Shown here: positions 1 to 64,000 of the stretch, piece by piece | Layout of the letters: each line of letters starts with the position of its first letter | Numbering within the stretch: position 1 is the stretch's first letter | Assembly: GCA_024281055.1 (NCBI GenBank) | Contig: JAMXLF010000098.1 | Location: 1 to 64,000, forward strand | From: Geobacteraceae bacterium | GTDB taxonomy: Bacteria; Desulfobacterota; Desulfuromonadia; Geobacterales; Geobacteraceae | Direction of reading: 5' to 3' | DNA length: 64,000 nt | The notes under the pieces: model-generated | The model's input: the letters and a program-made list of their open reading frames with translations, nothing else | Databases searched by the model: none | What the model was told of the DNA's origin: nothing | Made by a program: the position numbers and the translations under genes

Positions 1-1159
1 CCACCCCCTCGGCCAGCTGAACCCCGGTGGCCCACGCCTCGTCCACCCCGGACCCGGTCAGGATGTTGGTGCTTCCCGACCCTTCGCCGATGCGCGCGTA
101 GCCGTCCCCGGCCAGAAAGGGCTCGCCGCGCTGCCCCGATTCCTGCAGGGACTTGGCCCCCCAGGAGCGGAGGGTTCCCCCTTCAAGGTGCCGCCAGATA
201 GCTGGGTGCGTCATCCAGTGCTGGAGGTAGCGGTAGCTGGTGCGCACGGGGCTGTCGAACCACGACGGAACGAAGATCCCCAGTGAGGCGACCCGGTCGG
301 GATAGACATAGAGGAAGCCGAATATCTCCGGCTCGGGGTAGCCGATGGTGTGGAGAACGGTGCCGGGCTTGAGTGCCGAGTTCTCGGGGAGCTCCACCAC
401 CGCTTTCATTCCCACGGCCCATTCCCGCTGGTGATTGCCGGCGGGAAGCCCGAAGTGCCGGTCGAGGGCCTGGCCCACCGGGCCGACCGGGCCGTCGCCG
501 ACCACCGTCAGTGCCGCCCGGATGTCCATCCCCGGCATGTAGCCGGCCGCGGGGGAGCCGTCCTTGTTCGTTCCCTGGTCGGTGAGCCTGATCCCCACGA
601 CCCGGTTTCCCTCGATGAGGGGGGTTCTCACGGGCGTTGCCGGCCAGACCTGCACCAGTCCCGAGGCCATGAGCCGACTCCCCACCCACTGGGTGAACTG
701 GCCGACGGAGAGGACGAGTCCGTCTTTCTTGTGGAGGAAGGGGGGGATCCAGGGTAGCTCGCAGGCGTGGTCCTTTACGCCCAGCAGGCGGATGAGCCGG
801 TCCAGTGCCCGGATGCCGAAGGAGCGCCGACTTGCGCCCACCGGGTCGCGGAGGTAGAGGACCTTCTCGTGGCTCACCGGGGCGGCCATGGGGATTGAGG
901 CGGGATCGAGGTCGGGAAAGGTGGCGCGGATGCTTCGTGCCCGGGTGACGACCCCGGACACACCGAAGCTGATGTCGTCCGCCCGTTCATAGCAGAGCAC
1001 CTGCAGCGGAGCGCCGGGCATGATGCCGCTCTCCAGCAGAATCTGGCCGGTCGTCGGGTCGATGAGCGACCGGGAGAGAGTGGTCAGGAATCCCCCCATG
1101 GCCGGCCCGAAGCCGACGCAGGCGATATCCACATCCATCGTCTGGCGTTCAACGGTCAT
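1..1159 (-). CDS. ETF-quinone oxidoreductase-like FAD protein (partial)
   Basis: This gene runs off the left edge, so its C terminus is missing; 386 codons are visible with no stop. The N terminus (residues 9-23) carries a dinucleotide-binding loop, VDIACVGFGPAMGGF, of the FixC/ETF-QO/geranylgeranyl-reductase flavoprotein superfamily, and a second glycine-rich FAD motif (GDGPVGPVG) follows further on. Such proteins pass electrons from electron-transfer flavoprotein or directly from a dehydrogenase to membrane quinone. The ATG at 1157-1159 has GGAG six bases upstream. It lies 87 bases downstream of an acyl-CoA dehydrogenase gene on the same strand, which supports a role in re-oxidising that enzyme. 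The exact electron donor is inference, and the C-terminal iron-sulfur domain of true ETF-QO cannot be seen here. Confidence 0.78.
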   Translation of the reverse strand, partial: MTVERQTMDVDIACVGFGPAMGGFLTTLSRSLIDPTTGQILLESGIMPGAPLQVLCYERADDISFGVSGVVTRARSIRATFPDLDPASIPMAAPVSHEKVLYLRDPVGASRRSFGIRALDRLIRLLGVKDHACELPWIPPFLHKKDGLVLSVGQFTQWVGSRLMASGLVQVWPATPVRTPLIEGNRVVGIRLTDQGTNKDGSPAAGYMPGMDIRAALTVVGDGPVGPVGQALDRHFGLPAGNHQREWAVGMKAVVELPENSALKPGTVLHTIGYPEPEIFGFLYVYPDRVASLGIFVPSWFDSPVRTSYRYLQHWMTHPAIWRHLEGGTLRSWGAKSLQESGQRGEPFLAGDGYARIGEGSGSTNILTGSGVDEAWATGVQLAEGV

Positions 1160-1165
1160 TTTATT

Positions 1166-1245
1166 CTCCGAAAATTCAACCCCTCCCCAGCCCTCCCCTT
1201 CTCAGGGGAGGGAGCTTCCCCCCTGACAAGGGGGGATTGAGGGGG
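1166..1245. repeat. GC-rich intergenic palindromic repeat
   Basis: C-tracts and G-tracts form nested inverted repeats (for example CTCCCCTT...AGGGGAG and CCCCCCTGACAAGGGGGG). It fills the whole gap between the acyl-CoA dehydrogenase and the flavoprotein gene and resembles the element at 16071-16166. It could fold as RNA and attenuate or stabilise the operon transcript; that role is inference. Confidence 0.55.
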
Positions 1246-1246
1246 G

Positions 1247-3490
1247 TTACGCCGGGTAATCGAGGGCCTCCGGTATCATCACTTTGCTTACCGCCATGGC
1301 GGCCCGGTCCTTGGCCAGGCGCGCACCGGTAAGGCAGATGTCAAGGCGCTGGCGCAGGAGCATGAAGGTCTGCAGCGATTCGTGGGGGCAGGGACCGGCC
1401 TTGGGGGTGTGCGAGCCGTCCGCCTCCAGTGCGTCTCCCAGGGACCTCCCGTAGTCGGCGATGCCGGGCATGATGCAGTCGAGGGCATCCAGTTGTTCCC
1501 CCTGGAAGCAGTTCTCCACGGCGTCGCGGCACCAGTCGGGATGCCGGTTGTAACCATACACCAGCTCGGCGCAGATACGACCCACCTCGCCGGCCGCTCG
1601 GGCCGCCTGTACGTGGGCAAGGTCGCTGAAAAACGTGACGAACCCCGCGAGCCCTTCGGCCACAAGCGGGTTCTCGGGGCCCCTGGCTTCCAGTTCGAGG
1701 AGGTCGAGGATCTGTTGCCGGGAGGCGAGGAGCCAGCAGAGGGCGTCGGCGGCCGGGAAGACCACGCCGTGACGCGACGAGTGATAGAGGGGTTTGCCGT
1801 CGGCGTCCTTGGTGTTCTGCAGGTAGTCGAGAGTCCAGAGCCAGAGTTCCATCGCGCTCGCCAGGGTGCAGGCTCCGGTTCCCGGGTGTTGGCTGGCGAT
1901 CCGGCGCATGTCCTTGATCCACTGGCGGAACTGCGCGAGAAAGAGCTCGTTGGTCATGGTGAGTGAAAGCTGGCGGCGCTGGACCGCTTCGGGACCCTCG
2001 TAGGTGGCTTCGAGCTGGGCGTCCATCCACTTCTGGCCGAGGAAGCCCGGGCAGTCCTCGGTGATGCCGTACCCCCCCATGAGACTCACCGCCTCGCGCA
2101 TCATGGTTGCCCCGAAGCCGGTGTTCCAAAGCTTGCAGGCGGGGCAGAGGACGTTCGTCAGGGAATCGGTGATCAGGAACTGGACAAGGGTGTCTGCGCC
2201 GAGCTCCGCGAAGCGGGCCGCATCCCGCTCGGCCTCCGGCTTGTTGGCCAGGGCCAGGTATTCGAGGGCGCCCTTTTCCAGCTCCTTGAAGAGCTTCATC
2301 TGTGCCCGCGCCCCGGTGATCCCCCGCTCGGTCAGGGCCCGCTCCTTCTCCCGCTCGAGGGGATCGAACTCGTCGAACAGGCGCGCCGTCGCGAAGCCGA
2401 GGGCGGCTCCCGCCTCACCGGTCGCCCAGACATCCACCAGCCGCTGCAGGGAGTCTTCCTTCTGCTGAAGGCCCAGGTCGTAGCGGGGGGTGCCGGGAGA
2501 GCTGGCGGCGCCGCCGCGGAAGCGACTGCGCTGGTAGCGGATCACCGGTTCCACTGCCGACAGGAGCTTGGCAGTAGTCATGATCCCCACCGGCACGCGG
2601 GTCCTGCGGAAAACCGACTCGATTACATCGCCGTGGCTGATGTTGGGGATGATGACGCCGTCCTTCACGGTGTAGCCGCCGATGATGCGGCTGGCCGGGA
2701 TCTTCAGTGACAGGATCGGATCGCTGGTGGAGGAGAGCTGGTGGACGAGCTTGAGGGTGGTGGCGCCCCGGTCGAACATCCCCGGGTCTCCCTCTTCGAG
2801 GATGACCATGGCGCTCCCCTTGATCCGGGGGTCGTCGGAATCGACCGCCGCGGTCACGAAGTTGGCGAAACCCATGTTGGTGATGAACCGGCCGCGCTTC
2901 TCCACCTGGAGGATCGGCTCTTTGCCTTCCTCCCATTCGACGACCCGCATCCGGCCGGAGAGAATGCCGGTGTCGACGCCGACGTAAGGAAGGGGCTCGG
3001 TCAGGGCGAAGGCGCCGCGCCATATCTGCCGGTCCTCGCCGGGGAGCGGCGGCACGCAGCGGCTCATGTAGGTGTGGCGTTGCTCGGGGGTGCCTCTTTC
3101 GTGGATCGGGGAGAGGGCCAGGTTGCTGGCAAGGGAGCAGGTGGCGGCGCCGCCGTCCACCCAGGAGAGTTCGAAGGCCACCAGGGCAAGGGCGAGGTTT
3201 TTGGGGCCGGGGATGAAGCCGCCGTCCTCCGGGTCCATGAAGACGGTGGTAAGGCCGACCTCGTCGAAACCGGTCAGCAGCTGGGCTTTCTGTTCATTCC
3301 ATTCGTGGGAGTTGCGGGCACCGTCCGCCACCAGCCGGGCCACCACGCCACGCGCCAGGGAGCGGGCGGACTGGATAACCATCTGCAGCTCGTAGCGGTC
3401 GGCGAAGCGCCACATGATCTGGCGGACATCGTCTCCCGGAAGGGTGCTCATGAACTCAACAGTCGTGCTCTCGTTCTTCTTGGCCTCCAT
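1247..3490 (-). CDS. acyl-CoA dehydrogenase, long form (747 aa)
   Basis: This is an FAD enzyme introducing a double bond between C2 and C3 of an acyl-CoA. The middle part holds the flavin/substrate loop RGAFALTEP (about residue 160) and the C-terminal family signature GGYGITED followed by TYEGPEAVQ, in which Glu498 sits at the catalytic-base position of medium-chain enzymes. At 747 residues it is about twice the usual 380 and longer than the 600-residue very-long-chain type; the extra 200 residues after the signature are helical and unassigned. The ATG follows a GAGGGAGA ribosome site. It is the first gene of a unit with the quinone-oxidoreductase-like gene downstream, so electrons probably go to quinone. 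The acyl substrate (fatty or aromatic-derived) cannot be told from sequence. Confidence 0.88.
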   Translation of the reverse strand: MEAKKNESTTVEFMSTLPGDDVRQIMWRFADRYELQMVIQSARSLARGVVARLVADGARNSHEWNEQKAQLLTGFDEVGLTTVFMDPEDGGFIPGPKNLALALVAFELSWVDGGAATCSLASNLALSPIHERGTPEQRHTYMSRCVPPLPGEDRQIWRGAFALTEPLPYVGVDTGILSGRMRVVEWEEGKEPILQVEKRGRFITNMGFANFVTAAVDSDDPRIKGSAMVILEEGDPGMFDRGATTLKLVHQLSSTSDPILSLKIPASRIIGGYTVKDGVIIPNISHGDVIESVFRRTRVPVGIMTTAKLLSAVEPVIRYQRSRFRGGAASSPGTPRYDLGLQQKEDSLQRLVDVWATGEAGAALGFATARLFDEFDPLEREKERALTERGITGARAQMKLFKELEKGALEYLALANKPEAERDAARFAELGADTLVQFLITDSLTNVLCPACKLWNTGFGATMMREAVSLMGGYGITEDCPGFLGQKWMDAQLEATYEGPEAVQRRQLSLTMTNELFLAQFRQWIKDMRRIASQHPGTGACTLASAMELWLWTLDYLQNTKDADGKPLYHSSRHGVVFPAADALCWLLASRQQILDLLELEARGPENPLVAEGLAGFVTFFSDLAHVQAARAAGEVGRICAELVYGYNRHPDWCRDAVENCFQGEQLDALDCIMPGIADYGRSLGDALEADGSHTPKAGPCPHESLQTFMLLRQRLDICLTGARLAKDRAAMAVSKVMIPEALDYPA

Positions 3491-3703
3491 GCTCTTCTCC
3501 CTCTGTGCTTTCCTCGTGGATTTGGATATACGGGTCCGGTTGCCGCGGAAGCCGTATAGATGTCTTCACTGGAATGATTGGGGGAAACTTGTGCGGGGTG
3601 AATTACCGCCACTTCATAAGGCTCAGGCAATTAAATGATGCGCATGGTAATATGTTTGGGTTTGGGACGCAAGTGAAATTCTGTTCATAACGTGGTGCTG
3701 ATA

Positions 3704-3736
3704 TAAAAAAAAGGGCGGGGTTGCCCCGCCCTTTTT
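3704..3736 (-). terminator. rho-independent terminator
   Basis: A 10-bp stem (AAGGGCGGGG / CCCCGCCCTT) with a 3-base loop is followed on the minus strand by nine T residues. It lies just past the stop codon of the cysteine hydrolase gene, ending that transcript. Confidence 0.9.
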
Positions 3737-3757
3737 GCATCGTCCGGTTAATCCGTC

Positions 3758-4324
3758 TCAGCGCACCAGCTTCGACAGCTTCTTGAACTCGTCGGTCCCG
3801 GCCACCCGCAGGAGCTGGAACAGGGCCGCCTCGGTGGAGGTAACGACCGCGCCGGCGGCCTGCGCTCCTTTCACTCCCACCTTCCAGTTTTCCTTGCGCC
3901 TGCTCATCACTGCGTCCTTCACAAGGTGGACGTGATAACCGGCGTCGAGGAGCTCCAGAACCGTCTGGAGCACACAGACGTGGGTTTCCATGCCGGTGAC
4001 GATCACCTGCTTGCGGCCGAGCCCTTTCAGCCGCTCCGGAAACGGGGTCTCGCCGCAGCAGCTGAAGGTCATCTTCTCCAGGGCCGGTGCGTCGAGTTTC
4101 TCCTTCAGGACGCAGAGCGTCTCGCCGAGCCCCTTCACGTACTGCTCGGTGGCCACCACCGGGATGCCGAGTTCCCGGGAGGCTTCCTGGAGGATGGAGA
4201 TGTTTCCCGTCAGCTTCCCCAGCACCGTTTCGTCCATGGCCCTGCAGAGCTTCTCCTGCACATCGATCACCACCAGCACCGCGTTGTCCCGGTCGAGAAA
4301 GAATTTATCCTTTATCGCTCCCAT
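3758..4324 (-). CDS. isochorismatase/nicotinamidase-family cysteine hydrolase
   Basis: A 188-residue cytosolic hydrolase of the isochorismatase superfamily. Family catalytic residues are visible: Asp in VVIDVQEKL near the N terminus, the Lys of LEKMTFS, and the nucleophile Cys in VTGMETHVCV. It is closest in look to the YcaC-like/'hydrolase' subgroup, so amidase activity on nicotinamide is not assured. An upstream in-frame ATG exists, but ATG 4322-4324 is chosen because AAGGAGGG lies seven bases before it and because the longer version would translate a dispersed repeat (4348-4406). It sits 90 bases after ntrC on the same strand and ends at a strong terminator, so it may be the last gene of that unit. 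Confidence 0.86.
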   Translation of the reverse strand: MGAIKDKFFLDRDNAVLVVIDVQEKLCRAMDETVLGKLTGNISILQEASRELGIPVVATEQYVKGLGETLCVLKEKLDAPALEKMTFSCCGETPFPERLKGLGRKQVIVTGMETHVCVLQTVLELLDAGYHVHLVKDAVMSRRKENWKVGVKGAQAAGAVVTSTEAALFQLLRVAGTDEFKKLSKLVR

Positions 4325-4347
4325 CGATTCCCTCCTTGTTCCACGAT

Positions 4348-4406
4348 GTAGGGGCAACCCCGCGTGGTTGCCCGGCATCAGGGCGGCCACGCGGGGCCGC
4401 CCCTAC
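4348..4406. repeat. 59-bp palindromic repeat, copy 1
   Basis: The element begins GTAGGGGCAACC and ends GGCCGCCCCTAC, with two internal hairpins around a central GGCATCAGGGC. A second copy of exactly the same length lies at 10904-10962. Differences between the copies fall in paired positions so that both keep the hairpins. Confidence 0.75.
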
Positions 4407-4414
4407 GGAATCCG

Positions 4415-5857
<1,443 letters not shown>

Positions 5858-5867
5858 AAAAAACCTC

Positions 5868-5932
5868 GTTCAAGGTTCAAGGTTCAAGGTTCAAGGTTTT
5901 ATGACGTCGAACCTTGAACGTCGAACGTTGAA
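5868..5932. repeat. tandem GTTCAAG repeat with inverted copy
   Basis: Four perfect head-to-tail copies of the heptamer GTTCAAG occupy 5868-5895, followed after a short spacer by inverted versions (CGAACCTTGAAC, CGAACGTTGAAC) to 5932. It fills the gap between ntrB and ntrC. The inverted part could pair with the tandem part in the RNA. Copy-number change would alter spacing only, not a reading frame. Confidence 0.8.
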
Positions 5933-5938
5933 CAGCTT

Positions 5939-7024
5939 TTATTGTATCAGCGGCAGCATCACCGTGAAGGTCGTCCCCCTCTTCGGCTCCGACTCCACCT
6001 TGATCATCCCCCGGTGCTCGGTGACGATCTTCTGGCAGATGGCGAGCCCCAGGCCCGTTCCCTTCGGCTTGGTGGTGAAGAAGGGGGTGAAGAGGTGCTC
6101 CATCTCCTCCTTCGGGATACCCGGCCCGTCGTCGCCAACCTCGATGGCGACCATGCGTGCCCTGCGCTCCCCCTTCTGGGTCATGCTGTAGTCGGCCAGC
6201 ACCCGGCTCGCCACGCGCACCTGGCCGTCCTCGCCCACCGCCTCGATGGCGTTCTTGACCAGGTTGAGGAAGAGCTGGGTGAGCAGGGCCTCGTCTCCGA
6301 GGATGGGCGGGATGCTCGGGTCGAACTGCTGGAGAAAGGCGATCTTCTTCCCGGATACCGCCCGCTTCTGCAGGAGGAGGATGTCTCCGACGATCTTGTG
6401 GAGATTGACCGGACTGAGCTGGAGCTTGCGCGGCGAGGCGAGCTGGAGAAGTTCCTCGACGATCCGGTCGACCCGCTGCACCTCTTTGAGGACGACCCGC
6501 GTGTAGTCCCTCAGTTCGCTCTCCTCCGGCAGTTCCCGTTCCATGAGCTGAGCCGCCCCCTTGATCCCGCCGAGGGGGTTCTTGATCTCATGGGCCAGGC
6601 CGGCGGCGAGGGTGCCGACGGTGGAAAGTCGGTCCGCCTTGCGCAGCGCCCCCTCCAGTTCACGGATGTTCGTGAGATCCCGCAGGACGAGAATGGTGCC
6701 GATCCGTTCCCCGTCGTCCCGCAGAAGGGGAGAAGTGGTGGCGCTGACCGGGGTGATGCGCCCCCCTGTGCGCAGGACGATATTTTCGTAATCGGAGATG
6801 GTCATGCCGGTGGCGGCGGTCTTGGCGACCATCTCAGTAAGGATCTCCTCGCTCCGGAAAAGGGCCCCGAACGCCTGCCCCTGGGCCTGACGGCGGGAAA
6901 TGCCGGTGATCTCCTCTGCTGTCGGGTTCATGAGGGTGACGGTGCCATCCCCGTCGAGGACGATCACCCCGTCGCCGACGCTGTCGATGACGTTGGCGTA
7001 ATATTCTCCAAGATGGTTGCCCAT
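5939..7024 (-). CDS. ntrB: PAS-domain sensor histidine kinase, NtrB type
   Basis: A soluble kinase of 361 residues: PAS domain at about residues 8-115 (GDGVIVLDGDGTVTLMNP), dimerisation/phospho-acceptor helix with the H-box GLAHEIKNPLGGIKG, and an ATP-binding domain with N box (LFLNLVKNAIEA), GDDGPGIP and GTGLGLAI motifs. No membrane segment is seen, fitting a cytosolic nitrogen-type sensor. An ORF extends upstream to 7099, but that part lies in a repeat; ATG 7022-7024 is preferred although only a weak GGGA precedes it. It is cotranscribed with the response regulator gene downstream. Confidence 0.85.
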   Translation of the reverse strand: MGNHLGEYYANVIDSVGDGVIVLDGDGTVTLMNPTAEEITGISRRQAQGQAFGALFRSEEILTEMVAKTAATGMTISDYENIVLRTGGRITPVSATTSPLLRDDGERIGTILVLRDLTNIRELEGALRKADRLSTVGTLAAGLAHEIKNPLGGIKGAAQLMERELPEESELRDYTRVVLKEVQRVDRIVEELLQLASPRKLQLSPVNLHKIVGDILLLQKRAVSGKKIAFLQQFDPSIPPILGDEALLTQLFLNLVKNAIEAVGEDGQVRVASRVLADYSMTQKGERRARMVAIEVGDDGPGIPKEEMEHLFTPFFTTKPKGTGLGLAICQKIVTEHRGMIKVESEPKRGTTFTVMLPLIQ

Positions 7025-7077
7025 GCGATGTATCCCAAGCCGGACACGCCGGAACCAAGCAGAAAAAAAGGCAATTT

Positions 7078-7165
7078 CACACGGATAACATCTGATCAAA
7101 TTCGGATAAAGGCGGATAAATCTTTTTGAATGTAAGATCAGATTGGTATCGGATGTTATCCGAAG
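7078..7165. repeat. intergenic inverted repeat (GGATAACATCTGATC family)
   Basis: GGATAACATCTGATC is repeated in inverted form as GATCAGAT...GGATGTTATCC on the other side of an AT-rich centre that also holds two GGATAAA words. It fills the gap between dusB and ntrB. Confidence 0.65.
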
Positions 7166-7197
7166 TTATCTATGCGAAACGGTATTTGCTTCATTAG

Positions 7198-8178
7198 TCA
7201 TTTTGCTTCGTTTTTCTCGGATAAGAAGGAACGGAGTTCCCGAACCAGCGCCTCCTTCTCCTCCACCCGGTTGATCAGCTCCCGGAAGCGGGCCGCCCCC
7301 GGAAGGCCCCGCACGTACCAGGAGAGGTGCTTGCGCATCTCGCGTACCGCCACCCGTTCACCTGCAAGAGTGGTGAACAGCTCCAAGTGCCGCAGCGCCA
7401 CGGTGAGCCGCTCTTTAGGGGTGGGCGGCTCGGGCTCACGGCCGGCCATGAGTGCGAGCGCTTCCCGGAATATCCACGGGTTGCCGAGCCCTCCCCGGGC
7501 GATCATCACGCCGTCGCAGCCGGTCTGGCGGAGCATCGCGACCGCGTCTCCCGCCGTGAACAGGTCGCCGCTGCCGATGACCGGGACGGTCACCGTTTCT
7601 TTCAGCTCGGCGATCTTTGCCCAGTCGGCGTGGCCTTCGAACATCTGGGCGCGGCTGCGCGGGTGCAGCGTAACGGCATCGCATCCCTCTCCCTCGGCGA
7701 TGCGGGCCACCTCGAGGAAGGTCTGGTCCGTGGCGTCCCAACCGGTACGGATCTTGATGGTCAGGGGAAGGGTGGTCGCCCGGCGCACCGCGCGGATGAT
7801 CTCCCTGACCCTGCCGGGATCGCGCAGCAGGGCGCTGCCGGCGCCACTCGCCACCACCTTGCGTACCGGGCACCCCATGTTAATGTCGATGAGATCACCG
7901 AAGCCCGCCACGAGCCGGGCTCCTTCGGCCATGCAGGCGGGGTCGTCGCCGAACAGCTGGATGCCGAGAGGCCGGTCAGCGGGGACGCTCCGCACCAGGT
8001 CGAAGCTCTTCTCCCCTTCCCGGACCAGGCCGTTGACGCTCACCATTTCGGTGAAGCAGAGGGCGGCTCCCATCTCCCGGGCAAGCAGCCGCACCGGAAG
8101 GTTGGTAATCCCCGCCATGGGGGCCAGGAGCAGGTTATTGGGGAGGACGAGGGAGCCGATCGCGAGATGCCGTGTCAT
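7198..8178 (-). CDS. dusB: tRNA-dihydrouridine synthase, DusB/NifR3 type
   Basis: A 326-residue FMN enzyme that reduces uridine to dihydrouridine in the tRNA D-loop using NADPH. Visible signatures are the N-terminal APMAGITNLPVR, the active-site segment INMGCPVRKV with the catalytic Cys, and the FMN phosphate-binding HPRSRAQMFEG...VIGSGDL...GVMIARGGLGNPW run. Length is normal for the family. It is the first gene of a minus-strand unit dusB-ntrB-ntrC. ATG 8176-8178 has only a poor ribosome site (CCGGTAAC), but no better start is near. Confidence 0.92.
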   Translation of the reverse strand: MTRHLAIGSLVLPNNLLLAPMAGITNLPVRLLAREMGAALCFTEMVSVNGLVREGEKSFDLVRSVPADRPLGIQLFGDDPACMAEGARLVAGFGDLIDINMGCPVRKVVASGAGSALLRDPGRVREIIRAVRRATTLPLTIKIRTGWDATDQTFLEVARIAEGEGCDAVTLHPRSRAQMFEGHADWAKIAELKETVTVPVIGSGDLFTAGDAVAMLRQTGCDGVMIARGGLGNPWIFREALALMAGREPEPPTPKERLTVALRHLELFTTLAGERVAVREMRKHLSWYVRGLPGAARFRELINRVEEKEALVRELRSFLSEKNEAK

Positions 8179-8206
8179 GCGTTACCGGGTGTACGAGGGT
8201 GTTTCT

Positions 8207-8223
8207 TGCCTAATTTTTAGGCA
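8207..8223. promoter_or_regulatory. 7-3-7 palindrome TGCCTAATTTTTAGGCA
   Basis: A perfect inverted repeat (TGCCTAA-TTT-TTAGGCA) 29 bases upstream of the dusB start. It could be an operator or a small hairpin ending transcription from the HD-GYP gene. Which of these is true cannot be told. Confidence 0.4.
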
Positions 8224-8297
8224 TGGTAGCATACGGAACGAAAAAGGCAAGAGGTTTTTGCAGGGGGGCCTGGTAGGCGCAGAGCCGGGATGGTTCT

Positions 8298-9932
8298 TTA
8301 TCTGCGGGTTGAGACGTTCACGCCGCTCTGCCGGCGCTTCTCCATTAACCTGCGGAAATGGGCGACCACGTTCGGGTCGAACTGGGTGCCGGCGTTTTGC
8401 TGCAGTTCCTCCAGGGCCTTTTCCGCGGAGAACCCGCGCCGGTACGGCCGGTCGGAAACCATGGCGTCGAAGGCGTCAGCCACGGTGATGACCCGCGCCA
8501 CCAGGGGGATTTCCTCCCCTTTCAGTCCTTTGGGATAGCCGGTGCCGTCGTAGCGTTCGTGGTGGTAGAGTATGCCGGGGAGCACATCCTTCAGCTGCTC
8601 GATGGGGGCGAGGATGGCTACTCCCTTTTCCGGGTGAAGCCGCATCGGGGGAAACTCGTCGTCGTCGAGCATGGCCGGCTTTTCCAGGAGCGCCTCGATG
8701 ATGCCGATCTTGCCGATGTCATGGAGGAGCCCCCCGAGCTTTGCCCGCTCGATCATCGCCTCGGGGAGCCCCATCTCCCGTGCCAGGTGCCCGGCCAGGT
8801 GCATGACCCGCTCCGAGTGTCCCTTGGTCCAGGGGGACTTGGCGTCGATGGCGTTGGAGAGGCTCGTAACGGTGCTGATGAAGAGGGTGCGCAGCTCCTC
8901 ATAGAGTCGGGCGTTCTCCAGGGCGACCGCCATCTGGGAGGCGATCTTCTCGATGGTGAAGGCGTCTTCCCGGACGAATTGTCCCGGTCGGGTGTCGCCG
9001 AGAAGGAGCACCCCCTTGGTTGTCTCCTTGCTGACGAGGGGGATGGCGAGGAGCGACTCGATGCCCGCTTTTCGGAGGGCCTTTTCGAGCAGGCCAAGAC
9101 GGTGCGCCTTGGCCAGCGACGGGAAATAGACGCTTTCCCCTTTGGTGAATGCGGTACGGGCCACGGAGGGGTCGGCGAGCCTCGTCCCGGGCCGGACCTC
9201 CGGGGGAGGGGTGATGCCCTCGCCGTGGGCGGCGGTAACGATCAGGTCACCATCGTCTTCCCCGGCTATGGCGACGAACTCGCACTGGATGATCCGTTCG
9301 ATGCTCTCCATGGCTGTCTGGATGATCCGTTCGTGGCTGAGGGACGAGGAGATCGCCTTGTTGATCTCGTCGAGCATGAGGATGACGTCGATCCGCTTGG
9401 CCATTTCCACAGCCATGTCGAGGGACTCGTCGAACAGCCGGATGTGGCTCGTCACCAGGGCGGCATGGGAAACGATGTCCCTGATCACGGCGATTTCGTC
9501 GTCGCTGAAGGGAGGGTAGCTGGCGCCACGGGCGACGAAGACCGCTCCCAGTACCTGGTTCCGGGCGACCATGGGGACCGCCAGCAGCCTGATCCGTCGG
9601 AGCAGCTTGCGGAATGCCGGCGAGATGAGTTCCGAGGTGCCGGCATCGGTGATGAGGATGTGCCGTTTCCGGCGGAGCATGTCCTTTACGAGGGGGAGCT
9701 TTTGCGGGTCGAGGGGCATCTCCCGGAATAGGGGGAGATAGCGGGCGGGCAGCCCGCAACTGCGGGCAGGGGCGAAGTCGCGGTGCTCCCGGTCAAGAAG
9801 GTAAACCGCCACCCAGCGGCTCTTGACCATTTTTTTCAGGAGCCGCGACAGATCTTTGATGACCTCGTCCACATCGGCAAGGGTGGAGAGCCGTTCGCTC
9901 TCCTCGATTGTCTTCCTGAAAATGTCCGGCAT
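8298..9932 (-). CDS. GAF-GAF-HD-GYP protein (c-di-GMP phosphodiesterase candidate)
   Basis: This is a cytosolic signalling protein of 544 residues. Two GAF-like sensor domains (about 15-170 and 185-335) precede an HD-GYP domain (about 350-530). The phosphodiesterase signature is intact: HSERVM, GGLLHDIGKIG, HPEKG, YHHERYDGTGYP and ADAFDAM. HD-GYP enzymes degrade cyclic di-GMP (some degrade 3',3'-cGAMP, a messenger known in Geobacter); which one cannot be decided from motifs. The ATG at 9930-9932 follows AAGGAAA. Its gene lies 119 bases upstream of dusB on the same strand. Confidence 0.87.
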   Translation of the reverse strand: MPDIFRKTIEESERLSTLADVDEVIKDLSRLLKKMVKSRWVAVYLLDREHRDFAPARSCGLPARYLPLFREMPLDPQKLPLVKDMLRRKRHILITDAGTSELISPAFRKLLRRIRLLAVPMVARNQVLGAVFVARGASYPPFSDDEIAVIRDIVSHAALVTSHIRLFDESLDMAVEMAKRIDVILMLDEINKAISSSLSHERIIQTAMESIERIIQCEFVAIAGEDDGDLIVTAAHGEGITPPPEVRPGTRLADPSVARTAFTKGESVYFPSLAKAHRLGLLEKALRKAGIESLLAIPLVSKETTKGVLLLGDTRPGQFVREDAFTIEKIASQMAVALENARLYEELRTLFISTVTSLSNAIDAKSPWTKGHSERVMHLAGHLAREMGLPEAMIERAKLGGLLHDIGKIGIIEALLEKPAMLDDDEFPPMRLHPEKGVAILAPIEQLKDVLPGILYHHERYDGTGYPKGLKGEEIPLVARVITVADAFDAMVSDRPYRRGFSAEKALEELQQNAGTQFDPNVVAHFRRLMEKRRQSGVNVSTRR

Positions 9933-10119
9933 AGAGACGGTTTCCTTTGTCCTTCTCTAGATTAAACCACAAAAAGCGGTATATTGCTTGCCAAAAAGCG
10001 GTTTATTGATTTACTATTCCAGAGCGCGGACGCGGTGGAAGTTCTTTGCGGCCTTGCGGCCGTCCGTGGGCGACGCGACAATAAATCCGGCGTGAGATGC
10101 AGTCAAGGAGGAAAGGTTG

Positions 10120-10890
10120 ATGGGGTTATTGCAGGGTAAGAAGGCACTGATTTTCGGAGTGGCGAATGACAAGAGTATCGCCTGGGCGATTGCCGAGGCG
10201 TTCCGTAAGGAGGGGGCGGAGCTGGCCCTCACCTATGCCAATGAGATGGTGGCCAAGCGGGTGATGCCCCTGGCCGAGAGCGTGGGGGCGGAGGTGGTCC
10301 TCCCCTGTAACGTGCAGAGTGATGCCGACATCAAGGCGGTCTTCGAAGCGATCGGTACCCGCTGGGGCGGGCTGGATATCCTCATCCACTCGGTTGCCTT
10401 CGCCAACAAAGAGGAGTTGAAAGGCTCGTTCCTGAATACCAGCAGGGAAGGGTTCGCCCTGGCGCTGGATATAAGCGCCTATTCATTCATCGCCCTGGCG
10501 AAGGAGGCGTCTCCCCTCATGCAGGGCCGGGACGGGGCAATGCTTGCCATGACCTACTACGGCGGCCAGAAGGTGTTCCCGAACTACAACGTGATGGGCG
10601 TGGCCAAAGCGGCGCTGGAGGCGAGCGTCCGCTACCTGGCCGAGGCGGTGGGACCGGACGGTATCCGGGTCAACGCCATCTCCGCCGGTCCCCTGAAGAC
10701 CCTCGCCGCGGCCGGCGTGGGGGGCTTCAACCAGATTGCGGGGCACGTGGCGGAAAAGGCGCCGCTGCGGCGAAATATCACCCAGGAGGATGTGGCCGGC
10801 GCGGCCACCTACCTCTGCAGCGATCTGGCACGAGGGGTCACCGGCGAGATCCATTTCGTCGACAGCGGCTACAACATCATCGGACTATAA
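10120..10890 (+). CDS. fabI: enoyl-ACP reductase I
   Basis: This enzyme performs the last step of each fatty-acid elongation cycle, reducing trans-2-enoyl-ACP with NAD(P)H. The protein (256 residues) starts [22 protein letters not shown], the usual FabI nucleotide-binding N terminus, and has the FabI-type catalytic Tyr-(X6)-Lys in YNVMGVAK, plus the [12 protein letters not shown] substrate loop. ATG 10120 is chosen over an adjacent TTG because AAGGAGG lies eight bases before it. It is followed after 62 bases by hflX, with a palindromic repeat in between, so the two may share a transcript. Confidence 0.96.
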
Positions 10891-10903
10891 CGGCAACCGG
10901 TTT

Positions 10904-10962
10904 GTAGGGGCAGGCCCCTGTGCCTGCCTGATATCAGGGCAACCACAGGGGGTTGCCCCTAC
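10904..10962. repeat. 59-bp palindromic repeat, copy 2
   Basis: Same family and same length as 4348-4406: starts GTAGGGGCAGGC and ends GGTTGCCCCTAC. The arms differ from copy 1 but remain self-complementary. The TTG that opens the hflX reading frame (10953) lies inside its right arm. Confidence 0.78.
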
Positions 10963-12650
10963 GGAAAGGCGTCGATATCAAACAACTCCACGGTAACCTC
11001 ACCGGCCTGAAACCCAGCCAGATCAAGGGGATCGAGAGACTCTACCGCCGCCGCATTCCCGGTGTCGAAGCGGTGACCGTCGACCTGGCCCGGGAGATAG
11101 TCGATCTGTCCCGCGAAATCCGGCGCCAGATCGGTATTCTCGTCAACCGGTTCGGCGAGGTGGAATACGTCATCGTGGGGGACGAGCGCGGCATCCTCAT
11201 CCCCGAACTGACTGACTACCCGCTCGGAAAGAGGCTCCTCAGGGGGTTGCGCCTGATCCACACCCACCTGAAGGGCGAACCCCTCTCCGACGACGACCTG
11301 ACCGATCTGGCCATGCTCCGCTTCGACCTCATCGCGGCCCTCCAGTTGCATCCCGCCGACCCCGAGTTCGCCATCCAGGTCGCCTTCCTCGCCCCGCCGG
11401 GGGGAGCGAAAGCCGCTCCCCACACGGTGGAGCCGTCCGTGCCGTTCAACCGGTTTCGCCTCGATTTCAGCGACTTCGTGACGAGCCTCGAACACTCCCT
11501 CGAGAAGGCTGTTGCCGGAACGAGGGAGGTCCGGGGGGGTGAGGAGCGGGGCATTCTCATCTCCGTGACCCGGGAGTCCCTTGCCGAGGCGGAGGATTCC
11601 CTCGACGAGCTCAGGGAACTGGCCAGGACCGCCGGGGTCGAGGTCCTCGACGCTGTCGTCCAGCGGCCCCGCCAGTTCAACCCCCGCTACCTGATGGGGG
11701 AGGGGAAGATGCGGGAGGTGGTGATCCGGGCGCTGCAGTTCGGGGCGACCCTCCTCGTGTTCGACCAGGAGCTGACCCCCGCGCAGGTCCGCTCCATTTC
11801 CGCGCTGACCGAGCTGAAGGTTATCGACCGGAGCCAGCTGATCCTCGACATCTTCGCCCGGCGGGCCAAGAGCCTCGACGGCAAGGTCCAGGTGGAGCTG
11901 GCGCAGCTGAAGTATCTGCTCCCCCGCCTCACCGGGCGCGGGGTGCAGATGTCGCGGCTCATGGGAGGGATCGGTGGGCGCGGTCCGGGGGAGACCAAGC
12001 TGGAGATCGACCGCAGGCGCATCCGCGACCGGATCGCCAAGCTCGAACGGGAGCTGGGGGAGCTTTCCCGCAGCCGTTATCAGCGTCGTCAGAAGAGGGT
12101 CAGCGCCGGCCTTCCCATCGTCTCCATCATCGGCTATACCAATGCCGGCAAGTCGACCCTGTTGAACACCCTCACCCAGAGCGCGGTCTTCACCGAAAAT
12201 CTCCTCTTCGCCACTCTCGACACCTCCTCCCGGCGCCTGCGCTTCCCCCGGGAGCGGGAGGTGATCATTACCGATACGGTGGGCTTTATCCGGTCGCTGC
12301 CCCAGTCCCTCATGGGCGCTTTCAAGGCCACGCTCGAGGAATTGCAGGACGCCGACCTCCTCATCCACCTGGTGGACTGCGCCAACCCGCGCTTTGCGGA
12401 ACAGATCGACCAGGTGGGGAAAATCCTGGAGGAGCTGGAGCTGGCCGGCAAACCCCGCCTCCTTGTGTTCAACAAGAGCGATCTCCTGCCCGACCTGAAG
12501 CGGCGCGATCCACTGGCATTCATGAAAGTGCGCCAGTCCCTTCGCCGCCAGAGTGCCCTTGCCGTTTCTGCCAAGGATCCAGAGAGCCTTGAGCCGCTCC
12601 TTGCAGAAATGGAGCGCCGTTTCTGGGGTAATGCCCGGAAGGGCCGCTAG
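10953..12650 (+). CDS. hflX: GTPase HflX
   Basis: This ribosome-binding GTPase splits stalled or hibernating ribosomes. The 565-residue ORF has an N-terminal HflX domain (about 180-340: MGEGKMREV, VFDQELTPAQVRS, VQVELAQLKYLLPRL, GGIGGRGPGETKLE) and a GTPase domain (about 385-545) with G1 GYTNAGKST, G3 DTVGFIRSLP and G4 NKSD. About 180 residues precede the classical HflX domain, a longer N-terminal region than in E. coli. The start is uncertain: TTG 10953 is the only plausible start before the conserved LKPSQIKGIERLYRRRIP segment and lies inside a dispersed palindromic repeat, so an alternative initiation codon may be used. Confidence 0.9.
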   Translation: MPLRKGVDIKQLHGNLTGLKPSQIKGIERLYRRRIPGVEAVTVDLAREIVDLSREIRRQIGILVNRFGEVEYVIVGDERGILIPELTDYPLGKRLLRGLRLIHTHLKGEPLSDDDLTDLAMLRFDLIAALQLHPADPEFAIQVAFLAPPGGAKAAPHTVEPSVPFNRFRLDFSDFVTSLEHSLEKAVAGTREVRGGEERGILISVTRESLAEAEDSLDELRELARTAGVEVLDAVVQRPRQFNPRYLMGEGKMREVVIRALQFGATLLVFDQELTPAQVRSISALTELKVIDRSQLILDIFARRAKSLDGKVQVELAQLKYLLPRLTGRGVQMSRLMGGIGGRGPGETKLEIDRRRIRDRIAKLERELGELSRSRYQRRQKRVSAGLPIVSIIGYTNAGKSTLLNTLTQSAVFTENLLFATLDTSSRRLRFPREREVIITDTVGFIRSLPQSLMGAFKATLEELQDADLLIHLVDCANPRFAEQIDQVGKILEELELAGKPRLLVFNKSDLLPDLKRRDPLAFMKVRQSLRRQSALAVSAKDPESLEPLLAEMERRFWGNARKGR

Positions 12651-12707
12651 TTGAAGGTTTTGTCCCATATCTCTCCCGCGGTCTTCCCATGCCGAGGCCC
12701 TTTAACA

Positions 12708-12736
12708 TTGACAGCGGAGTAGAATTTTTTTATACT
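12708..12736 (+). promoter_or_regulatory. sigma-70 promoter for mltD
   Basis: TTGACA (12708-12713), a 17-base spacer and TATACT (12731-12736) match the housekeeping consensus closely. Transcription would begin near 12743, leaving a leader of about 55 bases before the transglycosylase ATG. Confidence 0.8.
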
Positions 12737-12798
12737 TGTGGCTGCCGAAAAGCCCGCTTGCCTCGCTTCCCGCCGGAAATAGCGCACCAGGAAAGACA

Positions 12799-14289
12799 AT
12801 GAAAATCGTTCCGTTGTTTCTCATAACTGTCCTGCTGGCAGCGCCGGTCAGGGCGACGGAATTGCCATCACCGGGCAACGAGGGAGAGAGGCTCGACTTC
12901 ATTGCCCCTGCGGCGGAACGGCAGAATCCGAAAGTCGCCAACCAGACCAGGGAATCCCACCTCGGCCAGGCCCTCGAACTGCCCCCCGCGGACCTCTTTC
13001 CCGCCGATGAACCCGCTGCTACTGAAGCGGAATTCGACCTGAAGCTCCCCGAGGAGTCGCTTCCCGAATCGGACCTGCCCCTCACCTTCAACAACCAGGT
13101 GGCGTATTTCATCACCTATTTTCAGACAAGCGGCCGGAGCGCCTTTGCCAGATGGCTCTCCCGTTCCGAGCGCTACATCCCGATGATGAAAGAAGTGCTG
13201 AAGAAGGAAGGCCTGCCCGAGGACCTGGTGTACCTGGCCATGATCGAGAGCGGCTTTTCCCCCCATGCCTATTCCGTCGCCAGCGCCGTCGGTCCCTGGC
13301 AGTTCATGTCGGGCACCGGCAAGCGCTATGCGCTGCGCATCGATTCCTGGATCGACGAGCGGCGCGACCCGCTCAAGTCCTCCGTTGCCGCGGCCCTCTA
13401 CCTCAAGGAGCTGTACGGCCTGTTCAACAAGGACTGGTACCTGGCGGCCGCTGGGTACAACGCCGGCGAGAACAAGATCCTGCGGGCCATCGACATGTAT
13501 AACAGCCGGGATTTCTGGGAGCTCTCCAAGGGGTCCTACCTGAAGCGGGAGACCAAGGATTACGTGCCGAAGCTGCTGGCGGCGGCCATCATCGCCAAGG
13601 ATCCGGCCCGGTACGGTTTTGCCGACGTGGCCTACCTGCCGGCCATCGAATTCGATACGGTGAAGATCCCGTCCCGAACTGACCTGGAGCTGGTCGCCAA
13701 AATCTGCGATGTTCCCCACCAGACGATCCGCGACCTGAACCCGGAGCTTCGACGCTGGTGCACTCCTCCCGACTACCCCGGTTACGAGCTCAAGATCCCG
13801 CACGGCAAGAAGGCGCTCTTCGAGGCCGAGTATGCCAAGATCCCCGAGGAGAAGCGGTACACCGAGAAGATTCTCTACACCCGCTACCGGGCAAAGAGGG
13901 GAGAGACCCTCGCCTCCGTGGCCCACCGGTTCAATACCACCCCCGAGACGCTCGCCGGGCTCAACCGGCTGAAAAAAACGGCCCGGGTGCGGGGGAAATT
14001 GCTGGTGGTGCCGGTGCTGGCCGCCCGTGCCGACGACGCCGGCTCGACCCGGCCGGTCCAGAGTGCCGGCACTTCCCGCCAGGACAAGGCGTTCATGAAG
14101 TACTACACGGTCAAAAGGGGAGACACCCTCTTCTCCCTGGCCAGGCGCTTCAACGTTTCCGCCCGGATACTCGCGGCCTGGAACAACCTGAAGATGAAGG
14201 TCGCCTTGCGCCCGGGCAAGCGGATCATCGTTGCCAAGTACGTGGAAAAGAACGGATCGATGGTCAGTGCGGCGGGTGCGGACAGCTAG
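12799..14289 (+). CDS. mltD: membrane-bound lytic murein transglycosylase, MltD type, two LysM
   Basis: This exported enzyme cuts peptidoglycan glycan strands. The 496-residue product has a signal peptide (MKIVPLFLITVLLAAPVRA), an SLT domain at roughly residues 110-240 with the catalytic Glu in AMIESGFSPHAYS and the family motif AAGYNAGE, and two C-terminal LysM modules (VKRGDTLFSLARRFN marks the second). No lipobox Cys follows the signal peptide, unlike E. coli MltD, so it may be periplasmic. ATG 12799 is chosen, not the ORF start at 12736, because AGGAAAG precedes it and it opens the signal peptide. Confidence 0.93.
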   Translation: MKIVPLFLITVLLAAPVRATELPSPGNEGERLDFIAPAAERQNPKVANQTRESHLGQALELPPADLFPADEPAATEAEFDLKLPEESLPESDLPLTFNNQVAYFITYFQTSGRSAFARWLSRSERYIPMMKEVLKKEGLPEDLVYLAMIESGFSPHAYSVASAVGPWQFMSGTGKRYALRIDSWIDERRDPLKSSVAAALYLKELYGLFNKDWYLAAAGYNAGENKILRAIDMYNSRDFWELSKGSYLKRETKDYVPKLLAAAIIAKDPARYGFADVAYLPAIEFDTVKIPSRTDLELVAKICDVPHQTIRDLNPELRRWCTPPDYPGYELKIPHGKKALFEAEYAKIPEEKRYTEKILYTRYRAKRGETLASVAHRFNTTPETLAGLNRLKKTARVRGKLLVVPVLAARADDAGSTRPVQSAGTSRQDKAFMKYYTVKRGDTLFSLARRFNVSARILAAWNNLKMKVALRPGKRIIVAKYVEKNGSMVSAAGADS

Positions 14290-14330
14290 CAACCAAGAAG
14301 CAAATCGCAGACTGAAAGGATAGCCAGCCG

Positions 14331-15059
14331 ATGTACAACTTCGTTGTTTCCGTGGGGGCGAGCATTGCCCTCTTCATCATCCTGAACCTGGCCGCCCATC
14401 TCTCCTGGTGGCTCTCGCTCATCATCGCCCTCCCGGTGTTCGTGGGACTTTTCCTGATCATATCCCGGGTGGTCATGAAAAAGGTCATGGAAATCATGGA
14501 GACCGCCACCAAGGACCTTCAGGGGCAGCGGGTCGAAAAGGCGATCCGCGAGCTCCGGGGTGCCTTCCGCTACGGCAAGTGGCAGATGTACGTCACCGAC
14601 CAGATCAACGCCCAGATAGGGATGATCTACTACATGAAGCGGGATTTTTCCAGCGCCTTTCCCTACCTGGAAAAGGCCTTCTTCCGTAACTGGGTGGCCA
14701 TGGGGATGCTCGCCATCAGCTACATGAAGCGCAACAAGAGGGACAAGATGAAGGCGACCTTTGAAAAGGCGCTCCAGTGGTCGGCCAAGGAATCGCTCCT
14801 CTGGAACCTCTACGCCTATTGCCTGGCGGAGGGGGACGAGAACGGCAAAGCCATCGAGGTTCTGCAAAAGGGGCTCAAGAAACTTCCCGGCGACGAGCGT
14901 ATCACCCACAACCTGGAAGCCCTCAAGGAAGGGAAGCGGATGAAGATGAAGAACTTCGGCGAGATGTGGCTCCAGTTTCATCTGGAGCGGCCGGGTGCCG
15001 TGATGAAACAGCAGGCGGCCGCCATGGGCGGGATGCGGAGGCGCATCATCAGGAAGTGA
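14331..15059 (+). CDS. TPR-repeat membrane protein of unknown function
   Basis: A 242-residue protein with two closely spaced hydrophobic segments at the N terminus (about 5-23 and 27-48), then a soluble helical part with at least three tetratricopeptide-like repeats (around AQIGMIYYMKRDFSSAFPYL, GMLAISYMKRN, WNLYAYCLAEG). The basic tail ends GGMRRRIIRK. TPR domains bind partner proteins; no enzyme motif is present. The gene follows mltD by 41 bases and ends at its own terminator, so it probably shares the mltD transcript. Function is unknown. Confidence 0.75.
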   Translation: MYNFVVSVGASIALFIILNLAAHLSWWLSLIIALPVFVGLFLIISRVVMKKVMEIMETATKDLQGQRVEKAIRELRGAFRYGKWQMYVTDQINAQIGMIYYMKRDFSSAFPYLEKAFFRNWVAMGMLAISYMKRNKRDKMKATFEKALQWSAKESLLWNLYAYCLAEGDENGKAIEVLQKGLKKLPGDERITHNLEALKEGKRMKMKNFGEMWLQFHLERPGAVMKQQAAAMGGMRRRIIRK

Positions 15060-15073
15060 GCCTGCTTGTGGTG

Positions 15074-15100
15074 AAAAGGGGACCGGGGGGTTCCCTTTTT
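15074..15100 (+). terminator. rho-independent terminator
   Basis: An 11-bp stem (AAAAGGGGACC with GGTTCCCTTTT, one G-U pair) closes a GGGG loop and ends in T5. It lies 15 bases past the TPR gene stop and ends the mltD transcript. Confidence 0.82.
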
Positions 15101-15196
15101 CTATGCAAAAATGGTGCAAACCCAAGGCGGGATAAAAGCTTTAATGCAAAGAAAGCCAAAATGTCGTTATCCGATGATGGTATTAGGAGGCCTGTC

Positions 15197-16057
15197 ATGA
15201 AGAGGATGTTTATGCTGGCGGCCGTTGTCTGCTTGCCCATGGTTTTGAGCGGCTGCCTAGTGGCCGAAAGCAAGTACCTGAAAAAGGTGGAGGAAGCCGA
15301 CAACCTGAACAAAGAGCTGACGACTCTGCAGCAGAAGTTCCGGGACCTGAGCACCGAGAACGAGGCACTGAAGGCCCAGGTGGCCAAGCTGACCGGTACC
15401 GTGGCAGACCTGACCAAAGGGAAGGAAAAACTTGCCGCCGACAACAAGGAGCTGGAAAAGGTATTGAAGGCCAAGTCCGATTCCCTGTCGCAGAGCATTG
15501 CCGAGCTCCGTCAGCGGGTCGCTGACCTGGATGCCGAGAATGGCAGGCTGCGGAAGGATATCACCACCCTGCAGAAAGCCAAGGAAGAAAAGGTGCAGGA
15601 GGTGAGCAAGACTTACGAGGACCTCCTGGACAAAATGAAGCAGGAGATATCCCAGGGGCAGGTGACCATTTCGGAGCTCAAGGGGAAACTGACGGTCAAC
15701 ATGGTCGATGCCATCCTCTTCGATTCCGGCAAGGCTGAGGTTAAGCCGGAAGGACTTGCGGTGCTCCAGAAGGTGGTCGACATTCTCAAGAACGTCAAGG
15801 ACAAGGCGATCCGTATCGAGGGACACACCGACAACGTGCAGATCGTCGGGGCGCTCACCCGGAAGTATCCCACCAACTGGGAGCTGTCAGCCGCCCGTGC
15901 CATCAACGTCACCCGGTATCTCCAGCAGCAGGGGATCGACCCGGCCAATCTTGTCGCCGTGGCCTACGGCGAGTTCAAGCCGGTGGCGGACAACGCCACG
16001 GACGAGGGAAGGGCGAAGAACCGGCGGATAGAGATCGTCCTGGTACCCAAAGAATAG
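15197..16057 (+). CDS. OmpA-family peptidoglycan-binding lipoprotein with coiled coil
   Basis: A 286-residue outer-membrane lipoprotein. The signal peptide ends in lipobox LSGC (Cys20). Residues about 27-160 are a long heptad-rich coiled coil (LNKELTTLQQKFRDL and similar). The C-terminal 120 residues are an OmpA-like domain that binds diaminopimelate of the cell wall: ILFDSGKAEVKPEG, IEGHTDNVQI and NRRIEIVLVP. It thus tethers the outer membrane to the wall across a coiled-coil spacer. ATG 15197 is preceded by AGGAGG at six bases; the longer ORF from 14777 overlaps the TPR gene and is ignored. Confidence 0.9.
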   Translation: MKRMFMLAAVVCLPMVLSGCLVAESKYLKKVEEADNLNKELTTLQQKFRDLSTENEALKAQVAKLTGTVADLTKGKEKLAADNKELEKVLKAKSDSLSQSIAELRQRVADLDAENGRLRKDITTLQKAKEEKVQEVSKTYEDLLDKMKQEISQGQVTISELKGKLTVNMVDAILFDSGKAEVKPEGLAVLQKVVDILKNVKDKAIRIEGHTDNVQIVGALTRKYPTNWELSAARAINVTRYLQQQGIDPANLVAVAYGEFKPVADNATDEGRAKNRRIEIVLVPKE

Positions 16058-16070
16058 TTTGTCGCCTAAG

Positions 16071-16166
16071 TTCCCCTCACCCGGCCTTTGGCCACCCTCT
16101 CCCTGGGGGAGAGGGATTCCTTCTCCCCTTGGGAGAAGGTGCCCCGGAGGGGCGGATGAGGGGAAT
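16071..16166. repeat. GC-rich intergenic palindromic repeat
   Basis: Outer arms TTCCCCTCA and TGAGGGGAA enclose inner hairpins (CCCTCTCCC/GGGGGAGAGGG; CTTCTCCCC/GGGAGAAGG). It is a dispersed element of the same style as 1166-1245 and separates the OmpA lipoprotein from the Smr gene. Confidence 0.7.
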
Positions 16167-16194
16167 GGGGTGATTAACGCTAGTCGGCATATCC

Positions 16195-16938
16195 ATGAAA
16201 AAAAGTAAGAAGCCGTCACCAAAACCGAAGGAGTTCGCCACCCGACCCTTCAGCGCGCTGAAGGGGGTCCGGGCCGAGGCCGGTGCTGCTGAGCCCAATG
16301 CCCCGGCTCCTGCGCCGAAGCCGGAGGTGCCTGCCGCCGACACGGACCTCTTCCTGCGGAGCATGGCAGATGTGCAGAGGCTTCATCCGGAGAAGCAGGC
16401 TGGGTCGGGGAAGAAGCTTGCCAAGCCTCTTGCCGTGCGGATCGAAGAAGAGGAGCGCCAGGTCTTTTCCCAGGCCTTGGACCGGATGAACCTCGATGTC
16501 CGCTTCGAGGACGAGCTGCCCGGCGATGTGGAGCCGCTGCGTCCGCTGCCCGTGAACCGGATGCGACAGCTGAAGCGGGGCGCAATCCGCATCGATCTCG
16601 AACTAGACCTCCACGGCCTCACGCGTGAAGAGGCGCTCGACTCTCTGGCGCGGTTCATCACCGGTGCCTACAACCGCGGCCAGCGGGCCGTGCTCGTCAT
16701 CACCGGCAAGGGGCTCAATTCGGCCGTGGAGCCGGTTCTGCAGGGGGCCGTGGCGGGATGGCTGCGGGACAAGGGAAAGGGGATGGTCGCCGAATTCGCT
16801 CCGGCCCCGCGACAGATGGGGGGGAGTGGCGCCTACGTGGTGTTTCTGAAGGGAAAAACCGAGGCCCAAACAGCGGGCCTGAAGGACTCGGACCCAAACA
16901 GCGGGCCTAAAGACCCAAACTACGGGCCTAAAGGTTAA
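16195..16938 (+). CDS. Smr-domain protein with repeat-derived C terminus
   Basis: A 247-residue protein: a Lys/Pro/Ala-rich N-terminal half, then an Smr (small MutS-related) domain at about residues 135-222 with the family's LDLHGLTREEAL and ITGKGLNS motifs. Smr domains cleave or bind branched DNA or RNA, and stand-alone versions can act on mRNA at stalled ribosomes. The last 27 residues (DSDPNSGPKDPNYGPKG at the end) are encoded by three tandem copies of a dispersed DNA repeat and are unlikely to belong to the original protein. No clear Shine-Dalgarno precedes ATG 16195. The DUF362 gene begins 12 bases after the stop. Confidence 0.82.
   Translation: MKKSKKPSPKPKEFATRPFSALKGVRAEAGAAEPNAPAPAPKPEVPAADTDLFLRSMADVQRLHPEKQAGSGKKLAKPLAVRIEEEERQVFSQALDRMNLDVRFEDELPGDVEPLRPLPVNRMRQLKRGAIRIDLELDLHGLTREEALDSLARFITGAYNRGQRAVLVITGKGLNSAVEPVLQGAVAGWLRDKGKGMVAEFAPAPRQMGGSGAYVVFLKGKTEAQTAGLKDSDPNSGPKDPNYGPKG
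16862..16934. repeat. three tandem copies of CCCAAACAGCGGGCCTAAAG-type repeat inside a CDS
   Basis: Units with the core CCCAAACNRCGGGCCTRAAG occur three times, two of them preceded by a GACTCGGA-type or GA lead. A further intergenic copy is at 43879-43906. All three units are read in frame as the C-terminal tail of the Smr protein. Confidence 0.8.
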
Positions 16939-16949
16939 GGAGGGTAGCG

Positions 16950-17831
16950 ATGGATCGACGGACGTTTCTGAGGGTTTTGGGGTTGACGCCGCTGTTCGGT
17001 CAGTGGCTGATCAAGGATCTGGCGGCGGCCGACGGACCGGTGGTGGCGGTGGCCGAGGGAAGAGACTACGCCCTGATCACCCGCAGGGCCATCGACGCCC
17101 TCGGCGGGATGAAGCGCTTCGTCAAGCCGGGTCAGGTCGTTGTGGTCAAGCCCAACATGGGATGGGACCGGAGCGCCGAGCAGGGGGCCAATACGCACCC
17201 CGTGGTGGTGCGCACGGTGGTGGAGGAATGCCTCAAGGCCGGGGCGAAGCGGGTCAAGGTCTTTGACCGGACCTGCAACGATGAGCGGCGCTGTTACGTC
17301 AACAGCGGCATCGAGCCGGCCCTCAAGGGGATGAAGAACGTGGAGGTCAAGCACATCGAAAACGAGCGCTTCCGGAAAGTCGTCCTGAACGGCCACGTCC
17401 TCAAGGAATGGGAGCTTTACGACGAGGCGCTGTCCGCTGACGTTTACATCAATGTCCCCGTGGCCAAGCACCACGGCCTCTCCCGGCTCACGCTCGGCCT
17501 CAAGAACGTCATGGGAATCATGGGGGGAACCCGGGGCTCGATCCACAAGAACCTCGACGTGGCTCTGGCCGACATCAATGCCGTTTTCAAGCCCCATCTG
17601 ACGGTGATCGACGCGACCCGGATCCTCACCGCCCATGGCCCCCAAGGGGGGAACCTTGCGGACGTCAAGGTGCTTAACAAGGTGCTCGCCTCCACCGACA
17701 TCGTTGCTGCCGACGCCTACGCCACTACCCTGTTCGGCCTGAAGCCCGAAGAGATCGCGGTCACCGTTGCCGCCGCCAAACGGGGGCTGGGACAGATGGA
17801 CCTGAAGAAGGTGAGAATCGCCAGGGTTTGA
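16950..17831 (+). CDS. DUF362 protein with Tat-type signal
   Basis: A 293-residue protein of the DUF362 family (VVVKPNMGW, then VPVAKHHGLSRLTLGLKNVMGIMGG, the family core). The N terminus MDRRTFLRVLGLTPLFGQW looks like a twin-arginine signal, so it may be folded with a cofactor and exported. The biochemical role of DUF362 is not settled; members are often fused to or encoded beside 4Fe-4S ferredoxins, as here, where a polyferredoxin gene begins nine bases downstream. The pair probably forms one redox unit. RBS AAGGAGGG lies upstream of the ATG. Confidence 0.85.
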   Translation: MDRRTFLRVLGLTPLFGQWLIKDLAAADGPVVAVAEGRDYALITRRAIDALGGMKRFVKPGQVVVVKPNMGWDRSAEQGANTHPVVVRTVVEECLKAGAKRVKVFDRTCNDERRCYVNSGIEPALKGMKNVEVKHIENERFRKVVLNGHVLKEWELYDEALSADVYINVPVAKHHGLSRLTLGLKNVMGIMGGTRGSIHKNLDVALADINAVFKPHLTVIDATRILTAHGPQGGNLADVKVLNKVLASTDIVAADAYATTLFGLKPEEIAVTVAAAKRGLGQMDLKKVRIARV

Positions 17832-17840
17832 CGTGACACG

Positions 17841-19394
17841 ATGAAAAAAATTACCTCCGCCCGCATCTCTCAGCTCCTCTTCCTTGTTCTCTTCCTCGTC
17901 ATGTTCCTCATGACCGAATACCGGGGGAGTGACCGGCTTGGCGTGGCGGTGAACGCCTTTTTCCGGGCCAATCCCCTGACCCTCGTGAGCACGCTGCTGG
18001 CGGCCAAGGGGTGGGTGCCGCTCCTCTTCCCCGGGCTCCTCGTCCTCATCCTCTCGGCGCTCCTCGGCCGCTTTTTCTGCGGTTGGATCTGCCCGCTGGG
18101 TACCGTCCTCGACCTGGTGGCCGGCCGGATCCGCAAGAGCGCCCCCCTTTCCTGGCTCAAGGGGCGCGTCAAGTACTGGCTCCTCGTGCCGCTCCTGGTG
18201 GCGGCGCTCCTCGATATCAACATGGCCGGCCTCTTCGATCCTATCGCCATCTTCGTCCGGGCGCTCACCTTCTTCCTCCACCCCTTGATCGGCGAGACCG
18301 CCCGCTCGGGCTGGGTGGAGCTCTACCGGCTGCTCGGCGAGCGCCGGGATGCGCTCGAACCAGGCTACCGGATTCTCAAGGATTACCTCCTCCCGTTTCG
18401 CGAGACCCTCTATCCCCTCGCCTTCCTCTCTGCCCTCGCTTTCCTGTTCATCATCTTCCTTGAGCGCTACGAGTCCCGCAACTGGTGCCGCAACCTCTGT
18501 CCGCTCGGCACCCTGCTCGGGCTCCTGGCCCGCCTCTCCCCGTTCAAGCGGGTGCCTGCGCAGCTCTGTGCCGATTGCCACGGCTGCGCCGCGCTCTGCC
18601 CCACCTCCTTCGACCGGGAACTGCTGCAGAAAGAGGAGTGTCTCCTGTGCATGGAGTGCCAGCTCCGCTGCCCCCACCAGCGAGTCCATTTCCGCCTGGC
18701 CGGTTTCCAGCCGGCCGCGGGCGGACCGCTCATGGAGCGGCGGCTCTTTCTCGGCGGCCTGGTGGGAGGAGTATTCCTGGCGCGCTTCTTCCGCTTCCGC
18801 GACCCCGTTGCCCAGGTCCGGCTCCTGCGCCCGCCGGGGGTGCGGAGCGAGGCGGAGTTCCTGGAGAAATGCGTCCGCTGTGGCGAGTGCATGAAGGTCT
18901 GCCTGCGCAGCGCCCTTTATCCCGCCTTTTCCCAGGCCGGCGTCGAGGGGCTCTACACCCCGATCCTCATCCCGCGCCTGGGGTACTGCGAGTACAACTG
19001 CACCCTCTGCGGCCAGGTCTGTCCCACCGGGGCGATTCCCGATCTCCCGCCGGCTGAGAAGAAGCGCCAGGTGATCGGCAAGGCGGTCTTCGACAAGAAC
19101 CACTGCATCCCCTTTGCCAAGCGGACCGACTGCATCGTCTGCGAGGAACACTGCCCGATCCCGCAGAAGGCGATCCGGTCCGAGATGGTGACGGAGCGGG
19201 ACTTCAGCGGCCGGAGCGTGACGGTGAAAAAACCTTACGTTATTGAGGAACTCTGCAACGGCTGCGGCATCTGCGAGAACGTCTGCCCCCTGGAGGGGAA
19301 GGCGGGGGTCGAGGTGTTCGCCGTGAAGGACCGGACCCCCATCGCGGAGAGCGCCGGCAGTCGGGCGCAAGCATCGGACGACCCGTACCAGTAG
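17841..19394 (+). CDS. membrane polyferredoxin, NapH-NapG-like fusion
   Basis: A 517-residue integral membrane iron-sulfur protein. The first half is NapH/CcoG-like: several membrane segments with CGWICPLGT and CRNLCPLGT motifs, then two ferredoxin-type clusters (CADCHGCAALCP, CLLCMECQLRCP). From about residue 300 a second module begins with ERRLFLGGLVGGVFLARFF, a twin-arginine-like stretch, followed by NapG-like 4Fe-4S motifs (CVRCGECMKVC, CTLCGQVCP, CIVCEEHCP, CNGCGICENVCP). This looks like NapH joined to NapG in one chain, a quinol-to-periplasm electron conduit. The DUF362 gene directly upstream is the likely partner; no nap or nos genes are in view. Confidence 0.83.
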   Translation: MKKITSARISQLLFLVLFLVMFLMTEYRGSDRLGVAVNAFFRANPLTLVSTLLAAKGWVPLLFPGLLVLILSALLGRFFCGWICPLGTVLDLVAGRIRKSAPLSWLKGRVKYWLLVPLLVAALLDINMAGLFDPIAIFVRALTFFLHPLIGETARSGWVELYRLLGERRDALEPGYRILKDYLLPFRETLYPLAFLSALAFLFIIFLERYESRNWCRNLCPLGTLLGLLARLSPFKRVPAQLCADCHGCAALCPTSFDRELLQKEECLLCMECQLRCPHQRVHFRLAGFQPAAGGPLMERRLFLGGLVGGVFLARFFRFRDPVAQVRLLRPPGVRSEAEFLEKCVRCGECMKVCLRSALYPAFSQAGVEGLYTPILIPRLGYCEYNCTLCGQVCPTGAIPDLPPAEKKRQVIGKAVFDKNHCIPFAKRTDCIVCEEHCPIPQKAIRSEMVTERDFSGRSVTVKKPYVIEELCNGCGICENVCPLEGKAGVEVFAVKDRTPIAESAGSRAQASDDPYQ

Positions 19395-19489
19395 GCTGGA
19401 AATAACAAGGCAGCTGTTGCCCTCCGCTGTCATCTGTGGTAATAACATCCCATCCGGCCCCCATTCACGAACTTCCCAGCGAGGTCTGC

Positions 19490-21553
19490 ATGGAACACCC
19501 GCCCCTCGACGCTATCCGCAACATCGGCATCATCTCCCACATCGACGCCGGGAAGACCACGGTCTCGGAACGGATCCTCTTCTACAGTGGCGAAACCCAC
19601 AAGATGGGGGAAGTGCACGAGGGGGAGGCGGTGATGGACTGGATGCCCCAAGAGCAGGAGCGGGGGATCACCATCACCGCCACCGCCACCTGTTGCCGCT
19701 GGGGCAAGTACTGGATCAACCTGATCGACACGCCGGGGCATATCGACTTCACCATCGAGGTGGAGCGGAGCATGCGGGTCCTCGACGGGGCAGTGGCCAT
19801 CTTCAGCGCGGTGGAAGGGGTGCAGCCCCAGAGCGAATCGGTGTGGCGCCAGGCTGACCGCTACCGGGTTCCCCGGGTCTGCCTGGTTAACAAGATGGAC
19901 CGGGTCGGCGCCGACCTCGGTGCGGTGCTCGGCCAGATGGAGATAAAACTCGCCGCCCGGCCGGTGCTCCTCCAGCTCCCGGTGGGGAGCGAGGGGGCGT
20001 TTGCCGGGGTGATCGACCTCCTGGAGATGGAGATGCTCTCCTTCAGCGAGGCGGACCAGGGGAAAACCGTGGAGCGGCGTCCCGTCCCCGCCGAGCTGGC
20101 GGATGAGGCCCGGCTTGCCCGGGAGCGGGTAGTGGAGGCGGCTGCCGATTTCGACGACGACATCGCCGCGGACTTTCTCTCCGGCACACAGGTCTCCGGC
20201 GAGCGGCTACGGCAGGCGCTCCGCCGAGGGACCATGGCCTGCCGCATTTTCCCCGCCTTCGTCGGCTCAGCCCTGCGCAACAAGGGAATCCAGCCGGTCC
20301 TCGACGCGGTGGGGGCATTTCTTCCCTCGCCCCTGGAAACCCCGCCAGTCTTCGGTTTGCGCCCTGGCAGCACGGAAGGGGAAGAGATCCCCTGCGACCC
20401 GGCCGCTCCCTTCTGCGCGCTGGCCTTCAAGGTCTTGTCCGACGAGGGGCGCAAGCTCACCTTTCTCCGCATCTATGCGGGCACCCTGAAAAGTGGTGCG
20501 GCCGTCCTCAACAGCAGCCGCAACCATTTCGAAAAGGCCGCCCGCCTCTTCCGCATGCACGCCCACAAGCGGGAGCAGATCGAAGAGGCCCGTGCCGGCG
20601 ACATCGTTGCCGTTGCCGGGCTCAAGGAGGCGCTCACCGGGGATACCCTCAGCGTTCCCGGCCATCCCCTGGTCCTTGAAGGGCTGACCGTCCCGGAGCC
20701 GGTCGTCTCCCTCGCGGTCGAACCACGCGGGGTGGAGGACCGAGACCGGCTCCCCGGGGCACTGGAGAAGCTCCAGTGGGAAGACCCCACCTTTCGGGTC
20801 CACGAGGATGCCGAAACCGGCCAGACCATCCTCACCGGCATGGGGGAGCTCCACCTGGAGATCGTCACCGACCGGCTGTCGCGGGAGTTCGGGGTGAGGG
20901 TGAAGACCGGCCGGCCCCAGGTAGTCTACCGGGAGACCCTCGGGCGCGCCGTGGAGCACCGGGAAACCTTCCGCCTCGAGACCGAGGGGAAGCTCCTGGC
21001 GGGCGAAGTACTCCTGCGCCTGGCGCCACTTCCCCGCGGGAGCGGGCTCAGGATCGTCCTCCCGGAAGTCACGGTTCCTCCCCTCTCGGCCGAGCTTCGC
21101 GTCAATCTCACGGAAACCCTGCAGATGGTTTGCTCTGCCGGCTGCCGCACCGGCTACCCCCTGACCGATCTGGAGGTGCGGGTGGCCGAGGTCCCCTTCG
21201 AGCCGGGGGTGACCAGCGATGCCGGGGTCTGCGCCGCGGCCCGGCGGGGACTCATCATGGCTGCCCGCGGCGGCGCGCCGCTCCTACTCGAACCGCTCAT
21301 GGTGCTGGAGATCACCATGCCCCTCGAGTCTGCCGGCAGAGTCATGGGGGGGCTCCAGCAGAAGCGCGGCCGCGTCGAGGGGCTCGAAACCCAGGGCAAT
21401 ATCCAGGTGGTGCGGGCTCTCGTCCCCCTGGCCGAGATGTTCGGTTACATGACAGAGCTCAGGAGTGCCACCCGGGGGCGCGGCACCTTCACCATGGAAT
21501 TCTCCCGCTTCGAGCCGGCCCCGGCCGAGGTGCAACGACAATTCGGGCTTTAA
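19490..21553 (+). CDS. elongation factor G paralogue
   Basis: A 687-residue translational GTPase with all EF-G domains: G1 HIDAGKTT, the switch region [18 protein letters not shown], then domains II-V. It is a divergent copy (for example [20 protein letters not shown]) lying alone rather than in the rps12-rps7-tuf operon, so a second EF-G acting in ribosome recycling or under special conditions is likely, as in other bacteria with two fusA genes. ATG 19490 is taken rather than the ORF start at 19436 since [19 protein letters not shown] aligns with usual EF-G N termini and GAGG precedes it. Confidence 0.88.
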
Positions 21554-21645
21554 GGCCACGTTTTACAATCTCCTTATAATAAGCGGGCTTCGCCGGAGCT
21601 CGTCCTCATCATCTCCTTGACGTCCCTTTTTCCTATCCAGTAAGC

Positions 21646-21662
21646 TGTAAACTTTTTTTACA
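21646..21662. promoter_or_regulatory. palindrome copy 1, TGTAAACTTTTTTTACA
   Basis: One mismatch from the perfect 7-3-7 palindrome found in copies 2 and 3. Its start is 19 bp (nearly two helical turns) from the start of copy 2, so proteins bound to the two would sit on the same DNA face. Confidence 0.65.
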
Positions 21663-21664
21663 AG

Positions 21665-21681
21665 TGTAAACTTTGTTTACA
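21665..21681. promoter_or_regulatory. palindrome copy 2, TGTAAACTTTGTTTACA
   Basis: Perfect inverted repeat TGTAAAC-TTT-GTTTACA, typical in size and symmetry of a dimeric repressor or activator site. The cognate regulator is unknown. Confidence 0.68.
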
Positions 21682-21735
21682 TTTCCCCTGAAGCCTCGCC
21701 CGGCGGGAGCTTTTACCAATTATCGCTTTTAGGGG

Positions 21736-21752
21736 TGTAAACTTTGTTTACA
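21736..21752. promoter_or_regulatory. palindrome copy 3, TGTAAACTTTGTTTACA
   Basis: Identical to copy 2, 71 bp further on and about 115 bp before the response regulator start, a position where it could cover a promoter. Confidence 0.68.
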
Positions 21753-21867
21753 TTGTTGCTGGTCACCTTGATATCACGAATCTGTAACATACCGGTATTC
21801 TATGGAAATGCAAGTTGGCATGATTCCTGATACCGCTATGAAACAAATCCGACTTCGAGGTATGCCC

Positions 21868-22248
21868 GTGGCAAAGAAGAATATTCTGATCGTCGAAGAT
21901 GAAGGGATAACCGGGGAATATCTGATGCTGGTGCTGTCGGGCCTCTATAACGTGACCGCCGTCGTGCCGTCGGGTGAGGATGCCGTGGCCGTAGCCACGG
22001 CGGCCCGGCCGGATCTTGTGCTGATGGACATAAAGATCAAGGGTGAAATCGACGGCATCACGGCCGCCGAGCAGATCATGCGGACAACCGGCATCCCGGT
22101 CATCTTTGTCAGTGCCTATGCCACGGACTATGTGATCGCCCGGGCGATGGAGACAAAGCCCTGCGATTACATCGTCAAGCCGTTCACGAGCCGGCGGCTG
22201 CTCGGGGCGGTGGAAAAGGCCCTGGCGGGGAAGGCGGGTAACACCTGA
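21868..22248 (+). CDS. single-domain response regulator (CheY-like)
   Basis: A 126-residue receiver domain with no output domain. Conserved residues are present: the acidic pair in IVEDEG, phospho-acceptor Asp in LVLMDIKIKG, Thr/Ser position in IPVIFVSAYA and Lys in YIVKPF. The spacing (DIKIKGEIDGI) resembles receivers that accompany hybrid or PAS kinases. GTG 21868 is preferred because GAGG is seven bases upstream; ATG 21862 and upstream ATGs lack a site at good distance. It stands alone behind three palindromic sites and ahead of a terminator, so it is a monocistronic regulated gene. Partner kinase unknown. Confidence 0.85.
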   Translation: MAKKNILIVEDEGITGEYLMLVLSGLYNVTAVVPSGEDAVAVATAARPDLVLMDIKIKGEIDGITAAEQIMRTTGIPVIFVSAYATDYVIARAMETKPCDYIVKPFTSRRLLGAVEKALAGKAGNT

Positions 22249-22302
22249 CGGGCGGCCTAGCGGCCGGTGGGGCTGCACGAATTGTTATGTAATTTAATGC
22301 GC

Positions 22303-22337
22303 GCCGGCACATTGGCTTGCCAAGTGCCGGTGTTTTT
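22303..22337 (+). terminator. rho-independent terminator
   Basis: Stem CCGGCAC...GTGCCGG extended by TTGG/CCAA around a short loop, then TGTTTTTG. It lies 55 bases past the response regulator stop. Confidence 0.85.
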
Positions 22338-22453
22338 GTAAGAATGGGGCAGCCGGGGGATCACCTTTTAGGCTTCACAAACCGTTTCCGCTTATCGACA
22401 AGTACAAAGACGTCAAGTTCCAACCGAACGGGAGGACCGGTGAACCCGGTATT

Positions 22454-22810
22454 ATGCATAAGTACAAAGTTCGACCAGGATACGGAAGCTCTGAGCTATT
22501 GATTGAGTTTGGACCGGATGCTTCTGACCGACAATTTGCCGATGATCTCTGCAGAGTTTTAAAGCAGAACGGATTTCTTAGGTTTTCCACGAGTGACCTT
22601 ATTTTTGCTTCAACTGCCGAGTTCAACTCATCGAAAGGATCTTTATCGATAGATACGGACGAATGGGGCTTTGTCTGGGGGCATGCGGAGGATAACCAAC
22701 CAGTGATTCATTATGTTGACACTCTGCTCCAGGAAAGTGGATTGTTCGAAAAGGAGAAGGTCGACTTCAGAGACTATCGTAAACCTGCTGTAGTGACCCC
22801 AGAGGGATAA
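22454..22810 (+). CDS. hypothetical protein, low GC
   Basis: An unrecognised 118-residue ORF (ends KPAVVTPEG) with clearly lower GC than its neighbours and no visible Shine-Dalgarno before ATG 22454. The same frame stays open upstream to 22298 with no good start codon, so this may be the 3' part of a once longer gene. Size and isolated position would suit an immunity or phage-borne small protein, but no motif supports that. Confidence 0.45.
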   Translation: MHKYKVRPGYGSSELLIEFGPDASDRQFADDLCRVLKQNGFLRFSTSDLIFASTAEFNSSKGSLSIDTDEWGFVWGHAEDNQPVIHYVDTLLQESGLFEKEKVDFRDYRKPAVVTPEG

Positions 22811-22868
22811 AGCACAGACTCGGAGGAGATCGACTGCCCGACCACAGCCTTCATAATGGAGAACGTGC

Positions 22869-23564
22869 ATGATAAAGAAGAGAATCATTGGCATAGTGTT
22901 GCTGGCAGCCGCCTGGTGCGTGCTCTGTGCGTGCGCGGGCAGGGAGGGGAGCGGGGCGCGGGCCGAAAATGCCATCCGGGTCGCGTGTGTCGGCGACAGC
23001 ATCACCTTCGGGGCTGGGATCGAGGGGCGGGAGAAAAACAGCTACCCGGCGCAACTGGCGGGCATGCTCGGAGACCGCTGGCAGGTGCGGAATTTTGGCG
23101 TGAACGGCGCGACGGTGCTCGGGAACGGGAGCAGGCCCTACCGGCAGCAGCGGGCGTTCATCGATGTGCTCGGCTTCCGCCCCCAGATCGTCATCATCGC
23201 ACTCGGCACCAACGATTCCTGGCCGGGCACCTGGCGGCGAAAGGATGACTTCGTGCGCGATTACGTGGCGCTGATCAGGAGCTTTCAGACCCTCGACAGC
23301 AAGCCGCGGATCTGGCTCTGCTATCCGCCGCCGCTCTTTCCAGAGCGGTTTGGGGATGCCGACAGGGTGATCAGGGAGGAGATCATCCCGCGTATCGACG
23401 AGGCGGCGCGGACGACCGGTCTTCCCGTCATCGACTTCCACACATCCCTGCGCGACGCCGGTAAAATGTTTCCGGACGCCCTTCATCCGGATGCGCGCGG
23501 GGCAAGGGTGATGGCGGAAACCGTCTACACCGCCATCACCGGCCAGAAGCCGCCGGCCCGTTAG
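22869..23564 (+). CDS. SGNH/GDSL-type hydrolase lipoprotein
   Basis: A 231-residue exported esterase-like protein. The signal peptide ends in lipobox-like VLCAC. SGNH blocks are all visible: VACVGDSITFG (Ser nucleophile, block I), the Gly in NFGVNGAT (II), ALGTNDSW (III, Asn) and DALHPDARGA (V, Asp and His). Likely acts on acyl or acetyl esters of lipids or surface sugars; the substrate is not predictable. Start ATG 22869 opens the signal peptide. It is not clearly in an operon. Confidence 0.88.
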   Translation: MIKKRIIGIVLLAAAWCVLCACAGREGSGARAENAIRVACVGDSITFGAGIEGREKNSYPAQLAGMLGDRWQVRNFGVNGATVLGNGSRPYRQQRAFIDVLGFRPQIVIIALGTNDSWPGTWRRKDDFVRDYVALIRSFQTLDSKPRIWLCYPPPLFPERFGDADRVIREEIIPRIDEAARTTGLPVIDFHTSLRDAGKMFPDALHPDARGARVMAETVYTAITGQKPPAR

Positions 23565-23581
23565 CGGCCGGCGTTCAGAGC

Positions 23582-23689
23582 TTACTCCGCCTTTTCGAAC
23601 TTTCCCTTTTCCTGGCACTGCGGGCATTTCTGCGGCTTGCACCGCCCTTCCTTTTCATGACCGCAGGTGGTGCATTTCCATGTCGCCAT
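23582..23689 (-). CDS. RCKP-type rubredoxin-like mini protein
   Basis: Only 35 residues, starting MATWKCTTCGHEKEGRCKP and ending CPQCQEKGKFEKAE. Two CxxC pairs (CTTC, CPQC) make a rubredoxin-like or zinc-ribbon knuckle, with the RCKP word after the first pair typical of the small rubredoxin-like domain found in rubrerythrins and anaerobe mini proteins. It probably binds one Fe or Zn and serves in peroxide defence or electron transfer; this is inference. AAGGAGG lies ten bases before ATG 23687-23689. A longer reading frame exists but its N terminus is repeat sequence. Confidence 0.8.
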   Translation of the reverse strand: MATWKCTTCGHEKEGRCKPQKCPQCQEKGKFEKAE

Positions 23690-23701
23690 CGTTGAATCCT
23701 C

Positions 23702-23820
23702 CTTTTGACTTCCCACGAAATGCACGAAAAACACAAACAAAATCGGAATGCCAGGCTTATGAGGCAAGAATCCTTTGTTTCGTGCGTTTCGTGTTTTTCG
23801 TGGATAATTGCCGTGTTGAT
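23702..23820. repeat. intergenic inverted repeat (CACGAAA family)
   Basis: CCCACGAAATGCACGAAAAAC near 23712 is matched in inverse by GTGCGTTTCGTGTTTTTCGTGG near 23790. It separates the convergent-pointing minus genes for the mini protein and the alpha/beta hydrolase and can fold into a long hairpin. Confidence 0.65.
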
Positions 23821-23827
23821 TGAATGG

Positions 23828-24634
23828 TTATGCGTCGTCCTTTTGGAGACTCTCCAGAAACTCCAGAACGCAGGCATTGAACGCCTTCACGTCTTCGAGG
23901 TTGGCCAAATGCCCGGCGGCAGGGACGGTGCAAAGGCGGCAGCCGGGGATGCCGGCGGTGATGACACCGAGGGCGGTAGGGGGAGCTGCCTGGTCATCTT
24001 CGGCGGCGATTGCCATGGCCGGCACCCGGATACTGCCGAGAAGCGGAGTATAGTCCTTGCGCTCACGCATGGCGAGGAGTCCGCCGGCGAGCCCGCGCGA
24101 GTCGTTCGCCACCATCCAGCCGCAGACCTCCTCGACCAGTTTGGGCCGTTCTGCGGGAGTGTCGGGGGCGAAAAGGACCTGCCGGAAGGCGTCCGCAACG
24201 ACTTGGGGACCGAACTTCCGGACGTCGGTGGCGAGCTGAAGCCGCCGGGCCCGTCCCGCCTCGTCATCGGCGTTGGCGCGCGTGGTGATGAAGAGCGCTC
24301 CCCTGGCACGCTCAGGATAGCGCTCCAGCAGGTTGAAGAGGGCGTACCCCCCCATGGACATCCCGCCGATCACTGCCTTTTCAATTCCCAGGTGGTCCAT
24401 GAGACCGATCACGTCGTCGGCGAAGATCTCCATGCTGTATGGGCCGTCCGGTGCGTCGCTGTCGCCGAAGCCGCGCAGGTCGGGGGCGATCACCCGGTAG
24501 CCGGCCAGGGGGAGCTTGTTCAGCTGGGGATGCCACATGCGGCGGCAGAGGGGAAAGCCGTGAATGAGGAGGAGTGGCGGGCCGCTGCCGCTGTCGTCGT
24601 ACGCCATGGTGATGCCGTTGATGATTGCTTGCAT
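23828..24634 (-). CDS. alpha/beta hydrolase
   Basis: A 268-residue alpha/beta-fold enzyme of the esterase/haloperoxidase-like group. It has the oxyanion motif LLLIHGFP, nucleophile elbow GGMSMGGYA (Ser), and the terminal His in PAAGHLANLE; the acid is probably Asp of AAEDDQAAP. Substrate unknown. ATG 24632-24634 with GGAGG five bases upstream is chosen over the ORF start at 24655. No signal peptide, so cytosolic. It stands alone between repeats and the ompA-mscL unit. Confidence 0.87.
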   Translation of the reverse strand: MQAIINGITMAYDDSGSGPPLLLIHGFPLCRRMWHPQLNKLPLAGYRVIAPDLRGFGDSDAPDGPYSMEIFADDVIGLMDHLGIEKAVIGGMSMGGYALFNLLERYPERARGALFITTRANADDEAGRARRLQLATDVRKFGPQVVADAFRQVLFAPDTPAERPKLVEEVCGWMVANDSRGLAGGLLAMRERKDYTPLLGSIRVPAMAIAAEDDQAAPPTALGVITAGIPGCRLCTVPAAGHLANLEDVKAFNACVLEFLESLQKDDA

Positions 24635-24681
24635 AACACCTCCTGTCGCTACCATAATCCATGATTCCCGGCGTGCGCAAT

Positions 24682-24708
24682 AAAAAAAGGGCGCACCGCG
24701 GTGCGCCC
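24682..24708 (-). terminator. rho-independent terminator
   Basis: The 20-base self-complementary GGGCGCACCGCGGTGCGCCC is followed on the minus strand by seven T residues, 22 bases beyond the double-OmpA gene stop. Confidence 0.9.
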
Positions 24709-24730
24709 CTGGTCTTCTCGGCTGCTCTCG

Positions 24731-26161
24731 TCACTTCTTGATGACGCAGTCGATGATGGCATCGATGCGGCGGTTCTTCTGTCTCCCTTCGGGGGTGTTG
24801 TTGTAGGCGATGCGCCGGGTGTAGCCATACCCCTTGGCGGAGAGCCGGGAGCGGTCGATACCGAAGTTTTCCACCAGGTAGTTCACCACATTCTCGGCCC
24901 GCTTCTGGGAGAGCTTCATGTTGTAGTCATAGCCACCGACGTTGTCGGTGTGCCCCTCGATGACGGCGGTGGTCTCCGGGTATTTCTTCATGTAGTCACC
25001 GACCTTGGCGATTTCATCCCGGTACTGCGGCTTGATGTCGGCCTTGCCGCTGTCGAATTCCATCTGCATTTGTATGCAGAGCCGCTCGGGAGCCTTGACC
25101 TCCTGGGGAAGGAAGGTGCAGTCGATGATGGCCTCGATGCGGCGGTTTTTCTGTTTCCCCACGTCGGTGGCGTTGTCGGCGACCGGGTTTTCGGAGCCGT
25201 ACCCCTTGGCGGTGAGGCGAGAGCGGTCGATGCCGAATTTTTCCACCAGGTAATCTACGGCCTTCTCTGCGCGGGCCTGGGAAAGTGCCGTATTGTCTTT
25301 ATACTGGCAACGGGCGGTGACGGGGACATTGTCGGTGTACCCTTCGATGACGGCGGTGGTGTCCGGATATTTCTTCATGAAGTCGCCGACCTTGGCCACT
25401 TCGTCATGGTATTCCGGCCGAATGTTCGCACTGCAGATGTCATACTCCATATGGAGCGTGACGCAGTACTTGTAATGGCCCGGTGCGGGCGCGGCAGCCG
25501 GTGCCGGTGCGGGCGGCGCTTCCTCCTCGACCGGGGCTGGCGGCGGTGGGGGTGGTGCCGGGGCAGCCACAGGGGCCGGGGCCGGTTTTGCACCGCCGAA
25601 GAGCATCTGCAGGCCGACTGTGTACTCGTAGTTCGTCACATAATCCAACTTCTCGAACCTGCCGCTACCGCCGTTGGTGTTAATGACGAAATTCTGGTGA
25701 TAGTCGGCACGGATAGCCACGTCCTCGCTGAGGAACCACTTGATGCCGCCGCCGACGTTCGCCGTGGGATAGGTGTTATGTTTCCTTTTAAAGATGACAT
25801 TATCCGGCAGATCGAGGGTTTCCCCGCCGCCGCCGAGTGCCAGGTAAGGCACCAGCGAGCTTTCGGGCATAAAATTGTAAATACCCTCCAGCCTGTAGTT
25901 ATACACGTTGACGTCACCGGGACCTTCATGGAAGCGTGTATTGATGTAGTTGAAGGTTGCTTCGACGGCCCAGTTCTTGGTGATGTCATAGCCAAGACGC
26001 AGGCCGACCGTCGGTCGGGTTTCCAGATGTTCCGCGCCGTCAAATGTGTACCCGCCGACGAAGGGCGATACGGTGACGGCTCCTTCTCTCTCGCCGGCGA
26101 AGCAGGGCACTGCCAGGGCCAGCAGTGCAAAGGCAGTCAGGCAGCTCAGCAGTTTTCTCAT
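24731..26161 (-). CDS. OmpA-like porin with two tandem OmpA C-terminal domains
   Basis: A 476-residue outer-membrane protein: signal peptide (MRKLLSCLTAFALLALAVPCFA), N-terminal eight-strand barrel-like region (about 25-195, VSPFVGGYTFDG to YEYTVGLQMLFGG), a Pro/Ala-rich linker (about 198-240), then two successive OmpA peptidoglycan-binding domains, each with an IEGxTDN motif (VIEGYTDNVP and VIEGHTDNVG) and NRRI(E/D)AIIDC end. Duplication of the wall-binding module is unusual; one is normal. ATG 26159-26161 follows GGAGG at eight bases. The very long ORF to 26662 only adds an out-of-frame mscL shadow. Cotranscribed with mscL, 35 bases upstream. Confidence 0.92.
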   Translation of the reverse strand: MRKLLSCLTAFALLALAVPCFAGEREGAVTVSPFVGGYTFDGAEHLETRPTVGLRLGYDITKNWAVEATFNYINTRFHEGPGDVNVYNYRLEGIYNFMPESSLVPYLALGGGGETLDLPDNVIFKRKHNTYPTANVGGGIKWFLSEDVAIRADYHQNFVINTNGGSGRFEKLDYVTNYEYTVGLQMLFGGAKPAPAPVAAPAPPPPPPAPVEEEAPPAPAPAAAPAPGHYKYCVTLHMEYDICSANIRPEYHDEVAKVGDFMKKYPDTTAVIEGYTDNVPVTARCQYKDNTALSQARAEKAVDYLVEKFGIDRSRLTAKGYGSENPVADNATDVGKQKNRRIEAIIDCTFLPQEVKAPERLCIQMQMEFDSGKADIKPQYRDEIAKVGDYMKKYPETTAVIEGHTDNVGGYDYNMKLSQKRAENVVNYLVENFGIDRSRLSAKGYGYTRRIAYNNTPEGRQKNRRIDAIIDCVIKK

Positions 26162-26196
26162 CTGTCTTTCCTCCTTTGGTTGGAATGCTGAAATAG

Positions 26197-26634
26197 TCAT
26201 GCCGTCGTCAGTTGCGAGGTGCAGTGGGGGCAGCGGGTGGCAGTGACGGGGATGACGGAAATGCAGTAGGGGCAATCTTTCGTGTTCGGCGGCGGTGGCG
26301 GAGCCTCCTTTTTCAGGCGGTTGATCTGGCGCACCAGGAGGAAGACCGCAAAGGCGACGATGATGAATTCGAAGACCGTGTTGATGAACAGGCCATAGTT
26401 GAGGGTGGCGATCCCTGCCTTCTTGGCGTCGGCGACCGAGGCGACCGGCTTGTCCGTGAGATTGATGAAGAAGTTGGAAAAATCGACCCTCCCGAGGAGC
26501 CTCCCGATGGGGGGCATGATGATGTCGTTGACCAGGGAGGTGACTATTTTGGTGAATGCGGCACCGATGATGATGCCGACCGCCATGTCGATCACGTTGC
26601 CGCGAACGGCGAACTCCTTGAACTCTTTCAACAT
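26197..26634 (-). CDS. mscL: large-conductance mechanosensitive channel with C-terminal zinc ribbon
   Basis: This inner-membrane channel opens under membrane tension to release solutes on osmotic downshock. The protein (145 residues) has the canonical MscL N terminus ([20 protein letters not shown]), TM1 with [12 protein letters not shown], and TM2 ([19 protein letters not shown]). In place of the usual helical bundle ending, the tail after PPPPPNTK carries CPYC-(x10)-CPHC, a zinc-ribbon knuckle. ATG 26632-26634 has GGAGG seven bases before it. It precedes the double-OmpA gene; both act on envelope mechanics. Confidence 0.93.
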
Positions 26635-27209
26635 GGGACCCTCCTTTTTGCAGAGCATTCACAGGGCTGAAGATGCCGTATACCAGGTGCGGGACACCTT
26701 CGTGGTACGATCCTGTTTCTGGTGGGATATTGCTAATTAATCCGCACCAGAATTAACGATACCATGTAGGTGGCGGCTTGCAAGTGGAGGGAACAATTTT
26801 ATCCGCAAAAGCGCTGGCAGAAATGGCGGCACATTGACGGAGAGGGGGGATGATGGGCAGGGTTCCGTAGAATGAGCGGCTCCAATCCGGTACTATTCGC
26901 GGGCTCGCCGAGTATGCGTCTCTGACTGCGCTGATGGTGTGAGCTTTCAGGTTATGCCTTTGCGGTTGCGCTTTCGCTGCCGCGGATGTATGATGGGTCG
27001 CTCTTTCAGGAAGATGGATGCCGCTTCGGCGCTATGGACGACGGCAGCTTGGCTGCTCCGGCCCTTCACGGAAGTGGCTCCGTTTTTTTTGCGACGGCGT
27101 GCGGGATTGCCTGCGTCCCGGCACGGGGAAAGGAGGTGGTGGAGGGCAATCGTCCGGCAGGTGGGACAACGATGTCCTGTGTCAAACTTACATTTCCGGA
27201 GGAAGAACA
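26635..27209. other. 575-base divergent intergenic region
   Basis: Between mscL (minus) and an outer-membrane protein gene (plus). Short ORFs here look like chance frames. It should hold both promoters. On the plus strand, ACGGA-AGTGGC-TCCGT followed by a run of T (27071-27094) resembles a short terminator about 115 bases before the plus gene, so a structured leader is possible. No known riboswitch motif is recognised. Confidence 0.5.
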
Positions 27210-28052
27210 GTGCTGAAAAAGATCGTTACCGTAACGGTGCTCACGTTACTGACCGCGGCTACAACCGCCCGGGCGGAGCAGAAGCTGTTGATTACCGATG
27301 TCCTTGACCAGAAGCAGATCGAGGCCCAGGCCTCCCTTGAGTACTCGCATATATCGGCGGACCTCAATGTGAAGTCCTTCCCGTTCGATACCGGCAAAGT
27401 GACCAGCAACGTGACCGAATCCAGGTACTCCCTCGGGGTCGGCCTCGGCTATGGCCTCGAGTTGGATGCTTCCATCCCCTTCGTCGTTTCGGAGCGGGCC
27501 AAGACGGAGCTGGCCGGCGAGTCGGAATATGACAAGCGGGACGGCTTCGGCGACGTGACCGTCGGCGCCAAGTACCGTATATTCGATGAAGAGCGGATGC
27601 CGTTCACGCTTGTCGCCGGGCTCGACCTCAAGTTCGATTCGGCCCGGAGAAAGGATGCCGGCACCGGCACCTTCGACGTGAGTCCCTACCTGGCCGCGAG
27701 CAAGAGGCTGGAGCACCATACAACCCCGTATGTCGGCTACCGGGCGATCGTGCGCAACCACGGGGCCGCGGACAGCCACATCCTTACCCTCGGCCTGGAG
27801 AAGGAGTACTCCGAGACGGTGACCCTCGATGTCCGGGGGGATGCCTCGTTCAACACGGCCTCCGACTTCGCGACGAGCTCCCAGAACTACAGCATCGAGG
27901 CGGCTACCTACGTGCAGGTCTACCACAACCTCTACCTGATTCCGTCCGTGGCGCTGCTGGTCGATTCGCCGACAGACATCAAGGCTGCCGACGTCCATGT
28001 TGCCACGGCAGTCGGTGTCCGCGGCGGTATCTCCCTCTATTACCTGTATTGA
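27210..28052 (+). CDS. outer-membrane beta-barrel protein (MetA/porin-like)
   Basis: A 280-residue exported protein beginning with GTG (27210) and a signal peptide (VLKKIVTVTVLTLLTAATTARA). The mature part is an alternating-strand barrel with aromatic-ended strands (SRYSLGVGLGYGLELDASIPFV, GDVTVGAKYRIF) ending in YLY, typical of the outer-membrane 'MetA-pathway' transporter-like family. No substrate can be assigned. CCGGAGGAAG lies seven bases before the GTG; the longer ORF to 27018 lacks this. A terminator follows directly. Confidence 0.8.
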   Translation: MLKKIVTVTVLTLLTAATTARAEQKLLITDVLDQKQIEAQASLEYSHISADLNVKSFPFDTGKVTSNVTESRYSLGVGLGYGLELDASIPFVVSERAKTELAGESEYDKRDGFGDVTVGAKYRIFDEERMPFTLVAGLDLKFDSARRKDAGTGTFDVSPYLAASKRLEHHTTPYVGYRAIVRNHGAADSHILTLGLEKEYSETVTLDVRGDASFNTASDFATSSQNYSIEAATYVQVYHNLYLIPSVALLVDSPTDIKAADVHVATAVGVRGGISLYYLY

Positions 28053-28063
28053 CTTATCCTTCA

Positions 28064-28095
28064 GGCCCCTGTCTTCGACGGGGGCCTTTTTCTCT
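28064..28095 (+). terminator. rho-independent terminator
   Basis: Stem GGCCCCTGTC / GACGGGGGCC (one G-T pair) with TTCG-type loop, then TTTTTCTCTTTTT. Twelve bases past the outer-membrane protein stop. Confidence 0.9.
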
Positions 28096-28201
28096 TTTTC
28101 CCGAGCTTCCTGCCGTTCGATAATTTCTCCACGCCGTTTTATGTTGTGCCACTTTTGGTATACTGGTCCCAGATTCCGAAAATGTGTGCAGGGAGGCGTG
28201 A

Positions 28202-28750
28202 ATGGCCAGATGGACCATCGATCCGGACCATACGGTGGCGGCGTTCGTTGTTCGTCATATGATGCTCGCCAGCGTTCGTGGACAGTTCAACGGAGTTCGC
28301 GGCACGATCTGCTTCGACCCGGCTGATGTGGCCGCAACGCGGCTGGAGGTGACCATCGGCGTGCCGGGAATCTACACGGGGATCGCCAAGCGCGACGAGC
28401 ACCTGCGCAGCCTCGATTTCTTCGCCGCAGCCGAACATGGTGTCATGACCTTTCGCAGCACGAATGTGGAGGCGCGGGGCGGTCGGCGCATGGCCGTAGC
28501 AGGGGAGCTCACCATCCGCGGCGTTACCCGTCCGGTCACGCTGGATGCCGAGTACTGCGGCCCGGTCAAGGACCCGTTCGAGGAGGGGGAAAGCATCGGT
28601 TTCACGGCGACCACCACGATCAACCGCGACGACTTCGGGGTTTCGTGGAACGTGGAGATGGATGGTGGAGTGATGGTCGGCCGGGAGGTCTCGGTCTTTC
28701 TCGATGGTGAGGCGGATCGGGCCGGCGAGGAGGGCGTTGGTGGGGAATAA
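28202..28750 (+). CDS. YceI-family protein
   Basis: A 182-residue lipocalin-like YceI protein: W-x-IDPDHT start, SVRGQFNGVRGTICFDP, and the family end FTATTTINRDDFGVSWN. YceI proteins bind isoprenoid chains such as polyprenyl pyrophosphate or quinone side chains. No signal peptide is present, so unlike E. coli YceI this one is likely cytosolic. RBS GGAGG is six bases before the ATG. It is monocistronic and converges on the large surface-protein gene with a shared terminator between them. Confidence 0.9.
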   Translation: MARWTIDPDHTVAAFVVRHMMLASVRGQFNGVRGTICFDPADVAATRLEVTIGVPGIYTGIAKRDEHLRSLDFFAAAEHGVMTFRSTNVEARGGRRMAVAGELTIRGVTRPVTLDAEYCGPVKDPFEEGESIGFTATTTINRDDFGVSWNVEMDGGVMVGREVSVFLDGEADRAGEEGVGGE

Positions 28751-28798
28751 CGTTATGTTGCCGGAAAAACTGGATGGATATGCAAGTCCCGAAATGGC

Positions 28799-28830
28799 AA
28801 AGGGTTTGCGGAAGATTCCGCAAACCCTTT
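28799..28830. terminator. bidirectional terminator
   Basis: A perfect 15-bp inverted repeat (AAAGGGTTTGCGGAA / TTCCGCAAACCCTTT, 2-base loop) lies between convergent genes. The plus side continues GCTTTTGCTG; the minus side has a weak T tract. Confidence 0.75.
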
Positions 28831-28859
28831 GCTTTTGCTGTTTACCCGGCAGGGTGGTG

Positions 28860-31800
28860 TTACTTTACGCTCAGGTTTTGGACGGTGATACTCCCGAAAC
28901 CGACCGTGAGGCTCCCCTGGAGGGCCGTCATTCCCGACGGGGTGGTGAAGCTGCTGTCGTATCCGCCGAGGAAGGTGAGGTTGACCGAGTTGCTGAGGCC
29001 GAGGTTCTCGGTAAAGGTGGTTGCCTGGGCGTCGATGGTGAGGCTGCTCCCGGGCGCAGCGGATGCGTAGGCCGAGCCGAGGGACTGGAAGTAGGCGTCG
29101 GGGGTTCCGGGGACCTTCACCGGCGGGATCGGATTGAAGGTGGCGCTTACGGATGTGTCGGCGCTCAGGGTGAATGAGCAGTCACCGGTGCCGGTGCAGC
29201 CGCTGGCGGAACCGGTGCCGGCCCAGCCGCCGAAGAGGTAGGAAGCCGACGGCGTCGCGTGGAGGGTGAACGGGCTTCCGGCGCTGAAGGGGCCACCGCA
29301 GTTCGGCGAATTGCAGCTGAAGGTCGGGCCGCTCTGGTTGGTATCGCTGATCGTACCGCCGCCGGTGATGACGACATTCAGATTGTAGGTGCCGGGGGTC
29401 ACGGTGAAGGAGGCCGTGGCCACGTTCCCCGCGATGCCGTGGGTGGTGTTGACCGCGTAGAACTTCAGCGTCACACTGCCCACGCTCAGGTAGAGCGAGG
29501 CGGACGGGGCGTTGACCGTGGTGCGGGTGCCGGGAACCGTTGGGTCACTCCCGTCGGTGGTGTAGTAGATTGTGTAGTTGTCGCCCGTCACGCGATTGCT
29601 CACGGAAAGGGTTACCTGTTGGCTGGCGGTGATCGCCCCCCCTGCCGGCGAAGCGGTCACTATCGGAAGCGGGGTCACCCGGGGCGAGGTTTCACTCACC
29701 ACGCCGATATGGGTTACGTACGTCCTCGGCAGTGGGGACTCCCCGGCAACGCTTGGCGTCACCGTGACGATGTCTCCCTCGTCCACGTTCGGCACATAGA
29801 ACAGGCCGTCAGTGCCGGTGGCTGTGCCGGCACCGGTCACCGGTGCCCCGCTGCTCGGGTTGGAGTAATAGACCGTATAGGGGGTGTCGGGGTGGAGAAA
29901 GCTCGTGGCGGTGACCGTCGCTCCGGAGATATCCGCCAGGGTATCCCAGTCTATGACGTGTGATGCGATGAGCCCCTTGCTCGCCAGGCTGAAGCCGAGG
30001 GCTGCCGCATCGGCGTCCGTGTAGCTCTTGTACGAGAAGGACGAGGAGGTGACCGAGGGGGTCGAATGGGCGAATGTCGCGGTGATGATATCGTGGTAGC
30101 CGGGGGCGCTTATGTCGAGGGAATAGGGGACACCGGCCGGTACGGAGAGGGTAAAGTATCCCGTCCCGTCGGTGGTTGTGGTGACGGGGGGATTGCTGCC
30201 GACGATGGTGACCGTGGCGCCGCTGATCGGGGTGCCCGCTGCCCGGTTCACCAAGTAATTGCTGAAGGTGGTCGTGGCCTGGAAGGCGGAGGGGCTGCCG
30301 GCCGTGATGCCGCCGGCGGTCACGGTGACCGGGCCGACCGGGGCATTCGTCGGCACCGTGGCGCTGATCTGGACGTTGGAGATGACGGTGAACGCAGCCG
30401 GAACGCCGCCGAATTTGACGCCGGAGGCACCGGTGAAGCCGGTGCCGTTGATGGTGACGGAGGTGCCCGTTGCACCGCCGGCAGGGGAGAAACCTGAAAT
30501 GGTGGGGCCGCTGCTCTGGGGGGTGAAGGTCACCTGGTTTTGCCCCTGGTTGCCCAAGCCGTCATTCAGGGAAATGGTCCAGGTGTACGTGTTCCCGGCG
30601 GTCAACTGCTGCTGGGAAGCGGAGTTGTCCGCGTTGTAGGGAAGGAAGAGCTGGGTGGCGGGCATGTTGTGGTCGCTGTTGTTCTGGGGCGCCCAGATCT
30701 GGTTGTAATTGGTGTCGCTCACCCAGAGGGAGTAGTCGACATAACCCGCCGCGAGCCCGGGGGCGCGCCAGGCCAGGAGGGAAGTGTTGGAAGAGATGGT
30801 GGTGGTGCTCCCCGTGGGGAAGATCGGCTGGGCCAGGGTGGTCACGACACCCGTGACCTGGGGAGAGAGCGTTTCGGACGTGCCGTCCGCATAGCCGACG
30901 GTGACGGAGTACGTATCACCCACCGACGGCCTCGTGTTGAAGCTCACCTGGGGGCCGCTGTCGCCGAAGGTGGCGGCTTTGTCGAGCGCAAGAGCCAGGT
31001 CAATGGGGCTGCTCAGATTGGGGCCGTTGTTGACCATTACGCTGACCGGCTGCTTGAGGCCGGCGGCGACAAAGAACTGCAGCCCGTATGATTGGTTGTT
31101 GTAGCTCTGGGTTTGGACGAAGGTCTTGCTGTTCGGCGCCGTCAGGGTGACGTCGGGTGCCGCCGCTGCCGTGGCTCCCTGGGGGACCGTGACGCTTATG
31201 ACCGGCAGGTTGTCGTTGTTGCCGCGGCTGGTGGCTTCGCCGATGAGACTGGCGAAGCCGCTGTTGTTCAGGTCGAGGATGACGTAGACGCTGTAGGTGT
31301 CAGGCTGGATGCCGGTGATGCTCCAGGTGGCGGTGTCGGGAACCGGACCGGAAAGACCGCCGATGTAGAAATTGTTCGTTGTCTGTCCCTTCATGGCGAT
31401 GTAGAGAGGAGCCGATGCTTTGCTGATGCCCGACGAATAGACCCTGCCGGTGACGGTGGCGCCGCCGGCCTGCGCCGCGATGGTGTACGGTTGGCCGGTT
31501 GCCGAATAGGCGCTTCCTTGCTGGTTGACCGCCTTCACCCCGAAGTAGAGCGAGCCGGTCAGGTTATTTACAAACACGTGGTAGTCGCCGCCGTTGGCGG
31601 TGACAGTTCTGCTTCCCAAGGGGGTGCCGCCGTTACCGGGATTCTGACTCGTCCCCCAGTAGACCACGTAGGAATCGGCCAGCTCTGCGTTCGGTCCACC
31701 CCCGCCGTACGGGCTCTGCGGTCCCTTCCAGACGACCAGCGCACCGTTGGTGGTGGTAACGACGTTGACCTTTCCCACCGCAGTCGGTACCGTCGCGGCC

Positions 31801-32171
31801 GGTGCGAGCAGGGTAAGAGCGGGTGCGGTTTGATCGGAGTTGACACTGAAACCGGATGTGGTATTGACCGGGTCGTTGATATGGAGCGACCCGGTGCCTA
31901 GACGGTCCACGGAAGCGGCGATCGAGTATTGTCCGGCCGGCACGCCATGGATGGTGTAGCCTGCCGATCCCCCGTTCGCAACGTTCGCGATGCTTGTCCC
32001 GTAGCCGTAGGGGGACGATCCGTCGGCGCTCGCGATAAAGACGTATACCCGGCCAGAGCTGCCCGACGAGTTCTGGATCGTCCCGGTTACGGTATACGCC
32101 AGGGCTGCGCCAGCTGTGAGCTGCAGGAATACACAGAGTCCTCCAACCAGCCATAAGAGTCGTTTCTTCAT
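28860..32171 (-). CDS. large secreted multidomain surface protein (IPT/TIG, chitobiase-like)
   Basis: A 1103-residue exported protein. Signal peptide MKKRLLWLVGGLCVFLQLTAG; then beta-rich domains rich in Thr/Ser/Gly. Recognisable parts: an IPT/TIG immunoglobulin-like fold (about 555-635, ISGFSPAGGATGTSVTINGTGF), a carboxypeptidase-regulatory-like beta sandwich (about 640-720), a chitobiase C-terminal-like domain (about 850-925, YYTTDGSDPTVPGT), and a bacterial repeat with disulfide-spaced Cys (about 930-1010, FSCNSPNCGG and FGGWAGTG). No enzyme or anchor motif is seen. Such proteins are adhesins or cell-surface scaffolds; the role here is unknown. AAGGAGGGG precedes ATG 32169-32171. Confidence 0.82.
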   Translation of the reverse strand: MKKRLLWLVGGLCVFLQLTAGAALAYTVTGTIQNSSGSSGRVYVFIASADGSSPYGYGTSIANVANGGSAGYTIHGVPAGQYSIAASVDRLGTGSLHINDPVNTTSGFSVNSDQTAPALTLLAPAATVPTAVGKVNVVTTTNGALVVWKGPQSPYGGGGPNAELADSYVVYWGTSQNPGNGGTPLGSRTVTANGGDYHVFVNNLTGSLYFGVKAVNQQGSAYSATGQPYTIAAQAGGATVTGRVYSSGISKASAPLYIAMKGQTTNNFYIGGLSGPVPDTATWSITGIQPDTYSVYVILDLNNSGFASLIGEATSRGNNDNLPVISVTVPQGATAAAAPDVTLTAPNSKTFVQTQSYNNQSYGLQFFVAAGLKQPVSVMVNNGPNLSSPIDLALALDKAATFGDSGPQVSFNTRPSVGDTYSVTVGYADGTSETLSPQVTGVVTTLAQPIFPTGSTTTISSNTSLLAWRAPGLAAGYVDYSLWVSDTNYNQIWAPQNNSDHNMPATQLFLPYNADNSASQQQLTAGNTYTWTISLNDGLGNQGQNQVTFTPQSSGPTISGFSPAGGATGTSVTINGTGFTGASGVKFGGVPAAFTVISNVQISATVPTNAPVGPVTVTAGGITAGSPSAFQATTTFSNYLVNRAAGTPISGATVTIVGSNPPVTTTTDGTGYFTLSVPAGVPYSLDISAPGYHDIITATFAHSTPSVTSSSFSYKSYTDADAAALGFSLASKGLIASHVIDWDTLADISGATVTATSFLHPDTPYTVYYSNPSSGAPVTGAGTATGTDGLFYVPNVDEGDIVTVTPSVAGESPLPRTYVTHIGVVSETSPRVTPLPIVTASPAGGAITASQQVTLSVSNRVTGDNYTIYYTTDGSDPTVPGTRTTVNAPSASLYLSVGSVTLKFYAVNTTHGIAGNVATASFTVTPGTYNLNVVITGGGTISDTNQSGPTFSCNSPNCGGPFSAGSPFTLHATPSASYLFGGWAGTGSASGCTGTGDCSFTLSADTSVSATFNPIPPVKVPGTPDAYFQSLGSAYASAAPGSSLTIDAQATTFTENLGLSNSVNLTFLGGYDSSFTTPSGMTALQGSLTVGFGSITVQNLSVK

Positions 32172-32492
32172 GGTCCCCTCCTTTTTGTCAACTGATCAAC
32201 TGAATGCAAATAAACCGAAGAGTTCGGGAAATCCCGCAGGTAACGGAAGAAAAACAATTTTGATGAATCCGAAGAGAGGTGTTGAGTATGTACTATTTTA
32301 GCAAACGCTAATAAAAGTGAGGTTTTTCCAGTGGTTAACTGCCGCTGGGTACGTTTCTACATAAAAAACATAAAATAATCAACTACAAATTTTTGTTTGG
32401 AGACTTGGTAATGAGTGATCAGCTGGGAACGGTTCTGTAACAGCTGTCTAACGCAGGCGGACGCGAGTGACGGGGAAATTTCCATGGCTGGT
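32172..32492. other. 321-base AT-rich intergenic region
   Basis: Upstream region of the large surface protein (minus) and downstream of the YkgJ gene. No gene is seen. I looked for a cyclic-dinucleotide (GEMM) riboswitch, common before such genes in Geobacter, and did not find its conserved GGGACGCAAAGC-type words on either strand. Confidence 0.5.
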
Positions 32493-33044
32493 TCATGGGG
32501 TGAGGAGGAGCGCCTCCGCCATGGGGATGCGTTCCGTCGCGGGCGCCGTCCCGACGAAGCGCTCTGCGACGAACAGCGCGTTGACGGCGGCCAGTGTGGT
32601 ATTGAGCTGGTCCAGATCGATCACGGCGCTGCCGGGGAGGGTGGCGAGCCCGCGGAAGTTCTCGGGGCAGAAGTCGACCCGGCGTGTTCCCTCAGTAGCG
32701 GTGGCCAGCAGGGGGAGGCCGTGGGTGCGGCAGATGATGGGGCGGGCGGCGTAGAGAAGGCAGAGCCCGTCGGCGAGGAGCGGGCAGGGGGATGTGGCTG
32801 AGGCGGAGCGGGCACGGTTGCGGATGGCGTCCGCTGCCGTGGCGGGAAGGGCCTGCACGGCCTCGGCCAGGGCAAACCCTTCCACCCATGACAGGGTAAG
32901 GTGCCGGCAGCAGCCGGAGCAGCCCGGCCCGCAGACCAGGTACGGGCCGAACTCGTCGGTGATGCGGCGGCAAAGCTCGTCCACCCGTGTCACAAGGGTC
33001 CGGTAATTGTGCAGCAGGCTCGGCTGTTTTTCTTCTCGTGTCAT
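32493..33044 (-). CDS. YkgJ-family cysteine cluster protein
   Basis: A 183-residue cytosolic protein with the family Cys pattern: CGPGCSGCCRH near residue 40, CPLLADGLCLLYAARPIICRTHG in the middle, and a later FCPENF. The family (zinc- or iron-binding CxxxCxxCC) has no established reaction. ATG 33042-33044 is preferred over the longer ORF, though the ribosome site is weak. It is separated from the large surface protein and from the small lipoprotein gene, so it is probably its own unit. Confidence 0.8.
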   Translation of the reverse strand: MTREEKQPSLLHNYRTLVTRVDELCRRITDEFGPYLVCGPGCSGCCRHLTLSWVEGFALAEAVQALPATAADAIRNRARSASATSPCPLLADGLCLLYAARPIICRTHGLPLLATATEGTRRVDFCPENFRGLATLPGSAVIDLDQLNTTLAAVNALFVAERFVGTAPATERIPMAEALLLTP

Positions 33045-33095
33045 GGGTTCAGGATAGCCTTTTTGCCCGGTTGCGGTCAAGCCGGAGGTCTTGAT

Positions 33096-33185
33096 TCAGT
33101 GCAGAATGCATCCAAGGGGGGCACAGGCGGCGAGGCACAGAACGAGAGCCATGCCAAGGATGATGAGTGCGCAGCGTTTCAACAT
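33096..33185 (-). CDS. 29-residue entericidin-like lipoprotein
   Basis: Thirty codons: MLKRCALIILGMALVLCLAA then CAPLGCILH and a stop. A basic start, a hydrophobic core and the lipobox LAAC make a complete lipoprotein signal; the mature peptide would be only nine residues beginning at the acylated Cys, with one further Cys. GGAG lies eight bases before ATG 33183-33185. Entericidin-type mini lipoproteins are a known comparison, but similarity is in design, not proven sequence. It follows the Met/His-rich protein gene by 77 bases on the same strand and could be cotranscribed. Confidence 0.6.
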   Translation of the reverse strand: MLKRCALIILGMALVLCLAACAPLGCILH

Positions 33186-33262
33186 TGTCTTTCTCCGTGG
33201 TCGTGCTTTGGATAGTCTGTCTGAGCGCATGTCGAGCAGATCATCGCAGGATGACATGGTGG

Positions 33263-33802
33263 TCAGCGGTGCATCATGCCACCACCGCCCCGCATCATCT
33301 CGTGACCATCGTGGTGCATACCGCCGGTCTCATGCTCGTTGTGCATGGAGTGCTCACTTCCCCTTGACCAGGCCGGTTCCCCTCTGTCGTTCCGCAGATC
33401 GAGTTTTGTGCCCGTTGTCCGATTCGTAAGGCTCTGGGTCAGCAGGTAGACCTTCCCGTCCCGACCCTGGGCCTTCGAGCCTTTCACCGACAACTCATCA
33501 TTCAGGCGGACGGGTATCCCTTTTTTTTCCCAGAATGTCGCAGGCCCGACATAGACGTGCAGCTTTTCCTTACCGGTACTGATTTCGATGATGGTGGGCT
33601 CATGTTCCTTGGGCTGTGGCAGCGACACGACCCGTCCCCTTATGGTGGTTACCGTGTTGATGTCGTAGCCCTTGGTAAAGTCCAGGCCGCTTTTCCCTTC
33701 TTCGCTGCTGCCGAAGCCGAACAGGGCGAAAGCCGTGCCCTGCTGCAGGCAAAACGATGCGATTGCACATAGAATGATCCGGGAAAAGCGGCCTGATTTC
33801 AT
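33263..33802 (-). CDS. exported protein with Met/His-rich tail
   Basis: A 179-residue protein: signal peptide to about residue 27 (IASFCLQQGTAFA), a beta-rich domain (about 45-140, TTIRGRVVSL...VYVGPATFWEKKG...LNDELSVKGSKA) that looks like a small OB-type barrel, and a C-terminal tail of about 30 residues packed with His and Met (HSMHNEHETGGMHHDGHEMM). Such tails bind Cu or other soft metals. No family assigned. It lies 34 bases after the Gly-rich exported protein gene, in a minus-strand run below a sigma-54 two-component system. Confidence 0.75.
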   Translation of the reverse strand: MKSGRFSRIILCAIASFCLQQGTAFALFGFGSSEEGKSGLDFTKGYDINTVTTIRGRVVSLPQPKEHEPTIIEISTGKEKLHVYVGPATFWEKKGIPVRLNDELSVKGSKAQGRDGKVYLLTQSLTNRTTGTKLDLRNDRGEPAWSRGSEHSMHNEHETGGMHHDGHEMMRGGGGMMHR

Positions 33803-33836
33803 CTTTACTGCTCCTGGTGCTGAATTTCGGCGTCGA

Positions 33837-34310
33837 TCAGTTGGTAGCGGTCGTATTCATGGGCTTGCGCTGGCTGCCCGACCCGTTTGCGGAGCCCGTG
33901 CTGCCGCCGTGCGTGCCCGGCTGCCCCTGCATGGCGTTCGTGCCGGTCATCTGCTGGTTCGGCATCGTCGCGGGCTTGTTGGTGCCGTTCATCTGGCCCT
34001 GGGAAGCGCCGGAACCTTTCGGCCCGCTCCCCTTCTGCCCCTTGCTTCCCTGTCCCGCGCCCCTGTGCTGGCCGGCGTTAGACTGGGTCCCGCTGTGCTG
34101 ATCCTGGGGCCCGGCGCTGCCCCGCCCATGGGTCAGGTTCTGGGGCCCGGCGCTCCCTCTCCCCTGGCTCCGCTCCTGCGACCTGCTCGCTCCCCGACCG
34201 AGACTTCCCGATTCCCGCATGCTGCCTCCGCCTCCGAAAGCGAATGCCGATCCGGCAAGGGAAAGGGCGACAAGTACCGTTACTGCCGTGAGTGTGGTGT
34301 TCTTTTTCAT
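33837..34310 (-). CDS. exported Gly/Ser/Gln/Asn-rich low-complexity protein
   Basis: A 157-residue product with a clean signal peptide (MKKNTTLTAVTVLVALSLAGSAFA) and a mature part of low complexity: repeats like GRGSAGPQNLTHGRGSAGPQDQ and stretches rich in Gly, Ser, Gln, Asn and Thr, with spaced Met near the C terminus. It has no predicted fold and resembles extracellular matrix-type or intrinsically disordered secreted proteins. ATG 34308-34310 is chosen because it opens the signal peptide and GGAGG lies ten bases before. The upstream 170 bases carry a cluster of GTGCA half-sites and a sigma-54-like promoter. Confidence 0.72.
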   Translation of the reverse strand: MKKNTTLTAVTVLVALSLAGSAFAFGGGGSMRESGSLGRGASRSQERSQGRGSAGPQNLTHGRGSAGPQDQHSGTQSNAGQHRGAGQGSKGQKGSGPKGSGASQGQMNGTNKPATMPNQQMTGTNAMQGQPGTHGGSTGSANGSGSQRKPMNTTATN

Positions 34311-34350
34311 GGCCGTGTTCCTCCGTGAGTTATTTTCTAACGGGAGGAAT

Positions 34351-34369
34351 TCCACAATGCATGCCAAAA
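34351..34369 (-). promoter_or_regulatory. sigma-54-like -24/-12 element
   Basis: Read on the minus strand: TTTTGGCATGCATTGTGGA. The -24 TTGGCA block is good; the -12 block is GTGG rather than the consensus TTGC, with correct 12-bp spacing. It sits about 40 bases before the Gly-rich gene start, next to a gene for a sigma-54 activator. Weak by itself; context raises it. Confidence 0.4.
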
Positions 34370-34417
34370 TTGTAATATTTTGTAACGTCTCGTTTTTTCG
34401 TTGCAATTGATTCCTGA

Positions 34418-34491
34418 GTGCAAACACCGCGTGCATTCACCGGTGCAAGAAATTGCACGATATGGGAAGTGGTTTGCACCAGCTCATGCAC
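34418..34491. promoter_or_regulatory. cluster of GTGCA/TGCAC half-sites (enhancer-like)
   Basis: Half-sites occur at 34418, 34431, 34443, 34453, 34474 and 34486. The pair 34443-34458 forms the perfect palindrome GTGCAA-GAAA-TTGCAC. They lie 75-150 bases upstream of the sigma-54-like promoter on the minus strand, the usual distance of activator sites. Confidence 0.5.
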
Positions 34492-35833
34492 CGTCGAGCA
34501 ACCCGTACTTTTTCAGTTTGTACTGGAGGGTGCGCCGGGAAACCCCCAGTTCTTCCGCCGCCAGTCGGCGATTCCCTCCCTGGTTGCGCAGGGCGGTCAG
34601 GATGAGGTCCCGTTCCGTGGATTCCAGGATGTCCTTTGCCTCATGCTGTTCCGGAGCGGTGCCCCGGAGCAGTTCTCCGGGAAGGTTGTCGAGCCGGATG
34701 AATCCGGCGGCCAGGATGACCGCCCGCTCGATGACGTTCTGCAGCTCGCGGACATTGCCCGGCCAGGCGTACGCCTTCATGGCGTCCAGCGCCTCTTTGT
34801 CGATTCCGTCGAGCTTCTTGCCGACCTGCTTGCTGAAGCGGCGGAGGAAGTAGTCCGCCAGCGGCGGGATTGCATCGCGGCGCTCCCGCAGCGGGGGGAG
34901 GTGGATGGGAAAAACGTTGAGCCGGTAGTACAGGTCTTCCCGAAACCGCCGTTCCGCCACCTCGGTCTGCAGGTTGCGGTTGGTGGCGGCGATTACCCGG
35001 ACATCCGCCTTGATCTCCATGTTGCCGCCGACCCGCTCGAAGACTCGCTCCTGCAGGACACGGAGAAGCTTCGCCTGCAGCGGCAGCGGCATTTCCCCGA
35101 TCTCATCCAGAAAGATGGTCCCTCCCCGCGCCAGTTCGAATTTGCCCTGGCGGGCCTGCACTGCCCCGGTGAATGCCCCCTTTTCATGGCCGAACAGCTC
35201 GCTCTCCAGGAGATTTTCCGGGACGGCCGCACAGTTCAGGGGGATAAAGCCCGCCTCGCGCCGGGAACTCAACCCGTGAATGGTTCTCGCCACGAGCTCT
35301 TTGCCGGTGCCGCTCTCGCCGTAGACGAGTACGTTGGCGCTCGTCGCCGCCACATCCCTGACGAGCTTCTGCACCTCCTTCATGGCCTGGCCGGCGAAGA
35401 TCAGTTCCTGGGGGGGGAGCCCCGCGGCTTCGGATTCCTTGAGCGACAGATAGTCCCGCGTCTGGCTCTGGCTCTCGATCGCCCGACGAACGAGGGTGAG
35501 CAGGGTGTCGGGGTCGGCAAGGGGCTTGGTGAGGAAATCTACCGCCCCTTCCTTCATGGCGGCAACCGCTTCTTCCACTCTGCCGAAGGCCGTCACGAAA
35601 ATGAACCGGGGAGGGGCCGGGTCGTTTCTGGTCGCGCGGAAGAGTTCCAGCCCGCTCAGGCCGGGCATCTTCAGATCGGAAATGACGAGGTCGAAACTTT
35701 CGCGCCGCAGAAGACGCAGGCCGGCATTCCCGTCGCCGGCGGTGTGCACCTCGTGCCCATCGTCTTCCAGGATGGTCTGCAGGAAACCTCTGAAACTCTC
35801 GTCGTCTTCGACCAGGAGAATGCGCCCCTTCAT
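34484..35833 (-). CDS. sigma-54 response regulator (second NtrC-family system)
   Basis: A 449-residue activator: receiver domain (residues 4-118, phospho-acceptor in DLVISDLKMPG), AAA+ core (about 143-370, Walker A GESGTGKEL, sigma-54 loop GAFTGAVQ), and Fis-like DNA-binding end (LGVSRRTLQYKLKKYGL). All motifs for ATP-driven opening of sigma-54 promoters are intact. The cognate kinase gene lies 26 bases upstream. Likely targets are the exported-protein genes directly downstream, whose upstream region holds paired half-sites; this is inference. Confidence 0.92.
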   Translation of the reverse strand: MKGRILLVEDDESFRGFLQTILEDDGHEVHTAGDGNAGLRLLRRESFDLVISDLKMPGLSGLELFRATRNDPAPPRFIFVTAFGRVEEAVAAMKEGAVDFLTKPLADPDTLLTLVRRAIESQSQTRDYLSLKESEAAGLPPQELIFAGQAMKEVQKLVRDVAATSANVLVYGESGTGKELVARTIHGLSSRREAGFIPLNCAAVPENLLESELFGHEKGAFTGAVQARQGKFELARGGTIFLDEIGEMPLPLQAKLLRVLQERVFERVGGNMEIKADVRVIAATNRNLQTEVAERRFREDLYYRLNVFPIHLPPLRERRDAIPPLADYFLRRFSKQVGKKLDGIDKEALDAMKAYAWPGNVRELQNVIERAVILAAGFIRLDNLPGELLRGTAPEQHEAKDILESTERDLILTALRNQGGNRRLAAEELGVSRRTLQYKLKKYGLLDGA

Positions 35834-35859
35834 ACCTCACTACCTCCGTTGCCGGTCTG

Positions 35860-37080
35860 CTATCCCCGGGGGAGAACCACTGTGAACGTCGTTCCTCTCC
35901 CCACTGCGCTTTTGACGCTTATTTTCCCATTATGCTCCTCTGCGATTTTTTTGCAAAGGGCTAACCCAAGGCCGGTGCCCCGCGCCCTGGTCGTAAAGAA
36001 CGGCTCGAATATCCGGTTCATGGTCTCGACACTCATGCCCTGGCCGGTATCGCTCACGGTAAGTACAACGCTTTTGCCCGAAACATCAGCGGCGACACGG
36101 AGGCTCCCGCCGCCGGGCGTCGCCTGGAGGGCGTTTTTCACGAGGTTGAGGAGGAGTTGTCCCAACCGGTCACGATTGCCAACAACCCGCAACCCCTCGC
36201 AGCAGTCGCTGCCCAGCGTTACCTTCTGCTCCGCGGCTTCCTGCCGGATGAGAGCGACGACGGAGGCGATCAGCTCGCACAACGGGACGGGGGCGTGGGT
36301 GGCTGAATCGGTGCCGGCATAGGCCAGCAGGTCGTTCACCAGGTTTTCCAGGCGCAGGACCTCGGCAACGATGCGGTGGGCGAAGCCGGCATTGCGGGGT
36401 TCCTGGGGCTTCTTCTCGATGACCTGCGCAAAACCCTTGATTCCCGCCAGTGGGTTGCGTATTTCGTGGGCCAGCATCGCCCCCATTTCCCCCAGCTGAG
36501 CAAGGCGTTCGCGCCGCGCCATATCGATCCGATGCCGTTCTTCGCGAATGGCGTAGCGGTACAGTACGATCCCGAGGACCCACCCCAGCGCCAGGAGCGC
36601 GAGCAGCACCGCCATGTTGTACTCGGAGCGCCTGATGACGGCATCGGAGCGGTACGTATGCAGGGTGAGGCGCAGGACGTCCATTTCGCCGGGAAGGTAG
36701 AGAGGAGTGTAGAATTCGTAGGCCCGTTCCCCGGTGCCGAGGGTCACTCGCCGCTCCGAGATCGCCTTGCTGGCAAGGATTCGCTTGTACGTGTCGCTCT
36801 CGGCCGGGGAGCCGATGAGGTCCGGGTTGGAATGGAAGCGGTAGACGCCCCTCCGGTCGATGATGGCAAAGAAGGCGATGTCGGGGGGGTGAAACCCGCC
36901 GAGGGTTTTGAGGGAAGGGTCGCGAACGGCGATGTTCTCGATGGCCGAGGTCAGAATTAGGGCCAGCCCGCGGAGGTTTTCCTCGGCAAGGGGGCGGGAT
37001 GTCCGGTAGTTCCCCATGGCGAACCAGATGAGCACTGCCGAGATCCCGATGCCTGTCAATAAGATGATGCGCTTTATCAT
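35860..37080 (-). CDS. membrane sensor histidine kinase
   Basis: A 406-residue kinase with TM1 at about 4-22, a periplasmic sensor of about 135 residues (single-Cache-like look: FAIIDRRGVYRFHSNPDLIG), TM2 at about 158-178, H-box MLAHEIRNPLAGIKG, and ATPase motifs LLLNLVKNALQA, VSDTGQGM and GTGLGLAL. The periplasmic domain should sense a small molecule or metal outside the cytoplasm. It pairs with the sigma-54 regulator 26 bases downstream and is transcribed divergently from a Met-rich barrel gene at 37265. Confidence 0.92.
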   Translation of the reverse strand: MIKRIILLTGIGISAVLIWFAMGNYRTSRPLAEENLRGLALILTSAIENIAVRDPSLKTLGGFHPPDIAFFAIIDRRGVYRFHSNPDLIGSPAESDTYKRILASKAISERRVTLGTGERAYEFYTPLYLPGEMDVLRLTLHTYRSDAVIRRSEYNMAVLLALLALGWVLGIVLYRYAIREERHRIDMARRERLAQLGEMGAMLAHEIRNPLAGIKGFAQVIEKKPQEPRNAGFAHRIVAEVLRLENLVNDLLAYAGTDSATHAPVPLCELIASVVALIRQEAAEQKVTLGSDCCEGLRVVGNRDRLGQLLLNLVKNALQATPGGGSLRVAADVSGKSVVLTVSDTGQGMSVETMNRIFEPFFTTRARGTGLGLALCKKIAEEHNGKISVKSAVGRGTTFTVVLPRG

Positions 37081-37264
37081 GGTTCCAAAGTGCTCTGCGT
37101 GGACAGTGAGTGTGAATAAAGTCTATCACAATCACGGCATCGATTCTGCAGGGGTCTCCTGGTGCACAGGCCGTATGGTAATTCGTCGGAATAACGGTAT
37201 ACTTGTTCCTGTTTATTGCGACGAAGAAGGGTGATGAAATAATCGGCTAAAGGAGGAGTGTCGC

Positions 37265-38149
37265 ATGGCACGGCAAACCGATCACGGTAAAGGATTGTTG
37301 TGGGTGGGCGTGCTTCTGGCGATCATGTTGCTGCCAGGGGGTGCTTGCGCCACGGAACCGCTGTTCTCCGTCGGCCTCGGCTTCGAGTACGCCACGGGAA
37401 AATACGGGACCGATTTTTCGACGGACTCCATTTTCGTTCCGCTGACGGTGGCATACTACCCCACGAAACGGCTCGATTTCTCGGTGGAGATTCCCTACGT
37501 CTACCAGAGCAGCAGCGCAGTGGTGGCCGGTATATTCCGTGGCGCGCAAATGCAGGCGATGACGTCCACGACTGCCATGACCGCCATGACTGCAAAATCT
37601 CTTGCTATAGCAGGCCCGAGGGGACCCGGCATGACCACCGCATCGATCGCCAACGTGAACCAGTCGCAGAGCGGGCTTGGCGACATTACGCTCAAGGCGG
37701 GGTACATCGTCGCGACGGAAGAGGGTTACCTCCCCAACATCCGCCCCTTTGTCTTCGTGAAGTTTCCCACGGCCGACAAGGACAAGTTCCTGGGCACCGG
37801 GGCGTTCGACGGCGGTGGGGGCGTCGAGATGACCAAGTGGTTCGCCGACTGGTATACCTTCGGGGAGGCCGCCTACCGGTTCCAGGGGAAATCCTCGGTG
37901 ATCGACGTCAAGAACTATTTCGCCTATAACATCGGCGCGGGGTATCAGGTAACGGACAAATTCCGGCCGATGTTCCTGCTAAAAGGCTCGACCCCTCCTG
38001 CGGAAGAGTCGTCGGCCCTGCTGGAAGCGCGGATAAAATTGAAATACCAGCTTACCTCCACTGCCGGCATCGATGGTTATCTGTCAAAGGGGATCACCAC
38101 CGCCAGCCCCGATTACGGCGCAGGGGTGGCTGCGTACCTGGATTTCTAG
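37265..38149 (+). CDS. outer-membrane beta-barrel protein with Met-rich loop
   Basis: A 294-residue exported barrel: signal peptide through GGACA (about residue 29), strands such as FSVGLGFEYATGKYG and RLDFSVEIPYVYQSS, and C-terminal Phe (AAYLDF) typical of BAM-inserted proteins. A loop at about 97-125 is rich in Met, Ala and Thr (MQAMTSTTAMTAMTAKS). No known family named with confidence. AAAGGAGGAG precedes the ATG. It is divergent from the sensor kinase gene, with 184 bases between, so it is a likely target of that system. Confidence 0.75.
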   Translation: MARQTDHGKGLLWVGVLLAIMLLPGGACATEPLFSVGLGFEYATGKYGTDFSTDSIFVPLTVAYYPTKRLDFSVEIPYVYQSSSAVVAGIFRGAQMQAMTSTTAMTAMTAKSLAIAGPRGPGMTTASIANVNQSQSGLGDITLKAGYIVATEEGYLPNIRPFVFVKFPTADKDKFLGTGAFDGGGGVEMTKWFADWYTFGEAAYRFQGKSSVIDVKNYFAYNIGAGYQVTDKFRPMFLLKGSTPPAEESSALLEARIKLKYQLTSTAGIDGYLSKGITTASPDYGAGVAAYLDF

Positions 38150-38186
38150 GGCGCGGTCCTGCGCGGCAGTATTTGCGGTCACGCTC

Positions 38187-39071
38187 TTATTTGGGAGTCG
38201 CCGGCTTTTCGCCGACGACTTCCAGGCCCGTTTCCCTGGAGAGCTTTTCAAGGAATTGCTGTGCCGCCTTCTGCTTGTTCTGCTCGTTGAGGATATTCAG
38301 GATGTAGCCCCTGGTTTCGTCGAACGTGGCAATTCTTTGTTCAGTGCGCTCATCCGCCTTGATTATGTGGAATCCGAATGCGGTCTCGACTATGCCGCTC
38401 GTCTCGCCCGCCTTGAGGGCAAACACGGCCTTTTCGAACTCGGGAGAGTTTGTCTTTCCCGGGGATACCAGACCCACTGCTCCTCCCTTGGCTGCCGTGT
38501 CGCTGTCCTCGGAATATTCCCCGGCGAGCTTCGCGAAATCCTTTCCCTCCTTGACCAGCCGAAGAACCTTTTCCGCCTTGGCTCGTGCCTCGTCTTTTTC
38601 TTTTTGAGACGATTCCTGCGGTGACGATATGAAGATCTGTCGTGCCCTGACCGATTCCGGCAGGAGGAATTCCTTCTCGTGCTCCTTGTAATAGGCCTTC
38701 AGCTCATCGTCGGTTACCGCGACATTGGCGGTGACGACCTTGGCCATGTATTCCTCGGCCAGGGATTGATCGATGAGATTGCTCAGGAGTTCCTTGACCT
38801 CCGGCTTCTTGTCGAAGCCGTCTTTCCTGGCCTTCGATGCAACTGACTTCATCACCAGGAACTGCCGTATGAAGGCAATCCGTTGCTCGGGGCTGCCCTG
38901 GACAGCTTTCTGGATCTCGGGAGACTGGCTGCTGAGCAACCGTTCGAGATCCGCCTCTCGCAGGACAATGTCCCCGACTTTGCCGACAACGGGGTTCAGA
39001 TCCTCCCCCTGTGCAGTGCCGAATTGAAGCAGGGCGATACCCAGAGCTGCGATCAGATGTCTTGGTTTCAT
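38187..39071 (-). CDS. periplasmic peptidyl-prolyl isomerase, PpiC/SurA type
   Basis: A 294-residue foldase: signal peptide (MKPRHLIAALGIALLQFGTAQG), SurA-like helical N domain (about 25-125), and a parvulin domain (about 135-245) with VRARQIFISS, FAKLAGEYSEDSDTAAKGG, LKAGETSGIVETAFGFHIIKA. It would isomerise prolyl bonds and chaperone outer-membrane proteins. ATG 39069-39071 with GGAG at five bases is chosen over the longer ORF. It converges with the Met-rich barrel gene. Confidence 0.9.
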   Translation of the reverse strand: MKPRHLIAALGIALLQFGTAQGEDLNPVVGKVGDIVLREADLERLLSSQSPEIQKAVQGSPEQRIAFIRQFLVMKSVASKARKDGFDKKPEVKELLSNLIDQSLAEEYMAKVVTANVAVTDDELKAYYKEHEKEFLLPESVRARQIFISSPQESSQKEKDEARAKAEKVLRLVKEGKDFAKLAGEYSEDSDTAAKGGAVGLVSPGKTNSPEFEKAVFALKAGETSGIVETAFGFHIIKADERTEQRIATFDETRGYILNILNEQNKQKAAQQFLEKLSRETGLEVVGEKPATPK

Positions 39072-39173
39072 ATGAACTCCATCCAAATTCAAAGAGTGGT
39101 GGTCCTTCCCCAAAATACCGCCGAGAACCGCCGGATGTCAATAGACGACATGTCCCCTGCCGGGCGCGGGAAA

Positions 39174-39196
39174 CAAAAAAACCGCTTTTCAGCGGC
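39174..39196 (-). terminator. rho-independent terminator
   Basis: Minus strand reads GCCGCTGAAAAGCGGTTTTTTTG: short GC stem, GAAA loop, seven T. It lies about 55 bases past the stop of the 139-residue gene. Confidence 0.8.
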
Positions 39197-39222
39197 CTTC
39201 GCTATTGCATCGGAGTATGTCG
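39195..39222 (+). repeat. imperfect direct repeat, left copy
   Basis: Starts GCCTTCGCTATTGCATCGGA; 22 of 28 bases match the copy at 40499-40526. Both copies follow a terminator hairpin. Together they bracket a 1.3-kb low-GC segment. Confidence 0.5.
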
Positions 39223-39249
39223 CGCCAAAAAGAAGATAACTGACCACGT

Positions 39250-39669
39250 TCAAATGCTGCACCTGTGTCTTCTATCCTGGCCATTGTAGCCGATGTTTTG
39301 CTTGCGCCTCAACTCTACCCAGCCCATGGAACTCTTGAGGGCAACAATTTCCTGTGAACGAGTCCGGACTCTAAGGGTAGATGGTCTCACCTTGCCGAAA
39401 GAGCCATCGGAGAATATTACCTTTATGAATATCTCCGCATCTTCTTCCGGCTCGAACAGGTTAAAGTCCAGGAGCTCGTAAATATCATTGGGGTACAGGT
39501 ATCTGGGCACTTTGTCCATGCCATATGTCTTGGCGATCCAGTACAGAGCGCACTCCGGATATCTATCTCCCTCGCAGTACCGCTCTTTTAAGTACTCTGT
39601 GGTATGCGGCATGTCCAGTACCGGCTTGGTATAAAAGAGACAAGAGCTTCGTAAATCACAGGATGCCAT
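39250..39669 (-). CDS. two-module small protein with GSU3473-like C terminus
   Basis: A 139-residue protein. The N-terminal 75 residues hold a Cys-containing module (MASCDLRSSCLFYTKP, YCEGDRYPECALYWIAKTYG, then KVPRYLYPND). The C-terminal 60 residues (IFIKVIFSDGSFGKVR...GWVELRRKQNIGYNG) match the separate 62-residue protein encoded at 39890-40078. I recall the latter as the short 'GSU3473 family' of Geobacter; this is from memory. GGAGG is seven bases before ATG 39667-39669. GC is lower than the surroundings. Function unknown. Confidence 0.72.
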   Translation of the reverse strand: MASCDLRSSCLFYTKPVLDMPHTTEYLKERYCEGDRYPECALYWIAKTYGMDKVPRYLYPNDIYELLDFNLFEPEEDAEIFIKVIFSDGSFGKVRPSTLRVRTRSQEIVALKSSMGWVELRRKQNIGYNGQDRRHRCSI

Positions 39670-39889
39670 GAACTCACCTCCTCTGTTGCACAATACTCCA
39701 GCCAAGCACAAGCTTATATCTGACTTGGGAACAATCAAGTCGTGTATCCCAAAATCGAGACGTTGTTATTTGGCTATACCCAAAGGAGGTAATACCGGGA
39801 TGATACCTGCCTGAAGTGTAACCGTGGAACAGTGCGGATCGTTGAAGGGATCAGCGCCTATGCTCAGGGTCCAGCATCCAAGGGGCTTG

Positions 39890-40078
39890 TCAGTAGTAGG
39901 GAATGATAACTCTCGTGTAAGGGCCGTCATACTCATTGCGGCTCTGCTTACGTCTTAACTCCACCCAGCCCTCAGAGCACTTGTAGGCCACGATCTCACC
40001 TGCTTTCATCAATCTACCAAGAAGAGATGATCTTACTCTTCCCGGCATTCCGTCCGAGTATATCACTTTGATGAACAT
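39890..40078 (-). CDS. 62-residue GSU3473-like protein
   Basis: A single small module, MFIKVIYSDGMPGRVRSS to GWVELRRKQSRNEYDG, ending IIPYY. It is paralogous to the C-terminal half of the protein encoded at 39250-39669. GAGG is six bases before ATG 40076-40078, and a promoter with TTGACT/AATAAT lies upstream. The family looks like a short beta-rich regulator-type domain but has no known role. Confidence 0.72.
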   Translation of the reverse strand: MFIKVIYSDGMPGRVRSSLLGRLMKAGEIVAYKCSEGWVELRRKQSRNEYDGPYTRVIIPYY

Positions 40079-40115
40079 TCAACACCTCGCAGATAAAGTA
40101 AATCAGCATAGATAA

Positions 40116-40144
40116 ATTATTGTAATTATCCTGCAAAAAGTCAA
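40116..40144 (-). promoter_or_regulatory. sigma-70-like promoter for the 62-residue gene
   Basis: On the minus strand TTGACT (40144-40139), 17-base spacer, AATAAT (40121-40116). About 38 bases before the ATG. Confidence 0.6.
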
Positions 40145-40438
40145 GATCAAGGAAGGTAATACCATGACTATTAGAAACCTTATTGGCGTAACGTTGAAAA
40201 ATCATTCATTCACAGCAGAAGGGCTATCATGAGGTGTCAAGCTATAAATGCCGTAGGAATTAACTCTTAGAATATGCGAAGACCTCTAATCCAGGCGATT
40301 CGTGTCTGAAGTTGTGGGAATGAGGATGTATAGGTGCTTAATGACCTTTCCCCTGAAAACTCAGCCATTGCAAAGTTAGCGATTTTGGTCAAGAACTCCA
40401 GAAGGAGACTTACGAACTTCTTCCAGCCTATAAATAGA

Positions 40439-40466
40439 AAACCCCGCCTGAAAAAAGGCGGGGTTT
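40439..40466 (-). terminator. terminator hairpin downstream of tRNA-Thr
   Basis: AACCCCGCCT and AGGCGGGGTT pair around an A-rich loop; on the minus strand the stem is followed by TTTTCTATTT. Second of two hairpins after the tRNA. Confidence 0.7.
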
Positions 40467-40478
40467 ATCAGCAGTACA

Positions 40479-40504
40479 GAAGGCCCTGATTTCTCAGGGC
40501 CTTT
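40479..40504 (-). terminator. hairpin downstream of tRNA-Thr
   Basis: Perfect 10-bp stem AAGGCCCTGA / TCAGGGCCTT with a 4-base loop, 33 bases past the tRNA 3' end on the minus strand. No T run, so it may be a processing or pausing element. Confidence 0.55.
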
Positions 40505-40526
40505 CATACTGCATCGGACTATGCCG
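40499..40526 (+). repeat. imperfect direct repeat, right copy
   Basis: Starts GCCTTTCATACTGCATCGGA; pairs with 39195-39222 (22 of 28 identical). It ends 11 bases from the tRNA-Thr 3' end. Confidence 0.5.
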
Positions 40527-40536
40527 GATTGTTAAG

Positions 40537-40611
40537 TGGAGCCACCGCGCGGATTTGAACCGCGGACCTGCCGATTACGAATCGGCTGCACTACCCCTGT
40601 GCTACGGTGGC
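40537..40611 (-). tRNA. tRNA-Thr (anticodon CGT)
   Basis: A full cloverleaf on the minus strand: acceptor GCCACCG/CGGTGGC, D arm with GGGGTAG, anticodon stem GCCGA/TCGGC with loop TTCGTAA (anticodon CGT, reads ACG), T arm CGCGGTTCAAATCCGCG, discriminator T and an encoded CCA. It lies 114 bases downstream of thiC. Confidence 0.96.
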
Positions 40612-40725
40612 CAATGCCGAATTCTCTTTTTATCGCATTTCCTGCCGAGAGTCAACCGTCTCGTGCGATTTTTCCCTGAAAAACTACTGCGGGTCCGGTC
40701 TGATGTTACGTTATTCAATAGCCTG

Positions 40726-42033
40726 CTACCCCTTCACCGCCTGCTTTTCCATGGCGTCGTCCATCACTTTGTAGGCACAGAATTCGCCACACATGGTGCA
40801 GGCGCCGTGGTCGGCGACCCCCGACTCGGCGCGCAGTCGCCGTGCCTTCTCCGGGTCGAGGGCAAGGGCGAACTGCCCCTCCCAGTCGAGTTTCTTGCGG
40901 CACTTGGCCATCTGGATGTCCTTGGCCATGGCCCCCTTCACCCCCTTGGCGATGTCGGCGGCGTGGGCGGCGATGCGCGAGGCGATGACCCCTTCCCGCA
41001 CGTCCTCCACGGTGGGAAGGCGCAGGTGCTCGGAGGGGGTGACGTAGCAGAGGAAGTCGGCGCCGGCGGCGGCCGCGATCGCCCCGCCGACGGCGCAGGT
41101 GATGTGGTCGTAGCCCGGGGCGATGTCGGTGACGAGGGGGCCCAGGACATAGAAAGGTGCGCCGTGACAGAGCCGCTTCTGGAGGAGGATGTTCGCCTCG
41201 ATCTGGTTGAGGGGGACATGCCCCGGTCCTTCGATCATCACCTGAACCCCGGCAGCCGTGGCCCGCTGGGTCAGTTCGCCGAGGAGGATCAGCTCGTGGA
41301 TCTGCGCCCGGTCGGTGGCGTCGGCGAGGCACCCCGGCCGGAAGCCGTCACCGAGCGACAGGGTCATGTCGTACGCCTTGACGATCTCCAGCAGCCGGTC
41401 GAAGTGCTCGAAGAGCGGGTTCTCCCGGTTGTTGTAGGCCATCCATTCCACGGTGAAGGCGCCGCCGCGGGAGACGACGTCCATGAGGCGCCCTTCGTTC
41501 TTCATCCGCTCCACCGTTCCCCGGGTCACGCCGCAGTGGACGGTGACGAAATCCACTCCATCCTCGGCGTGCTTGATAACCCCGGCGAAGATGTCGTCGA
41601 CGGTCATGTCGACGATCGCCTTCTTCTTCGTCCGCACCGCATCGAGGGCCGCCTGGTAGAGGGGAACCGTACCGATGCAGGCGTTCGTCTCGGCGATGAT
41701 GGCGCGGCGGATCTCGTCCACCGGCCCGCCGGTGGAGAGGTCCATGATGGCGTCGGCGCCGAACTGCACCGCCACCCGGGCCTTTTCCAGCTCCTTGGCA
41801 ATGTCGGTGTCGTCGGCGGAGGTGCCGATGTTGGCGTTCACCTTGGTGCGGAGCCCTGTCCCCACAGCAAGCGGCCGTCCGTTGCCATGCTTGATGTTGT
41901 GACAGATGATGATGGTCCCCGCGGCGATCCCGTCCCGGATGAACTCGGCAGGGACCCCTTCGGCCAGAGCCGCCTCTTCCATCTTGTCGGTGATAATGCC
42001 GCTGCGGGCGTATTCAAGCTGGGTCTTCGACAT
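40726..42033 (-). CDS. thiC: phosphomethylpyrimidine synthase
   Basis: This radical-SAM enzyme turns aminoimidazole ribotide into HMP phosphate, the pyrimidine half of thiamin. The 435-residue protein shows family motifs throughout ([41 protein letters not shown]) and the C-terminal cluster motif CTMCGEFC. This is the shorter bacterial form without the extended N-terminal domain of E. coli ThiC. RBS GGAG precedes the ATG. It follows the thiE-thiD fusion gene by 82 bases and shares its TPP riboswitch. Confidence 0.97.
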
Positions 42034-42115
42034 GGTGATGCTCCTTATTCAGATTCATATGCAACGAGGGGATGGGCAAAGCTTATTCCCTGTCCCGAGT
42101 ACCCAGTCCCGGTTC

Positions 42116-43591
42116 TTAGTGCCGGTCTTGCATTTGTTGTGCGGCCAGAAAATGATTCACCGGTCCGTGCCCCTTCCCCAGGGGGGTGGCGAGCCTGATT
42201 GCCGCGGTGACGAACTCCTTGGCTCTTGCCACGGCTTCCGGTAGCGGCTCTCCCCGCGCGAGGAAGGCGGCGATGGCCGAGGCCAGGGTGCAGCCGGTGC
42301 CGTGGGTGTTCCTGGTGAGGTGTCGGGGGCTCCGGTAGCGGGTAAAGGCGCGGCCGTCGTAGAGGATGTCCACGGCGTTCCCTTCGGACAGGTGCCCCCC
42401 CTTGATCAGGACGTTGCGGGTCCCCATTTGCTGGATCCTCTGGGCAGCCTCTTCCATGCCCGCCTCGTCCACGATGGTCAGACCGGTCAGCTTTTCCGCC
42501 TCCGGGATGTTCGGGGTGAGGAGGTAGGTGAGGGGGAAAAGCCGTTCCTTCAGGGCAGTCACGGCGTTGCCGTCGGTGAGGCTTGCGCCCCCCGTGGCGA
42601 GCATTACCGGGTCGACCACCACGATGCGCCGGTTGAACTCCGCCAGTTTTTCAGCAAGCCGCTCGATGACCCCGGCGGAGAAAAGCATGCCGGTCTTCAC
42701 CACGTCGATGGGAAGGTCGCTCAGGACGGCGTCCAGCTGCTCCGCCACGAACGCCGGTGGCACGCCGTGAATGCCGGCCACCCCGCGGGTATTCTGGGCG
42801 GTGAGGGCGGTGATGATGGAGGCGCCGTAGCTCCCCAGCAGGGTGATGGTTTTCAGGTCGGCCTGGATCCCGGCGCCACCGCCCGAATCGCTGCCGGCCA
42901 CGGTCAGTACGGCACCCCTCGGCGCCGGCCTTTTCCGGTTGAAGAGAAGCGCCAGTTCTGCGGCCGCCAGGGCAGGCTCCCGCTGGCCCAGGATCCCGGA
43001 GATTACCGCTACGGCATCGGCGCCGCTGTCGATGACCCGGCCGGCGTTGTCGCGGTTGATGCCGCCGATGGCGACGACCGGGATTGAGATGGCCGGCCTG
43101 ACAGCCGCCAGGGCGTCAGGCCCGGGGAGGTGCTCCACTTCTTTGCTGCCGGTGGGGTACATGGCGCCGAAGCCGATATAATCTGCCCCGGCGGCTTGCG
43201 CTGCCTGAGCCTCATCCAGGTTGTGGGTGGAGACGCCGATAAGCTTGTGCGGCCCGAGCAGCTGCCGCGCTGCGGCCGGGTCGCCATCATCCTGCCCCAG
43301 GTGCACACCGTCCGCCCCGAGTTGTCGGGCAAGCTCCACGTCGTCATTGACGATGAAGGGGACCGCCGCGGCGGCGCAGATGGCGCGCAGCTCACGTCCC
43401 AACTCGGCCCGCGCGGCCATATCCCGCCCTTTGTCCCGGAACTGGACAATGGTGGCACCACCGCTGATGGCCTCCCTGACCCGTGCCGGCAGTCGGTCCC
43501 CCTGGTCGGTGACAAGATAGACCCCTTTGATCCGGGCGTCAGCGTTCCGGCGGTCGACCACGAGCTTGAGATGGTCCTTGCTGCGTTTCAT
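42116..43591 (-). CDS. thiED: ThiE-ThiD fusion: thiamin-phosphate synthase / HMP(-P) kinase
   Basis: A bifunctional protein of 491 residues. Residues about 22-215 are ThiE (GVYLVTD, IVQFRDK, DGVHLGQDD, VSTHNLDEA, IGFGAMYPTGSK, VAIGGIN), joining HMP-PP and thiazole phosphate. Residues about 226-485 are ThiD (LTVAGSDSGGGAGIQADLKT, DPVMLATGG, TPNIPEAE, HGTGCTLASAIAA), phosphorylating HMP. Fused order ThiE-ThiD lets one chain make and use HMP-PP. About 20 basic residues precede ThiE. First gene of the riboswitch-controlled minus-strand unit with thiC. Confidence 0.95.
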   Translation of the reverse strand: MKRSKDHLKLVVDRRNADARIKGVYLVTDQGDRLPARVREAISGGATIVQFRDKGRDMAARAELGRELRAICAAAAVPFIVNDDVELARQLGADGVHLGQDDGDPAAARQLLGPHKLIGVSTHNLDEAQAAQAAGADYIGFGAMYPTGSKEVEHLPGPDALAAVRPAISIPVVAIGGINRDNAGRVIDSGADAVAVISGILGQREPALAAAELALLFNRKRPAPRGAVLTVAGSDSGGGAGIQADLKTITLLGSYGASIITALTAQNTRGVAGIHGVPPAFVAEQLDAVLSDLPIDVVKTGMLFSAGVIERLAEKLAEFNRRIVVVDPVMLATGGASLTDGNAVTALKERLFPLTYLLTPNIPEAEKLTGLTIVDEAGMEEAAQRIQQMGTRNVLIKGGHLSEGNAVDILYDGRAFTRYRSPRHLTRNTHGTGCTLASAIAAFLARGEPLPEAVARAKEFVTAAIRLATPLGKGHGPVNHFLAAQQMQDRH

Positions 43592-43617
43592 CTGAGTCCG
43601 TTTCTCGATGGTATCGA

Positions 43618-43652
43618 ACGAAAAAAGCCACGACTACAAAGGGTCGCGGCTT
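43618..43652 (-). terminator. terminator arm of the TPP riboswitch
   Basis: Minus strand: AAGCCGCGAC, loop, GTCGTGGCTT then TTTTTTC. It lies between the aptamer and thiED, so ligand-bound aptamer would favour termination. An alternative antiterminator partner was not modelled. Confidence 0.8.
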
Positions 43653-43682
43653 CCTGGCAATCGGGGTCCAAGGTGGAAGTGG

Positions 43683-43773
43683 CCGCTTCCCTACGCCGGT
43701 GCGAACCGGATCAGGTTCAAAGGGTTTGGGCGAAGCCCATCTCAGTTCTCGCGAACTCCCCCAGCTGGCTTTC
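43683..43773 (-). ncRNA. TPP riboswitch (THI element)
   Basis: The minus strand carries the conserved THI words in order: GGGGGAGTTCG, the core CTGAGATGGG, ACCCTTTGAACCTGATCC and CGGCGTAGGGAAGC. This is the thiamin pyrophosphate aptamer. It starts about 180 bases before thiED and controls thiED-thiC. Confidence 0.96.
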
Positions 43774-43878
43774 GATTAGACAAGTCAGCCTACTGGAATT
43801 TTTGCCATAAGTCAACGGAATTTCCGGTTTTTGGCTTTACAGGCCGGGGGAGAAATGGTAGAAAAAATTGTTACTCGG

Positions 43879-43906
43879 GACTCGGATCCAAACGACGGGC
43901 CTAAAG
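43879..43906 (+). repeat. dispersed repeat copy (CCAAACGACGGGCCTAAAG)
   Basis: GACTCGGATCCAAACGACGG and the following GCCTAAAG match the units that encode the tail of the Smr protein (16862-16934). Here it is intergenic, between the thiamin operon leader and alr. Confidence 0.75.
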
Positions 43907-43968
43907 GGCTCATGACCAAGGCCTGAACTCAAAAAAACTAAGAACTCAAAACTCATAACCGGATTTTT

Positions 43969-45108
43969 ATGGACAGCCGTCCGACGATTGCCGAAATAGA
44001 CCTCAGCGCCCTGCGCCACAATTTCCGCCAGGTGCAGGGGACCATCCCCGCCGGGTGCGGCATCCTGGCGGTGGTCAAGGCGGATGCCTACGGTCACGGT
44101 TTCATGGATGTGGCCCGGGAACTGGACGCCCTGGGGGTCACCGCCTTCGGCGTGGCCTTCCTGGCAGAGGGGATCCAGCTCCGGAAGAGCGGTATCGACC
44201 GACCGGTGCTGATTCTCGGCGGCATCTACCCCGGGCAGGAAAAGAAGTGCATCGGCTTCAACCTCTCCACGGCGGTCTTCTCTCTGGAGCAGGCGCGCCT
44301 GCTCAATTATGTCGCGGGCAAGCTCTACCGCAAGGCGAAGGTCCACATAAAGATCGATACCGGCATGGGACGGCTCGGTATCCCCCATGCCGAGGCGGCA
44401 CCCTTCTTTCAGAAGCTGCAGGGGATGAAGAACCTCGAACTGGAGGGGATCATCTCCCATTTCGCGTCGGCCGACGAGTTGGACGAGGAGGGACGGCAGT
44501 ACACCGACCGGCAGGCCGGCTACTTTGCTGCTGCGGTCGAGGCGGCCCGCGGGGCGGGGTTCGTCCCCCGCTACGTTCATATCGCCAACAGCGCCGCCGT
44601 CTTCGACCGGGACCTGCCGTTCTGCAACCTTGTCCGCCCCGGGATCGTCCTGTACGGCGCGCCACCGTCGGCCGACTTCGAGGGAAAGCTCGACCTGCGG
44701 CCGGTGATGCGGCTGAAGAGCAAGGTGGCGATGCTCAAATGGGTGGAGCCTGGAACCACCATCAGTTACGCCCGGCGCTATGCCGCGGCGGGAAAGATCC
44801 TGGTGGCGAGCGTTCCGGTGGGCTATGCCGACGGTTACTGCCGCGCCCTCACCAACCGGGGGGAGGCTCTCGTCAGGGGGAGCCGCGCCCCGGTCATCGG
44901 CACGGTCTGCATGGACTGGATCATGCTGGATGTGACCGACGTCCCCGGCGTTGCGCTGGGGGATGACGTGATCCTCCTCGGCTGCGACCGTGACGGACAT
45001 TGCATCCGCGCGGAGGAACTGGCGGAAAAGGCCGGCACCATTCCCTACGAGATCTTCTGCGGCATCACCAAGCGGGTGCCGCGGGTGTACATCCATGACT
45101 CGCGCTGA
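43969..45108 (+). CDS. alr: alanine racemase
   Basis: This PLP enzyme makes D-alanine for peptidoglycan. The protein (379 residues) has the PLP Lys in [10 protein letters not shown] (about residue 38), the second catalytic Tyr in [10 protein letters not shown] (about 264), GTVCMDW near 310, and the barrel segment IDTGMGRLG. Length is normal. ATG 43969 has only a weak site (CCGGA). Its stop codon lies at the left edge of a 106-bp dispersed repeat, after which selD begins. Confidence 0.96.
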
Positions 45109-45212
45109 AAAACGCCCATCTGCGTTGTTGCGCTTCTGCCTGCGTCGTTGCGTCGTAGCACTGCTACGACTCACTCCTCGGCATCGCGCGCCTAGCATCT
45201 GGGCATTTTTGA
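45107..45212. repeat. 106-bp dispersed hairpin repeat
   Basis: Outer arms AAAAACGCCCATCTGCG and GCATCTGGGCATTTTT, with inner palindrome TCGTAGCACTGCTACGA. I recall near-identical elements scattered in Geobacter genomes. It ends in T5 and could also terminate alr transcription. Confidence 0.8.
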
Positions 45213-45234
45213 GCGCGAGCGGGAGAAGTTGGAT

Positions 45235-46275
45235 ATGAGAAAGAATACAATCAAGCTGACATCCCTCGTCAAGGCTGCCGGTTGAGCGGCCAAACTGGGC
45301 CCGGCGGGCCTGGAAAATGCCTTGAGCGGTCTTGAGCGGTCGTCCGACCCCGCCCTGCTGGTGGGGCCGGAGACCGCCGATGACGCCGGAGTCTTCCGCA
45401 TCGGTGCCGACCTCGCCCTGGTGGAGACCTGCGACATCATCACCCCCCTGGTGGACGATCCGTTCACCTTCGGCCGGATAGCTGCGGCCAACGCCCTCTC
45501 CGATGTCTACGCCATGGGGGGGAGGCCGGTTACTGCCATGAACCTGGCGTTTTTCCCCGCATGTACCCTTCCGGTTGCGATACTCGGGGAAATCCTGGCT
45601 GGCGGCCTGGCGACCCTCACCGAGGCGGGGGTCTGTCTGGTGGGGGGGCATACGGTGGAGGACGACGAGCTTAAGTACGGGCTTTCGGTGACCGGCCTCC
45701 TCGACCCTGCCAAAGTAATCCGGAATTCGACGGCCCGGCCCGGTGACGTGCTCCTCCTCACCAAGCCGCTCGGCACCGGGATCGTGGCCACGGCCGTCAA
45801 GGCCGGGATGGTCTCCGATGCGGTGGCCGACGAGGCGGTCCGCTGGATGACCACCCTCAATGCCGTGGCTGCCGAACTCATGGTCGCGTGCGGTGCGACG
45901 GCCGCCACGGACGTGACCGGCTTCGGCCTGATCGGCCACGCGAACGAAATGGCCCGGGGGGCTGGGGTCACGTTCCGGCTGGAGCGGGCCGCCGTTCCGG
46001 TCATGACTGGGGTCCGGGAGCTGGCAGCCGATGGCCTGGTGCCGGCCGGCTGCTATCGGAACCGCGACTTTTACGGACTGCAGGTCGCCGACGGAAGGGC
46101 TGCCGACGACGATCTCCTGCCATTTTTCGATCCTCAGACGTCGGGGGGCTTGCTGGTATCGCTTTCCGCAGAAAGCGTCGGCCGATTCATGCAGCTGGCG
46201 GCAGGGCGCGGCTGTTTTGCAGTACGGATCGGCGAGGTGCTCGCCTCCGGGGAGTCGCCCGTTGAAATCGTCTGA
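45235..46275 (+). CDS. selD: selenophosphate synthase, selenocysteine-containing
   Basis: This enzyme makes selenophosphate from selenide and ATP, the Se donor for Sec-tRNA. Translation from ATG 45235 reads [16 protein letters not shown], then an in-frame TGA (45283-45285), then [15 protein letters not shown] and on to the end. Codon 17 is exactly the active-site Cys/Sec position of SelD, so TGA is read as Sec, giving 346 residues. A hairpin (GGGCCC-GGC-GGGCCT, 45297-45311) begins 11 bases after the TGA, as expected of a bacterial SECIS. Downstream, the [13 protein letters not shown] and family ATP-binding motifs are intact. A caller treating TGA as stop starts wrongly at 45322. A GGAG site precedes the ATG. 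Confidence 0.93.
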
Positions 46276-47539
46276 TCGCTTCGCCATAGCCTTCGACCTC
46301 GGCACCACCACCATCGCCGCCTCCCTCGTGGACCGGCAGTGGGGAACGCGGCTGGCAGCGACCGGTGCCCTCAATCCTCAGCGGGAGTTCGGCGCCGACG
46401 TGGTGTCGCGCCTTGAAGCCGCCCTCCGCTCCCCTGAAAATCTGCGGATACAGTCGCTCCAGATAAATCGGGAACTGGAGTGCCTCACCCGCGAGCTCCT
46501 CACCACGGCCGGTCTTCCCCCGGGGGAGGTGGGAGTGATCGCCATCGCCGGCAACCCGGCCATGGAACATCTCCTCATGGGGCTTGATGTGGGGTCCCTG
46601 GCATTTCCTCCGTATCGGCCGTTGTTTTTCGCCGGGAGCCGGATACGGACCACGGAGCTTGGCTGGGAGTTGGAGTTCGACGCCTATCTTTTCCCCCTTC
46701 CCGGTGGATTTGTGGGGGGGGACCTGGTCGCATTTCTTCACGGCTGTGACATTACTATGCCCTGCTCCATGGGCTCCGGCCCCTGCATCTTCTTCGACCT
46801 CGGCACCAACGGCGAGCTGGCCCTGGTGGACGGAGACGTCATCTATGCCACATCGGCGGCAGCGGGACCGGCGTTCGAGGGAGGGAACCTCTCCTGTGGC
46901 ATGGCTGCCCTTCCCGGCGCCATATCCGGCGTGAGCCTCGCGGCCGACCGGCTTGTGCTCACCACGGTCGGCGATATCACCCCGGCCGGGATCTGCGGCT
47001 CGGGGGTAATGGAGACCGTCGAAACGCTCCTGCGCGCCGGAGTGATGGACCATACCGGCCGCCTGCGCCAGGCGGAGGAAATCGGCACGAACCTGGCCAA
47101 CCGGATCAGGAACATCGGTGGCGAGACGGTGTTCGTCCTGTACCAGGATGCGCAGCGCCTGGTGTATCTGAGCCAGAACGATGTCCGCCAGGTCCAGTTG
47201 GCCAAGGGGGCTGTCCGGGCCGGAGTGGATGTCCTCCTGGAGAGGAGCGGCATACCCCATGACGCCATGCGGGAGGTGGTTCTGACCGGTTCCTTCGGTG
47301 CCGAGTTGCGGCCGGAAACCTTAAAAAACGTTGGAATTTTCACGGAAAAGATGGTAGATATAGCACGCTTTGTCCGTGACGGAGCCTTGGCCGGTGTGGA
47401 AAAGGCCATCTGCGCCCCTGACGGATTTGCGGCAGTCGACGACCTGGCAAGGGCGATAAGGGTCATCCCCCTTTCCGGCACCCCCGCCTTCGAAAAGCAT
47501 TTTCTGGCTGAGATGAATTTCCCGAAACCCGAAAACTGA
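46262..47539 (+). CDS. ASKHA ATPase, RACo/DUF4445-like
   Basis: A 425-residue protein of the sugar kinase/Hsp70/actin ATPase class: phosphate-1 motif [17 protein letters not shown] at the N terminus, [10 protein letters not shown], then phosphate-2 [12 protein letters not shown] and [11 protein letters not shown], ending with an adenosine-like [10 protein letters not shown]. This is the C-terminal module of RACo-type reductive activators of corrinoid proteins, but without the N-terminal 2Fe-2S domain. TTG 46262 with GGGGAG eight bases before is the start; it overlaps the end of selD by 14 bases, so the two are translationally coupled. What it activates is unknown. Confidence 0.82.
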
Positions 47540-47597
47540 ATTTTCACCATGGAACCCCAGGGTTCCGTGGTAGATTTTTCCCCAAGGAGCACATACC

Positions 47598-49163
<1,566 letters not shown>

Positions 49164-49164
49164 A

Positions 49165-49262
49165 AAACCCGTGAATGGTGAATAGTGAACGGTAATCGAG
49201 TTGCCTTTATTCACCTTTCACAGCGACCGGAGGGAGCGTTTCACCATTCACGCCTTCAGAGG
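49165..49262. repeat. intergenic repeat (TTCACCATTCAC family)
   Basis: GTGAATGGTGAATAGTGAA on the left is matched by inverted TTCACC and TTCACCATTCAC on the right. It fills the purH-purD gap. Confidence 0.6.
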
Positions 49263-49270
49263 GAGATAAA

Positions 49271-50542
49271 ATGAAAGTTCTCGTCATCGGCAGCGGCGGG
49301 CGCGAGCACGCCCTTGTCTGGAAAGTCGCCCAGTCGCCGCTCGTCAGCAAAGTATACTGCGCCCCGGGAAACCCGGGCATCGGCATGATCGCGGAAAACG
49401 TCCCCCTCAAGGTCGATGACCTGCCTGGGCTCCTCGCCTTTGCCCAGCGGGAGGAGATCGGACTGACCGTGGTCGGGCCCGAGCTTCCCCTCTCCCTGGG
49501 AATCGTTGATCTCTTCGAGGAGTACGGCCTGACGATTTTCGGTGCCCGGCGCAACGCCGCCATCATCGAGGCGAGCAAAGCGTTCGCCAAGGACCTGATG
49601 AAGAAGTACCGGATCCCCACCGCAGCCTATGAGGTGTTCACCGACGTGGAGCCGGCGGTGGCCTTCATCGACCGGGTCGGCGTCCCCATCGTCATCAAGG
49701 CCGACGGCCTGGCCGCCGGCAAAGGGGTGATCATCGCACAGACACGGGAGGAGGCGGTTGCAACGGTGACCGACATGCTCTCGGGGAACGCCTTCGGCGA
49801 GGCCGGCTCGCGGGTGGTGATCGAGGAGTTCCTGCGCGGCGAGGAGGCGTCCTTTCTCGCCTTCACCGACGGGAAGAACATCATCCCCCTGGCGAGCGCC
49901 CAGGACCACAAGGCGGTCTTCGACGGCGACCAGGGCCCCAACACCGGCGGCATGGGGGCTTACTCGCCGGCGCCGGTGGTGACCCCGTCAATCCATGCCA
50001 AAGCCATGGACGAGGTGATGCGCCGCGCCGTGGACGGCATGGCGGCGGAGGGGCGCCCCTACCGGGGGGTCCTCTACGCCGGGCTGATGATCGACGGGGA
50101 ACACGTAAAGACCCTGGAGTTCAACGCACGCTTCGGCGACCCTGAGTGCCAGCCGCTCCTCATGCGGATGAAGTCGGACATCGTTCCCATCCTCCTGGCT
50201 GTGGCGCAGGGGGATCTCGGCGGCCTGGCGGTCGAGTGGCACGACAAGGCGGCGGTCTGTGTGGTCATGGCGTCCAAGGGGTATCCCGGCGATTACGCCA
50301 AGGGGGACGTGATTACCGGTCTGGATGCGACTGCAGGAATCGGGGAGCTGTTCGTCTTCCACGCCGGCACGGCGCTGCGCGACGGGAAAGTCGTCACCAA
50401 CGGCGGCCGCGTCCTCGGGGTGACCGCCCTGGGTACGACGGTGCGCGAGGCCATCGACAGGGCCTACCGGGGGGTTGCCGCCATCGCCTGGGAGGGGGCT
50501 CATTTTCGCAGGGACATCGGGGCGAAGGCGTTGAAACGGTGA
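49271..50542 (+). CDS. purD: phosphoribosylamine-glycine ligase
   Basis: ATP-grasp enzyme joining glycine to phosphoribosylamine in purine synthesis. The 423-residue protein has the family start MKVLVIGSGGREHALVWK, ATP-grasp core (VIKADGLAAGKGVI, SAQDHKAVFDGDQGPNTGGMGAYSPAPV) and the metal-binding FNARFGDPECQ. GAGGGAG is four bases before the ATG. Twenty bases separate it from purE. Confidence 0.98.
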   Translation: MKVLVIGSGGREHALVWKVAQSPLVSKVYCAPGNPGIGMIAENVPLKVDDLPGLLAFAQREEIGLTVVGPELPLSLGIVDLFEEYGLTIFGARRNAAIIEASKAFAKDLMKKYRIPTAAYEVFTDVEPAVAFIDRVGVPIVIKADGLAAGKGVIIAQTREEAVATVTDMLSGNAFGEAGSRVVIEEFLRGEEASFLAFTDGKNIIPLASAQDHKAVFDGDQGPNTGGMGAYSPAPVVTPSIHAKAMDEVMRRAVDGMAAEGRPYRGVLYAGLMIDGEHVKTLEFNARFGDPECQPLLMRMKSDIVPILLAVAQGDLGGLAVEWHDKAAVCVVMASKGYPGDYAKGDVITGLDATAGIGELFVFHAGTALRDGKVVTNGGRVLGVTALGTTVREAIDRAYRGVAAIAWEGAHFRRDIGAKALKR

Positions 50543-50562
50543 AAGGTGAAAAGGAGGTTCCA

Positions 50563-51072
50563 TTGGGCAATCCACAGGTACTGATCGTGATGGGGAGCGA
50601 ATCCGACCTCCCCGTGATGGAGGAGGGGGCGAAGGTTCTGGCCGACTTCGGGGTACCCTGCGAGCTGCACATATCGTCAGCCCACCGCTCGCCGCAGCGG
50701 ACTGCGGCACTGGCCGCGGAGGCGGCCGGGCGGGGAATACGGGTGATCATCGCCGGCGCCGGGATGGCGGCCCATCTGGCCGGGGTCGTCGCCGCGGAGA
50801 CGGTCCTGCCGGTCATCGGTGTTCCCATCGGCGGCGGCGCGCTGAATGGCGTCGATGCCCTCTATTCGACGGTACAGATGCCCGGCGGCATCCCGGTGGC
50901 AACGATGGCGATCGGCAAGGCGGGAGCCAGGAATGCCGGCATTCTTGCCGCGCAGATCCTGGCTCTCGGTGATCCGGCACTCACCGGGCGACTCAAGGCC
51001 TTCCGGGAAGCGATGGCCCGGGAGGTGGAGGAAAAGGATCTCCGGCTGCAAACCACTGGGAAAATAGGGTGA
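50563..51072 (+). CDS. purE: N5-carboxyaminoimidazole ribonucleotide mutase
   Basis: This class I PurE moves the carboxylate from N5 to C4 of the imidazole ring. The 169-residue protein has MGSESDLPVM, SAHRSPQRT and AGAGMAAHLAGV motifs. Start is TTG 50563, five bases after AAGGAGG; no ATG fits. The purK partner is not in this window. Next gene on the strand is the cytochrome ppcA with its own promoter. Confidence 0.95.
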   Translation: MGNPQVLIVMGSESDLPVMEEGAKVLADFGVPCELHISSAHRSPQRTAALAAEAAGRGIRVIIAGAGMAAHLAGVVAAETVLPVIGVPIGGGALNGVDALYSTVQMPGGIPVATMAIGKAGARNAGILAAQILALGDPALTGRLKAFREAMAREVEEKDLRLQTTGKIG

Positions 51073-51129
51073 AATAGAATTAGCTTGGCATAATGTGTTG
51101 AAATTAAAGAGAAATTTCCCCGTTTCCTC

Positions 51130-51158
51130 TTGACAAAGGTCCTCCGGTGTAATAGGGT
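51130..51158 (+). promoter_or_regulatory. promoter candidate for ppcA
   Basis: TTGACA (51130-51135), 17-base spacer, TAGGGT (51153-51158): a perfect -35 with a poor -10, so an activator may be needed. About 38 bases before the ATG. Confidence 0.5.
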
Positions 51159-51195
51159 TTTGTGCGCTTTTAACTCTACCTGGAGGTGAAGATCG

Positions 51196-51474
51196 ATGAA
51201 AAAGATTATCGCAGCAGTGGCTCTTACCCTCATCTGCGCCGGGGCGGCCCTGGCAGCTGGTCCGGAAACCATCACCCTGCCGGCAAAAATGGGCAACGTT
51301 ACCTTCAACCACAAAAAGCACCAGGAAATGCTGAAGGACTGCAAGCTCTGCCACGAGAAAGGCCCGGGCAAAATCGAGGGCTTCGGCAAGGACATGGCCC
51401 ACAAGACCTGCAAGGGGTGCCATACTGAGAAGGGGCAAGGCCCGACCAAGTGCGGCGAGTGCCACAAGAAGTAA
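51196..51474 (+). CDS. ppcA: periplasmic triheme cytochrome c7
   Basis: An abundant-type electron shuttle from inner-membrane quinol oxidases to outer-membrane conduits during metal or electrode respiration. The protein (92 residues) has a signal peptide (MKKIIAAVALTLICAGAALA) and three CxxCH heme motifs (CKLCH, CKGCH, CGECH) with the PpcA words CHEKGPGKIEGFGK and KCGECHKK. Extra His residues supply the sixth ligands. The order purE-ppcA-resB-ccsA matches the ppcA locus of G. sulfurreducens as I remember it. Ends in a strong hairpin. Confidence 0.92.
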   Translation: MKKIIAAVALTLICAGAALAAGPETITLPAKMGNVTFNHKKHQEMLKDCKLCHEKGPGKIEGFGKDMAHKTCKGCHTEKGQGPTKCGECHKK

Positions 51475-51502
51475 GCGTACCGCGCCGGTCGAAATAATTA
51501 AG

Positions 51503-51541
51503 CAAGAAGGGGGTAACGGTGTGCCGTTACCCCCTTCTTGC
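51503..51541 (+). terminator. terminator hairpin of ppcA
   Basis: A 16-bp stem (AAGAAGGGGGTAACGG / CCGTTACCCCCTTCTT) with TGTG loop. The following T tract is poor (GCGTTG), but the A-rich stem base could serve in both directions. Confidence 0.75.
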
Positions 51542-51613
51542 GTTGTGGCAGCGCAGTGTAACCGGTTCACGCGGGGAAGGGAACGAATCAATTTTCGGGA
51601 GGAAATGAGAGAA

Positions 51614-51643
51614 TTGACTTTTCCTCTTGTCATCATTTATAAT
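51614..51643 (+). promoter_or_regulatory. sigma-70 promoter for resB
   Basis: TTGACT (51614-51619), 18-base spacer, perfect TATAAT (51638-51643). Transcription would start about 37 bases before the TTG start of resB. Confidence 0.75.
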
Positions 51644-51687
51644 GACTTCTTGTGCATAAAAAACCCCTTTGCTTTCAGGAGAATGCC

Positions 51688-53046
51688 TTGACAACGGACA
51701 ATCGCGGAGTCGTACAATCGGTATGGGACTTTTTCTGTTCCCTGAAGCTTTCCATATTCCTCCTTATCGGCCTCGCCGTCACCTCGATCATCGGCACCAT
51801 CATTCCCCAGGGCCCTCCCGCTCCCGAATACCTCCAGACCATCAGCCAGGCCAAGTTCAAGATATACGCCGCTCTCGGTTTCTTCGACATGTACCACTCC
51901 TGGTGGTTCCTGCTCCTGCTCTATCTCCTGACGATCAACCTCATCGCCTGCTCCATCAAGAGGCTGCCCCGGGTCTGGAAGATCATCTCCGAGCCGACCC
52001 TCGTCATGGATGAGGGGTTCGAGAAGTCCCTCAGCCTCACCCACGAAGTCAAGGTCGGTGGCGAACCTGCGGCTCTCAAGGACAGGGCGGCTGCGTTTCT
52101 CCGGAAGGAGTTCGCCGAACCGAGGCTGACCGAGGTTGACGGCGAGTATCACTTCTTTGCCGAGAAGAACCCTTACTGCCGGTTGGGGGTGTACGTGGTG
52201 CACCTGAGCATCATCATCATCTTCATCGGCGCCATCATCGGCTCCCTTGCCGGCTACAAGGGGTACGCCGCGATCCCCGAAGGGGGGAGCGTTTCCACCA
52301 TCGAATCGCGCAGCGGAAAGCAGATCGACCTCGGCTTCGCCGTCAAGTGCGAGAAATTTTCCGTCTCCTTCTACGATACCGGCGCGCCCAAGGAGTTCAG
52401 GAGCATCCTGACCGTCCTTGAGAACGGCAAGCCGGTGCCCGGTTACGAGAACGTCAAGGTCATCGTTAACCAGCCGCTCACCTACAAGGGGATAACCTTC
52501 TACCAGTCGAGCTACGGCCCGACCGGCGAGGGGGGAGTCTTCCATTTCACCGTGCGGGAACGCAAGGGGGGAGCACCGGTGCCGTTGACCGTCCGCCAGG
52601 GCGAACGGGCCTCCCTGCCGGGGGGCGGCACGATACAGGTGCTGGAAGCCACCCAGGAGGTCAGGTCCGTGCTGCCGCAATTCTCGGGTCCGGCAGCGAG
52701 GATCGAGGTAACCCCTCCAGGCGGCAGTCCCCAGCCCTTCGTCGTTTTCCGCGACTATCCCAAGTTTGACGAGGAGCGTGGCGGCAACCTGATCTTCACT
52801 TACGAGGGGGCCGACGAGAAGTACTACACCGGTCTCCAGGTGGCGAAGGATCCCGGCGTGTGGGTGGTCTGGCTCGGCTGCGCCCTGATGGTGGTCGGCA
52901 TCCTGCTCGCGTTCTTCCTCTCCCACAAGCGCATCTGGGTGCGGGTCGCCCGCGGCCGGGTCACCATGGGGGGGACTGCAAGCAAGAACCAGGCGGGTTT
53001 CCAGCTTGCCTTTGACGAACTAGTGGATAAACTGAAAAGCATCTGA
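51688..53046 (+). CDS. resB: cytochrome c biogenesis protein ResB
   Basis: System II cytochrome c maturation: with CcsA, moves heme to the outside and attaches it to apocytochromes. The 452-residue protein has the ResB pattern of membrane segments near residues 20-40 (SLKLSIFLLIGLAVTSIIG), 65-85, 165-190 (VYVVHLSIIIIFIGAIIG) and one near the C terminus (VVWLGCALMVVGILLAFFLSH), with a large external domain between the third and fourth. TTG 51688 with AGGAG seven bases before is preferred to GTG 51652. Next gene is ccsA, 98 bases on. Confidence 0.93.
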   Translation: MTTDNRGVVQSVWDFFCSLKLSIFLLIGLAVTSIIGTIIPQGPPAPEYLQTISQAKFKIYAALGFFDMYHSWWFLLLLYLLTINLIACSIKRLPRVWKIISEPTLVMDEGFEKSLSLTHEVKVGGEPAALKDRAAAFLRKEFAEPRLTEVDGEYHFFAEKNPYCRLGVYVVHLSIIIIFIGAIIGSLAGYKGYAAIPEGGSVSTIESRSGKQIDLGFAVKCEKFSVSFYDTGAPKEFRSILTVLENGKPVPGYENVKVIVNQPLTYKGITFYQSSYGPTGEGGVFHFTVRERKGGAPVPLTVRQGERASLPGGGTIQVLEATQEVRSVLPQFSGPAARIEVTPPGGSPQPFVVFRDYPKFDEERGGNLIFTYEGADEKYYTGLQVAKDPGVWVVWLGCALMVVGILLAFFLSHKRIWVRVARGRVTMGGTASKNQAGFQLAFDELVDKLKSI

Positions 53047-53144
53047 CACGCTGTCACCGTTAGGCAGGCCGCGAGTCTGCCCTGACCCGGCTTCCACCGG
53101 GGATCCTGCACCAACAAAAGCATACCGCTGCGGAGGATAAACCG

Positions 53145-53993
53145 ATGTCCAGTTCCCTGCTGTTCAACGTAACAACCATCTGCTACATGGTTTCGATGCT
53201 GATTTTCTTTGCCTTTCTGGCCAGCAAGAACAAGACCGTGGGCCTTGCCGGCAGTCTTGCCGCCTACGGGGGCTTCATCATCCAGACCATCGCCATCATT
53301 CTGCGCTGGCGGGAGTCGTACGCCATAGGCCACGGCCATGCCCCCCTCTCCAACCTCTACGAATCGGTCGTGTTCTTTTCCTGGACCATCGTCCTCATTT
53401 ACGGTCTGATCGAGTTCAAGTACAAGTACCGGATCGTCGGGGCATTCGTCATACCTTTCGCGCTGCTGGGAATGGCCTGGGCGCAACTGGGGCTCAACAG
53501 CGGGATCGAGCCGCTTGTTCCCGCTCTTCAGAGCAACTGGCTCCTCTACCACGTCATTACCTGCTTTCTCGGCTACGCTGCCTTTGCCGTGGCCTGCGGC
53601 ATTTCCATCATGTACCTGATCAAGGCGGGGAAGGAATCGGACAGTGCCCCGGCCGGCGGGCTGCTCTCCATGTTTCCCTCCATCCGGATACTGGACGACC
53701 TGAACTATCGGGCGATCATGATCGGCTTTCCGCTCCTCACCCTCGGTATCGTCACCGGCGCGGCCTGGGCCAACTACGCCTGGGGTACCTACTGGAGCTG
53801 GGACCCGAAGGAGACCTGGTCACTCATCGTCTGGTTCATTTACGCCGCTTTCCTGCATGCCCGCATCACCAGGGGCTGGGTCGGCAAGCGGGCGGCCATC
53901 CTGTCCGTCATCGGCTTTGCCGCGACCATCTTCTGCTATCTCGGCGTCAACCTGTTCCTCTCCGGTCTCCACAGTTACGGCGGCGGCAGGTAG
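53145..53993 (+). CDS. ccsA: cytochrome c biogenesis protein CcsA/ResC
   Basis: Heme-handling partner of ResB. The 282-residue polytopic protein contains the tryptophan-rich heme motif WGTYWSWDPKETWSL and flanking His residues of the family (including HAPLSNLYES near the N terminus and FLHARIT after the WWD-type motif). About eight hydrophobic segments. RBS GGAGG is seven bases before the ATG. Likely serves PpcA and the many other cytochromes such a cell makes. Confidence 0.95.
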   Translation: MSSSLLFNVTTICYMVSMLIFFAFLASKNKTVGLAGSLAAYGGFIIQTIAIILRWRESYAIGHGHAPLSNLYESVVFFSWTIVLIYGLIEFKYKYRIVGAFVIPFALLGMAWAQLGLNSGIEPLVPALQSNWLLYHVITCFLGYAAFAVACGISIMYLIKAGKESDSAPAGGLLSMFPSIRILDDLNYRAIMIGFPLLTLGIVTGAAWANYAWGTYWSWDPKETWSLIVWFIYAAFLHARITRGWVGKRAAILSVIGFAATIFCYLGVNLFLSGLHSYGGGR

Positions 53994-54067
53994 CGGCACG
54001 CGTTCCGCCGCGTCGCGCTGGATCAGCAGCTGCCACCGACAGGCTTCATCTCCGCATGTTGATACGA

Positions 54068-54097
54068 CAAAAAGCCGGGAATTCCCCGGCTTTTTGT
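54068..54097 (+). terminator. rho-independent terminator
   Basis: AAAAAGCCGGG / CCCGGCTTTTT hairpin with an AATTC-type loop, about 75 bases past the ccsA stop. The following glycosyltransferase gene begins 13 bases later, so the polysaccharide locus is separately transcribed. Confidence 0.85.
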
Positions 54098-54109
54098 GCA
54101 TGGGACCCC

Positions 54110-55186
54110 ATGACCGAGACACCAGCGGTTTCCATCATCATCCCGGTGAAACCGGGCGGAAGGGTAAGCGCCCTCGACTTTCTGCGCGCGGTCGACTACC
54201 CGTCCGGCTCCCTCGAGGTCATAGTGACGGAGGGGACACAGCCGAGCCGGCAGCGCAACTGTGCAGCCGGCACTGTCGCGACCGGCGAGATCATTTATTT
54301 CCTCGATGACGACTCGCGGGTCCGGCCGGGTTTCCTGCACAGAGCGGTGCGGCTCTATGCCGATCCGGCTGTGGCCGCGGCCGGGGGACCGTCGCTTACG
54401 CCGGAAACCGACAGCCGCCTGCAGCACGCCTATGCCATGGTGTTTGCCTCCGCAATCGGCGGTGGCGGGATGCGCAACCGCTACCGGCAGACGGGGGAGG
54501 TGCGCGAGACCAGCGACCGGGAGCTGATCCTCTGTAACCTCAGTTTTCGACGGGAGCTGTTCCTCGCCTGCGGCGGGTTCGACGAACGCCTCTACCCCAA
54601 CGAGGAGAACGAGCTGATGGAGCGGCTCAGGCGGGACGGGCGGCGGCTCATTCACGATCCCTGCCTGGCGGTCTTGCGCAGTCAGCGCCCGACGCTCAGG
54701 GCGTTCTGTCGCCAGCTCCTCGGCTATGGCCGGGGACGAGGTGAGCAGACCGTCCTCAGCGGCGTTGTGAAGCCGATTACCTTCGTCCCGTCAATGTTTC
54801 TCCTCTACCTGCTGCTCCTTCCCCTGTCACACAAGGCTGTTTACTATCTCCCGCTTTTGTGCTACCTACTACTCATCGGTGGCGTCGCCCTTTTCGAAGG
54901 GGTACGGAGCGGGCGCCCGGGCTCGGCGACCCTGTTGCCGGCCGTCTTTCCCCTGTTTCACCTCTGCTACGGGCTCGGCATGATCCGTGGCCTCGCATTT
55001 CCCCGTTGGAAAAGGGCGTCTCCGCTGGCCACCGAGGTGACCATCCGCCGGGTGAAGGAATTCGGGAAAGACTGGGAATCCGGGACTGGGAATCCGGAAC
55101 CGGGGACCAGGGACCAGGGACCGGGAGTAAAAACTAGATTAAAACTAGATCAAATAAGAGATCAGAAAAGAACGCGGATAGGTTAG
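54110..55186 (+). CDS. family 2 glycosyltransferase with membrane C-terminal part
   Basis: A GT-A transferase of 358 residues using a nucleotide sugar: start AVSIIIPVKPGG, DXD-type IIYFLDDDSRVRPG, acceptor region CGGFDERLYPNEENEL, then hydrophobic segments near residues 225-275. It opens the surface polysaccharide locus. The last 35 residues (from WESGTGNPEPGTRDQGPG) are encoded by intergenic-type repeats, so the original gene probably ended near 55075. ATG 54110 has only a weak GGGA upstream. Confidence 0.82.
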   Translation: MTETPAVSIIIPVKPGGRVSALDFLRAVDYPSGSLEVIVTEGTQPSRQRNCAAGTVATGEIIYFLDDDSRVRPGFLHRAVRLYADPAVAAAGGPSLTPETDSRLQHAYAMVFASAIGGGGMRNRYRQTGEVRETSDRELILCNLSFRRELFLACGGFDERLYPNEENELMERLRRDGRRLIHDPCLAVLRSQRPTLRAFCRQLLGYGRGRGEQTVLSGVVKPITFVPSMFLLYLLLLPLSHKAVYYLPLLCYLLLIGGVALFEGVRSGRPGSATLLPAVFPLFHLCYGLGMIRGLAFPRWKRASPLATEVTIRRVKEFGKDWESGTGNPEPGTRDQGPGVKTRLKLDQIRDQKRTRIG

Positions 55187-55240
55187 TTTCAGGTTCTTAC
55201 CGGTCCCCGATCCCGGGTCCCGGCCTTTTACCGGTCCCCG
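55082..55240. repeat. GGGACCGG/CCCGGTCC repeat cluster
   Basis: Direct units (GGGACTGGGAATCCGG, GGGACCAGGGACCAGGGACC), an AT-rich part with twice ACTAGAT, and inverted units further on (CCGGTCCCCGATCCCGGG). The left part is read as the tail of the preceding glycosyltransferase. Confidence 0.7.
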
Positions 55241-55266
55241 ATCCCCGTATTTACAGAGGTTTAAAA

Positions 55267-56214
55267 GTGGATCTCAGCATTGTCGTACCCATCTACAACG
55301 AGGAAGAAAACGTCTCTGTCCTGCATGCCAGCATCACCGCCGCCTTGGCCGCCACTCGGCTGGTGTACGAGATTATCCTGGTCGACGACGGCTCTTCCGA
55401 CAACTCGTTCTTCCACCTGAAGAAGATCGCCCAGGACGACCCCCGGGTCAAGGTGATCCGCTTCCGTCGGAATTTCGGACAGACCGCAGCCATGGCCGCC
55501 GGCTTCGACGCGGCCGCCGGACGCGTCGTCGTGCCGATGGACGGCGACCTGCAGAATGACCCGGTCGACATCCCCCGTCTCCTGGAGAAGATCGACGCAG
55601 GTTACGACGTGGTGTCAGGGTGGCGCAAGAACCGCAAGGATACCTTCATCAACCGCAAGCTGCCGTCGATACTGGCCAACGGCCTTATTTCCCGGCTGAC
55701 GGGGGTCCACCTCCACGATTACGGCTGTACCCTGAAGGCGTACCGGCGGGAGCTCCTTGACGGCATCAACCTGTACGGCGAAATGCACCGGTTCGTCCCG
55801 GCCCTCGCCTCCCAGGTGGGTGCCCGGGTGGCGGAGCTGCCGGTGAACCACCTTCCCCGGCTCCATGGCACCAGCAAGTACGGCATCTCCCGGACAATGC
55901 GGGTTGTGCTCGACCTGATGACGGTCAAGTTCCTCCTCGCCTACTCGACCAAACCGATCCAGCTGTTCGGCAAGTGGGGAATCTATACCCTGGCAGCGGC
56001 GTTCCTGAGCGGTGGCACTACCCTCTACATGAAGCTCTTCGAGCACGTGAGCATGAACCGCAACCCGCTCCTCATCCTCACAGCTTTCCTCCTCTTCATG
56101 GGGGTCCAGTTCATCGTCCTCGGCCTCCTCGGCGAGCTGAATGCGCGGACCTACTATGAAGCCCAAGGAAAACCCATCTATGTCGTCCGCGAAAGGGTCA
56201 ACTTCGCGGACTAG
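55267..56214 (+). CDS. polyprenyl-phosphate glycosyltransferase (DPM1/GtrB-like GT2)
   Basis: This membrane GT2 enzyme moves a sugar to undecaprenyl phosphate. The 315-residue protein has DLSIVVPIYNEEENV, EIILVDDGSSD, VVPMDGDLQNDP (metal-binding DXD), DYGCTLKAYRRE, then two C-terminal membrane segments (about 232-255 and 268-290). Start is GTG 55267 with AGAGG seven bases before. Lipid-linked sugars from it could decorate the O-antigen or lipid A. Confidence 0.9.
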   Translation: MDLSIVVPIYNEEENVSVLHASITAALAATRLVYEIILVDDGSSDNSFFHLKKIAQDDPRVKVIRFRRNFGQTAAMAAGFDAAAGRVVVPMDGDLQNDPVDIPRLLEKIDAGYDVVSGWRKNRKDTFINRKLPSILANGLISRLTGVHLHDYGCTLKAYRRELLDGINLYGEMHRFVPALASQVGARVAELPVNHLPRLHGTSKYGISRTMRVVLDLMTVKFLLAYSTKPIQLFGKWGIYTLAAAFLSGGTTLYMKLFEHVSMNRNPLLILTAFLLFMGVQFIVLGLLGELNARTYYEAQGKPIYVVRERVNFAD

Positions 56215-56300
56215 GCGCGAGGCACGAGGCGCGAGGCGCGAGGAATGAGAGACGAACACCATACCGCGAGCCCAGAGCCCAGAGCCCAGAGCCTGGGGAC
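56215..56300. repeat. tandem repeats GCGCGAGGC and GAGCCCA
   Basis: Nonamer-type GCGCGAGGCACGAGGCGCGA units followed by three tandem AGAGCCC heptamers. The second part is translated as the N terminus (ASPEPRAQS) of the next glycosyltransferase. Confidence 0.7.
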
Positions 56301-57474
56301 GCTTCGCGTCCTCATGCTCGCCCCGACCCCCTACTTCTCCGACCGCGGGTGTCATGTCCGGATTTACGAAGAGGCCCGGGTGCTGATCGGCCTCGGCCAC
56401 GAGGTGTGCATCGTCACCTACCACATCGGGCGCGACATGGCCGGGATCCCCACCGCCCGCATCCCGCAGATCCCCTGGTATACAAAGCTCGCCGCTGGTC
56501 CTTCCTGGCACAAGCCGTACCTGGACATCCTCCTCTTCTTCAAGGCGCTGGCCACGGCGCGTCGCTTTCGTCCCGACGTGATCCATGCCCATCTCCACGA
56601 AGGGGCCTTCCTCGGCATCCTCCTGAATAAATTCCTCCGCGTCCCGCTCATATTCGACTGCCAGGGGAGCCTGACCGCGGAGATGCTCGACCATGGCTTC
56701 ATCCGCAGGGGCTCGCTCCTCTACCGGATCTTCCGCTTCCTGGAACGAATTGTCAACAACGGCTCAGACTTCGTGGTAACCAGTTCCCGGGCGGGGGCGG
56801 CCGATCTGCCGGCGTCCTGGGGGGTGCCGGCAGGGAAGGTGCGGGGGATCATCGACGGCGTCGATACCGCAGTTTTCCGGCCGTATTCACCGGACGAGGC
56901 GCGCCGGGCACTCGGTCTTCCCCCTGACCGGCCGGTCGCCGTTTTTCTCGGGGTCCTCAACCGGTACCAGGGGATCGACCTCCTCCTGGAGGTGATGAAG
57001 ATCCTCCACGAGCGGGGAACCGCCCCCCATTTCCTGGTCATGGGTTTTCCCGAAGTCCGATACCGGGAGCGGGCCGAGGCCCTCGGGCTCGGCGGCCTGG
57101 TCACCTTCACCGGCCGGGTCGACTACGGCTCTGCCCCCCTGTACCTCTGTGCCGGCGACATTGCGGTCTCCCCGAAAATTTCCCTCACCGAGGCGAACGG
57201 CAAGCTCTTCAACTACATGGCCTGCGGGCTGCCGACGGTCGCCTTCGACAATCCGGTCAACCGCGAAATCATGGGGGATACCGGTGTCTACGCGTGCCCG
57301 GGGGACCCCGCCGATTTCGCCGCACGGATCGAGGAACTACTGGCCGATGCGGCACGCCGGCGCGAACTCGCCCGCCGGGTGAGGGAGAAGGCTGAGCTGG
57401 AGCATTCCTGGCTTGCACGGGGGGAGGAACTCGTTGCTATCTACCGGGAATTGATAAAAAAACCTTGCCAATGA
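56245..57474 (+). CDS. family 4 glycosyltransferase
   Basis: A GT-B transferase of 409 residues with N-terminal acceptor domain (LRVLMLAPTPYFSDRGCHVR) and C-terminal donor domain (PVAVFLGVLNRYQGIDLLLE, LVTFTGRVDY, and the sugar-nucleotide loop SPKISLTEANGKLFNYMACGLPTV, the EX7E-type site). The first about 19 residues come from repeat DNA, so the real start may be further in (ATG in RVLMLAP); the ATG at 56245 has GAGG close by. Probably adds a sugar in O-unit assembly. Confidence 0.87.
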   Translation: MRDEHHTASPEPRAQSLGTLRVLMLAPTPYFSDRGCHVRIYEEARVLIGLGHEVCIVTYHIGRDMAGIPTARIPQIPWYTKLAAGPSWHKPYLDILLFFKALATARRFRPDVIHAHLHEGAFLGILLNKFLRVPLIFDCQGSLTAEMLDHGFIRRGSLLYRIFRFLERIVNNGSDFVVTSSRAGAADLPASWGVPAGKVRGIIDGVDTAVFRPYSPDEARRALGLPPDRPVAVFLGVLNRYQGIDLLLEVMKILHERGTAPHFLVMGFPEVRYRERAEALGLGGLVTFTGRVDYGSAPLYLCAGDIAVSPKISLTEANGKLFNYMACGLPTVAFDNPVNREIMGDTGVYACPGDPADFAARIEELLADAARRRELARRVREKAELEHSWLARGEELVAIYRELIKKPCQ

Positions 57475-57491
57475 GCGCCGCTTGATATATT
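57465..57491 (+). promoter_or_regulatory. promoter candidate of the winged-helix gene
   Basis: TTGCCA (57465-57470) and TATATT (57486-57491) with a short 15-base spacer. Transcription would begin about 57498, at or just before the ATG at 57501, giving a leaderless or nearly leaderless mRNA. Confidence 0.45.
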
Positions 57492-57508
57492 GTTCATTCT
57501 ATGAACAA
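57490..57508. promoter_or_regulatory. palindromic operator over the start codon
   Basis: Perfect 8-3-8 inverted repeat TTGTTCATTCTATGAACAA spans the end of the -10 element and the start codon of a winged-helix regulator. A protein bound here would block transcription; autorepression is the simplest reading. Confidence 0.6.
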
Positions 57509-58145
57509 TGGCAGTGACAAGATTCCCGACACCTACCGCTCCTTCCTCCTCATGGAGGAGATCGCCCGGGAGGAGCCCCTTACCCAGCGAGAGCTCTCTC
57601 GCCGGCTCGACATCGCCCTCGGGCTCGTCAACTCTTACCTGAAGAACCTCGTAGCCAAGGGGTTCGTCCGAATCAAGGCGTTCCCCAGGAACCGCTATGC
57701 CTACATCCTCACTCCCCAGGGGATTGCCGAAAAGAGCCGTCTGGCCTACCAGCACCTGAGCTATTTCACCAACCTGTACCGCGTCGCGCGGCAGGATTAC
57801 GCGGCACTGTTCCAAGGGCTCGTCGCCGCCGGCGTGAAGAGCGTGTCGTTTTGCGGCGTGGACGAGGTGGCGGAGATCGCCTACCTGTCGCTCAAAGAGG
57901 CCGGCATCGGGCTTGCCGCGATCATGGACGACGGGCCGACCGGCGGCCTCTTTTTTGGCGTGGAGGTCGATTGCCTCGAAGAGGGGGTCGGAAGGGGCGC
58001 CGAGCGGATCGTCATCACCTCGTTCAAGCGCGGCGAGGCACTCCGGGAGAGACTCCTCGCGCTGGGGGTCGCTCCGGAGTGGATTTGCGCGGCCGGCGGC
58101 AACAACGCCGGCGAACTCATCACCCCGAACAAGGAGAGAACCTGA
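57501..58145 (+). CDS. winged-helix regulator with Rossmann-like C-terminal domain
   Basis: A 214-residue protein: winged helix-turn-helix at about residues 10-75 (EEPLTQRELSRRLDIALGLVNSYLKNLVAKGFV), then a second domain (about 110-205) with alternating strands and helices (KSVSFCGVDEVAEIAYLSL, RGAERIVITSFKRGE). The design, MarR/ArsR-like reader plus nucleotide-fold domain, is seen in regulators at polysaccharide loci. No Shine-Dalgarno precedes the ATG. It lies just before galE (stop and galE start one base apart), so it likely regulates this locus. Confidence 0.8.
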   Translation: MNNGSDKIPDTYRSFLLMEEIAREEPLTQRELSRRLDIALGLVNSYLKNLVAKGFVRIKAFPRNRYAYILTPQGIAEKSRLAYQHLSYFTNLYRVARQDYAALFQGLVAAGVKSVSFCGVDEVAEIAYLSLKEAGIGLAAIMDDGPTGGLFFGVEVDCLEEGVGRGAERIVITSFKRGEALRERLLALGVAPEWICAAGGNNAGELITPNKERT

Positions 58146-58146
58146 T

Positions 58147-59148
58147 ATGCCCCATCCCTCACCCCCCACCCCTCACATTCTTGTCACGGGAGGCTGCGGC
58201 TACATCGGCAGTCACGTGGTCCGAGCACTTCAGGAACGCGGTGATTCCGTCGTCGTTGTTGATAACCTCTGCACCGGCCATCCGTGGGCAGTGCCGGAAA
58301 AGGTACTTGTGAAAGGCGATTTGGCAGACCGCTCCTTTCTTTCACAGCTCTTTTCTTCTCATTCCATCAAAGCCGTTCTCCACTTTGCATCATTCATCCA
58401 GGTGGGGGAGTCGGTGCATGCCCCTCTTAAGTATTACGACAATAACGTAGCCGGCACGATCTCGCTCCTGGATGCGATGAGCGAGGCCGGGGTGAAGAAG
58501 TTCCTGTTTTCTTCCACTGCCGCAGTATATGGGACACAGGCGACCGTCCCGATAGTCGAAGAGGCTCCGCTTCGTCCCGGCAATCCCTACGGCCGCTCCA
58601 AGCTCATGGTTGAGGAAATCCTTCGGGACTGCGGACAGGCCTGGGGCCTGGAGACCGTTGCCCTGAGATATTTCAATGCTGCGGGTGCACATCCCTCGGG
58701 AGAGATCGGGGAAGCCCACGATCCAGAGACGCACCTCATCCCCCTTGTCCTCCAGACAGCCGCCGGCAGGAGGGATGCTGTAATTATCAACGGAGAAGAT
58801 TATGATACGCCCGACGGCACGTGCGTCCGCGACTACATCCATGTCTGCGACCTCGCCGATGCGCACCTCCTCGCCCTCGACAGCATGAAAGGAGGGAGCG
58901 GGAACAGGGCCTACAACCTGGGTAACGGCGCCGGGTATTCCGTGCGGGACGTGATCGATGCGTGCCAGCGGGTCACCGGGAAGTCTATCCCCGTAAAAAC
59001 CGGCCCCCGTCGGGCAGGGGACCCCTCCGTGCTGGTCGCCTCATCCGAACGGATAACCATGGAGCTTGCTTGGCGGCCGCGGTTTACCTCACTGGACAAG
59101 ATAGTCGAGGATGCGTGGCGGTGGGAGAGGAAGCTGGCGGGGAAGTGA
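58147..59148 (+). CDS. galE: UDP-glucose 4-epimerase
   Basis: Short-chain dehydrogenase-type epimerase interconverting UDP-glucose and UDP-galactose. The 333-residue protein has ILVTGGCGYIGSHVV (NAD binding), SSTAAVYG and the catalytic YGRSK (Tyr/Lys), then VALRYFNAAGA and RDYIHVCDLADAH. The first ten residues (MPHPSPPTPH) are Pro/His-rich and come from a C-rich repeat-like stretch. GGAGAG is nine bases before the ATG. Supplies sugar precursor for the polysaccharide. Confidence 0.94.
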   Translation: MPHPSPPTPHILVTGGCGYIGSHVVRALQERGDSVVVVDNLCTGHPWAVPEKVLVKGDLADRSFLSQLFSSHSIKAVLHFASFIQVGESVHAPLKYYDNNVAGTISLLDAMSEAGVKKFLFSSTAAVYGTQATVPIVEEAPLRPGNPYGRSKLMVEEILRDCGQAWGLETVALRYFNAAGAHPSGEIGEAHDPETHLIPLVLQTAAGRRDAVIINGEDYDTPDGTCVRDYIHVCDLADAHLLALDSMKGGSGNRAYNLGNGAGYSVRDVIDACQRVTGKSIPVKTGPRRAGDPSVLVASSERITMELAWRPRFTSLDKIVEDAWRWERKLAGK

Positions 59149-59159
59149 AGCTACAAAAC

Positions 59160-59235
59160 CACAATTTCTTACGCAAAGATTCCTAACGCAAAGACGCAGA
59201 GACGCCAAGAGAGACGCCAAGACATACACGGCCCG
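59160..59235. repeat. tandem ACGCAAAGACGC-type repeats
   Basis: Repeated words ACGCAAAGA, ACGCAGAGACGCCAAGA and GAGACGCCAAGA fill the galE-wzm gap. Dispersed-repeat style; no regulatory reading offered. Confidence 0.65.
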
Positions 59236-59264
59236 GAGACGCTCCAGATGGCGCAAGGTGAACC

Positions 59265-60098
59265 ATGAGTAATCCTACATCACATAGATTGTTAATTGAG
59301 GCGGGACGAACTGAGCGCCATTACTGGAAGGATCTTTGGCGTTACCGGGAACTACTTTATTTTCTCTCCTGGCGGGATATTCTCGTGCGCTACAAGCAGA
59401 CCGTCATCGGTGTCGCCTGGAGCGTTATCCGGCCGGTCCTGACCATGATCGTCTTCACCGTCATCTTCGGCAAACTTGCCAAGTTTCCCTCCGGGAACGC
59501 GCCCTATGCGATCCTGGTCTATGCGGCCATGCTGCCGTGGCAGTTCTTTGCCAACGCCCTTTCCGAGAGCAGCAACTCCCTCATCTCCAACGCCAACATG
59601 ATCTCTAAGGTCTATTTCCCGCGCCTGATCGTGCCGTGCAGTGCGGTGGTTGTCAGCCTGGTGGATTTCCTCATCTCCTTTGCGGTTCTGGCCGTTCTGA
59701 TGGTCTGGTACCAGTTCATTCCGGAATGGCGAATCGTCACGGTGCCGCTCTTTCTTGCCCTGGCATTGCTCGCATCTATAGGTTTCAGCCTCTGGCTGTC
59801 CGCATTGAACGTGAAATACCGCGATTTCCGTTACATCGTGCCGTTCATCGTCCAGTTTGGACTCTACGTATCGCCGGTCGGCTTCTCCAGTAATGTGGTG
59901 CCGGGAAAGTGGCGCCTTCTCTATTCACTGAATCCCATGGTCGGCGTCATCGACGGTTTCCGCTGGGCGATCCTCGGCGGGGATGCCCAGATCTACTGGC
60001 CCGGCTTCCTGCTCTCCACGGGGTTGACGCTGCTGATCCTCTATGGGGGGATCAGGTACTTCCGGAAAACCGAGCGGATTTTTGCGGATATTATTTAG
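59265..60098 (+). CDS. wzm: ABC-2 polysaccharide export permease
   Basis: Membrane part of an ABC exporter carrying finished lipid-linked O-polysaccharide to the periplasm. The 277-residue protein has a cytoplasmic N terminus (YRELLYFLSWRDILVRYKQT, typical of Wzm/KpsM), six hydrophobic segments, and the family region LSALNVKYRDFRYIVPF. AAGGTG precedes the ATG. The ATPase (wzt) follows one gene later. GC is high like the chromosome. Confidence 0.92.
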   Translation: MSNPTSHRLLIEAGRTERHYWKDLWRYRELLYFLSWRDILVRYKQTVIGVAWSVIRPVLTMIVFTVIFGKLAKFPSGNAPYAILVYAAMLPWQFFANALSESSNSLISNANMISKVYFPRLIVPCSAVVVSLVDFLISFAVLAVLMVWYQFIPEWRIVTVPLFLALALLASIGFSLWLSALNVKYRDFRYIVPFIVQFGLYVSPVGFSSNVVPGKWRLLYSLNPMVGVIDGFRWAILGGDAQIYWPGFLLSTGLTLLILYGGIRYFRKTERIFADII

Positions 60099-60276
60099 AG
60101 GCGCGAATGGGACTGGCGTTGGTCGGATAGGTGATGATCTGGGGACTTCTTCTTGTCTTCAGAATGGATCCTGACAGTGGTATGGTTTCTGGCCTTCAGA
60201 GGATCCAGCACCTCAAATTATGGAATCGTTGCCATTAACAGTGGCATTATCAATATATGACCAAAAGGTGATAACA

Positions 60277-61080
60277 ATGAACGATTTCGATGCGCTCGTG
60301 GATGAACAGTTTTGCCTAGGTTTTGAATTAGAAGCGCTGGCGGATGCACTAGTAAGAAATGAAACTGAACGGTGGGTTTCCGGATTTGCAAATATCGCTG
60401 TGGAAACTGAGCACATGAACAGGTATAGATGGGTTTCACAGTTTGTTTCTGGGAAAAAGGTTCTTGATATTGCCTGCGGAACTGGCAAGGGCAGTAATCT
60501 TCTTGCCAAGGAAGGTCAGGCAAAGAAGGTAGTGGGTTGCGATATCGACAGTAAAGCCATCCGTTATGCCTCAATCAGAAATAGATACGACAAGGTTTCG
60601 TTTATAGCCGGCGATGCTCAACAGTTTGCTGACAGCGTGACATATGATGTGGCGATCAGCTTCGAAACCATTGAGCATATCCCGGATGTGGAAGCCTTTT
60701 TGGCGACAATACATCGTTCATTGGGGATGAATGGCAATTTTTTTGTTTCGACTCCGATTTCTTTCCAAAAACTTGATACGAGCCCTGCTAATCCATTCCA
60801 TTTGAGGGAGTGGGGGTTTCGACCTTTCCAGGAACTCTTAGCTAAATACTTTTCGGTTGAACAGATATATGTACAACTTTGCTATCAGCAAGTTCTGCCC
60901 AATTTCCCGTTCCTCAGAAAGGCAGCTAGATTCTACAACGCCTTGCAACTGTCTGGTAGATCCATTTCTGCCCCCTACATCATGAAGCCGGTTGAATATG
61001 ATTCGAAAAAATTTCCTGAGAAGAAATTGGGCAAAAGTTATACCGGTTATCAAATATTGAAATGCTCCAAGATGTCTTAG
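60277..61080 (+). CDS. SAM-dependent methyltransferase
   Basis: A class I methyltransferase of 267 residues: motif I VLDIACGTGKGSNLL, acidic motif II VVGCDIDSKAI, motif IV-like YDVAISFETIEHIPD. In wzm/wzt loci such enzymes often cap or modify the terminal sugar, which can set chain length and be recognised by Wzt. ATG 60277 is chosen over 60220 because AGGTG lies eight bases upstream. GC is lower than in wzm and in the first part of wzt, a sign of separate origin. Confidence 0.85.
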   Translation: MNDFDALVDEQFCLGFELEALADALVRNETERWVSGFANIAVETEHMNRYRWVSQFVSGKKVLDIACGTGKGSNLLAKEGQAKKVVGCDIDSKAIRYASIRNRYDKVSFIAGDAQQFADSVTYDVAISFETIEHIPDVEAFLATIHRSLGMNGNFFVSTPISFQKLDTSPANPFHLREWGFRPFQELLAKYFSVEQIYVQLCYQQVLPNFPFLRKAARFYNALQLSGRSISAPYIMKPVEYDSKKFPEKKLGKSYTGYQILKCSKMS

Positions 61081-61197
61081 GCCTATGCAAAAAAGTAACC
61101 GTTGTATTTAAACCGATGCTGTCGATTATGGTTGGGCAAAATAGAATTGGCATTTATCGGCAGCGTCTGTAACGCGCGGCGTAATAGGATCACATCT

Positions 61198-62460
61198 ATG
61201 AGCGATACGATAATCAAGGTAGAAAATCTGAGCAAGAAGTACCTGCTGTCCCATTTGGCCGACAAGCGGGAACAACTGTTCAGCAGACTGCTGGTCAATA
61301 AGATTAAAGATGTGGGGGCGAGGCTCGCGGGTTCCATCAAACGCAATACTGTCCAGGCACAGACCACCGAGGAGTTTTGGGCGTTAAAAGACGTCTCCTT
61401 TGAGATAAAGCAGGGGGATCGGGTTGGCATCATCGGCCGCAACGGCGCCGGAAAGTCTACGCTTCTCAAAATTCTTTCCCGCATCACCGAGCCGACCAAG
61501 GGGCGGATAACCATCGACGGCCGAGTTGCGAGCCTGTTGGAGGTGGGGACCGGGTTTCATTCGGAGCTTTCCGGACGGGAGAATATCTATTTGAACGGCG
61601 CCATCCTTGGGATGAGCCGAGAGGAGATCAAGCGGAAGTTCGATGAGATCGTGGCGTTCGCCGAGGTGGAGAAGTTCCTGGATACACCGGTGAAGCGCTA
61701 TTCCTCGGGGATGTATGTGAGGCTTGCGTTTGCCGTGGCGGCTCATTTGGAGCCGGAGATCCTCATTGTTGATGAGGTGCTGGCGGTTGGGGATATGCAG
61801 TTTCAGAAGAAGTGTCTGGGGAAGATGGAGGATGTATCGACGAAGGAAGGGCGGACCGTGCTTTTTGTCAGTCACAATATGCCAGCTATACGTCAACTTT
61901 GTAAAACCGGTATTGTGTTGGGTTCTGGTTCTCTAATCATGCAAGGCAATACAGCTGACTGTATAGATATATATTCCCATAGTGATGCTAGAAAAGCAGC
62001 AACAATAGTTTCACATATTACAAAATTGAATTCAAATATAAGAATTGATCAGGTTACTGTAAATGGTAATGCTTTTGACGAAGTGACATTGCCATCCTGT
62101 TGCAATGAATTAGAGATAGAAGTTTTAGGTGAAATATTAATGCCACTTCGCATGGAAATTGAGGCTAAAATTGTAGATATCTACGATATGCCCTTAGCTT
62201 TTTTTAGTCCAGGTCACAACCAAGGTAAAGCAGATTTATGCCCTCCGGGGCATTTCCATCTTAAAAGAAAAATGTCACTACCTCCAAACATCAATCAAGG
62301 AGAATATTACCTTAATATTTGCCTTGCAGAGCCGAATGTTGTGGTCTTTGTCGACATGCCACGGGCGGCTAAACTGCTTGCAGAAGGGGTAACTACTAAA
62401 ACCGGTCGTACCATCGAATACGCTCGTGGTGCTGGTTGGTTGTTTCTTCCTGAATCCTGA
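61198..62460 (+). CDS. wzt: ABC exporter ATPase with C-terminal sugar-binding domain
   Basis: ATPase of the O-polysaccharide exporter, 420 residues. Residues about 1-245 are the nucleotide-binding domain: Walker A GRNGAGKST, signature YSSGMYVRLAFA, Walker B ILIVDEVLAVGD, H-loop VSHN. Residues about 265-420 are the Wzt-type carbohydrate-binding beta sandwich (ELEIEVLGEI, GHFHLKRKMSLPPNINQGEYYLNICL). DNA is GC-rich up to about 61865 and AT-rich after, right at the H-loop, so the C-terminal domain seems exchanged by recombination. Two domains imply terminal-sugar recognition. Confidence 0.93.
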   Translation: MSDTIIKVENLSKKYLLSHLADKREQLFSRLLVNKIKDVGARLAGSIKRNTVQAQTTEEFWALKDVSFEIKQGDRVGIIGRNGAGKSTLLKILSRITEPTKGRITIDGRVASLLEVGTGFHSELSGRENIYLNGAILGMSREEIKRKFDEIVAFAEVEKFLDTPVKRYSSGMYVRLAFAVAAHLEPEILIVDEVLAVGDMQFQKKCLGKMEDVSTKEGRTVLFVSHNMPAIRQLCKTGIVLGSGSLIMQGNTADCIDIYSHSDARKAATIVSHITKLNSNIRIDQVTVNGNAFDEVTLPSCCNELEIEVLGEILMPLRMEIEAKIVDIYDMPLAFFSPGHNQGKADLCPPGHFHLKRKMSLPPNINQGEYYLNICLAEPNVVVFVDMPRAAKLLAEGVTTKTGRTIEYARGAGWLFLPES

Positions 62461-62485
62461 AATTGAAATAAGATGGGTATCCATT

Positions 62486-63310
62486 ATGAAAGATGTAACC
62501 ATTATCACTACTCACTTTAAGGACTTTTTGTGGATTGAATTGTTAGTCGAAAAAATTCTGTCAAATACTAATATATCAAAGATTTGTGAAATAATTATTA
62601 TCAACCAGGATCATTGTGAGAGCAGCAGGGATAGGCTTCAAAAATTACACCATCTTATCCGTGTTGTAGAGTACCCAATAAGTGAAAAGCATTTTCAGCT
62701 CCAAGGTCATGATCATGCAGCGGTTCTTAACGCAGCAGTCTTGGAATCAAGGGGGCAATTTATATGTATTTTTGATTCAGATGCACATCCTGTTAATCCT
62801 CATTGGTTAGACAAATGTGAAGGGATATTAAGAACGCATGACGCAGTACTAGCAAGATGTCCTATTACAATGGGATCACATCCCTGCTTCATGGTTCTCA
62901 AGAAGGAACATACTCAAATTCCTCTCGCTTTCGATGAGAGACTTTTTGTTGATGGAATTGATACAGGGCGACTCATAGGGGAACAATTAAGCAGAGCTGG
63001 GCAAAGAGTTTTTTATTCGGAACCTACAAAGTCTTTTTCTGGCTTATGGGGAACTACTTATTTGAATTCTGTGTATCATCATGGAAACGGAAGTTTTTAT
63101 AAAGCTGGGCAATTACTCACTGTACAAGTCACATGGTATCATCATTTTTTTAGAGACAGACTTTTGCAAGATAAGATATACGAGCTTACGTTATTTCGTA
63201 AGATGCAATACCAGCTCGTAGCGGCTTGTCTGGGTTTAAATCTAAAGCTAAAGCAAATAAAAACTAACTGTGTCAAGCTAAAGAAGAAATTGTTCAATAA
63301 TAAAAGATAA
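62486..63310 (+). CDS. glycosyltransferase, GT2-like, low GC
   Basis: A 274-residue GT-A-like transferase: start DVTIITTHFKDF, EIIIINQDH, then LESRGQFICIFDSDAHPVNPHWL (metal site DSD). Two segments near 225-255 are basic and hydrophobic. The DNA is about 37% GC, clearly foreign to the chromosome. ATG 62486 is preferred to the ORF start at 62426, which overlaps wzt; the ribosome site is weak. Acts in O-unit assembly; sugar unknown. Confidence 0.8.
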   Translation: MKDVTIITTHFKDFLWIELLVEKILSNTNISKICEIIIINQDHCESSRDRLQKLHHLIRVVEYPISEKHFQLQGHDHAAVLNAAVLESRGQFICIFDSDAHPVNPHWLDKCEGILRTHDAVLARCPITMGSHPCFMVLKKEHTQIPLAFDERLFVDGIDTGRLIGEQLSRAGQRVFYSEPTKSFSGLWGTTYLNSVYHHGNGSFYKAGQLLTVQVTWYHHFFRDRLLQDKIYELTLFRKMQYQLVAACLGLNLKLKQIKTNCVKLKKKLFNNKR

Positions 63311-63431
63311 AACAATATGCTTGTCCGGTTATGCTAAGTTTGTACCCGCACAGTTTTGTGGGGGCAGCGACGACTCTTTTAATGCACTGGGCACTGGCGA
63401 CTACTACCTGTTCGTTTTAAGGAAGCATTAG

Positions 63432-64000
63432 ATGGTAAGCCAAGCACTCCAAAGGATGGAAGGGGGGCGGCGCTTAAAGGGGCTCTCCCCGGAGCAGCCG
63501 CCGTTGGTTTCCGTTGTTATGGCGATTTACAACGGTGGGGCAACCCTCGAGCGGGCAATAAAGAGTGTCATCAACCAGACTTGTCCTCACTATGAATTCA
63601 TCCTTGTCGATGGTGGATCCACGGATTGTACGATTGATCTCCTGAGAAAATACGAAAATTCCATTGAATATTGGATAAGCGAGCCAGACAAAGGGATATA
63701 CGACGCCCTAAATAAGGGGATTACTCTCGCCCGGGGAGAGTGGCTATATTTCATTGGTTCCGATGACATGCTTGCCAATGATAATGTATTTGACACAGTT
63801 TTTTCGCAACCATATGACAGCAAGTTCGTATATGGTGATGTGTTTTACGGCGACACCAGTAGAATTTATGGAGGCGAGTTTACTAACATCAGATTAACAA
63901 AAGAAAATATTTGTCAGCAGGGAATATTTTACCGGGCCAGTCTCTTCAGAATAATAGGTAAATTTAATGTCAAATATCCGCTGGTGGCGGATTGGGTGTT
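63432..64000 (+). CDS. family 2 glycosyltransferase, WcaA-like (partial)
   Basis: The gene runs off the right edge; 189 codons are visible. It reads PLVSVVMAIYNGGATLERA, FILVDGGSTDCT, then WISEPDKGIYDALNKGI and WLYFIGSDDML, the hallmark of WcaA/WcaE-type GT2 enzymes, and stops at LVADWV. AAGGAAG is six bases before ATG 63432. GC recovers partly at the start of the gene. Last visible member of the polysaccharide locus. Confidence 0.88.
   Translation, partial: MVSQALQRMEGGRRLKGLSPEQPPLVSVVMAIYNGGATLERAIKSVINQTCPHYEFILVDGGSTDCTIDLLRKYENSIEYWISEPDKGIYDALNKGITLARGEWLYFIGSDDMLANDNVFDTVFSQPYDSKFVYGDVFYGDTSRIYGGEFTNIRLTKENICQQGIFYRASLFRIIGKFNVKYPLVADWV

Follow-up and report, generated by a model that had tools for sequence, protein, structure and literature searches.

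The window, a 64,000-nucleotide stretch from the genome of a Geobacteraceae bacterium (G000), was searched for palindromic sites, and three 17-bp palindromes were confirmed within positions 21646-21752. Site 1 (21646..21662) reads TGTAAACTTTTTTTACA, carries one mismatch, and marks position 0 of the conserved array. Site 2 (21665..21681), 19 bp from site 1, and site 3 (21736..21752), 90 bp from site 1, are exact copies of TGTAAACTTTGTTTACA; no strand is assigned to any of the three. The preliminary description had listed two perfect copies and one with a single mismatch, including a 19-bp-spaced pair, and these are the copies at 21665 and 21736 and the variant at 21646. With up to three mismatches allowed, we found four palindrome matches in the window compared to 0.37 expected from shuffled windows (the largest shuffle gave 2), and 3/4 of them are the array sites.

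The gene downstream of the array encodes a single-domain response regulator (21862..22248, plus strand), the presumed target. The product consists of a receiver domain alone (PF00072, E 9.5e-20), in agreement with the earlier claim that the array precedes a lone response regulator. The GTG at 21868 could also serve as the start codon, and a start at 21862 or 21868 is more likely than one at the first in-frame ATG (21802), because this ATG precedes the predicted promoter. The predicted sigma-54 promoter TTGGCATGATTCCTGATA is located at 21815..21832 on the plus strand, with the GG of the -24 block at 21817-21818, the G of the -12 block at 21829, and A in place of C at 21830. A weak IHF-like element, TAACATACCGGTA, lies at 21785..21797 on the plus strand, where other arrays show TAAC-N4-TGA.

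Pattern searches across the entire genome (4.44 Mb) revealed 6 occurrences of the 36-bp unit formed by the 19-bp-spaced pair, and none of the reversed control pattern. The six arrays are located on contigs C98 (the contig of the window), C19, C24, C35, C63 and C69, and all follow a common plan, with site 1 at 0, site 2 at +19 and site 3 at +88 to +90. Conservation is limited to the 17-mers, their spacing and the promoter. The intervening DNA shows no relationship between loci, so the arrays are not copies of one element. Each is followed by a gene in the same direction. An Rfam search of the array leaders of this genome found no riboswitch, and no other box emerged when a subset of loci, including the flanks of activator homologues, was scanned generically for further pairs of 17-mer palindromes.

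Among 277 genomes of the class, the 36-bp pair with at most three mismatches was found only in G000, G047 and G036. Relaxed site searches combined with reading of the loci gave 18 arrays in four genomes: G000 and G036 have six each, G047 has five, and G003 has one variant array with the sites CGTAAACTTTTTTTACC, CGTCAAAAAACTTTACG and CGTAAACTTTTTTTACA. Arrays are thus rare, occurring in 4/48 genomes of the family. A further genome, G034 (L251-L254), carries four arrays that also comprise three sites, here TGTAAAAATTTTTTACA-like palindromes spaced 56-57 bp apart. A TTGGCATG element whose -12 block is odd in the same way lies 264-266 bp downstream of each. These arrays resemble a sister regulon of different geometry, and one of them precedes another transglutaminase-like giant.

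Among the presumed targets in G000, lone response regulators follow the arrays on C98 and C69, a RadC gene follows that on C35, and a GspH-like pseudopilin gene follows that on C63. The array on C24 is followed by an unknown protein and then by a gene that we take, from reading its sequence, to be DUF4124-like, and the array on C19 by a secreted protein of more than 1300 aa, presumably transglutaminase-like on the same basis. Some target types recur across genomes. The response regulators of G000 C98, G000 C69 and G036 C145 are 48-56% identical, while another homologue in the same genome as the window (C76, L273) has no array. The transglutaminase-like giants (G000 C19, G036 C41, and G047 C14, the latter behind a single strong site) and the DUF4124-like genes (arrays G000 C24 and G036 C77) were matched across genomes by sequence reading, without a scored alignment. 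A small protein is common to the G047 C49 and G003 arrays (38% identity). The preliminary description had named random placement and absence at orthologues as observations that would speak against it; we found the motif tied to promoters and recurring before related genes. In G036, a c-di-GMP-I riboswitch lies between an array promoter and the transglutaminase-like giant (L033:2219-2297), so this gene may be controlled twice.

The promoter element is a regular part of the array. TTGGCAYG-N6-TG is found about 81-83 bp beyond the start of site 3, and in some arrays 89-96 or 103-105 bp beyond it, an extra displacement of roughly one or two turns of the helix. When the region beyond site 3 was searched for the -24 block alone, 14/18 arrays scored at least 7/8, versus 1.4 expected from shuffles. 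At the assigned positions, GG at -24 and the G at -12 are present in 18/18 arrays, whereas the C that should follow is present in only 1/18; the base is T, A or G in the other 17. The distances from site 3 to the -24 block fall into groups separated by roughly one turn of the helix (p about 5e-4 in a Rayleigh test with an 11-bp period), which is supportive only, because three promoter positions were assigned with the help of the -12 G. The IHF-like element is enriched in the spacer between site 3 and the promoter (mean mismatches 1.72 versus 2.44 in shuffles, lowest shuffle mean 1.94), most frequently 33-34 bp into it, and it is better in C19 (G000), G036 C77 and G047 C22 than in the window.

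The accessible text of the published Geobacter sulfurreducens RpoN regulon gives the consensus as TTGGCACGGTTTTTGCT (PMC2725144). The array promoters match it in the -24 block and in the G at -12, but differ in that the -12 C is missing, and we saw no such three-site array in that text. A second RpoN as the cause of the odd -12 block was rejected, as a genome search found one rpoN only. We tentatively suggest that some sigma-54 promoters of Geobacteraceae form a subclass that has lost the -12 C (TTGGCAYG-N6-TG[T/A/G]) and is used with the three-site enhancers of activators from a single expanded response-regulator family, although we would sooner bet against this than for it.

Among the activators of G000, a protein encoded at C63:70501-71937 combines receiver, Sigma54_activat and Fis HTH domains, and its gene adjoins a histidine kinase gene. 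Its best matches are in G047 (67%), G036 (65%) and G003 (61%). In a tree of the best hits of the family genomes, the orthologues of G000, G047, G036 and G003 form a clade with support of 100/99, in an analysis for which the program warned of long branches joining. This clade was found in the same 4/48 family genomes as the arrays and only in those, a co-distribution that is weaker than it appears because shared ancestry could partly account for it. The recognition helix of the clade is RQ(A/G)L(H/Y)(K/R)R(I/L), versus RQTLNKRL, the commonest in the best hits of other genomes.

The activator gene is also linked to an array in three genera. An array is located about 8-9 kb from it in G000 and G047, inside a common gene block, and in G003 the array lies directly before a small gene, the kinase and the activator, all on one strand. 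This arrangement, with the array heading the kinase-activator operon, suggests autoregulation of the activator. Judged from these sequence comparisons, the protein at C63:70501-71937, with its adjacent histidine kinase, is the most likely candidate activator of the arrays. In G000 C63 (L193:3499-11483), a TonB receptor, an ABC_sub_bind protein, the histidine kinase and the activator are encoded together, and a geopeptide radical SAM maturase (TIGR04280) adjoins the kinase-activator block; a literature search for 'geopeptide' with Geobacter found nothing. Homologues of the C63 activator have multiplied in genus g7, with up to 12 per genome.

Taken together, these data make it likely that the three palindromes are an enhancer of the predicted sigma-54 promoter, read by the C63 activator with its kinase, and that they define a regulon, since the same module lies before at least five other genes of the genome. 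A dimeric NtrC-type response regulator, probably phosphorylated, would bind each 17-bp palindrome, and the dimers on the 19-bp pair and the third site would help to form the ATPase ring. The ring would then contact RNA polymerase with sigma-54 at 21815-21832 through DNA looping, probably assisted by a bend at the IHF-like element, and transcription of the lone response regulator would start.

The array resembles known NtrC-type sigma-54 enhancers in its multiple, helix-phased palindromic dimer sites 80-190 bp upstream, in the -24/-12 and IHF-like elements, and in the receiver/AAA+/Fis architecture of the candidate regulator. It differs from them in its strict three-site plan at six loci and in the replaced -12 C. 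Because the sites precede a sigma-54-type -24/-12 element by 80-190 bp at six genomic loci, an enhancer (UAS) for an NtrC-type activator is a better reading than a site for the GntR/TetR/LacI-type regulator proposed earlier. Of the cooperative dimer-binding operator suggested in the preliminary description, the symmetric, phased, multi-dimer regulatory site holds, but the sites are very probably not an operator beside a sigma-70 promoter. A classical dimeric repressor or activator of the TetR, GntR or LacI type acting at a sigma-70 promoter would fit the 7-3-7 palindrome, a common operator form. We nevertheless regard it as very improbable. What is conserved is a set of three sites together with a -24/-12 element, at a fixed, helix-phased distance; the sites are placed far ahead of where transcription is predicted to begin, which is unusual for a repressor; and in three genera the arrays are linked to a kinase-activator pair. 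Even less credible is a dispersed mobile or structural repeat without a role in transcription. Six near-identical copies and the tRNA genes near two arrays, C19 (G000) and C41 (G036), would suit such a repeat, but only the 17-mers, spacing and promoter are kept, and arrays and downstream genes share direction.

A more serious competitor, though still an unlikely one, is the same sigma-54 enhancer read by another activator, either the TyrR-like one in the window or one of the other activators common to G000, G036 and G047. The TyrR box is TGTAAA-N6-TTTACA, and BirA operators have TGTAAAC-like half-sites 14-16 bp apart. The half-sites TGTAAA/TTTACA of the array resemble the TyrR box and are shared with the boxes of TyrR-like sigma-54 activators (PhhR, GcsR). 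The best HTH_50 match of the genome (E 4.4e-9) is a TyrR-like sigma-54 activator encoded in the window itself (34499-35900, minus strand). Moreover, two Clostridia-type MAG contigs (L040:976-1044 and L041:156-213) carry TGTAAAY palindromes, spaced by 19 bp, ahead of sigma-54-like promoters and beside what looks like a TyrR-like helix; we take the targets to be methionine gamma-lyase-like and tryptophanase-like genes and the neighbour a TyrR-like activator. However, five bases rather than six separate the arms of the array, with a conserved C/G beside the arms, and the earlier statement that it is not a canonical TyrR box is therefore correct. BirA was likewise rightly set aside, as the half-sites are 3 bp apart within each palindrome. 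The window's TyrR-like protein has an orthologue in G036 (79%), but its best match in G047 (47%) is reciprocal to another protein, and G047, with no orthologue found, has five arrays.

We found no literature match to the exact motif. Nor did the largely open-access literature searched yield a description of the regulon, of the box or of a systematic loss of the C at -12. The kind of mechanism, an enhancer for a sigma-54 activator, is well known, while the -12 element is unusual. The palindrome can now be assigned to a defined regulon for which a candidate activator and its kinase are named, and a single putative switch would cover lone response regulators, RadC, a pseudopilin and the giant secreted proteins. 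It also provides a natural set of predicted sigma-54 promoters without the -12 C, in which leakiness and enhancer dependence can be studied. If the subclass is real, such promoters would be strictly dependent on the enhancer and the bend.
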